Virus record (IMG/VR): IMGVR_UViG_3300020411_000702
Coordinates: 1 to 33,141 of that record
DNA: 33,141 bases
Reading direction: 5' to 3' (one strand)
Source of the DNA: a virus
Made by a program: the position numbers and the translations under genes. Positions 1-33,141 of the stretch are shown piece by piece (the first letter of the stretch is position 1; every line of letters starts with the position of its first letter). Under the pieces are notes generated by a model. It was not told the DNA's origin. It saw only the letters and a program-made list of their open reading frames with translations, and searched no databases.

Positions 1-132
1 ATAGTGAGGGTGAGGGAGAAAAGAAGTGGAGATGTTTATTTTTTAATGAACCCACATTTTGCGAGCGTGGGTGGAGTAAAGAGGAGAGGATATTTACAAA
101 GTCAATTTGAGGAGGCAATAAACGAATTGTGA
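1..132 (+). CDS. 3' end of a truncated gene, function unknown
   Basis: Frame 1 is open from the left edge to a TGA at 130-132 and gives the last 43 residues of a protein that begins outside the window. The residues (for example FLMNPHFASVGG and a C-terminal FEEAINEL) look protein-like. The stop overlaps the GTG start of the next gene as GTGA, the same 4-nt overlap style used throughout this genome. A competing frame (3-110) also stays open but has no such junction. I do not recognise the family. It is probably co-transcribed with the terminase gene. Confidence 0.6.
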   Translation: MVRVREKRSGDVYFLMNPHFASVGGVKRRGYLQSQFEEAINEL

Positions 133-335
133 AATATAGTGAGTATCAGAAACTAAGGATTGCACCCATGTATGTATCAAATGAGGAAAGGATGAGGTTA
201 GGGATACAGAGATATGGGAGTGATGTACCTGTTGCTGAATATGAGAAAGCGAAGGCAGCGAAGGATGGAGTTGTAAAGAAAGTGGTTGAAGAAGTTAAAG
301 AAGAGGAAGAGGACGATAGTGTGGAAGAAGGTTAG
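129..335 (+). CDS. Small acidic-tailed protein upstream of terminase, unknown function
   Basis: This 68-aa protein starts with GTG at 129, with a GAGGAGG Shine-Dalgarno element at about 109-115. The first 40 residues are mixed and include a YxxLRIAPMYVS segment. The last 25 are a charged Lys/Glu helix ending in a run of Glu and Asp. No family is recognised. It overlaps the upstream truncated gene by 4 nt and is followed after one base by a 35-aa ORF and then terL, so it belongs to the terminase operon. A DNA-packaging accessory role is a guess from position only. Confidence 0.6.
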   Translation: MKYSEYQKLRIAPMYVSNEERMRLGIQRYGSDVPVAEYEKAKAAKDGVVKKVVEEVKEEEEDDSVEEG

Positions 336-336
336 A

Positions 337-444
337 ATGAAACTGCTTTTACAGGTGGTGCTGGAAAGCTCACTAGCCGTAATGGTTGGTGGTTGTTGGC
401 AAAGCCTCTCTGTTAGTGAATTGGCAGGGGGGCTTTGTTCATGA
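337..444 (+). CDS. 35-aa hydrophobic ORF translationally coupled to terL
   Basis: ATG at 337 follows the previous stop by one base and has a GAAGG ribosome site 5 nt before it. The 35-aa product starts MKLLLQVVLESSLAVMVGGC, which resembles a signal or lipoprotein leader: a hydrophobic stretch followed by VGGC, a loose lipobox. Its TGA stop (442-444) overlaps the terL ATG (441-443) as ATGA. Tight packing on both sides argues that it is translated. T7 has its Rz/Rz1 lysis lipoproteins next to gene 19, so a minimal outer-membrane spanin-like lipoprotein is conceivable, but the protein is very short. It may serve mainly as a leader peptide that opens the hairpin at 400-437. Confidence 0.45.
   Translation: MKLLLQVVLESSLAVMVGGCWQSLSVSELAGGLCS
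400..437 (+). promoter_or_regulatory. Hairpin sequestering the terL ribosome-binding site
   Basis: Bases 400-412 (CAAAGCCTCTCTG) pair without interruption with 425-437 (CAGGGGGGCTTTG): 13 bp including G-U pairs, with a 12-nt loop. The 3' arm contains the AGGGGGG ribosome-binding site (426-432) for the terL ATG at 441. No U-run follows, so it is not an intrinsic terminator. The hairpin lies inside the 35-aa ORF, so a ribosome translating that ORF would melt it. This predicts that terL translation depends on the upstream ORF. Confidence 0.55.
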
Positions 445-2249
445 ATTGGGAACCATTACCCGAAGAATTGTGGCCTTTTAAAAATTTCCTTTGTTACTTG
501 TTAAGGGAATTAGGTTTAGCTGATACTCCGACGTTAAGGCAGTTATCTGTAGCGGAATGGTTAGAGAATGGGCCAGATCGTTGTATTACGACTGCTTATC
601 GAGGGTTGGGTAAATCATTTGAAAGTGGTGCTTATGCTTTGTGGCGATTAAGGCATGATCCATTTACTGAGAAGATCTTGATTCCTGCTGCGACGGCTGA
701 GAAAGCAGAGGAGGTAGCGACATTTATGGCTAGATGTATCAGGGATGTTGATATTTTGAGATGTTTAGAACCAAGACCAGATGGAAGATCAAGTTTTAAA
801 GCATTTGATGTTGGGCCTGCTGTAATTGATCAGAGTCCCAGTGTGAGAACTGTGGGAATCTTGAGTCCAAGTTTGACTGGTAAGCGTTGTACTTTGGCAT
901 TGCCAGATGATATTGAGACTTTAAATAATTCAATTACACCGTTAAAGCAGGAAAGATTAGCGCAGGCGGTTACGGAATTAGAGGCAATTATTAAACCTGA
1001 TGATCCTGGTTTTGATCCAAAAGCTGAAAGGGATTACACGTTAGGAGGAAAGAAACAGATTTTTCCAAGGCAAATTCGTTACCTAGGAACGCCTCACCTT
1101 GAAAGTTCACTTTACCTAAAGCTAGTGAGGGAGAGGGATTACGCGATTCGTTTTTGGCCTGCGAGATTTCCTGATCCAAAAGATTCTGAGCAATGGGATT
1201 GTTATGAAGGATTTTTAGCGCCTGATATTGCATCGACTGTTGAGGAAAGACCAGAGGTGGCTGGTGAGCCTACTGATCCTGAACGCTTTGGGCATGAGGA
1301 ATTGCTAAAACGTGAAACGAGGATGACAAGATCAGCAGTTCAATTGCAATTTCAGTTGAATTGTCGTTTAAGTACTTTAGATCGTTATCCAATCCGATTA
1401 AGTGATTTGATCGTGATGGATCTAGATGGGAAGGCTTTACCTGAAATTGTGATATGGGGCAATAGCCCCGATTTAAGGATCCAGAATTTGATTTGTGTAG
1501 GAATGGGGGCTGATCGCTATTATCACCGTCCTGCGGCTGTTAACGGGTGGATACCGACGAAAGATGAGTGGCGTTGTGTTCTCGCTGTGGACCCTTCAGG
1601 CCGCGGAAGCGATGAGCTTGCTTGGAGTTGCATAGCAGAACTCAATGGTAATTTCTTTGTTTTAGAAAGTGGTGGAACAACTAGAGGATATGAAATAGAG
1701 GTTTTACAGCTATTAGCGAAAGTTGCAAAGAAATGGAATGTAACTCAAGTTGTTGCTGAATCAAATATGGGTGATGGCATGTTTACGGCTTTATTGCAGC
1801 CAGTAATGAATAAAATTTATCCTGTTGGAATTGAAGAAGTTAGAGTCAGCATCCAAAAAGAAAGACGTATTGTTGATACTCTTGCGCCGTTAATTCAACA
1901 ACATCGAATGGTTATCAGCACAGATGTAATTAAAAAGGATTATGCAACGGCTGAACGTGATCCAGAATCAGGACATCAAAGATCTTTGCTTTATGGAATG
2001 AGCCGCATAACCACCGATAGAGGAAGTTTGTTATTTGACGATAAAATTGATGCTCTTAGCTTAGGAATTAAGTTCTTTACGGAAGCTGCTGCACAAGATC
2101 AAGTCAGACAAAAAAGAGAACGTCAGGAAGAACTAGATGATCTAATCAGAGAAGCTTGGTTTGATGAAACTGGTGCAGGTTTAGATGATTTAGCATGTGG
2201 ATTCAAGCCACAACAAAGATCAGGTGCTTACGGTGGTGTCAGGCGTTAG
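441..2249 (+). CDS. terL: Terminase large subunit (T7 gp19-like)
   Basis: This is the ATPase/nuclease motor that packages DNA through the portal. The Walker A motif is AYRGLGKS at about residues 52-59 (T7 type) and the Walker B motif is LALPDDIE at about 152-159. The C-terminal RNase H-like nuclease shows an acidic residue in VLAVDPSGRGSD, a second in VVAESNMGDG and a third in FDDKIDALSLG. The length of 602 aa suits the family. I chose ATG 441 because AGGGGGG lies 8 nt before it; an in-frame TTG at 435 lies closer and is less likely. Unlike in T7, the gene runs opposite to the structural genes. Its 3' end overlaps the convergent small-terminase gene by 11 nt. Confidence 0.96.
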   Translation: MNWEPLPEELWPFKNFLCYLLRELGLADTPTLRQLSVAEWLENGPDRCITTAYRGLGKSFESGAYALWRLRHDPFTEKILIPAATAEKAEEVATFMARCIRDVDILRCLEPRPDGRSSFKAFDVGPAVIDQSPSVRTVGILSPSLTGKRCTLALPDDIETLNNSITPLKQERLAQAVTELEAIIKPDDPGFDPKAERDYTLGGKKQIFPRQIRYLGTPHLESSLYLKLVRERDYAIRFWPARFPDPKDSEQWDCYEGFLAPDIASTVEERPEVAGEPTDPERFGHEELLKRETRMTRSAVQLQFQLNCRLSTLDRYPIRLSDLIVMDLDGKALPEIVIWGNSPDLRIQNLICVGMGADRYYHRPAAVNGWIPTKDEWRCVLAVDPSGRGSDELAWSCIAELNGNFFVLESGGTTRGYEIEVLQLLAKVAKKWNVTQVVAESNMGDGMFTALLQPVMNKIYPVGIEEVRVSIQKERRIVDTLAPLIQQHRMVISTDVIKKDYATAERDPESGHQRSLLYGMSRITTDRGSLLFDDKIDALSLGIKFFTEAAAQDQVRQKRERQEELDDLIREAWFDETGAGLDDLACGFKPQQRSGAYGGVRR

Positions 2250-2511
2250 CCATGTTATTTTCTAACTTTTTCCTGACTGTAGAGAAATCTAATTTTTTAG
2301 CCATTTGTGATTTTAATCTTTCGCTATCTGCCTCTGCAAGGTTGGCGGTAATGTTGTTTTGCTTAAGTAATTGAGCAGCCAATCTGAGGTCATCATTGCT
2401 GACGGGTTGGTAATTGCCATCTTTATCTACGCTGCCTTTCTCTATGCGATCAATGACCGTTTCAATCGTTAAAGATTGCAGCTTGGCTAAGTTGTCAGCA
2501 TCGTTATTCAT
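2239..2511 (-). CDS. terS: Probable terminase small subunit (T7 gp18-like)
   Basis: Starting at ATG 2511 the product is 90 aa, almost the length of T7 gp18 (89 aa). A TTG at 2532 would add seven residues. It is mostly helical and contains DLRLAAQLLKQNNITANLAE, the type of segment seen in DNA maturase A proteins of T7-like phages, followed by a Lys-rich region. It abuts terL, which is where a small subunit is expected, but on the opposite strand, ending convergently with an 11-nt overlap. The assignment rests on size, position and weak similarity recalled from memory. A regulatory protein is the alternative. Confidence 0.6.
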   Translation of the reverse strand: MNNDADNLAKLQSLTIETVIDRIEKGSVDKDGNYQPVSNDDLRLAAQLLKQNNITANLAEADSERLKSQMAKKLDFSTVRKKLENNMANA

Positions 2512-2551
2512 AACTTGATTGTTACTTAACAATTAGATACTAAAGTAAGAC

Positions 2552-2563
2552 TGCATCCATGCA
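2552..2563 (+). promoter_or_regulatory. TGCA-N4-TGCA palindrome, divergent terS / membrane-protein gap
   Basis: The palindrome TGCATCCATGCA is preceded on the plus strand by GATACTAAAGTAAGAC. It lies 11 nt before the ATG at 2575, a start that lacks a Shine-Dalgarno sequence, and 40 nt upstream of the divergent terS start. It is one of six copies, each in its own intergenic gap. I infer a transcription start or operator element that could serve both directions here. Confidence 0.55.
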
Positions 2564-2574
2564 AAGTTTCGCTA

Positions 2575-3030
2575 ATGGCAACAACAGCACCACCGAAAGA
2601 AAAAGAAGTCGAAATAAATAAAGAAGATGACGATACTCCTGAATACCAGGAGATGATCATGTTCTATATATCAAATATTATTCGTGCATCTCTTACCCTT
2701 TGGTGTTTGGCAATAATTTCTCTTGCGTACATAAAATTGCCCCCAAAAATGTTCGGTATGGAGATACCTGAACAACGTATAGACGCTACATATAGCGCTG
2801 GATTATTAGGAAATCTACTTGCTAGTTATGGCATTTCGATAGGAGGTATGGGCAAAAAGAAGAAAAGGGAAAATGGGGAAGGTCAGAATGGTAGTGGAAG
2901 TAGCAACAACCGTGCGGAAACTGTTATAAGACTTCTGCATGATGTTGAGCTTAAGGTTGACAAACCTAAGATCGATAAAATCACAAACAAACCTATTGAT
3001 CCTGTTACTGGTCGCTTGGAGACAACATGA
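2575..3030 (+). CDS. Membrane protein, holin candidate
   Basis: This 151-aa protein has a charged cytoplasmic-type N-terminus (about 25 residues) and a clear transmembrane helix at about residues 35-57 (IIRASLTLWCLAIISLAYI). A second, weaker hydrophobic segment lies near 73-92 (SAGLLGNLLASYGISIGGMG), followed directly by a KKKKR cluster and a polar Gly/Asn/Ser linker. Two membrane segments with a basic tail suit a class II holin, and T7 places its holin (17.5) between the fibre and terminase genes. However, the C-terminal 50 residues are longer than usual. No endolysin is adjacent. It is the first gene of a plus-strand set and overlaps the next gene by 4 nt (ATGA). Confidence 0.6.
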   Translation: MATTAPPKEKEVEINKEDDDTPEYQEMIMFYISNIIRASLTLWCLAIISLAYIKLPPKMFGMEIPEQRIDATYSAGLLGNLLASYGISIGGMGKKKKRENGEGQNGSGSSNNRAETVIRLLHDVELKVDKPKIDKITNKPIDPVTGRLETT

Positions 3031-3518
3031 AACGACTACTCATCCTTTTCCTATTAGCATCACCAGCTAATGCCGATATTTATCACACCATTTCCAAGTC
3101 AACAGCTTTAAAGGTTAATGCTGGTGCAACTCAGACAACCAGGCTTGGGACAAGTTATTCGGTAAGCGGATCAGGTGTGGATACGAGTTACACGCCGTCA
3201 GGAGGAAGTGCCGTTAGTGATGGCCTTGGTTCATTGACTATCAGTTCAGGAGTTGGTGCGATTCCATCATTAGAAGTAACTCAAAAAACCGCAGGAAATT
3301 CTTTCAGCTTCAGCCAAAATTTTCTCCAAGGGGACGCTATAAGTGGCTCTGCCCCAACAGTAGGGACAGTCGGTAACTTCTCAGAGCAGACATCAACTCT
3401 AGCTGGATCAGCAGGCTCGCTCGCTGGCACGATAACTGATACTGCAATAACTTTGACTGCGGGAGGCGCAGGAACAGAGGCAGTTGGGCAAATAATTAAT
3501 GAAATCGTGGTTAAGTAA
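3027..3518 (+). CDS. Secreted Ser/Gly/Thr-rich protein with Sec signal peptide
   Basis: This 163-aa protein has a classical signal peptide (MKRLLILFLLASPANA, cleavage expected before DIYH). The mature part is rich in Ser, Thr and Gly with alternating hydrophobic residues and almost no charge, suggesting a beta-structured exported protein. From memory, similar signal-peptide proteins starting D-I-Y/T-H-x-I-S occur in marine cyanophages, with no known role. The gene is translationally coupled to its neighbours: a 4-nt overlap upstream and a 20-nt overlap downstream. Export to the host periplasm or outer membrane during late infection is inferred. Confidence 0.7.
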   Translation: MKRLLILFLLASPANADIYHTISKSTALKVNAGATQTTRLGTSYSVSGSGVDTSYTPSGGSAVSDGLGSLTISSGVGAIPSLEVTQKTAGNSFSFSQNFLQGDAISGSAPTVGTVGNFSEQTSTLAGSAGSLAGTITDTAITLTAGGAGTEAVGQIINEIVVK

Positions 3519-3936
3519 ATTAGCCTTGCTATCTATTACTTTTGCCCCACAAGTTAGGGCAGAAAAAATAGTGCCAAATTTCCAACAGGGAGTTTTACAA
3601 AATCACACCGAGACGAAGACAATTTTAAAACGCGACCTGACCGTTTTTGAATTTCGGAACGGGTATGAACTTACTGTTGGTGGGGTCAATGTCAAACCTT
3701 CTACGAATAATATTGCACCTTCTGGTTTAATTAAAACAGCAGGGACAGTATCAGGAACAGCTACAACTTATGTCATGCCAGATCTAACAACTAAGCCTCA
3801 ATATTCAATCGTTAATGAAGGTGCATCTTTTAGTTACTATGAAACATTAGAAACTCCAGGGATTAAATCTATGACCAAAATAATAGAAGAACAAACCATA
3901 GAAAGTATCTCAGATAGTACGAGTACTTTTCAATGA
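3499..3936 (+). CDS. Secreted protein with Sec signal peptide, unknown function
   Basis: This 145-aa protein has an N-terminal signal peptide of about 22 residues (MKSWLSKLALLSITFAPQVRA, then EK). The mature part contains KTILKRDLTVFEFRNGYEL, then a neutral Thr/Ser-rich region, and ends in acidic and Ser/Thr residues. No known domain is recognised. It overlaps the preceding secreted-protein gene by 20 nt and the following one by 4 nt, so the three are expected to be made together and possibly to act together in the envelope. Confidence 0.68.
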   Translation: MKSWLSKLALLSITFAPQVRAEKIVPNFQQGVLQNHTETKTILKRDLTVFEFRNGYELTVGGVNVKPSTNNIAPSGLIKTAGTVSGTATTYVMPDLTTKPQYSIVNEGASFSYYETLETPGIKSMTKIIEEQTIESISDSTSTFQ

Positions 3937-4613
3937 AAAATATATATTTAGCTCTTTTATTTATTACTTTACCTGTTAAATCTTTCGCACAAAGTATCAA
4001 TACTTCAAGCCAATCAACGGGGTCAGTCGTTAACCAGGCAGTGCAAGTTGTACCTTCGAGGCAGTTCCAATATCAACTTGGTGCAAATCAAGTTTGCCAA
4101 GGAGCAACATTAAATATATCGCCATTCCTTAGTCATACCAATAGTTTTGGATCGCCTTATCAGCCCTATTATTCTAGACCTATCTATTCAACGAAAGATA
4201 TAGAGGGTGCTTTTGATGCAGATAACAATCCAATTGGAGATGGCGAACCAGATGAGCCTACAAAGATAATTAGAACAGAACAAGTAAGAACAGGGATGCA
4301 AGAATCGAACACAAGTTTAAACGGCGGCATAACCGCCACGCTGTCCATACCGTTAAGTTTTAGATACCAGAAGCTTTGCCGCAAGGGATTAGAAAGACAA
4401 GTTGAATTATATGAGGCTTCTTTAGCATCAAAACGGTTAAATTATGAAATGTCGAGATTAGCTACATGCTCAAAACACATCAGAGAAGGTAATATTTTTG
4501 TTGGAGAAATGGCAAAGATTTGTGCAGATGTAAAAGTAGTTTCGCCTCCTAATGTTGAACATACCCATGCTATTTCTTCCGATCTCTCTGTAACTTCCGA
4601 CGCTCAAAAGTAG
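3933..4613 (+). CDS. Secreted protein with Sec signal peptide and helical C-terminus
   Basis: This 226-aa protein has a signal peptide (MKNIYLALLFITLPVKSFA, then QS). The middle part is Pro/Tyr/Ser-rich, and Cys residues near positions 47, 149, 179 and 192 could form disulphides in the periplasm. The C-terminal third is helical (LERQVELYEASLASKRLNYE), followed by a short Cys-containing stretch. The family is unknown. It is the last gene of the plus-strand secreted set. Its final 44 nt overlap the convergent minus-strand gene ending at 4570, so the two transcripts are antisense there. Confidence 0.7.
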   Translation: MKNIYLALLFITLPVKSFAQSINTSSQSTGSVVNQAVQVVPSRQFQYQLGANQVCQGATLNISPFLSHTNSFGSPYQPYYSRPIYSTKDIEGAFDADNNPIGDGEPDEPTKIIRTEQVRTGMQESNTSLNGGITATLSIPLSFRYQKLCRKGLERQVELYEASLASKRLNYEMSRLATCSKHIREGNIFVGEMAKICADVKVVSPPNVEHTHAISSDLSVTSDAQK

Positions 4614-5190
4614 ATAAAACTTTTTGTTTTTTACCAATCATTTTTTTAACTTTAGCTATTAATTTTTTAAATATAGGCTTCAAAGCTTTAGTTAAAATTG
4701 GCGTAATTGTAGCGGCGGTTGTAGCCACAACAGTTATTCCGAATGTGGTTGCAGCTACGGATGGACTAGGAAGATACTTATCTGCAATATTAGTTGGCCC
4801 CCATATCTCAAGACACTTATCACCAACAACTTCAAATCCAATAACCTTTTCCTTAGCCTTTGCATTTCTTATATCCCCTAACCGATACTGTTGATCTTTA
4901 GCAGGACATTCAATTTCTAGTTCTCCTGTGTCAACTAAACTTGTATCTACATCCGTATTATTATTCTTGTTTTTTTGCGATTTAGAATTGTCGTCAGGGG
5001 GTGTAGGGGTAGGAGGTTTTTTTAAAGTTTGCATTTTTATAGGGTTATATCTCATCGGTTCAAAGAACGGAAAGATAAAATCAAACCCTGGCTTTTCTAC
5101 ATTTAATTCTCTTGTTATCTGAGGAGTAGTAGGCAGACTATTTATTTTTGGTATTCCAACTTTCTCTACTTTTATCTTTTCAATCTTCAC
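4570..5190 (-). CDS. Pro-rich protein with hydrophobic and strongly basic C-terminus
   Basis: This 206-aa protein starts with GTG at 5190, sharing bases with the upstream stop (TAGTG). An N-terminal Pro-rich region with short PxP motifs and an Asn/Lys linker precedes a small Cys-containing domain near residues 95-133 (IECPAKDQQYRLGDI, GFEVVGDKCLEIWGP). A hydrophobic Ala/Thr/Val segment follows at about 142-165, then a very basic tail. From memory, proteins with the same EIWGP - PSPSV - membrane helix - KKxxKK order are frequent in marine cyanophages and are uncharacterised. It is the last gene of the minus-strand late set. Confidence 0.7.
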   Translation of the reverse strand: MKIEKIKVEKVGIPKINSLPTTPQITRELNVEKPGFDFIFPFFEPMRYNPIKMQTLKKPPTPTPPDDNSKSQKNKNNNTDVDTSLVDTGELEIECPAKDQQYRLGDIRNAKAKEKVIGFEVVGDKCLEIWGPTNIADKYLPSPSVAATTFGITVVATTAATITPILTKALKPIFKKLIAKVKKMIGKKQKVLSTFERRKLQRDRKK

Positions 5191-5699
5191 TAGCAGTCCA
5201 CAAAATCACCGCCTATGTTTTTCCCGATCTGTGAAGCTTTTTTAGTTGCTACTGAATTAGCTAACCATCCCACGACAGGAATATTAGAAAGGAAACCAGA
5301 GGCAGGGGTAGAAGAAATCAAAGCGCCTCCAACAATCTCGCCTTGTGATTCAGCGCTGCCTTTATCTTTTATACATTGCAAATATGCAGAAGTTAATTTT
5401 GCGTTATCTACAGGATGATGAGCAATATATTCTTTTCTTGTGTAGTCAGTTTTTCCATTCCATTTTGACTTTTCGCTAGAAAACAACACAGTCTTAGGTT
5501 GGTGCATATTATGAGTGATTGTTAAATCTAATTTTTCTCCGTCTTTGCTATATCGCATTTGTGATGCGCTGTTTTCTGTCGTCGCTAATCGGGCTAGATC
5601 GGGGATGCCATTATTAGCTTTAGATAACAACGACAAAGAAAAGAAATTAGACCCAATCAAGCCAAGACCTAGCAGGCCAGGTAAGAAATTTTCTTTCAT
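5190..5699 (-). CDS. Small protein with N-terminal membrane segment, unknown function
   Basis: This 169-aa protein has a hydrophobic N-terminus (FLPGLLGLGLIGSNFFSLSLL, residues 5-25) that could be a signal anchor. A soluble part with a predicted beta region around residues 45-95 follows. The C-terminal region, ASGFLSNIPVVGWLANSVA, is semi-hydrophobic and Gly-rich, as in membrane-active proteins. The gene starts in the stop of the 66-aa gene (TAATG) and ends in the start of the 206-aa gene, so the three form one unit. No family is recognised. Confidence 0.65.
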   Translation of the reverse strand: MKENFLPGLLGLGLIGSNFFSLSLLSKANNGIPDLARLATTENSASQMRYSKDGEKLDLTITHNMHQPKTVLFSSEKSKWNGKTDYTRKEYIAHHPVDNAKLTSAYLQCIKDKGSAESQGEIVGGALISSTPASGFLSNIPVVGWLANSVATKKASQIGKNIGGDFVDC

Positions 5700-5899
5700 T
5701 ACTTAAATGGCAATGCTGGCCCTGTGACGTTAGGCATTTTTATTTGATTTTGAATAACATCAATCATTTGATCCTGAAGAGTCAGCATCATTTGATTCAT
5801 AAAATCCACTCTTTTCATATAAATATATCCACCTCCTATAGCCATAGTTAAGGAGATAGCAAAAGACGCTATTGATATAGCATCAATAATTTTTCTCAT
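5699..5899 (-). CDS. Single-pass 66-aa membrane protein
   Basis: The N-terminal basic residues MRKII are followed by a transmembrane helix at about residues 6-27 (AISIASFAISLTMAIGGGYI), then an amphipathic stretch rich in Met, Gln and Asp and a short Pro-containing tail (NVTGPALPFK). The size and arrangement match small membrane proteins I recall from marine cyanophages. A lysis or envelope role is possible but not shown. An AAGG element lies about 10 nt before the ATG. The TGCA palindrome at 5937-5948 lies 37 nt upstream, so this gene probably heads its own transcript. Confidence 0.68.
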   Translation of the reverse strand: MRKIIDAISIASFAISLTMAIGGGYIYMKRVDFMNQMMLTLQDQMIDVIQNQIKMPNVTGPALPFK

Positions 5900-5936
5900 G
5901 AAAACTTTTCCTTGCTATCCAAGCCTAGCTATTCTC

Positions 5937-5948
5937 TGCACCTGTGCA
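5937..5948 (-). promoter_or_regulatory. TGCA-N4-TGCA palindrome before the small membrane-protein set
   Basis: Read on the minus strand the site is TTGCACAGGTGCAG, in the only gap (58 nt) between the adhesin set and the small membrane-protein set. The upstream minus-strand bases are AT-rich (AGTAATTGATT), without the clear GATAA box seen at 10489-10517. It is inferred to be a promoter or transcript 5' end for the genes at 5899-4570. Confidence 0.5.
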
Positions 5949-5957
5949 AATCAATTA

Positions 5958-6494
5958 CTAAGTTACTTCCACCCACTCTTCTTTTGTATTATCCCAGTTA
6001 TAGTTTTTGCCATCTGTAGGATACTGAACCCATTCACCAGTTGAATTTTTGTATTCATATATCGTTTGGTCATCTCCTCCTTTCCCTGGGTAGCTATCAG
6101 GTACAACAAATTCACATATACTTTCATCAAAGGGCCAAGGATGATAATTATTCCATTCTGCGTATTTTGCGTCAATTTTTGCTTGTTTTTCTTCAGCCGT
6201 CATGTCTCTGACATGCCATACATCTTTTACTGTGTCTTCATCAGCAAAATATTTATACTCTAATCCGTTATGAGTAAACGCCATTGAGATGTCTTCTCCT
6301 ATCAAGGGATCAAAGACTTCATAAGTTTTCAATACTGGTGGTGGAACTCTCTGAAATTTTTTATAGCCAGGTGGAGGAGAATCACTTGTCCAGTCATGGT
6401 CTGGAAAATTTACTTTTAAATTAGATTCAAAACTTGGATGAATACCGTTGATAGGTGTATTAGAGCTATCAACTTTGATAAATAAACGATCCAT
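5958..6494 (-). CDS. Possible tail-fibre/adhesin assembly protein
   Basis: This 178-aa acidic, Trp/Tyr-rich soluble protein has a Pro-rich N-terminal half and MTAEEKQAKIDAKYAEWN near residues 98-115. That Glu/Lys helix with T-A-E-E is typical of tail-fibre assembly proteins and chaperones. The C-terminal 50 residues contain repeated short W-V-x-Y/V motifs (GEWVQYPTDG, KEEWVEVT). It starts in the stop codon of the Gly-rich adhesin gene (TAATG), which supports a function linked to that adhesin. The assignment is from context and composition. Confidence 0.5.
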   Translation of the reverse strand: MDRLFIKVDSSNTPINGIHPSFESNLKVNFPDHDWTSDSPPPGYKKFQRVPPPVLKTYEVFDPLIGEDISMAFTHNGLEYKYFADEDTVKDVWHVRDMTAEEKQAKIDAKYAEWNNYHPWPFDESICEFVVPDSYPGKGGDDQTIYEYKNSTGEWVQYPTDGKNYNWDNTKEEWVEVT

Positions 6495-7492
6495 TATTCA
6501 ATACCTGTTCGAGTAGAGGGCCATTGTCTTTGATCACCTGGATAAAGAATTCGGACGAACCCTTTACCGCCCGTTCCACCGCCTGCAGTACCGCCACCTG
6601 AACCAGCACCGCCACCACCAAAGTCGCCACCATTACCTACCACATTAAATCCACCAGAACCTCCTGCTGATCCACCTGATCCACCACCACCACCACCTCG
6701 AACAACATTAGCAGCAGCACCAGCACTACCTTTTCCATATCTATCTATTCCACCACCAGCACCTCCACCGTTTTGATAGTTTCCTGATTGCCCATGAGCA
6801 CCCCCACCTCCACCGCCATAGTTTGACGCTGCGGCAGTCGGATAAGTCCAGGTGTCATACGTTGAACAAGTTTCACAATCTTTATCGCCATATATTGCAC
6901 CTTGTCCTTGACCTCCTGAACCATGACCACCTCTTCCACCATAGCCAGCGGAACCGCCACCACCGCCTGAGTGCCAGTTACCACCTTCGCCTCCTATCCC
7001 TTTACTGCCAGCATCACCGTTGACGTGATGAGGTGATGTAGGTGTTTGACCAGACGTATGGTATCTCTGTGAATATGTGGTACTACTGTAATTGCCTCCA
7101 GTTGTTGTGTCCCCATACATGCCACCAGAGGCATAACATCGGGCATGAGATCCGTCACTAGCGTCGCTGTAATTAGAAGCGTTAAACCATGAATGGCCTC
7201 CCTGACTGCTTGTTGTTCCCCCTGCTCCACAAACAAGGCTGTAACTTTGACCAGGAACTACAGTGAAATTATTACGCCAAGCACTTCCACCGCCTGCACC
7301 ACCTTTGCCATATCTACCCACCTGAGCATAGCCACCGCCGCCACCACCACCACTTAAAACCATTACAGAAATACTTGTAGTGTTAGCAGGAGCCGTCCAT
7401 GTGTAACTTCCTGGCGTTGTGTATTCGTCTTGTCCTACATCGGCGGGTGGTTTTCCACCAGAACCCATTAATATTTGTTGAATACCAGCCAT
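6494..7492 (-). CDS. Glycine-rich tail adhesin
   Basis: In this 332-aa protein, a short N-terminal tip (MAGIQQILMGSGG) and a YTTPGSYTWTAPANTTSISV strand region lead into about 240 residues dominated by Gly runs separated by Ser, Ala, Tyr and Asn. This is the composition of polyglycine-helix sandwich adhesins such as the distal adhesins of T-even-like phages. Such proteins sit at fibre tips and choose the receptor. A GGAGG site lies 9 nt before the ATG, and the start shares bases with the upstream fibre stop. Gly codon runs make the gene prone to length change, so host-range variation is a reasonable inference. Confidence 0.75.
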   Translation of the reverse strand: MAGIQQILMGSGGKPPADVGQDEYTTPGSYTWTAPANTTSISVMVLSGGGGGGGYAQVGRYGKGGAGGGSAWRNNFTVVPGQSYSLVCGAGGTTSSQGGHSWFNASNYSDASDGSHARCYASGGMYGDTTTGGNYSSTTYSQRYHTSGQTPTSPHHVNGDAGSKGIGGEGGNWHSGGGGGSAGYGGRGGHGSGGQGQGAIYGDKDCETCSTYDTWTYPTAAASNYGGGGGGAHGQSGNYQNGGGAGGGIDRYGKGSAGAAANVVRGGGGGGSGGSAGGSGGFNVVGNGGDFGGGGAGSGGGTAGGGTGGKGFVRILYPGDQRQWPSTRTGIE

Positions 7493-8433
7493 TAGCTTAG
7501 ACCTCCACCACTTATGTAGGCGACTGTTGAGCTAACCCAATACAGCGTACACATTCCCCTTTTGGCAAGTGTTCTAGTCCCAGTGGAACCACTACCATCG
7601 GCTAGGTAAATAGTGCAACCTGATTCGGAAATATAAGCGTCACTATTACTCGTATTAATTAATGAAAGAGTATTTCCTGCTGACCAACCACCACCGACAA
7701 TAGGTGAAGTACCACCAATACCGTAACATCTACCTCTTAAACTATAATCATGATTCATATTGCTGTTAGTGCCGCCCCAATAAACATCTTTGACATCCCA
7801 CTGAACACCGCCGATTTTCTGAGTTAATATATTTGCGTTTAAAGTTCCTGTCGCTGAATCAAAAGTTAGTCCAGTATTAGTCTTTGGAGCTTGATCACCA
7901 GTAGCAGCAGTTGTAAATACAACATTGCAAGTAGTATCTGTACTTTCGTCTGCAACTGGAATAGTTGTAGTTGCCACATCTTGCCATGAGCAACTACCAT
8001 CACCATCTTCTCTTAGAAATTTAGTACCACCTGATTCACCAGTTGATTTAATTGTTGTACCTTCTTTTGCATCAACATAAGCCTTGACAGATTGTTGACT
8101 TGGAACAGCAGTGGCACTATCAGATGCCATGTCGTCTTCATCAATCAATGTCAAAGAGACATCAGAAGCCCATCCAAGATTTCCCGAGCCGTCTGATTTT
8201 AAAAACTGTGTACCTGTTGAATCGGTTGCTGGCAAAGTCCAAACAACATTTGTCGTAACAGTCGCAGGTGATTTAAAAGCCGTATAATGACTTGCATCAC
8301 TATCAGCAAAACGTACTTCACCATTAAATAATGGATTCGTTGACGGCGGTATCAACGAAACATTGACATCAGTATCCCCTGAACCTATGTCGAAAGTTAG
8401 GGTATTACTTTTTAATTTCCCATAAGGAGCCAT
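7492..8433 (-). CDS. Second tail fibre / virion appendage protein
   Basis: This 313-aa, low-charge protein is rich in Ser, Thr, Gly and Asp. It contains phage-fibre signatures: VVWTLPATDSTGTQFLKSDG and the related GGTKFLREDGDGSCSWQDV (two copies of a L-K/R-x-D-G strand motif), and a PSQQSVKAYVDAK segment, all common in appendage proteins of marine phages. The C-terminal part ends in small beta segments with two or three Cys. It lies 2 nt after the gp17-like fibre gene and is coupled to the Gly-rich adhesin, so it probably forms a fibre segment between the T7-type fibre and the adhesin. Confidence 0.75.
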   Translation of the reverse strand: MAPYGKLKSNTLTFDIGSGDTDVNVSLIPPSTNPLFNGEVRFADSDASHYTAFKSPATVTTNVVWTLPATDSTGTQFLKSDGSGNLGWASDVSLTLIDEDDMASDSATAVPSQQSVKAYVDAKEGTTIKSTGESGGTKFLREDGDGSCSWQDVATTTIPVADESTDTTCNVVFTTAATGDQAPKTNTGLTFDSATGTLNANILTQKIGGVQWDVKDVYWGGTNSNMNHDYSLRGRCYGIGGTSPIVGGGWSAGNTLSLINTSNSDAYISESGCTIYLADGSGSTGTRTLAKRGMCTLYWVSSTVAYISGGGLS

Positions 8434-8435
8434 GA

Positions 8436-10484
8436 TTAGAAAATAATAAGGACTTGGTTGTTAGGAACGGTGATAGACACCGAACTATTCAGTGCTATCG
8501 GCCCAACAGCCATAGCATTTTTATTTGCACTTAACTCGTATGAACTTGTAACCGTAGTTTCATTTTCAATTACCCAAGCATCTATACCTCCACCTGTTGC
8601 ACCACTACCACCAGAACTATTATTTGACTGAATAGACCCACCCATGTACGCATGGTTTTGGCATTGATAATGCAAATAACTTTCAGTATTATCACCAACG
8701 ACAAGTGTTGTTAAAGCACCAGTGCTACCTGGGGTTCCAACCGAGGCAGTGCCAACAGTATAAGCACCGCCTGATTTGTCTCGATATTTATAAAACGCTA
8801 TTGGATGCCCTGCATTACTAGCGTCTTGTTGATCAAAAACATACGCATTGCCAGGAATTAATTCTAGATGTGGGCTTTCTATGCCTCCAATTGTGTAACC
8901 AAGAGTAGAGCCATTTCCTTGCTCTTTATGAGCAGAAGTCTTTGTAACAACTTTGACTATAAAAGTTTTATGGGTTGGAATATGTTTTCCATAAACACCT
9001 AAATATCTATCTTCAGAATCATTAGAAAAATAAGATAAATAATTCCAAGTAGTCCCTGCTGAAGTGTATTTAAGTCTTACTGTTAAGCCTGTGTCACCAG
9101 TAAAACCATTAGGCAGCGACGCTAACGGGGTGAACGACTCAATTCCTGTACTATCCCCAACTTCTATATAATCACCATCACTAGGGCTAGCTGGTATAGC
9201 AGCAACATTAGTGACAGGAGAAAAGATAACAGCATTTGCTACTGCTGCTTGGGCTGTGTTTGCGGTGGCTGAAGCTGCATTTGCTGTGACGTTGGCGGCT
9301 TCTGCTGTTGTGACGGCATAACCAACACCTTTAGGATCAGTTGATGGGTTTGTATTATTACCCGCTAACGTCCAAGTATTTCCATTATTTGAAGTCGTAG
9401 CAACTAGTCTGTCGCTGGCTAATTTTGCTGCATCAGCAGAAGTTTTAGCATTATCGGCTGTTGTAATTCCATAAGCTAAACCTTGTGGATTACTGCCAAT
9501 ACCATCACCTGTTGGGTTTGTACCGTCATGCAAATATGTAGTAACTCGACTAAGTGATGTAGTAGCTTTTCCATCTGCGGTATTGGCTAAAGTATCTGCT
9601 GCTGTTGCGGTATCAACCGCATATTTAACACCTTGAGGATTTCCACCGATACCGTCTCCTTGCAAACTTGTTCCATCGTGAACGTAAGTATCAACGGCTG
9701 TTTTCGCTGTGTTTGCTGTTGCTATTCCGTAAGCTAATCCTTGAGGATTTCCCCCGATACCATCGCCTTTTACGCTAGTGCCATCGTGAACGTAAGTATC
9801 TGTCGCAGTCTTAGCAGCAGCAGCTTGATCAACTGCATATTTAACACCTTGGGGATTAGAACCAATACCATCTCCTTTTAGGCTTGTTCCGTCATGGACG
9901 TAAGTATCAGTAGCTAATTTCGCTGCATCAGCAGCGTTCTTGGCATTATCAGCCGTTGTAATTCCATAAGCAAGACCTTGAGGATTTGAACCAACACCAT
10001 CACCTTTTACAGTTGTTCCATCGTGGACGTAAGTATCAGTAGCTAGTTTGGCTGCATCTGCTGTGTTCTTGGCAGTAGTCGCAGTTTGAGTTGCCGTATT
10101 GCTTGCGGTTGTGGCGGCTCTTGCTTCTATAGCCCCTAACGAATTGCTATCTTCTTGTTCTTGTACGACATATAAGTTCTGCAAGTCTGCATTATTTAAT
10201 GCTTCTGCTGTTAAATTTGATCCATCAGTCCAAGGTGATAATTGTGCAGAGCTTGGAGTTTCTCTTTCAATTGTTACTACTTCACCTGAAGCGATAGCAG
10301 TTACAAGAGTTATCTGACTAGCACCTGTCCATGTGTAATGGGTAGTCTCAGAAAGAAGTGTTCCTGTGCCTGCTAGTCGATCTCTGTCTTTATATACTTT
10401 GACATGCGCTCTCAGGAGGAAAGGCCAACTGAGATTGCAAACAGTTGTGCCGACGCTATTAAAATCGTTATAGGAAAGAGCCAC
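8436..10484 (-). CDS. Tail fibre with T7 gp17-type N-terminus and copper-site-like domain
   Basis: This 682-aa protein starts with GTG at 10484. Residues 1-115 resemble the T7 gp17 tail-attachment domain (strand-rich, IERETP and WTDGSNLTAEALN motifs). Residues 120-145 are an Ala/Thr helix. Residues 148-391 hold five clear copies plus one worn copy of a repeat containing HDGT, GDGxG and NPQG. Residues 400-500 form a second shaft part. Residues 506-617 look like a cupredoxin-type domain with His560, Cys608, His611 and Met614. The C-terminus is a short strand region. The palindrome at 10490-10501 sits 5 nt before the start, leaving no room for a normal ribosome site. T7 likewise has a late promoter directly before gene 17. 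Confidence 0.9.
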   Translation of the reverse strand: MALSYNDFNSVGTTVCNLSWPFLLRAHVKVYKDRDRLAGTGTLLSETTHYTWTGASQITLVTAIASGEVVTIERETPSSAQLSPWTDGSNLTAEALNNADLQNLYVVQEQEDSNSLGAIEARAATTASNTATQTATTAKNTADAAKLATDTYVHDGTTVKGDGVGSNPQGLAYGITTADNAKNAADAAKLATDTYVHDGTSLKGDGIGSNPQGVKYAVDQAAAAKTATDTYVHDGTSVKGDGIGGNPQGLAYGIATANTAKTAVDTYVHDGTSLQGDGIGGNPQGVKYAVDTATAADTLANTADGKATTSLSRVTTYLHDGTNPTGDGIGSNPQGLAYGITTADNAKTSADAAKLASDRLVATTSNNGNTWTLAGNNTNPSTDPKGVGYAVTTAEAANVTANAASATANTAQAAVANAVIFSPVTNVAAIPASPSDGDYIEVGDSTGIESFTPLASLPNGFTGDTGLTVRLKYTSAGTTWNYLSYFSNDSEDRYLGVYGKHIPTHKTFIVKVVTKTSAHKEQGNGSTLGYTIGGIESPHLELIPGNAYVFDQQDASNAGHPIAFYKYRDKSGGAYTVGTASVGTPGSTGALTTLVVGDNTESYLHYQCQNHAYMGGSIQSNNSSGGSGATGGGIDAWVIENETTVTSSYELSANKNAMAVGPIALNSSVSITVPNNQVLIIF
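9312..10043 (-). repeat. Tandem fibre-shaft repeats (5 + 1 degenerate) inside the tail fibre gene
   Basis: Copies of the HDGT...GDGxGxNPQG unit begin near residues 148, 191, 228, 263 and 313 of the fibre. A worn sixth (NPSTDPKGVGYAV) lies near 379-391. Spacing is 36 to 50 residues because an Ala-rich heptad-like linker of variable length separates the cores. The DNA copies are similar but not identical, with many synonymous differences, so the array is not a recent duplication. Confidence 0.85.
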
Positions 10485-10488
10485 TCAT

Positions 10489-10517
10489 CTGCACAGATGC
10501 AGTCTTTATGTTATCCG
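10489..10517 (-). promoter_or_regulatory. Extended TGCA-palindrome element before the tail fibre gene (phi17-like position)
   Basis: On the minus strand this reads CGGATAACATAAAGAC directly followed by TGCATCTGTGCAG. It matches the element at 24504-24532 at 25 of 29 positions with no gap. The palindrome core is 10490-10501. It occupies the 60-nt gap between the gp16-like and gp17-like genes, where T7 has its class III promoter phi17. No TTGACA-like -35 box is seen, so a phage polymerase or a modified host polymerase is more likely to use it. Confidence 0.62.
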
Positions 10518-10544
10518 ATTTTGCGTCTACTGGCACGTTTATTG

Positions 10545-13500
10545 TTATTGACGGCCTACTCCTAGGATGGTTGCTTCAGTATCAGCTTGTTCATTCTTTC
10601 TCCTAAGACGAATTACTTTTTCATATCTAGCCATAAATGATGGATGGTTTTTCATCATTTCTAAAGTGGCTAATTTATAGTAGTAATTAACAATCATGTT
10701 ATAGGGTTCTTTTAAATTACCAGTATCTAGCTTGCTTCTATCTCCGCTAGTAAAATAACTAGGGTTCTTTGCCCTACTTGGACTTGTAGTCCATGTTTCT
10801 AAGAAATCATTATATTGTGGATTTTTTCTTAATAAATTTAACGCCTCAGTTAAAGTCTTACCGTTTACATACCTTTCTATATTTCCAGCCTTAGTATTTA
10901 AAGATTTCCTTCCTAGAACTTGAAACGCTGGAATATAACCCTTGAGTGTATAAGCCGCTTCTCTATATGTTGCCTCTTCTTCTCTATTCATTTGAATTGA
11001 TGCTTGATTTTCACCTCTTCCAATAGAAATCCTGCCATCTCTATTTGGATTAGTACCTAAACCATGTCTTGTGATCCATCTGGATAAAGCATCATCTTTC
11101 TTGATAATTGTTGCGCCTGGCATTGCTCTATCAGCAGGGAGGCCGAGAAGAGTAGCTTTTGTCTCATAACCCAACCAATCTTTTTCTGTTGGTTGAGGGA
11201 ACAGATCATCAGCAAAAGGAACACGATTGAAAGTTTCTCCTAGATAATCCTGTGTAGTGACTTTTAATGTGTCCATTATTCTTCTAATAGGACGCATTGC
11301 AGGATCATCTTCTAATGCTAGAAGCATTTGATTTGTCATATAACGCCTAGGTACTGTTCTTTCTCCTGCTCGTTGAAATTCGGATGCAGCGTCCCAATTT
11401 CCTAGTTGCCCACTAAAAGGAATCCAACCTCTACTTAAGCTCGCTAAAACTTTTCCATGATTTTTTCCATTACCATCAACATCGGAGAAGTAATTCATTA
11501 CATCTACCAATGCTTTTAATGAGTTTTTATTTTGAAGTACCCTTGTATAGGCTTGTGTAAGATCAGATAATGTATCTCTTTGTTGTTCGTGAGTAAAGAA
11601 CCCATCTTTTATTCCCCGAACAATATCAGCTTGTAAAAATATTAAGTCAAACAAATCAATAGATTTCATTGATATTTTCCCCATCAATTCAACACCATAT
11701 CTAAATAAAGAGAATGAATATGGTGTGTTATGCCTTAACCAATCTCTTCTATGATCTGGGTCTGCTGGTGGTGAACCTGTTATCTTTCCTGCCCCATCAT
11801 CTTCCATCTCTGTTAATGCAAAAACCATTCCAGCAAACATGGCTGCAACAACAGTTTTAGCTCTTTGATCTGCTAACTCTTCTCTAGTTATATTCCTTCC
11901 AGTTACGTTCTGAAATTCTTGAACCGCACTTCTTACACCATTAACAATAATGTCTCTATCAAACATCCAGCCTAAACCTTTTGCAGTTGTTTTAAATGCT
12001 GGCATCAACCAACTCATGTAAGGGTTTTTTCTGGCTAAATTAACTGCATTTCCAAGGTAAGCGGCTGCTCCTTTGTTTGAAAAATCTCCAGTAAAAGTAA
12101 CGTCATCTCCTCTTTGTTTCGCTAAATTTCCATATAAATCTGTCGTGTTTGGAACTCCAACTAAGTCATTAAATATTTTTAGTCTTAATTCATCATCTGG
12201 TAAATTCTGGCCTGCTGGCATCCCTACATATTTTTGTCTTAGCTTTTTAATATCTAACTCCTTCATTAATTTATTGGATTCAAATACCCAATTTTTTACA
12301 GCTTCATCTGCGTATCGTTGAGCAAAGGCATCAATACTGTCGGGTTGCATCGCTGGCCCCATTCTGGCTCCACCCATATCACCACCTCTAATTCGATCAC
12401 CTAAATTTTGAGTTGGAGTAACATTTCCTTTTGCTACTTCTACTCCCTCTGTATAGGCTTGCATGTGTATTACTTCCATTCCTGACGTATATCTAATGCC
12501 TTCATCTACTGCTGATAAAGCTCTAAATTCAGGGAAATAACCCCAGTCACTATTAAAGAATTTTTCTGATAAACCACCTGTTAATTGCCTAACCGAAGCA
12601 TTTAAAAGATTAAGAGTAGCGAAAGGTGCTGCTGATAATTTGCCAAAATTAAGGACAGTATCTTTATTCATTCCTTTTGGAATGTTGATAGATTCAGGGA
12701 ATTGTTTCCCTAGTCTTAATTTTTCAGGAATGTTATTTAACGCATTAATAGGAACTTCCCAACTTTCACCTGAGAAAAGAAATTCATAAGATTCATTTAA
12801 AGCATTTGTATTAAAATCTTTTGCAGCTTGTAAAGCGGCAGGACTCATTTCTTTTACATTCTTTCCTCCCATCCTTTGCCTTCCAGTCATAAAGGCACTT
12901 GTCGTATAGTTCCATGCGTTTTGCCAGTTTTCAATTAACTTTCTATTTGTATAACCAACTGCTTTTAATGCAGTCATGTAATCAGTCCTAAATGCTGATT
13001 TGTTTAAATCTTGCAGATAGAAATCGGCTCCAACTGAGATACCTGAAACTGGATTTCTTACAGCCCAAGTTGAAACTGAACTAAATAAATTAGCTTTTTT
13101 ATATTGAACTAAAGTCCTTAATTGAGCGCTTAATGCAGGCTCATTAATTGTTTCTTCTCTTAGTCCTGAAATTCTTCTTGAAATTGCTAGTTGCCTTAAT
13201 TTTTTATGATCGCCTTTATCAATATGATCGATAACTTGTGCTAATAAACTATCTCCTGTTACATCCTCAAGAGTTAATAATTCTGCATCTTTATTAAAGG
13301 TAAGAAGATCAAAACCTAAATCCATATCTTTTTGATAGCCCTGCAAAGCTTGTCCTAATTTTCTTCTTGTATAAGAATCCATCTGTTCCATTGTGTATGC
13401 CCACTTAGCTAAATAGCCCAACTCTTGTACGTTTTGCGGTGGCAAGACTCCTGATTCTTCAATGATATTTGCTGCATCTTCCAGACCATCAGCGTATGCC

Positions 13501-14078
13501 AAAGATGTTTCCCAACGACTCTTAGCAATCATGTATGCAGTTGTAGGAAGATCCGCTATACCACCTCTTTTTAATTGCCTTGTGAAGTATTGAGCTAACT
13601 CGTTAGGGTCTGCGTTATATCTTCTAGCCGTATCAAGAATTGCTTCTGTAGCTACTTGTTGAGTAAAAGGCATCATGAACTGTTGTCCACCTTTTGATTT
13701 CGACCAACCGCCTTGAGCTAGTTCTAAAAATGCAGCAACATTAGCTTTCGTTGGAGGTACTAACGAGTAATTAATCATTCTCCCCGTAGAACCCATTGGC
13801 CTCTGTTGGGTTGCCATACCCTCTGACACCAACTGCTGAATCTTCTCATCCCCTATTGCCATTGTGTCCTGCTCTACTCTCTTGGCCCACTCAGCAGGAT
13901 CTATGCCTATCTCTGTTCCATCAATCATCGTAAGGATCTTGCGCTTATACAAGCCCTTAGAGTCAGTTGTATTAAGAGAAGCGTTGACCGCTAGTTGTCT
14001 CCTTTTTAATCTTTGAATTTCTTCAAGCTCTCTTCGAGCTTCTTCAATTTGTTCGTTGAGATCATTACAGTCGGTCAT
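10545..14078 (-). CDS. Internal virion / ejection protein (gp16-like, second part)
   Basis: This 1177-aa protein begins with a coiled coil (residues 3-35, NEQIEEARRELEEIQRLKRR). Long helical stretches follow, consistent with core proteins ejected into the cell ahead of the DNA. A hydrophobic helix (VVAAMFAGMVFALTEM) lies near residues 740-760 and may cross the membrane on ejection. The gene position (after gp15-like, before the fibre) and size correspond to T7 gp16 (1318 aa), but here the role seems shared with the 1037-aa neighbour, with which it overlaps by 4 nt (ATGA). A GGAGG site lies 9 nt before the start. No hydrolase motif was seen. Confidence 0.8.
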   Translation of the reverse strand: MTDCNDLNEQIEEARRELEEIQRLKRRQLAVNASLNTTDSKGLYKRKILTMIDGTEIGIDPAEWAKRVEQDTMAIGDEKIQQLVSEGMATQQRPMGSTGRMINYSLVPPTKANVAAFLELAQGGWSKSKGGQQFMMPFTQQVATEAILDTARRYNADPNELAQYFTRQLKRGGIADLPTTAYMIAKSRWETSLAYADGLEDAANIIEESGVLPPQNVQELGYLAKWAYTMEQMDSYTRRKLGQALQGYQKDMDLGFDLLTFNKDAELLTLEDVTGDSLLAQVIDHIDKGDHKKLRQLAISRRISGLREETINEPALSAQLRTLVQYKKANLFSSVSTWAVRNPVSGISVGADFYLQDLNKSAFRTDYMTALKAVGYTNRKLIENWQNAWNYTTSAFMTGRQRMGGKNVKEMSPAALQAAKDFNTNALNESYEFLFSGESWEVPINALNNIPEKLRLGKQFPESINIPKGMNKDTVLNFGKLSAAPFATLNLLNASVRQLTGGLSEKFFNSDWGYFPEFRALSAVDEGIRYTSGMEVIHMQAYTEGVEVAKGNVTPTQNLGDRIRGGDMGGARMGPAMQPDSIDAFAQRYADEAVKNWVFESNKLMKELDIKKLRQKYVGMPAGQNLPDDELRLKIFNDLVGVPNTTDLYGNLAKQRGDDVTFTGDFSNKGAAAYLGNAVNLARKNPYMSWLMPAFKTTAKGLGWMFDRDIIVNGVRSAVQEFQNVTGRNITREELADQRAKTVVAAMFAGMVFALTEMEDDGAGKITGSPPADPDHRRDWLRHNTPYSFSLFRYGVELMGKISMKSIDLFDLIFLQADIVRGIKDGFFTHEQQRDTLSDLTQAYTRVLQNKNSLKALVDVMNYFSDVDGNGKNHGKVLASLSRGWIPFSGQLGNWDAASEFQRAGERTVPRRYMTNQMLLALEDDPAMRPIRRIMDTLKVTTQDYLGETFNRVPFADDLFPQPTEKDWLGYETKATLLGLPADRAMPGATIIKKDDALSRWITRHGLGTNPNRDGRISIGRGENQASIQMNREEEATYREAAYTLKGYIPAFQVLGRKSLNTKAGNIERYVNGKTLTEALNLLRKNPQYNDFLETWTTSPSRAKNPSYFTSGDRSKLDTGNLKEPYNMIVNYYYKLATLEMMKNHPSFMARYEKVIRLRRKNEQADTEATILGVGRQ

Positions 14079-17000
14079 TTGCAGATACCTCCATTTGCAT
14101 CAGCTTGTTTTTGAAGTTTTTCCAACTTCTTAGCTGCTTTTTGTTCAGCTAAGTCTAGGTTCCTTAGCGACTCATTTCCTGCTTGTATGTCTCCTAATGA
14201 GCCTCTCTTGGCTTTTTTAGTTGTCTTTGCAGGCTTAGTCTTTTTAACTGTCTCCTCTGGCACAATGCCTTCTGCTGTAAATTCCATCTTTTGTTTGGGC
14301 TTCTTAGGTGGCTTAGGTTCTAAGGTTTTAATTAATTTTTCTTGTTGTCTTTGAATATTTTTTAAAGGCTGTACGTTATTAATCAATTTATTGTCTATAA
14401 CATCTTCACCTTTCAAGGCATATTCCCATTTGCTGTATAACCCTAGTTTTCTCTTCTCTTCAAAAGGTAAATCTTCCCATCCGTTTTGCTGAATCCAAGC
14501 TTCCTTTTGCGCCCTTAATGATTTTGTATCTAATTCTTGATACTCACTTCTAAGTCTAAATTCATCAATAATTGCTCCTGAATTTTTGCCACCAGCTTCA
14601 TAAGCAGGAATCAAGTTTGCGTTATATAGCATTGAAAGTTGTCCTGTTTCATCAGAAAGCAATTCATCAATAAATGATTCTTGACTAAAGTTTGTTTTAG
14701 GTCTTTCAGGTAATGGTGATGATGGTGGTTGTATCTCTCCATTCCTAATAGCAGCTTCCAATATTCCTTGTTTCATCATTTCTCTTTCGCTTGCTTGCAT
14801 CCCTCTAGGTTTGTAATCCGCTTGAGGAACCATGCTTTCAACTCCCTCTGGATCAACTGATCTACCAAGCTTTGAAGTAGTTTTTATATCATCTGGCCCT
14901 AGTCCTAAATCTGTTTGTATTCCTTCCCCTGGTAATAATGGCCTGCCATAAAAGCCTGTTTTCTTGTAGTACTCAACAAATGCTTCGACAATATCTGACT
15001 TTTTAGATTGCCAAACCCTACGACCAGTTCTTTGTGTCACAATCGCAGCTATTTCTGGATTAGACATAGGGGCCGCAGCGCTTCTTAGTTCATCTCTGTG
15101 AAGCTGCATTAAATCATTTTTATATACGTCATAAGTAGGTGGGCCATCTTCATAAGGATCTAACGGCTTCTTAGTCGTTGGTTCTATTTGTTCTGGCTTG
15201 AATGGCTTTTTATTGGCAATCCTGTCGGCTTTTGCATCTCTTAAAATTGTGTTAGCAGATAATCTTTTAACATCTCTGCTTGCTTTCTTGATAATTTCTT
15301 CGGCTGTAACTCTTCCTATGTTTGCAACATTTATATAGTTCCCAATTGATTCAATAGGGCCATTTTTCCATTGCGTTCCAAAAGCCTTGTCAAACGATTG
15401 AATAATTCTATTAATTGCATCATCACCAGCTTTTATATCTTTTGGATCAACTTTATTAATCCAACTAAATAAGGTTGTTTCAACTCCTGTCTCTGGGTCA
15501 ATTAAAGGTGCAGGAGAGATATATTCATCTAATCCAAGCTTTAGTTGATCTCCTACTAAAATATCTTTTGGCTTGTCTTTGTTGATTAAATTATCAAGAT
15601 CTAATTGTGCTTGTTCTAGATCTTTCTGTAATGCTTTAACTTTTCTTTTTGCGCCTAATTCTGTTAAACCTCCTTTTCCAGCTTTCCCTTTTTTTGCTAA
15701 ATTTTCTGCGCCTACTTTTAGCTTTTCAGGAATTGAATCTAATTCAGCTTGAATACTTTTAACTTTTTCAGATTGTTGATTAATTAAATCAAGTTGCGCT
15801 TGTCTTCTTGCTGGAATATTTACTTGGTTATAAAGCTCTCTAAGTTGTACGTCTGATAGCTCATCTGTGTAGGCAAGAAAAGTATCAAGTTCAGGCCTTA
15901 CATCAGGTAACTCAAGTTGTCTTGGTTTAAACCCAGGCATAGGGGCAGGATTGCCAGCCATGCTTAGTTCTGTTAGCTGTTCTTCTGCTTTGTCTAATTC
16001 GTCAAGTTGTTTTGTTATATCTTCTCCAGTCGCATTAGCTTGTTTGATTAACTGACCTCTTTGAGATCTAATAGCATCGAACTGAGCTTTGATCTCCTTA
16101 TTGACAACGCCTGGATAAATCAATTCAAGTTGATTGTTTTCACCAACTTCAATCAGCCCCATCTTTGTTAGACGATCTCTCTGATCTGTGACTTGCTTAA
16201 TCTGCGTTTGTTCAGCAATTGCTCGACTAATAGCAGAATCGTATGTAGCTAATTCACCTCCTTTCCGACCTACTGGTAAACCATCAAGACCTTTCTCTAA
16301 TGCTGACTGATATGTGTTAACAGTTCCATCCGCTATGTCATCCAAGATCTCAACAGGAACACTTTTTGCAGTCGTAAAAGCATCTGTTGTTGCGTTAGCA
16401 AGCTTTCTGGTAACTCCTGAAAAGCCTAATATTCCAACAGGCATAGCGAAAGCATCAGTAGCCCATCCCTTTCCGAAAGAATCTAAATAATTGTCTCCAG
16501 GCTTAACGCTTAAAGGCAGATCTATATCTGTCTCAAAATATCTATTAATTAAGTCCTCTGTCAGGTTGGCTAAATTACCTTCTGAGTAATCAAAGAAAGG
16601 TGCAGCGAGACTTGTTGAAAGACTCCATCTTGCGGCAAATTTTCCTCTATCTGCCCACCTTTTAGCCCTATCAACAGCAACAGCAGATTTAATACCTTTA
16701 TTAGCTATTCGAGATCTTCTTAAGGCATTAGCAAGAGAATAGAGCCATGCTGCTCTGCTACCCATCTTGAGGAGACTTGCTCCTGTCCACCATCCTGCGA
16801 TTTCTGCACCAGCCGCTTCACCAAGATCCAAGCCAGCCTCATCAGATTTAGTTACCCCTTCTCTACCAAGCCTGAAAGGGTTAAATCTTCTTGCAGTTTC
16901 ATCGCTTATTTTTAAATAATTATCGCTAACGTCTATTGGTTTTTTTTGTATTAAGTCACCAGTTGCATTAGTTAAATTAGTAATTGCGTTCCAAGGCCCA

Positions 17001-17188
17001 ACGACCATACCAGCCTTTACATCTTCAGAACCTAAAGTATTAAGTAGCTGAACAGCAGGCTTAAACACACCAGCCGTTTCTTCGGCAATAGTTTCCTTAG
17101 TTTGTTGACTTTCAGTTCTTGTTAAGTTCCTAGGTTTTAAACCATCAATTTCTGCTTCAGTAAGAGAAGGTAAGTTAAAAGTTTCCAT
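14075..17188 (-). CDS. Internal virion / ejection protein (gp16-like, first part)
   Basis: This 1037-aa protein has an N-terminal region (residues 120-160) that is hydrophobic and Trp-rich (AGAEIAGWWTGASLLKMGSR), possibly membrane-interacting. Residues 330-560 hold long coiled-coil helices rich in Lys, Glu and Gln. The C-terminal 100 residues are very basic and Pro/Lys-rich (PKPPKKPKQK, KKTKPAKTTKKAKRG), which suggests DNA contact. A GAGG site lies 8 nt before the ATG. It lies between the gp15-like gene and the 1177-aa protein. Together the two exceed T7 gp16 by about 900 residues. The assignment is from order, size and composition, not a recognised domain. Confidence 0.78.
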   Translation of the reverse strand: METFNLPSLTEAEIDGLKPRNLTRTESQQTKETIAEETAGVFKPAVQLLNTLGSEDVKAGMVVGPWNAITNLTNATGDLIQKKPIDVSDNYLKISDETARRFNPFRLGREGVTKSDEAGLDLGEAAGAEIAGWWTGASLLKMGSRAAWLYSLANALRRSRIANKGIKSAVAVDRAKRWADRGKFAARWSLSTSLAAPFFDYSEGNLANLTEDLINRYFETDIDLPLSVKPGDNYLDSFGKGWATDAFAMPVGILGFSGVTRKLANATTDAFTTAKSVPVEILDDIADGTVNTYQSALEKGLDGLPVGRKGGELATYDSAISRAIAEQTQIKQVTDQRDRLTKMGLIEVGENNQLELIYPGVVNKEIKAQFDAIRSQRGQLIKQANATGEDITKQLDELDKAEEQLTELSMAGNPAPMPGFKPRQLELPDVRPELDTFLAYTDELSDVQLRELYNQVNIPARRQAQLDLINQQSEKVKSIQAELDSIPEKLKVGAENLAKKGKAGKGGLTELGAKRKVKALQKDLEQAQLDLDNLINKDKPKDILVGDQLKLGLDEYISPAPLIDPETGVETTLFSWINKVDPKDIKAGDDAINRIIQSFDKAFGTQWKNGPIESIGNYINVANIGRVTAEEIIKKASRDVKRLSANTILRDAKADRIANKKPFKPEQIEPTTKKPLDPYEDGPPTYDVYKNDLMQLHRDELRSAAAPMSNPEIAAIVTQRTGRRVWQSKKSDIVEAFVEYYKKTGFYGRPLLPGEGIQTDLGLGPDDIKTTSKLGRSVDPEGVESMVPQADYKPRGMQASEREMMKQGILEAAIRNGEIQPPSSPLPERPKTNFSQESFIDELLSDETGQLSMLYNANLIPAYEAGGKNSGAIIDEFRLRSEYQELDTKSLRAQKEAWIQQNGWEDLPFEEKRKLGLYSKWEYALKGEDVIDNKLINNVQPLKNIQRQQEKLIKTLEPKPPKKPKQKMEFTAEGIVPEETVKKTKPAKTTKKAKRGSLGDIQAGNESLRNLDLAEQKAAKKLEKLQKQADANGGICK

Positions 17189-17190
17189 GT

Positions 17191-20082
17191 TTAAGACCTC
17201 GGTAAAGTTGAAAGATCAGAGCGTTCTTTCAATAATGTTTTTAATGCCTTAGCATAATTAGGATCAGTTGCATAACCCTGTTGCTGCAATAGTTCTGCTA
17301 TCTTTTCTGGGCTGCCTCCTGACTCTACTCCTGTATATCCTTTATAATCTTTATACCATCTATCTATTAAGTATTTAAAAGAATCTCTAGGTGAATCAAA
17401 GTTTATAAAATAATCTTTTGTTTTTGTAGATTTGCCTTGTTTATTATCTTCTTCTGTATTCGTTAATGTAGTATTACCTCCTTTTAATCCTTTAAGTCCA
17501 AAGTAATTATGTGTTCCGCTAGGTTTTCTACCAAAGCCAGATTCTTTAGCGAATTGTGCTGCAATAACTTCAGGGTATTTTGCGCCTAATTCAGTTGCTA
17601 AAGACATAGCAGCTTGCCATCTCTCGTCATCTGTACCAGTAAGAAGTTTGCTTCTAGGGTTAAGCATTGTTATTTCAGAAGCACTAGCAGGGCCACCAAA
17701 AAGCATATTGGCTAACCAGTTGGAACCTGATTGCTGCATGTATGCACTTGAAACTGTTGAGTTTTCTTTTCTTGAATTGATTCTTTCTAGTAAAAATCTT
17801 TTTATATTGCCGTCTGGGTCTAATCTCTCTGCGTAAAACTTGAGTTGTTCAAGCATAAGTTTATCTGGGTGTACTCCTGCCCTTTCAGCTATTTTGATGA
17901 ACCGATCAGAATAGGAATTACTTTCTCTAAAGCTTGTAAGCTCTGAATAAATAAAACGTCCATTGATAATTGCTCTGCTTTCATACGTCTTGATCACATG
18001 AGTAGGTAATGAAAAAGAATCCTTTTGATTAAGTTCTACATCGTCAAAATCATTACCGCCTCTATCTGTTGTTGGTGGTGTTCTTTTCCCAGGGTCGCCA
18101 CCTTCTCGATCTAATTTTGATACAGGATTAATATCAAAAGAATCTGTTCCTGCTTGATCCTTGATTCCAAAATATGCTTTCATCTTTTCTTCGCCGACTG
18201 CTCTCGCATAAATCGTTTGGAACGTAATATTATTTGGATCTTTCTTAAAGAGATTCGTTCTTGCTTGTTGCTTGAGGTTTGTTTTTACAGTAGGCCCAAG
18301 GATTTCACCAGGATTCTTTTTTCTCCAATCAGTTAGTAGAGAATTGAATTCAACTTTTAAAGCATCATTGACATCGTTATAGAACCTTATGTATTCAGGC
18401 TTCTCTTGAGCTAGTGCGTTGCCAAAGAGCGCTGCTGCTGTAAGACCTTCTCCTACAATCATTGAGGAGCCAGCCTGTTCCATTGCCTTTATGTCAGGTA
18501 AAGCAAGGGCTTCTTTGGCGATATCTCTTAATTCAGTTTCTATCCCTTCTGGTAATTTTTCTAGTTCTGTTCTGTATTCTGAAACCGCTTGATTTAATCT
18601 TTTAGCGACGGTTGGCCTTTCACTAGGTGCAGCTTTTTCAGTAATTTCTCTAATGTTTTTATATAGGGTTTCAGGATCTTTTAGTAACTCTGGTGTTAAT
18701 CCATTTTCAAATTGACTGATCTTACGTTCAGTTGTTATTGCATCATCTGACTCTAAAAACTCTTCTGATTTTTGTTCTATTTTTGTTTGGTCATTAAGCC
18801 ATTCTTGCATATCTACCCAATCTTCAAACTCTGGGTTGTCAGTAAATAAATCTTTAATTTTCTTTTTCCACGCTGGACTTCCTACAGGTTCACTCCCTGG
18901 GCCATCTGCCCCCCAATAAAGTGCAGAACCTTTAATTTCAAAACCTTTTTGTCTATTTTCAAATATCTTTGATTTTCTTTCTAAGGCTTTTGACTCTAGT
19001 TCTAAAAATGTGCCTGGATTTGTATCACCGAATAAAGGTCTACTCTCCCATTCCATGTCAGGGCTACCGACTCTTATATTCCTAATTGCATCTGCAATAG
19101 GAGTTTCATCCATGAAGCCTGTTAGCTCTTTCTGAAGTGCTTTCCAGACTTTTACTTTGTCCTCTCCTCCAAATAGAGATAAAGCCTGATCTATTTCTCT
19201 TGTTAAGGCATGAGCCGCTAACTCAGTAAACCTAGGGTCAGTCATTGGGATCATCCCAACAGGGCCAAGGAAAAATCCGTTTACGGCATAGTCATCAACT
19301 AACCCTTTAATAGCTGCAATTGTTTTTTGTTGTGTGTCTACTTGTAAGGTTGAGTCCCATAACTTTTCATGCTTGTCTGTGTAGTCGTCATAAGCTCTAT
19401 TTTCTTTAGGGACTACATAGTATTGATACTCTTTTTCATCACCAGTTAATTGATATTTATCTTGTACTTGTTTTACAAGTTCATATCTTCTTTTTACTAA
19501 TTCTGAAGAACCAGGCTTAATTGTTGCTAGGAGTGATGCGTTATTAGCTAAATCTTCTTTATAAACATTATCTATTTCATTTGCAGCTAATTGAGCTAAA
19601 GCTCTTCTTCTTCCAGTTAACTCAAAAGGATTAGTAGTCTTTAGTAATACTGCTGCCTCTTGATCTATTTTCCATAAAGCTCCTATTTGTGCGGCAACAT
19701 TGCCAGCCGATTTTTCCTCCTGAACTTGTAAAGATAATTTTGCTTTCGCTATTTCATTCTCTGCCTGTTTTTTTGCAAATTCGGTAGCATCATTAAAGCC
19801 TTTTTCAATTCTCCTTTGTCCATAGGCCATGTATGCGTTAGTGCCTGCTGCTATTAAGTTCTGGGTGAACGGCCCTAGCGCTTCAGATAATTGTTGAAAC
19901 TGGTTAAATCCTTGTACGTTTCCCTGACTTCCCCTTTGCAAAGTAGCGATCTGTGGAACACTACCAATCATTGATGGTTTAGCTGCGCCTGCTGTTTGCT
20001 TTTGCCCTGGAGTTATAAAAGAACCTAAAGGCTTTGCGACTGGTGTTATTTGTCCGAAAGGGAGTTGTTTTTCTTTAGCCAT
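17191..20082 (-). CDS. gp15-like internal virion protein with C-terminal glucosaminidase
   Basis: This 963-aa protein has an N-terminal, largely helical region of about 800 residues that fits T7 gp15 in position and style, part of the ejected trans-envelope tube. Residues about 816-963 form a glucosaminidase (FlgJ/LytG-type, PF01832-like) domain. It shows EVIAAQFAKESGFGRKPSGT with the expected catalytic Glu near 847, then HNYFGLKG (the family's N-x-F/Y-G-x-K-G), then FINFDSPRDSFKYLIDRW and a closing Y-A-x-D-P-x-Y-A-x-x-L motif. The domain should cleave peptidoglycan during DNA entry. In T7 this job belongs to the N-terminal transglycosylase of gp16. The start at 20082 has no visible ribosome site. 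Confidence 0.88.
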   Translation of the reverse strand: MAKEKQLPFGQITPVAKPLGSFITPGQKQTAGAAKPSMIGSVPQIATLQRGSQGNVQGFNQFQQLSEALGPFTQNLIAAGTNAYMAYGQRRIEKGFNDATEFAKKQAENEIAKAKLSLQVQEEKSAGNVAAQIGALWKIDQEAAVLLKTTNPFELTGRRRALAQLAANEIDNVYKEDLANNASLLATIKPGSSELVKRRYELVKQVQDKYQLTGDEKEYQYYVVPKENRAYDDYTDKHEKLWDSTLQVDTQQKTIAAIKGLVDDYAVNGFFLGPVGMIPMTDPRFTELAAHALTREIDQALSLFGGEDKVKVWKALQKELTGFMDETPIADAIRNIRVGSPDMEWESRPLFGDTNPGTFLELESKALERKSKIFENRQKGFEIKGSALYWGADGPGSEPVGSPAWKKKIKDLFTDNPEFEDWVDMQEWLNDQTKIEQKSEEFLESDDAITTERKISQFENGLTPELLKDPETLYKNIREITEKAAPSERPTVAKRLNQAVSEYRTELEKLPEGIETELRDIAKEALALPDIKAMEQAGSSMIVGEGLTAAALFGNALAQEKPEYIRFYNDVNDALKVEFNSLLTDWRKKNPGEILGPTVKTNLKQQARTNLFKKDPNNITFQTIYARAVGEEKMKAYFGIKDQAGTDSFDINPVSKLDREGGDPGKRTPPTTDRGGNDFDDVELNQKDSFSLPTHVIKTYESRAIINGRFIYSELTSFRESNSYSDRFIKIAERAGVHPDKLMLEQLKFYAERLDPDGNIKRFLLERINSRKENSTVSSAYMQQSGSNWLANMLFGGPASASEITMLNPRSKLLTGTDDERWQAAMSLATELGAKYPEVIAAQFAKESGFGRKPSGTHNYFGLKGLKGGNTTLTNTEEDNKQGKSTKTKDYFINFDSPRDSFKYLIDRWYKDYKGYTGVESGGSPEKIAELLQQQGYATDPNYAKALKTLLKERSDLSTLPRS

Positions 20083-20085
20083 CGT

Positions 20086-20895
20086 TTATTTGTTTTGTAG
20101 GGCTTGTAAAGTGTCAGCTTTGTTTTTTACGTCGTAGTAAGTGCTAACTCCACCTAAGACAGCAGAGCCAGCATTAAGGAGTGCTGCACCCTTTGATGGG
20201 CCTGCACCTGTCATGGTTGGGCCACTAGGAGTAATCAAAGTAGGCAATGGTGCAAACGGTGGTATTGGATCTATATAAGGCTGCTCTTCATAGAACTGTT
20301 GGCTATTCCAACGACTTATATATTGAGCGACTTGTGCCGCTTGCGTTCTGTTGTATTGCCTTGTTCTTAACCCTTCATTGATCTGCTGTAACGCTTCATA
20401 ATCTCCCTGTTGTCTTGAGTAGTCATTCACTATTCGATCAACTGAATTACCTTCTGCGCCCATTGCCTGAACTGAAGCTCTAGCTTGTAAAGCTCTCCAT
20501 CTATATTGCTTAGTTGCAACAGCATCTTGCATTGAAACTTCTTCAAACTGTTGGCTTATTGCTTCGCTATCACTAATAAAACTTGCGCCTGCTGCTGCTC
20601 TTGTTTCTGCTACAACCTCCGCTTGTCTGATTGATTTGGTTAGCTCAACATTTCTAAGTGAATTGACATAGGAAAGTTGGCTGTTGTGATTAACTGTTTC
20701 TTTCCAATAATTATGTTGTTGATTTGCATCTCTAATCTTTGCATTAAATCCAGCTTGCCAAGCAGCAAATTTATTATTTGCATCTTGAAAAGCTTTTTGG
20801 TTTACATAGTTTTGTTTTTGAGCTTTATACCCTGCAAATGCTTGGAATATACCTAGACCCATTTGGCCTAGACCTAATGCGGTTGCTGGATCCAT
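20086..20895 (-). CDS. gp14-like internal virion / ejection protein
   Basis: This 269-aa protein opens with a Gly-rich hydrophobic segment (ATALGLGQMGLGIFQAFAGY) like those of T7 gp14 family proteins. A long Gln/Asn/Ala-rich helix follows, with AAGASFISDSEAISQQFEEV and MGAEGNSVDRIVNDYSRQQG, close in pattern to T7 gp14 (I-R-A-A-x-G-E-S-M-L-E-G-S-S-M-D-R-I). In T7, gp14 is ejected first and inserts in the outer membrane. A GGAGG site lies 8 nt before the ATG, and the start overlaps the gp13-like stop (TAATG). Confidence 0.88.
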   Translation of the reverse strand: MDPATALGLGQMGLGIFQAFAGYKAQKQNYVNQKAFQDANNKFAAWQAGFNAKIRDANQQHNYWKETVNHNSQLSYVNSLRNVELTKSIRQAEVVAETRAAAGASFISDSEAISQQFEEVSMQDAVATKQYRWRALQARASVQAMGAEGNSVDRIVNDYSRQQGDYEALQQINEGLRTRQYNRTQAAQVAQYISRWNSQQFYEEQPYIDPIPPFAPLPTLITPSGPTMTGAGPSKGAALLNAGSAVLGGVSTYYDVKNKADTLQALQNK

Positions 20896-21341
20896 TACGC
20901 TTTCCTCCAGAAGTGGCTAAACAATTGAGCGCTTGCACCCATTGGAGCTGGTGTATCAATCGTGAAACCCAAGTGCTTTAACCATCGGATAGTTGTTTGA
21001 TTTGAATACATTGCCCAGTTATGTAAGAAGTCATTGCCATCTTCAATTAGGCCGTCAACCCATTTTCGACCTCCACGAATGAATTGCCTTCGATGACTAG
21101 AAGTTGCAAATAAATCATCTGTTCCTAATAACCAAATCAAAGAATCATTCACGCCACATATACCTACTGGTAATCCATTATCTCCATCTATGCAATGACA
21201 AACATCGCTACCCTTCCAACTTTCTAACACAGCCTCTTTAGCAGTAATGCCATGACTATAATGCACTTCCAATTCATCTTGCTTTCTTACATTATTGCTT
21301 ATGTACTCCACTCTTGCAGGAGTCGCAATAGCCCACTTCAT
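20895..21341 (-). CDS. gp13-like internal virion protein
   Basis: This 148-aa protein (T7 gp13 is 138 aa) has the matching layout: an N-terminal region on host-directed behaviour (LESWKGSDVC), a central GDNGLPVGICG strand pair, SLIWLLGTDDLF, and a C-terminal MYSNQTTIRWLKHLGFTI. The last motif looks like the N-x-x-x-x-x-x-L/Y-x-x-x-G-F motif of GNAT acyltransferases, a fold also suspected for the T7 family. Whether it has activity is unknown. It overlaps gp12 by 4 nt and gp14 by 1 nt. It is likely needed for virion assembly or maturation. Confidence 0.88.
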   Translation of the reverse strand: MKWAIATPARVEYISNNVRKQDELEVHYSHGITAKEAVLESWKGSDVCHCIDGDNGLPVGICGVNDSLIWLLGTDDLFATSSHRRQFIRGGRKWVDGLIEDGNDFLHNWAMYSNQTTIRWLKHLGFTIDTPAPMGASAQLFSHFWRKA

Positions 21342-23842
21342 TGGACACCTCTAGCTTGACTTGTTAATAATCCAACCCATTCACATGTACTAAATTTGCA
21401 AGGGTGAATTGTGTCGTTATGAATCTCGACAATGCAGTTCTCACCTTTGGAATTAATAGGAATTCTGAACACTCCTTCATGGTATCTATCTTCATCTTCT
21501 CCATATCCCCCAGGAGGAAGAGCGCTGCCGAGTAAAGAATTTCTTACTCGTAATGATGTGTTGTCATATTTATAAATAGCTGTATCTCTACGTTCAGCCA
21601 TGACGTGAATTTCAAAATAATAGGTTTCGTGATATCTGATTTTTGCATGTCTAATTTGTGATCTCTCTGTGTTACTTGCAGCCTTGCCACCGCCAATTTC
21701 TCTATAAAGTTTAAACTTGCTAAATCTATAAATAAAATCAAACGGTTCTCCAAAATAAATAGGTGCGGAAGACCAATCGCCGTCAGCAACAATTTGATTG
21801 CCACTAGTAGCGGAACCAAGAAAAACTCCTCCATTGCTTGAGGTGTCATAACCTGACCAAGCCTCAGTTTTAGCAGCAATGGTATATTGCAAAGTCCATG
21901 TAGTCTTTTTAGTTATTGCGTCATAAGTTCCTGCCCCAACTCTTATTGGTGCTGGTGTGTCTGTAGTTGTTGAAATCTGTCTGTCTAATAAGAATGGATA
22001 TGGCTTTGGAGTTACATCACTAAGTCGATCTGATACTGCTACTTTCTCAAGCCAAACATCGTTCCCATATTGCGCTAATAAATAAATAACTTCTTCAACG
22101 CAGAGAATTTGAAGAATCCTTGTTACTCCTGAGAACTCCCAGTAAGACCAACTGCTTTGCGCTCGTTCTGTTCCTTGCCCCTGGTTTCTGTAAAAGTATT
22201 TATAAACATAAATTCTTTTTTCAAAGCCCGACTTGTCAGACAAGGCAAACCATGAATTGCCTGTATCGTTAGTTGTTAATTTATAAACATCAGATGGAAT
22301 ATAACTACTGACATAGCTAGTTAAATCAGACGCATCAGCAATTAAAGCAGAGCCAGCGCCCTTAACACTAAACTCTCTAAATTGACTCCATTGACCGTTT
22401 GTTTGACAGAAGATAATCGTGCCAGCAACAGGAACAGGTCTGCATTGAATATCTATTTCATATTGAGTTAGTACAGATATAACTGCACTTTTAGGTGTAA
22501 GTATTGTTTCTGCTGCATTAAATCTAAATTGAATTTGGTCAGAAAATACAATCAATTCATCCTGATATGGTATGGCATATCTAAGGATTGATACTTTATT
22601 ATTACTTGCCTGAATATCAATCGGATCAGAATCTAATACTGTAGTTACTGTTTCTGGGTAGAAACTAAAAAATTCTTTGGCACGACTTAAGACAATAAAT
22701 TCATCAGCGAGGAAACCTAATCTTCCTTTATAAATAAATACATCTTGAATGGGATAGCCAATAAAACTTGGGTTAGGGGCGCTGAGTGAATCACCACATG
22801 TTCTTTCTCCCCATAAAGGGATCTTCGTTCCTCCCTGTGTTGAACCGTCAGCAGGGCCAAAGTAAAATTGACCAGAAGCTAGACGCACCAATACTTGAGG
22901 CATTGTTGTGTCATTTATGCGATAAGTCTCACCAGGACTGACACATTCTTGCCATGTGCCTTCTCCAAAAGTCCCTGACTTTGGAACGAATTCTATGTAG
23001 TAGTTGTCAAAGTTATTACCTGGATCTCCAATAATTTCAATTTGATATCCGTTTGGCGCAATCGTTGGTAGCTCTGTAAAAACTTGTGCGTTATTTGTGA
23101 TTGCAGTTATGTCGGCATTTGCTCTTGCACATTTTGTTGAAACTGTTATTGGACTTGATGACGTTGCATGAATAACACTTCCACTTCTGGTAAACGTCAC
23201 ACCTGTCACACCTGACAAGCCAGAAATAATATTTGTGGCAATAGTCGCTGTATCAATTCTGTGTTCAGTTGTAGTGCCTCCACTGACAACAACAGGTGCT
23301 ACCGCCGTCGTTACTGTTGCTAATGTTCCATTGACATTACATTCATACTGTTGTCCATAATTTGCGGCCTTAATCCAAATCAAACATTCGTGAGCAGCAG
23401 GACGAGCAACAGCAGGGGCTGTCTCTGGTCTCATCGCAGGGACTTCTCTTGTATTGCTTATAAAAGTAAAGTCGGCAATAGTCGCTGCTCTTATATCTGT
23501 CTTAGCACTAACTACAGAGTTTAAATAGTTATAAGCTCCTGGGGCTGCGTTAACTGTCTTTTCATTTCCATCTAAATCAAAAACTTTTATTGCTGTTTTT
23601 CCAATAACAACTAAATATTTTTCACCAGAATCACGCAGTATTTGATGAAAGAAAACATCGCCAAAACTAGAGGTTGAAACCTTTTTAATACATTGAGTTC
23701 CTTCTCTTTTCCTAAGTCCCTCGGCAAGAGAACTCATCCCATTGACTTGTTTCTCTGCTTGTGTGGGATCTCTTTGAGCGTCAGGTTGTAGTGATGTCCC
23801 CTGAATTAAATTCGGGATTGTATAAGAAGCAAGATTAGCCAT
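21338..23842 (-). CDS. Tail tubular protein B / nozzle (T7 gp12-like)
   Basis: This protein is 834 aa (T7 gp12 is 794). The N-terminus MANLASYTIPNLIQGTSLQP continues with DAQRDPTQAEKQVNG and SLAEGLRKREGT, closely matching the T7 signature of I-x-N-L-x-x-G-x-S-Q-Q-P...Q-V-N-G-x-S-S...E-G-L-x-K-R. It forms the nozzle of the short tail. I chose ATG 23842 over the in-frame ATG 23848 because GGGGG lies 7 nt before the former and runs almost into the latter. The gene overlaps the end of the gp11-like gene and is coupled to gp13 by 4 nt. Confidence 0.95.
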   Translation of the reverse strand: MANLASYTIPNLIQGTSLQPDAQRDPTQAEKQVNGMSSLAEGLRKREGTQCIKKVSTSSFGDVFFHQILRDSGEKYLVVIGKTAIKVFDLDGNEKTVNAAPGAYNYLNSVVSAKTDIRAATIADFTFISNTREVPAMRPETAPAVARPAAHECLIWIKAANYGQQYECNVNGTLATVTTAVAPVVVSGGTTTEHRIDTATIATNIISGLSGVTGVTFTRSGSVIHATSSSPITVSTKCARANADITAITNNAQVFTELPTIAPNGYQIEIIGDPGNNFDNYYIEFVPKSGTFGEGTWQECVSPGETYRINDTTMPQVLVRLASGQFYFGPADGSTQGGTKIPLWGERTCGDSLSAPNPSFIGYPIQDVFIYKGRLGFLADEFIVLSRAKEFFSFYPETVTTVLDSDPIDIQASNNKVSILRYAIPYQDELIVFSDQIQFRFNAAETILTPKSAVISVLTQYEIDIQCRPVPVAGTIIFCQTNGQWSQFREFSVKGAGSALIADASDLTSYVSSYIPSDVYKLTTNDTGNSWFALSDKSGFEKRIYVYKYFYRNQGQGTERAQSSWSYWEFSGVTRILQILCVEEVIYLLAQYGNDVWLEKVAVSDRLSDVTPKPYPFLLDRQISTTTDTPAPIRVGAGTYDAITKKTTWTLQYTIAAKTEAWSGYDTSSNGGVFLGSATSGNQIVADGDWSSAPIYFGEPFDFIYRFSKFKLYREIGGGKAASNTERSQIRHAKIRYHETYYFEIHVMAERRDTAIYKYDNTSLRVRNSLLGSALPPGGYGEDEDRYHEGVFRIPINSKGENCIVEIHNDTIHPCKFSTCEWVGLLTSQARGVQ

Positions 23843-24494
23843 CGACATACCCCCTTGTTCTACCCATCAAGCCCCAACCTGGAGAGAATGTTCGAGCAGG
23901 CAATAGACCAGGGCCACCAGTTAAGGCGTTGGCTTGTGCTTGATCTAGCTCTACTCTTTTCAGTTCGGTTAAAGCCGCTTCTTCATCTAATGCTGTGTAT
24001 TTAAATATCGAATCATCTGCTAATACTCGATCACTAAATACTCTGGCTGCTCGTATCGTTGTCCATCGGTTATAGATCTCTGGACATTCATCCCAAGGCA
24101 AGTAAGAAATTATATCTGCTTTGAGTGTTGTTAATACATCATCAGGAATTGTGTATGTTCTCTTCTCTCTGTCATATACCTTTTGCCCTCTCATCACAAA
24201 TCTTCCGTCCCATTCATATTCATCAGTTTTAAAAGACGCGATATTGGCAGGAAGCACTATTTGATTATTTGTATTTTTGGAAAATTCAAAAGCAAGCTCA
24301 GTGTTCCAGCTCCATCCTCTTGTCTGACCTTCTTTAAAAAACTCAAGAATAGTTAACTCAGCTTGTGCAGCTTCATTGATTTGTTGTGTCTCCAAACTAT
24401 TAACAGGTTGCTCACCAATGTTCTGTAGACAAATGTTTACAGCTTCTAAAAGAGTGGTTCGGCCTGGTGCTTGTGACTGTTTATCTAAGCCCAT
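23835..24494 (-). CDS. Tail tubular protein A / gatekeeper (T7 gp11-like)
   Basis: From ATG 24494 the product is 219 aa (T7 gp11 is 196). It shows LLEAVNICLQNIGEQPVNSL, the family's N-I-x-L-x-x-I-G-E-x-P-V-x-S-L motif, then a Trp-containing segment (TRGWSWNTE), LPANIASFK, YDREKRTYTI and AARVFSDRVL, all in the order of gp11-type proteins. It forms the ring joining portal and nozzle. The open frame continues to 24563, but that extension (MFSQGFFLRITDK...) runs through the terminator and palindrome and is not family-like, so 24494 is preferred. No Shine-Dalgarno is present; the palindrome lies 10 nt upstream. Confidence 0.93.
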   Translation of the reverse strand: MGLDKQSQAPGRTTLLEAVNICLQNIGEQPVNSLETQQINEAAQAELTILEFFKEGQTRGWSWNTELAFEFSKNTNNQIVLPANIASFKTDEYEWDGRFVMRGQKVYDREKRTYTIPDDVLTTLKADIISYLPWDECPEIYNRWTTIRAARVFSDRVLADDSIFKYTALDEEAALTELKRVELDQAQANALTGGPGLLPARTFSPGWGLMGRTRGYVDG

Positions 24495-24503
24495 AAAAAA
24501 AGA

Positions 24504-24532
24504 CTGCACACATGCAATCTTTATCTTATCGG
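24504..24532 (-). promoter_or_regulatory. Extended TGCA-palindrome element before the gp11-like gene
   Basis: On the minus strand: CCGATAAGATAAAGAT followed by TGCATGTGTGCAG, with the palindrome core at 24505-24516. It lies between the intrinsic terminator behind the capsid gene (24541-24572) and the gp11 ATG (24494). Transcription stopped after the capsid gene could therefore be restarted here. It shares 25 of 29 positions with the element at 10489-10517. Confidence 0.62.
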
Positions 24533-24540
24533 TTATTCGT

Positions 24541-24572
24541 AAGAAAAACCCCTGACTGAACAAAATCAGGGG
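24541..24572 (-). terminator. Rho-independent terminator after the major capsid gene (T-phi-like)
   Basis: On the minus strand, CCCCTGA (24572-24566) pairs with TCAGGGG (24555-24549) around a 10-nt loop, followed by TTTTTCTT (24548-24541). It starts 26 nt after the capsid stop and lies before gp11, exactly where T7 has its T-phi terminator between genes 10 and 11. Partial termination would keep capsid mRNA in excess over tail mRNA. Confidence 0.88.
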
Positions 24573-24597
24573 AAATTAACTCCCTCCCAGTAATAAA

Positions 24598-25395
24598 TTA
24601 TGGGATTTCGATTACACCTGCGCACTCAGGACGAAGAACATTCATACCAATTGCCATGCGAGCAACCATGAGGCTGGACTGATACATGACATTGAATGAT
24701 GAACCTTCGCTAGTTACCTGAAGGCTAGGAGCCTTTAAGGTAAGAACTCCGATTGCATCCTTGTGGAAGATGATGGCTTTGTTCTTAGATAAATCCTGCT
24801 GATAAGCAGTGTTTTTGTCGTAAGTGCCATTTGTGTAAGAGGCTTGTGTTACATGGTTTGACATGTGAACATCAATACCCTTGACACGCAATACACGGCC
24901 TCCTGCAAATGATCCATTCTCCCCTCCACCACTGTTGAAATCAGTGTTGATTGCTCTAGTGGAGTCAAGTAAGAAATCGTATTCGTCAGGGCCAACAACG
25001 CAAGCTAAGTTCTCTGTTGGAACATCAGCTTTTTGCATCTCAACTTTAATAGAACTAATCTTTTCAATTAGCTCATCGCCTTTGGCGTTCTTAGTTGCGG
25101 CTGCGTAGCCAGATGAAAGTGTTGCTGTGTGACCTGTGCGATTAGCGTTAATTGTTTTAGCTAATGGCTCTGTCGAAGTGTTTGCTGCTGCATAGAGAAC
25201 TCTAGCGGCTCTCTTGTCCCACTCATAAGCAAGGGCTAAACCTAGCTGATTGGTGATATCACTACGGTCTTCATAGTAATTCATTAATCTGTCCAAATCA
25301 TAGATGACCTGGTCAGCTATTAATAAACCATCTAAATTAATGACCTGTTCGTTTCTATCACCAGGGCTATTTGTTGCCCCTAAGATGGGTTGTCC
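24598..25395 (-). CDS. Major capsid protein, exon 2 (T7 gp10-like)
   Basis: This exon encodes residues 71-335 of the capsid protein. After splicing it begins GQPILGATNS, then ITIDGLL-type NLDGLLIADQVIYDLDRLMN, YYEDRSDITNQLGLALAYEW and, near the end, SSLMVARMAIGMNVLRPEC. This is the order of T7 gp10 homologues, HK97-fold shell proteins. The frame also runs to a TTG at 25398, but that TTG lies at the intron's 3' end and has no ribosome site, so this is not a separate gene. The full spliced protein of 335 aa is close to T7 gp10A (344 aa). A strong terminator follows. Confidence 0.95.
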   Translation of the reverse strand, partial: GQPILGATNSPGDRNEQVINLDGLLIADQVIYDLDRLMNYYEDRSDITNQLGLALAYEWDKRAARVLYAAANTSTEPLAKTINANRTGHTATLSSGYAAATKNAKGDELIEKISSIKVEMQKADVPTENLACVVGPDEYDFLLDSTRAINTDFNSGGGENGSFAGGRVLRVKGIDVHMSNHVTQASYTNGTYDKNTAYQQDLSKNKAIIFHKDAIGVLTLKAPSLQVTSEGSSFNVMYQSSLMVARMAIGMNVLRPECAGVIEIP

Positions 25396-25649
25396 CAATT
25401 TTGTTATCCCGAAAGCTCTTTATCTCTCGGTTCAACATCTTTACCATTGATGTTGTTCAGACTATATCTTCATCCTTAAAGGATGCAGGGCGCTCGTGGA
25501 AGCAAATTACTGAGTTTCCTCTCGGCTTCTAGTCGTTGAACCTTCCAGACTGTGATCTGGCTTGGCTGCTGATTACCCTTTAATGGTGGGCTTCCAGCAA
25601 TTCACCCTGTTCATTCCTACTGTTACCAGCAGAAAGCCCTAGACAAATA
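25396..25649 (-). ncRNA. Group I intron (subgroup IA-like) in the major capsid gene, no endonuclease ORF
   Basis: This is a self-splicing intron of 254 nt. On the minus strand: P1 pairs exon CCU plus intron UA with UAGGG, giving the required U-G at the 5' splice site. P2 is CTGCTG/CAGTAG with a GTAA loop, P3 CAGGGTG/CGCCCTG, P4 TGCTG/CAGCA, P5 GCCC/GGGT and P6 CCAGA/TCTGG. P7 is GACTA (25534-25530) with TAGTC (25464-25460) inside the classic AAGATATAGTC. P7.1 is GAAGC/GCTTC, P8 CATCC/GGATG, P9 CAACATC/GATGTTG and P9.1 CCGAGAG/CTTTCGG. P10 pairs TTGTCT with exon 2 GGACAA. The last base is G (25396). Joining 25650 to 25395 restores the frame at a Pro-Gly conserved in T7-type capsids. Confidence 0.96.
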
Positions 25650-25859
25650 AGGAACGTGGTAGGCCGCCGCCGCACGACCCGAAACTGGGAAGGCTGCACT
25701 TTTACCACCTGAGATGGAACGCTCTTTAACTTTTCCTTTGAATACACAATTACGTTCAAAAGCTGAAAGTAATTCCGCAATTCCTAATTTCAGGAACAGA
25801 GCGTCTACCGCATTTGCTCCCTTTATCTGACCTAAACGGTCTAAACTGGCGTTAGCCAT
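25650..25859 (-). CDS. Major capsid protein, exon 1 (T7 gp10-like)
   Basis: This exon encodes residues 1-70: MANASLDRLGQIKGANAVDA, LFLKLGIAELLSAFERN, then SGGKSAAFPVSGRAAAAYHV and P. It matches the N-arm and E-loop part of T7 gp10 (SGKSAQFPVLGRTQAAYLAPG). Beyond P70 the frame reads only nine intron residues to a stop at 25623, so unspliced mRNA would give a truncated 78-aa capsid fragment. The ATG lies at 25859 behind a 76-nt A-rich leader without a clear Shine-Dalgarno sequence, downstream of the palindrome at 25936-25947. Confidence 0.95.
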
Positions 25860-25935
25860 TTGACTATTTTTTTATAGGTGAGTGTCTTTCTTTGTTTGTT
25901 TAATTAAGTTATCTCCCGCAAGAGGCTTAATCAAC

Positions 25936-25947
25936 TGCACAAGTGCA
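25936..25947 (-). promoter_or_regulatory. TGCA-N4-TGCA palindrome before the capsid gene (phi10-like position)
   Basis: On the minus strand: GTTCTGCACTTGTGCAGTTG, a perfect CTGCA/TGCAG inverted repeat. It lies in the 114-nt gap between scaffold and capsid, 76 nt before the capsid ATG. AT-rich boxes (TATTAT, GTATGA) lie upstream. T7 has its strongest class III promoter phi10 at this place. The remaining leader (25860-25935) is A-rich, with no ORF and no strong hairpin seen. Confidence 0.58.
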
Positions 25948-25973
25948 GAACAACTCATACAAAAATAATAGCG

Positions 25974-26870
25974 TTATCTGTCAAATATGGACTGATCAGA
26001 TCTAGCCATTGTTGTCTCAACCCATTTTCTATACTTAGGATCTACGTCATATTTTCTTCTGCCTGTTGCTTTATCCATTGCACTTATAGCAGCTTGCGCT
26101 TGTTGTCTTGAATCAAATCTATCGCTAGCAGTAGCGCTACCACCTTGTATTAATTTAGGTTCACCGCCTCCATTCTTTAAATCATATCTAGCCTTCATTG
26201 CTGTTACTGTTTGAAGTTTTTGTGCGTAACTCTGACTAGCATCAACAGCATTATTAAATGATGTCAGCTCTGATTCGGATAAATTTTTAGTCATCCAATC
26301 AGTCATAGCCTTGTAATCTTCTTCACCTCCTACGGTGTTAACAATGTTCGAGTAATCAGCATCACCTGATTTTTGTGTTGTCTGTTGTGGTTGTGGTGAT
26401 TCTGCCTTAGCCCCTTTTAGAAATCTTTCTATGACTGGCCTAGGCAATCCGCCTTTCTCTACAAGGGCATTGACTTCTGCATCTACATTTTGTCCTGACC
26501 AGAATTTATTAGACATCTCCACAGGATTAACTCCTGCTGCTTCAAGCGAATCAGTTACGGCTTCTCCATAAAATTCGACTCCTACTTCTCTTGTGTAATC
26601 TTCAGGCTTTTCAGGCCAATTATCAGGGGTTTCAGTTTCTTCTGTTTCGTTGCCACGTTCACTTAGTTTTCTCTCAGCTTCTTGATAAGCTTTTAAAACT
26701 TCATCGACATTTTTAAACTTTCCACCAATTAATTCTCCATCGGTTTCAGGTTGTTCTTGTGTCTCAGTTTGATTAAGAGCAGCTTGTTCCTCTTCGACTT
26801 CTTTAACAAAATCGTCGAGTAAATCTTGTTGCCCAGGGCCGAGCATTTCAGGGCTTGGTGTGGTGGTCAT
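25974..26870 (-). CDS. Capsid scaffolding protein (T7 gp9-like)
   Basis: This 298-aa, very acidic, Gln/Glu-rich protein has a disordered N-terminus and a GGKFKNVDEVLKAYQEAERK segment that recurs in scaffold proteins of T7-like phages. A helical middle follows, and the basic C-terminus (GRRKYDVDPKYRKWVETTMA) would bind the inside of the shell, as in other scaffolds. It sits between portal and capsid, the invariant T7 position, and overlaps the portal gene by 4 nt (ATGA). Confidence 0.92.
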   Translation of the reverse strand: MTTTPSPEMLGPGQQDLLDDFVKEVEEEQAALNQTETQEQPETDGELIGGKFKNVDEVLKAYQEAERKLSERGNETEETETPDNWPEKPEDYTREVGVEFYGEAVTDSLEAAGVNPVEMSNKFWSGQNVDAEVNALVEKGGLPRPVIERFLKGAKAESPQPQQTTQKSGDADYSNIVNTVGGEEDYKAMTDWMTKNLSESELTSFNNAVDASQSYAQKLQTVTAMKARYDLKNGGGEPKLIQGGSATASDRFDSRQQAQAAISAMDKATGRRKYDVDPKYRKWVETTMARSDQSIFDR

Positions 26871-28510
26871 TGTTGTTCTTCAGTAGGTTGAGGTTGAGCC
26901 ATTTCTTGACTCGTAGCAGCAGCATTAGCCAACTTTTGAGGGTCAGCCATGCCTGCCTGCATTGCTTGTTGCATCATTGCTTGTTGTTGTGCTTGTTGTT
27001 GTTCCATCGCAATCTGTTCTTCAGTCTTGATTAGACCGTTTAACTCCATGCCCATAGATGATGCAAGCCTTCTAATCAATTCGCTAGTGTCAACAAACGT
27101 ACCTATTCCTTCAGGGCCAATTGTTTGTTGAAGTATTTGCATAAATCTTGCAGTCTTTTCAAGATCATTTGATCTGCCTAATGCTCTTAAACCAACTGAT
27201 ATAACTGGCTTAACAAGGTCATTAGGTAGCGTTGGAAGCTTGCCTCTTCTTGTTAGTAATACAAGCTTTCTTGCAATGTATGGACGTACAAGTTCTTGAG
27301 AAAGTATTGAGAACACGGAACCGAGGGCGGCTTCGATTTGCTGTATTAAAATTCTGTTTTCTTCCGCAGTAACCCTCTCCGCATCTCTTGGAGAATGAAG
27401 CATGAAGCTTTGAGATAGTCTCGCTTCTACTGTTGCCAAGCTCTGAAGAGCCACTTGCATGTCATTTCCTTTCTCAGTTCTGATCGTAAAGACATCATCA
27501 GGATTTCCTGCCAAATATGCCCCATTTGCCGCCTCTGCCAGCTTCTTAGGATTAACAACACTACTAGGTTTAACAAGGTGTTTCGTCTGTGCTGCGATCA
27601 ATGCACCTTCTGTGATCGCCTGACTTAATGCTTCTGCTGTTCTTAAATCAGCTAGACATACAGCTTCGATATAAGAAGGCGAATAACTTTCACCATCAAT
27701 TCGATACATCCTTAATGGCAAGAATGGACTCTCATCTAGAGGTGCTGATCCTCTTTTACCTTCTACCTCTACCCCTTTAACTTCTTGATACCAATGGACT
27801 TTATTAGTCTCCCAATAAACATGTGTATAAACTTCAATATTTTTTTGATAATCAGGAGAATCTTCCCCTGGGATTAATCCTTTAACTTCACCATCTTCAT
27901 CAACAAGCATTTCCTTTACTGCTTCTGGCAAAGCTTGATAACCAATCTTTTCACAGATCACACATTCAAGTGGGTTGCCAATGGCATCTCTCTTTAAAAC
28001 ATATTTCCTCATCGGAAAACATTTCAGCCCATCTTTTTCGATATAGATGAGAGCGTTTCCATAGACCACTAAATGAGTTAATGCCTCTTGAATAGCTAGT
28101 CGATCATTAGAAGTTTCAACATCATTCAATACAACTCTTTCTAGTCTTGCTAACCCTAAATCTAATTCAGTTTTCTGTTTCGCAAGTTCCTCTGGTGGTG
28201 CGCCTGCTTGCAACAGTTGTTGTTGTTGCGTTGCCATTTGTACCTCATCAATTGTCAATCTAAATATCTGTTCCGTTGGAGGTAGCAAGCTCAAAAGAAG
28301 CTTCGCAACAATTGTCTGCACACCCTTCTGGCCTACTCCATTCCAAGGATTTCGTTGCATGGAATTATCTCTCTGACCAAAGCCATCACTATCTGTCATG
28401 AGATAAGGCAAAGTAAGACTTGCACAGGTGTCACCTTTCTCTACTTGTGCATTGCGTTCTGATTCGAGCGCTTTATATGTGGCAGCGCAATTGCCTGTTC
28501 GTAGTTTCAT
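26867..28510 (-). CDS. Portal / head-tail connector protein (T7 gp8-like)
   Basis: This 547-aa protein (T7 gp8 is 536) contains RNPWNGVGQKGVQTIVAKLL, LLLSLLPPTEQIFRLTI, GNALIYIEKDGLKCFPMRKY and MLHSPRDAERVTAEENRILI, all familiar from T7-type portals. A Gln/Ala/Met-rich tail forms the C-terminus. It forms the ring at one capsid vertex through which DNA passes, and is the docking site for TerL and gp11. It lies directly before the scaffold gene and follows the 158-aa gene with no gap. Confidence 0.96.
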   Translation of the reverse strand: MKLRTGNCAATYKALESERNAQVEKGDTCASLTLPYLMTDSDGFGQRDNSMQRNPWNGVGQKGVQTIVAKLLLSLLPPTEQIFRLTIDEVQMATQQQQLLQAGAPPEELAKQKTELDLGLARLERVVLNDVETSNDRLAIQEALTHLVVYGNALIYIEKDGLKCFPMRKYVLKRDAIGNPLECVICEKIGYQALPEAVKEMLVDEDGEVKGLIPGEDSPDYQKNIEVYTHVYWETNKVHWYQEVKGVEVEGKRGSAPLDESPFLPLRMYRIDGESYSPSYIEAVCLADLRTAEALSQAITEGALIAAQTKHLVKPSSVVNPKKLAEAANGAYLAGNPDDVFTIRTEKGNDMQVALQSLATVEARLSQSFMLHSPRDAERVTAEENRILIQQIEAALGSVFSILSQELVRPYIARKLVLLTRRGKLPTLPNDLVKPVISVGLRALGRSNDLEKTARFMQILQQTIGPEGIGTFVDTSELIRRLASSMGMELNGLIKTEEQIAMEQQQAQQQAMMQQAMQAGMADPQKLANAAATSQEMAQPQPTEEQQ

Positions 28511-28987
28511 TTAACCTCCGAGGTTGACACCTACACCGCCTTCTCTTTTAAGAGAGCCGACTCGTAGATCTTTAGTAGGTGAGTTGTATCTAGCTTGATT
28601 TGAAATGCCTTTCTTTTTAAAATCTTGTCCTGCCTGTGGTGCTTGACCTTTCTTTTTCTTTTTTGTTGATAAAACTTGCAGTGATTGATTAACAGATTGA
28701 TTAACTAAGTTTTGCTGCTTTATCCTTGCTTGTTCTTCTGCAAATTGAGCTTCTTGTAAAGCTCTTATTGCATCAAAGTTTTGTTGGGCAACTTGGTTCT
28801 CAGCCGTTATTGCTTCTTGTGATGATTGAAATGTTTTTACTTGTTCTTCTTGTTTTTTAATTTCTAATTCCAGAACTTTATTTTGTGCCTCTATCTCTGC
28901 TTGTCTATCTGCTGCTATTTGATTTAAACGAGCTTGTTCTTCGGCAGCTTTTCTTGCTGCTCTTCTTCTTCTACGTCCCATGCACAT
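28511..28987 (-). CDS. Small virion-type protein with MCMG start, coiled coil (gp6.7/7.3-like position)
   Basis: This 158-aa protein starts MCMGRRRRRAARKAAEEQAR and continues as a Gln/Glu/Lys coiled coil to about residue 105. A KKKKK cluster and a C-terminal tail follow (LRVGSLKREGGVGVNLGG). It shares with its two upstream neighbours the M-C-M/F-G start and a basic tail ending in small residues. T7 gp6.7 starts MCFSPK and T7 gp7.3 ends GKKSLSVARSSGGGINI, so these are plausible counterparts: ejected or tail-associated virion proteins. A GGGGG ribosome site lies 9 nt before the ATG. Confidence 0.7.
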   Translation of the reverse strand: MCMGRRRRRAARKAAEEQARLNQIAADRQAEIEAQNKVLELEIKKQEEQVKTFQSSQEAITAENQVAQQNFDAIRALQEAQFAEEQARIKQQNLVNQSVNQSLQVLSTKKKKKGQAPQAGQDFKKKGISNQARYNSPTKDLRVGSLKREGGVGVNLGG

Positions 28988-28990
28988 GAT

Positions 28991-29395
28991 CTATACCCCC
29001 AAGTTGATAGTTGATCCTGCTGTATTAGCAGTACCACCACGATTAACCTTTAAAGTTCCTTTATTATCGTCTTTCTTTTTAGGGTTGATTTTTTGTGTCA
29101 CCTTTGCATTAACAGGATCACTTTGAGTCGTCGTAACAGCATAAGTGGCTTGCGTCTCTGGCATATTGGCAAGTTGTGTTTGTGCTGCCAACTTATCCTT
29201 CTCTAATTGTTTTCTAGTCTCTTCGGCTGATTTAGTAGCAGCATCTATTTGTGCTTGTAATGTCTTAGTAAATTCTAAATTCGTGGCAGTAGAACTTGCT
29301 ATGTACTCATCGATACGTGCTTGATTAGCATCCAGAGTTTCTTGGCTAGGGCCAACGTATTCAATTTTTGGTTGTTTAACATTTCCGAAACACAT
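28991..29395 (-). CDS. Small virion-type protein, gp6.7-like
   Basis: This 134-aa protein has the N-terminus MCFGNVKQPKIEYVGPSQET, strikingly like T7 gp6.7 (MCFSPKIKTPKMDTNQ). A central helix rich in Ala, Gln, Lys and Glu follows. The C-terminal KGTLKVNRGG...INLGV resembles the T7 family tail (GLKVER; GGGINI). In T7 the gp6.7 protein is in the virion and leaves it on infection. The gene sits in the same interval, between exonuclease and portal. No ribosome-binding site is obvious; translation may be coupled to the 135-aa gene that ends 4 nt earlier. Confidence 0.72.
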   Translation of the reverse strand: MCFGNVKQPKIEYVGPSQETLDANQARIDEYIASSTATNLEFTKTLQAQIDAATKSAEETRKQLEKDKLAAQTQLANMPETQATYAVTTTQSDPVNAKVTQKINPKKKDDNKGTLKVNRGGTANTAGSTINLGV

Positions 29396-29399
29396 GGTC

Positions 29400-29807
29400 T
29401 TAATAAGTGGTGAGGTTAGTGTTTAAGCCAGTGCCTTTGCCCTGGGTAGTTGCTGATTGCCTTCTTATTTTTAGGCTATTCCTTCCTTTTAATTTCCCTT
29501 TACTTCTGTCCCTATCTCTTCCGACAACTGGAGCTTGTGCGGTCTTTTCTGGTGGTGGCGCACCTATTAAATTAGCCATTCTTGCCGCATTAGCTCTTGT
29601 ATCTTCGGCTTGTTGTATTTTGAAATCTCTAGCTTCTGTATAAATTTGTTGTTGTGAAGCTAAGGCTTGATTCAATTCTGCTTGTTTAAGCATTGCCGTA
29701 CTATTTTGCGTCTGCTGCATAGCGGCAATTTGCAAATCAGCTTGATTGTCATAAGCTGAAGTCTCAGGCATCGTGATTGTGGCTGCGCTGCCTCCACCCA
29801 TGCACAT
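29400..29807 (-). CDS. Small virion-type protein with MCMGGG start (gp6.7/7.3-like)
   Basis: This 135-aa protein starts MCMGGGSAATITMPETSAYD. A Gln/Ala-rich helix and a Pro-rich turn follow (IGAPPPEK). The basic tail contains RNSLKIRRQS, corresponding to the L-K-V/I-x-R motif of its neighbour and of T7 gp6.7/7.3. A strong GGAGGTGAT site precedes the ATG. It is the first of three tandem genes of similar design. Whether they are true paralogues or only share terminal motifs cannot be settled by eye. Confidence 0.7.
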   Translation of the reverse strand: MCMGGGSAATITMPETSAYDNQADLQIAAMQQTQNSTAMLKQAELNQALASQQQIYTEARDFKIQQAEDTRANAARMANLIGAPPPEKTAQAPVVGRDRDRSKGKLKGRNSLKIRRQSATTQGKGTGLNTNLTTY

Positions 29808-29993
29808 TTAGATCACCTCCAAGTTAACTTCATCAGTTTTCTGCTCTTCAAGAAGCATCTTTAAATAGGCAATCACCTCTTGTTGACCGATCATTACATC
29901 AAGTTCTCTATGAGTCATAGACCTAAGAGGATTACTTGGAAAAGTATCCTCTAATTTCTTGATTAAATTTTCAGTAACTAAAGGCTCAAACAC
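29808..29993 (-). CDS. Small protein at the gp6.5 position
   Basis: This 61-aa protein starts with GTG at 29993, two bases after the palindrome. The sequence LIKKLEDTFPSNPLRSMTHR followed by ELDVMIGQQEVIAYLKMLLE is of a kind seen in small proteins beside portal genes in many phages (F-P-x...L-x-x-x-x-G-Q-x-x-V-I). Its role is unknown. T7 has gene 6.5 here. It is immediately followed, with no gap, by the MCMGGG-type gene. Confidence 0.65.
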   Translation of the reverse strand: MFEPLVTENLIKKLEDTFPSNPLRSMTHRELDVMIGQQEVIAYLKMLLEEQKTDEVNLEVI

Positions 29994-29995
29994 CC

Positions 29996-30007
29996 TGCAA
30001 CTATGCA
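29996..30007 (-). promoter_or_regulatory. TGCA-N4-TGCA palindrome after the exonuclease gene (phi6.5-like position)
   Basis: On the minus strand: CCGATAAACTGATAATGTTC followed by TGCATAGTTGCAGG and then the GTG start of the 61-aa gene. Two GATAA boxes lie upstream. They overlap the last codons of the exonuclease gene, which itself ends 8 nt before the palindrome. The place corresponds to T7 promoter phi6.5, which opens the class III region. Confidence 0.58.
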
Positions 30008-30015
30008 GAACATTA

Positions 30016-30762
30016 TCAGTTTATCGGTGGATTCCACATTAGGGGAGTATTAGTTTTGAAGTTGTATTCTCCTTGCCTTAATATTCGAGCGCATCTTGCT
30101 TGACTAATAGCAAATCTTTCATCAAATCCTGCCTTCTCATAAGCAGTTAAAACGCTGTGCCACATATCATTTTCATTTTTACATTTAGCAAGTATTTTAT
30201 TAGCACCAACCTTGCCACATTTTTTCAGGCCAGGATAAGAATCTGTTGTATCTCCAGATAAAACTTGCGTAAAGAAAGCATGATTAGCTGCATATTTTGT
30301 AACTTCTACTAACTCTCCACCTCTGAGATGCAGTCCAGGGATAGTCAAAAGGTCTTTATCTTCAGAAACAATGACATCATTTGGACAATACAAAACGCCC
30401 ATCACATCATCACCCTCAATTCCTTCTAAAGCAGCAGAAGGAAATTTCTCTTGCAACTTCTTTTTGAACTCTTGATACCCTGCAGGAATTGATCTTAATT
30501 TCTTTTTTCGATCACTTTTATAGGTATCCCAAACGTCATAGCGAAAGCTTTTACCCTTACCCCAACAAAGAACTAATCCATACTCAGGTAATAGATCGTT
30601 AATGGTGTGTAGCTGGTCAGTAAAGTTAGCTAAAGCCTCTTGATAATCAATGGTGTAATGCCATGTGTCAGGGTGATTTTCTGGATCCCATAATGTATAG
30701 TTTTCTGTTGCAAATGCAGCTTTAATAGAGAATAATTCTGCATCAATTAGTGCCATCTTCAT
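30016..30762 (-). CDS. 5'-3' exonuclease (T7 gp6-like, FEN/PIN fold)
   Basis: This 248-aa protein shows the metal-binding acidic residues of the FEN/5'-nuclease family: Asp7 in MALIDAE, EGIEGDDVMG, VIVSEDKDL and SGDTTDSYPG. The helix-hairpin-helix KKCGKVGANKIL follows the last. It should degrade host DNA and remove RNA primers, as T7 gp6 does, providing nucleotides for phage replication. The start at MKMAL follows an AGGAG site. A second ATG two codons later is possible. The preceding 72-aa gene ends 2 nt before it. Confidence 0.9.
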   Translation of the reverse strand: MKMALIDAELFSIKAAFATENYTLWDPENHPDTWHYTIDYQEALANFTDQLHTINDLLPEYGLVLCWGKGKSFRYDVWDTYKSDRKKKLRSIPAGYQEFKKKLQEKFPSAALEGIEGDDVMGVLYCPNDVIVSEDKDLLTIPGLHLRGGELVEVTKYAANHAFFTQVLSGDTTDSYPGLKKCGKVGANKILAKCKNENDMWHSVLTAYEKAGFDERFAISQARCARILRQGEYNFKTNTPLMWNPPIN

Positions 30763-30763
30763 A

Positions 30764-30982
30764 TCATCTTTCTCCTACAACAATGACTCTTACGTTTGGA
30801 TGATCTTTAGAAAGTTCGGCAACTGCTTTTCTTTTTGCATCGGCTGGATTCTTTGCAGTGTAGATCTTTTCAGCACTTCCAAATCTCATTTTAGGTGAGT
30901 TATATCTAACCCGATAGAGTTTATAACCACCCAAGAAAGGATCATTAGAAGTGGATGGAATTGTTTTTCCCATGTTGTTCAT
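30764..30982 (-). CDS. Small protein of unknown function
   Basis: This 72-aa basic protein contains YKLYRVRYNSPKMRFGSAEK and a K-N-P-A-D-A-K-R-K-A-V-A helix, followed by a terminal strand (NVRVIVVGER). The mix of beta strands and one helix suggests a compact domain, possibly nucleic-acid binding. The alternative start at 30973 (MGKTIPS) avoids part of the 38-nt overlap with the upstream gene. It lies within the DNA-metabolism operon. Confidence 0.6.
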   Translation of the reverse strand: MNNMGKTIPSTSNDPFLGGYKLYRVRYNSPKMRFGSAEKIYTAKNPADAKRKAVAELSKDHPNVRVIVVGER

Positions 30983-31163
30983 TAAATGCTTTAAGGTCTC
31001 TAAAGGTAAAGTCTTGAAATTCTGGATGTTCTTTTAAAAAATTATCGCTTGGTATTCTTCCGTTAGTCTTCCCTTTATTGAATTGAGCGATAGACCATTT
31101 CCCACTGAGAAGCCCACGTTCTAAAATTTTTATTAACTGGGAATCGTCGATTAATTTGTCCAT
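30945..31163 (-). CDS. Small protein of unknown function, possible DNA-binding helix bundle
   Basis: From ATG 31163 the product is 72 aa. I chose that start because GGAGG lies 6 nt before it; the TTG one codon earlier is less likely. It is helical, with SQLIKILERGLLSGKWSIAQ and FTFRDLKAFNEQHG, and has basic residues between (NKGKTNGRIPSDNF). This could be a small DNA-binding fold, but no family is recognised. The start overlaps the stop of the 148-aa gene. Confidence 0.6.
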   Translation of the reverse strand: MDKLIDDSQLIKILERGLLSGKWSIAQFNKGKTNGRIPSDNFLKEHPEFQDFTFRDLKAFNEQHGKNNSIHF

Positions 31164-31609
31164 CAATTTCCTCCTTCGAGCGTTCGGTTAGCTTTAAAAG
31201 TTTTGTAAGCCTGTTTGTTTTCTTTATCTGGTGGTTCATAGTTAGATACTGGCTTAGGTGGCATTAAGGCCAATTGATTTGGGACAGGTTGACACATTGG
31301 AGGAAGATTCTCTTTAAATCCCCAACTTCTATTAGGCTTTCCGTTCTCAAGCCTGTAAAGAAAAGTCATTAACTCATCCCAAGTGGGATAGCGCAGGAAA
31401 TCTTTGTTGGTTGTTGTCTGGACAAACTGTTCGGCAGCCCATAAGAACTGTTCCTGACTTACTTCTGGGTAGGCTTGAGTAAAAGAGACATACTTAAGTT
31501 GAGATATTTGAGCCGACCAACGATCAGCCTCTTTGATTCTTAAGTGTGCAGCTATCATTTCTGACGCTGCCAAGAATGTCTGGATACTTAACTTGCTTTG
31601 TTTTGCCAT
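31163..31609 (-). CDS. Unknown protein in the replication operon
   Basis: This 148-aa protein has a helical N-terminal 90 residues (SIQTFLAASEMIAAHLRIKE, VSQEQFLWAAEQFVQ, YPTWDELMTFLYRLENG) and a Pro-rich tail. The arrangement of a four-helix domain ending Y-P-T-W-x-E-L resembles small replication-accessory or helicase-loader proteins, but I cannot name a family. It lies between the zinc-ribbon protein (22-nt overlap) and the small helical protein. Confidence 0.6.
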   Translation of the reverse strand: MAKQSKLSIQTFLAASEMIAAHLRIKEADRWSAQISQLKYVSFTQAYPEVSQEQFLWAAEQFVQTTTNKDFLRYPTWDELMTFLYRLENGKPNRSWGFKENLPPMCQPVPNQLALMPPKPVSNYEPPDKENKQAYKTFKANRTLEGGN

Positions 31610-32139
31610 TCCCTTATTGCCTCATTCATAGCTGGATCTTTTGGTGCTAATCCAACTGTCTTTTCTTCAGGGGCATGATTGATATAGCTAGGCTTTAAAG
31701 CTTGCCATCCATGTTCAACCCCTGCCTTGGCAAGTTCCTCTTGCAAGTAAACAGGTAAACCATGCAACCGTTGAATACTTAAAACAAAAGCATCTTGTGA
31801 CCAGACGGCTCTGTTCTTATGTTTTTGCCAACGACTACTGTTCCACCATTGACAAACCAAAGGTTTAATTGTGGCACTAATTCCCTTTAATAAATCATCA
31901 TCAGGAAGGGCTACAAACTTTGAAGGTGGTGGAGTTTTGATTTTGTTTTTAAAAGAAACTGTTGGTTGTATTGGTGATACTTCACAAACTCCATAGGGTT
32001 CGCCTGCATCAACACAAATTCTTTCAAGCGTTGTAAAATCAAATCCACAATTAGTGCAAATCCTCCATCTTTTATCACAGCTAGTACTTGGTCTAGTTTG
32101 TGTAACTTTCGTGGCTGATTTACATTTAGGACATTGCAT
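31588..32139 (-). CDS. Protein with NrdR-like N-terminal zinc ribbon
   Basis: Residues 1-40 hold C3-x2-C6 and C28-x2-C31 in the setting MQCPKCKSATKVTQTRPS...RRWRIC-like KRWRICTNCGFDFTTLERI. This closely follows the zinc ribbon of the ribonucleotide-reductase repressor NrdR (M-x-C-P-x-C...R-x-R-x-C-x-x-C-x-x-R-F-T-T-x-E). The remaining 140 residues lack a recognisable ATP-cone, so it is not a full NrdR. It may bind DNA or RNA as part of replication, or regulate transcription. The start overlaps the RusA stop (TAATG). Confidence 0.7.
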   Translation of the reverse strand: MQCPKCKSATKVTQTRPSTSCDKRWRICTNCGFDFTTLERICVDAGEPYGVCEVSPIQPTVSFKNKIKTPPPSKFVALPDDDLLKGISATIKPLVCQWWNSSRWQKHKNRAVWSQDAFVLSIQRLHGLPVYLQEELAKAGVEHGWQALKPSYINHAPEEKTVGLAPKDPAMNEAIREWQNKAS

Positions 32140-32501
32140 TAGTATGTGACCTGTAAATGAATGTATGAGTCTTTAGGTTTAGTTTTACTCCATATCCAAA
32201 CGCCATGAGGAAGGATGCTAACCCGATCATCTTTCCAAATAACACCTAAGCCAGCATCAAGAACAGCGCCACATAAGTTATCGCCGTCATGCCTTGCAGG
32301 GCCACCGAAGTGAAGGGTTACTTGTTTAACTTTTTCTAAAGGAGGGGCAGTCCACCACTCCTTCATTTGTGCTGTTAAATCTGCTTTCCATTCCATATAA
32401 TCTTTTGGCATATATGGAACCGACCCTTTAACAAAACGGGGTCTAGCTTTACTCTTTAAAGGGACATAAAAAGTAAATTCTGCGACACTATCTTTCTTCA
32501 A
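32139..32501 (-). CDS. RusA-like Holliday junction resolvase
   Basis: This 120-aa protein (E. coli RusA is 120) has an N-terminal FYVPLKSKARPRF strand with the K-x-R-P-R motif and the metal site HDGDNL (Asp72, Asp74). LDAGLGVIWKDDRV follows, with Asp91/Asp92 matching the third catalytic Asp of RusA. It resolves branched replication or recombination DNA before packaging, the role played by endonuclease I (gp3) in T7. It overlaps the upstream gene by 4 nt (ATGA). Confidence 0.9.
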   Translation of the reverse strand: MKKDSVAEFTFYVPLKSKARPRFVKGSVPYMPKDYMEWKADLTAQMKEWWTAPPLEKVKQVTLHFGGPARHDGDNLCGAVLDAGLGVIWKDDRVSILPHGVWIWSKTKPKDSYIHLQVTY

Positions 32502-33141
32502 AATGGAATGTCCTCTTGATTAATATTTGCGGCTGCCTTGTTTATCTGACATTCAGCGTTAGAAGAATCAACATTCAATGAAGATGGTGTACCTACGGCT
32601 TCAAAATCTGTCTCTTCATCAGCAAATTCTTCATCAACGCTAAAGATATTTGCATCAGGATCATATTCAACATGCTTTAAAACTTGTACCCCTTTAAGAA
32701 ATAAACCAACGCCACATCCACCTTGATCGTAAGGAAAGATAGTGAAGGATGTTCTAACGATGCTGCCATTGCCAATAAGCTTCTCTTGATCCCAAGGTCT
32801 TAAATTTGCGTCAACTACTTTTGGTGCGCCTAGTGGTTCACCATTACGGCTAAGTTCCTTTCTTTTAAATTTGAATTTTATATAGCCTGTTTGTTTTTCT
32901 TCTCCATTTTCGTCAGTAAAAGATTCAAATTCATATGGCAACCCATGTGCCGCTGGCTTCTTCTTGCCATGTGCTTCTGTGTATTGATCGTCAATCTGTT
33001 TAATTAAATTCTTGCAGTCCTCTGGCTTATAACGCATCCCCATTGTGTATTCCCTTTGTCCATTGAATTGATTAAGTCTTGGTTCACCCAGTATGCAGGC
33101 AAAGACTGATTCTCCTTTTGGAGTAACCAAAGATTGAGGCA
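32498..33141 (-). CDS. Single-stranded DNA-binding protein (gp2.5-like), 5' end at or beyond window edge
   Basis: The frame is open to the right edge. The first in-frame start inside is TTG at 33130, but upstream codons read (N)TG-CCT-CAA-TCT, so a start codon could begin one base outside the window, giving MPQSL. The body has ILGEPRLNQFNGQREYTMGM and KFKFKRKELSRNGEPLG, with alternating strands of an OB fold. The acidic linker and terminal EDIPF copy the protein-interaction tip of bacterial SSB (DDIPF). It coats ssDNA and recruits replication partners. It heads the visible DNA-metabolism operon. Confidence 0.82.
   Translation of the reverse strand, partial: PQSLVTPKGESVFACILGEPRLNQFNGQREYTMGMRYKPEDCKNLIKQIDDQYTEAHGKKKPAAHGLPYEFESFTDENGEEKQTGYIKFKFKRKELSRNGEPLGAPKVVDANLRPWDQEKLIGNGSIVRTSFTIFPYDQGGCGVGLFLKGVQVLKHVEYDPDANIFSVDEEFADEETDFEAVGTPSSLNVDSSNAECQINKAAANINQEDIPF

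What the first reader, a model, noticed from the sequence alone, without database searches (positions are those of the whole stretch)
25396..25649. Complete 254-nt endonuclease-free group I intron inside the major capsid gene
The capsid frame breaks after Pro70 and resumes 254 nt later at Gly71. The intervening RNA folds by eye into every group I core helix (P1, P2 with a GUAA loop, P3-P8, P7.1, P9, P9.1, P10). It has AAGATATAGTC at P7, a U-G pair at the 5' splice site and a terminal G. Splicing restores a 335-aa T7-type capsid protein at the conserved Pro-Gly. It is unusual to place a ribozyme in the most highly expressed phage gene, and without a homing endonuclease ORF. It could act as a late-expression check, or be the remnant of a mobile intron that lost its endonuclease, perhaps relying on one encoded elsewhere.
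Basis: partly seen in the sequence, partly recalled or inferred. Interest (0 to 1): 0.85.

Follow-up and report, generated by a model that had tools for sequence, protein, structure and literature searches.

The report
Self-splicing intron in a capsid gene
The main shell-protein gene of this virus, a relative of viruses of photosynthetic bacteria, is interrupted by a small RNA that cuts itself out, and this RNA belongs to a lineage found almost only in shell-protein genes, jumping between unrelated capsid genes without carrying the usual DNA-cutting enzyme.

Summary
Minus-strand 25649-25396 is a 254-nt group I intron (Rfam RF00028, 81.2 bits, E 2e-19) between Pro70 and Gly71 of a 335-aa T7-type (Gp10A-like) major capsid protein (MCP). 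Seventy relatives, up to 96% identical in the protein, lack it at exactly this junction. Across 38 related introns, 44 of 66 core pairs show compensatory changes. P1 and P10 fit each intron's own exons, and the reading frame always meets a stop before the core.

As an intron it is an ordinary member of a known kind; capsid introns and ORF-less phage introns are both published. The new part is the family. Its close relatives (about 250 nt, ORF-less) sit in MCP genes in 56 of 58 cases. They span three unrelated capsid families whose named relatives are mostly cyanophages, at five sites in the T7-type gene and about twenty in all, with up to six group I introns in one gene. Introns in unrelated capsid genes are up to 91% identical. 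LAGLIDADG-bearing cousins share two sites with ORF-less ones, but only in one capsid family. No endonuclease was found in this record.

Splicing and mobility are inferred. Whether it moves by an endonuclease in trans or by reverse splicing is open.

The parts
25650..25859 (-). MCP exon 1 (codons 1-70, ends CCU)
   Evidence: Frame and junction
25396..25649 (-). ORF-less group I intron, 254 nt
   Evidence: RF00028 81.2 bits; covariation; intron-free alleles
24598..25395 (-). MCP exon 2 (codons 71-335 and stop), Gp10A-like
   Evidence: PF21703 E 1.5e-30
25637..25652 (-). P1: exon CCU plus intron nt 1-2 with IGS UAGGG (nt 9-13); U-1 pairs with G11
   Evidence: fits own exon better than shuffled exons
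25641..25646 (-). IGS half of P10 (UUGUCU)
   Evidence: 6 bp with 25395-25390
25390..25395 (-). Exon-2 half of P10 (GGACAA)
25614..25635 (-). P2 hairpin with GUAA loop; its UAA (25625-25623) is the in-frame stop, codon 79
   Evidence: 78-aa ORF 25623-25859
25603..25609 (-). P3 5' strand (3' strand 25492-25486)
   Evidence: 96.6% of cells paired, 4 of 7 pairs with double changes
25567..25599 (-). P4 and P5
   Evidence: 96.1% of cells paired
25540..25566 (-). P6 and P6a
25530..25534 (-). P7 5' strand GACUA (3' strand UAGUC 25464-25460)
   Evidence: Invariant in 38 of 38 introns
25499..25529 (-). P7.1 and P7.2; in endonuclease-bearing cousins the ORF interrupts the profile here
25471..25485 (-). 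P8
   Evidence: 5 of 5 pairs with double changes
25433..25455 (-). P9
   Evidence: 100% paired, 6 of 7 pairs with double changes
25409..25430 (-). P9.1
   Evidence: 100% paired, 6 of 7 pairs with double changes

Best explanation
A group I intron with a P7.1/P7.2 extension interrupts the MCP gene of a T7-like phage related to cyanophage S-SRP02. In the late transcript the 5' exon end (CCU) pairs with the internal guide (UAGGG) to form P1, an external guanosine cuts after the last U of codon 70, and exon 2 (GGACAA) pairs as P10 for ligation, giving the 335-aa capsid protein. Ribosomes leaving exon 1 stop at the UAA in the P2 loop and so stay out of the ribozyme core. The element is selfish and nearly neutral. 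It belongs to a lineage of about 250-nt ORF-less introns that gains and loses sites in capsid genes, including between unrelated capsid families, with a new guide sequence at each site. Shown here: sequence, structure, intron-free alleles, multi-site and multi-gene spread, and guide fit. Inferred: self-splicing, neutrality, and the way it moves.
For: RF00028 hit; exact restoration of the 335-aa frame in every intron-bearing allele checked; 70 intron-free alleles; covariation; P1 and P10 fit own exons (P1 12.77 vs 9.76 +/- 0.47, P10 9.92 vs 6.69 +/- 0.35 for shuffled exons, 0 of 500); in-frame stop within 37 nt in 36 of 36 introns vs 49 of 72 other frames, Fisher p 3e-5; 56 of 58 close relatives in MCP genes of three families; 90.9% identical introns in unrelated capsid genes; capsid-family label scattered on the intron tree, 11 changes vs 12.1 shuffled.
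Against: No RNA evidence was available. P2 is poorly conserved across the family (55% of cells paired, partly an alignment effect). Neutrality is assumed: the strong capsid-gene preference could mean a function there. The route of movement is not shown.
Confidence: 0.93

Rival explanations
1. Movement by DNA homing: the intron lost its own LAGLIDADG endonuclease, or is carried by an endonuclease encoded in trans in this or a co-infecting phage (collaborative homing).
For: LAGLIDADG-bearing cousins exist in S-EIV1-type capsid genes and share site 88+1 (L115 and L119 with ORF, L143 without) and site ~48 (L112, L113, L116, L117 with; L094, L145 without) with ORF-less introns. Trans-acting endonucleases that mobilise ORF-less phage introns are reviewed in PMC3984707.
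Against: No endonuclease form at any of the five T7-type capsid sites; none found in this record beyond one sub-threshold out-of-frame hit, nor with these models in the T7-type intron-bearing contigs searched; no ORF unique to intron-bearing phages near the gene. A site-specific endonuclease does not easily explain jumps between unrelated sequences.
Confidence: 0.5
2. Movement by RNA: the excised intron reverse-splices into abundant late mRNAs that match its short guide (GCCU, UCCU, GGCU), followed by reverse transcription and recombination. Capsid mRNA is hit most because it is most abundant.
For: Capsid-only distribution across unrelated genes; near-identical introns at sites sharing only the 4-nt 5' exon end (GCCU: L019 site C and L090; UCCU: this intron and L157/L171) with the P10 segment refitted. 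Reverse splicing needs only four to six matching bases (PMC3984707) and is proposed for rDNA introns (PMC1299323).
Against: Selection for splicing alone would also enforce the guide match. No reverse transcriptase (RVT_1) in 20 of these phage records, many of them fragments.
Confidence: 0.3
3. The intron is kept as a switch that delays or tunes capsid production.
For: Capsid-gene restriction; a reviewed study (cited in PMC3073962) reports that T4 intron splicing depends on translation and growth state; stop placement conserved.
Against: Seventy relatives lack it; sites differ and gain or loss is recent (alleles with 94.5% identical coding sequence carry introns at different sites).
Confidence: 0.12
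4. Chance resemblance or an assembly error.
For: None found.
Against: Rfam score, covariation, and same-site copies in separate contigs.
Confidence: 0.01

Closest known systems
Rfam RF00028 group I catalytic intron with P7.1/P7.2 (phage group IA type)
   Same: All core helices, U-G at the 5' site, terminal G, P10, early in-frame stop
   Different: Very compact (254 nt), no ORF; subgroup not formally assigned here
Mycobacteriophage LittleE MCP intron and BAKA 265-bp tail-gene intron (PMC3706429)
   Same: Late structural genes; a capsid location (LittleE); an ORF-less form (BAKA); related introns in two different structural genes
   Different: LittleE carries a LAGLIDADG-like ORF; different host and phage type; one site each, not a multi-site capsid lineage. 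Sequence relation to this intron not tested.
T7-like cyanophage Pf-WMP3 DNA polymerase intron with I-PfoP3I (PMC3428280)
   Same: Group I intron (IA2 per the paper) in a T7-like cyanophage
   Different: DNA polymerase gene, encodes an HNH nicking endonuclease. Sequence relation to this intron not tested.
Introns in uncultured phages cr50_1 (dUTPase gene, HNH ORF) and bajarodcaudo virus 1 (capsid gene, endonuclease ORFs)
   Same: Recognisable core similarity (about 70-75% over 120-160 nt); the second also splits an MCP gene
   Different: Endonuclease-bearing, gut phages, distant (113 and 56 bits)

Membership tests
Group I intron | Matches the group I covariance model above the curated score | tested here: met
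   81.2 vs 50 bits, full model
Group I intron | P3-P9 core with P3/P7 pseudoknot, supported by covariation | tested here: met
   P7 itself invariant, so neutral there
Group I intron | U-G wobble at the 5' splice site in P1, terminal G, P10 | tested here: met
Group I intron | Precise removal restores the host protein; intron-free alleles exist | tested here: met
Group I intron | GTP-initiated self-splicing | not testable with these tools
   Needs RNA
Mobile (homing) group I intron | Encodes a homing endonuclease | tested here: not met
   No ORF of 60 aa or more within 25396-25649
Mobile (homing) group I intron | Endonuclease in trans | tested here: inconclusive
   HNH_3, HNH, LAGLIDADG_2: none; GIY-YIG: one sub-threshold out-of-frame hit; record may be a fragment
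Mobile (homing) group I intron | Patchy presence among close relatives | tested here: met

The most novel reading that the evidence does not exclude
A lineage of ORF-less group I introns specialised on major capsid genes spreads between unrelated, mostly cyanophage-like viruses at the RNA level: excised introns reverse-splice into the most abundant late mRNA and return to DNA, so target choice is set by transcript abundance plus a 4-6 nt guide match, not by a DNA endonuclease.
Probability: 0.3. Interest if true: 0.85.

Novelty: new member of a known kind. Interest (0 to 1): 0.58.

Why it matters
The intron itself is a normal group I intron. Its lineage is the point: small introns with no endonuclease that occupy about twenty sites in three unrelated capsid gene families and pass between them. 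That is a natural system for asking how ORF-less group I introns reach new sites, a question usually argued from ribosomal DNA. It also matters practically: capsid genes are used as phage markers, and introns like these split them, so annotation and marker surveys will miss or truncate the protein.

Tried and rejected
Searched for an intron-linked free-standing endonuclease: the unknown 158-aa ORF at 28511-28987 was a candidate because S-SRP02 has no gene annotated there, but intron-free relatives have it too. A weak GIY-YIG hit at 12026-12124 is out of frame, below threshold and contains two stops. A search of 84,980 bacterial and archaeal species genomes with the intron core found nothing, so no host or prophage reservoir was seen at that stringency. 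Reverse transcriptase search found none. A single-sequence fold of the intron was of little use: it cannot show the P3/P7 pseudoknot. Early in-frame stops looked new but are described as typical of group I introns (PMC3073962). Paper searches found no report of this capsid-restricted lineage; the library lacks most subscription journals.

Full report
WHAT IS THERE. The capsid frame runs from ATG 25859 to 25650 on the minus strand, breaks, and resumes at 25395 to the stop at 24598. Joining the two gives 335 aa with Pro70-Gly71 at the junction; reading on into the insert stops at codon 79. Exon 2 is a Gp10A-like major capsid protein. The insert scores 81.2 bits against RF00028, over the whole model. 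The record is a 33,141-base virus record classed as linear, so possibly a fragment. Its nearest named relative is the Synechococcus podovirus S-SRP02, 79% identical in the capsid protein, with an uninterrupted capsid gene.

IS IT REAL. A protein search with exon 2 returned 80 contigs. At the same codon junction, 70 relatives read straight through (the 70 include S-SRP02). Intron-free alleles use CCT, CCG, CCC or CCA for Pro70; the intron-bearing alleles window, L010 and L011 all have CCT, which supplies the U needed at the splice site. Removing the inserts restores 335 aa in all intron-bearing alleles examined (the L019 row was cut a few bases too long by the script, but shows the full C-terminus). 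L003 is a fourth same-site case, cut by its contig end.

STRUCTURE TEST. Thirty-eight distinct related introns were aligned and the hand-drawn structure counted: 91.1% of cells paired, 44 of 66 pairs with compensatory double changes, covariation score 0.418 against 0.133 +/- 0.007 in shuffles and 0.144 or less in slid controls. P7 and P6 are invariant and so add nothing either way. P2 is weakly supported. The structure was drawn on the window sequence, which favours the unslid version somewhat, but the double changes are far beyond that effect.

GUIDE FIT. Splice sites were chosen by protein alignment, with only U before and G at the end of the intron required. P1 and P10 then fit each intron's own exons better than exons of the other introns: 12.77 vs 9.76 +/- 0.47 and 9.92 vs 6.69 +/- 0.35, none of 500 shuffles as high. 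The shuffles ignore relatedness, and same-site introns are partly redundant, so this is strong but not a strict probability. In 36 of 36 distinct introns the exon frame meets a stop within the first 37 nt, ahead of P3; the other two frames do so in 49 of 72. In this intron the stop is the UAA of the P2 GUAA loop. Such early stops are described as usual for group I introns (PMC3073962).

THE FAMILY. Pattern scans of IMG/VR with core sequence only, scored with a profile of seven seed introns, gave 58 distinct introns at 120 bits or more. Fifty-six lie in MCP genes: Gp10A-like, phrog_247 and phrog_1357. The other two (L170, L198) lie in an unidentified small gene. Because the seeds came from capsid genes, this describes the clade and is not a survey of all phage introns; weaker relatives lie in dUTPase, ribonucleotide reductase, DNA polymerase, an ATPase, a Sak4-like gene and further capsid genes. 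Named relatives of the three capsid families: S-SRP02 at 79% and S-EIV1 at 69%, both cyanophages; for phrog_247 the best named match is a marine single-cell virus record at 49%, then cyanophage S-2L at 39%. Shared cyanobacterial hosts are therefore likely for two families and a guess for the third.

SITES. In the Gp10A-like gene there are five: after codon 56 (+1 nt), 65, 66 (+1), 70 (this one) and 311 (+2). In phrog_247 there are three: 61, 68, 107 (+1). In phrog_1357 eight are clearly placed: 40, 88 (+1), 132 (+1), 144, 236, 242, 285, 353; several more are approximate. L019 has two introns in one gene. S-EIV1-like genes have more: six hits in L104 (one weak, 27 bits) and five in L163.

HISTORY. 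On an intron tree built without the guide region, capsid-family labels need 11 changes, no fewer than shuffled labels (12.1). Few branches are strongly supported, but those alone force at least 3 to 4 changes for each group. L019 site C (Gp10A-like) and L090 (phrog_247) are 90.9% identical over 242 aligned positions, from unrelated genes and from the same metagenome. L010 and L013 have 94.5% identical capsid genes but introns at different sites that are only 75.6% identical, so the two were acquired separately.

HOW IT MOVES. Two routes remain. DNA homing: LAGLIDADG-bearing cousins exist and share two phrog_1357 sites with ORF-less introns. Reverse splicing: unrelated targets share only the short guide match. 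No endonuclease was found in this record beyond one sub-threshold out-of-frame GIY-YIG hit and no reverse transcriptase, but the records are partial. I give homing, past or in trans, about 0.5, reverse splicing about 0.3, and a kept regulatory role about 0.12.

VERDICT. Observation confirmed. As a feature it is a new member of a known kind: capsid introns and ORF-less structural-gene introns are published (PMC3706429). The capsid-restricted, multi-site lineage was not found in the papers available here and is what makes it worth following.

Noticed in passing
L104:3682-5880, L163:8059-10140 (minus strand), L118:3597-4659, L132:3139-4977: S-EIV1-like (phrog_1357) major capsid genes carry three to six group I introns each, some with LAGLIDADG ORFs in related contigs. 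Far denser than usual for a phage gene.
   Followed up: partly
L112, L113, L114, L115, L116, L117, L119, L129 (capsid genes): Related introns with LAGLIDADG_2-type ORFs inserted around P7.1, at sites some of which also hold ORF-less introns.
   Followed up: partly
L161, L206, L179, L151, L160, L184 and others: More distant relatives of this intron recur in phage dUTPase genes and in ATPase, DNA polymerase and ribonucleotide reductase genes.
   Followed up: partly
L170:4091-4304 and L198:5728-5972: The only two close relatives outside capsid genes sit in a short gene (about 80 aa) with no PHROGs match.
   Followed up: partly
L092 contig (G016), 1079, 3843, 7914, 17754: Four HNH_3 endonuclease genes in a contig whose phrog_247 capsid gene holds an ORF-less intron; possible trans-acting partners.
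   Followed up: no
window 31588-32139 (-): NrdR-like zinc ribbon at the N-terminus of a 183-aa protein, a gene S-SRP02 also has; function in the phage unclear.
   Followed up: no
window 28511-28987 (-): Fast-evolving 158-aa ORF next to the portal gene with no family match; 30-88% identical in relatives with and without the intron.
   Followed up: yes
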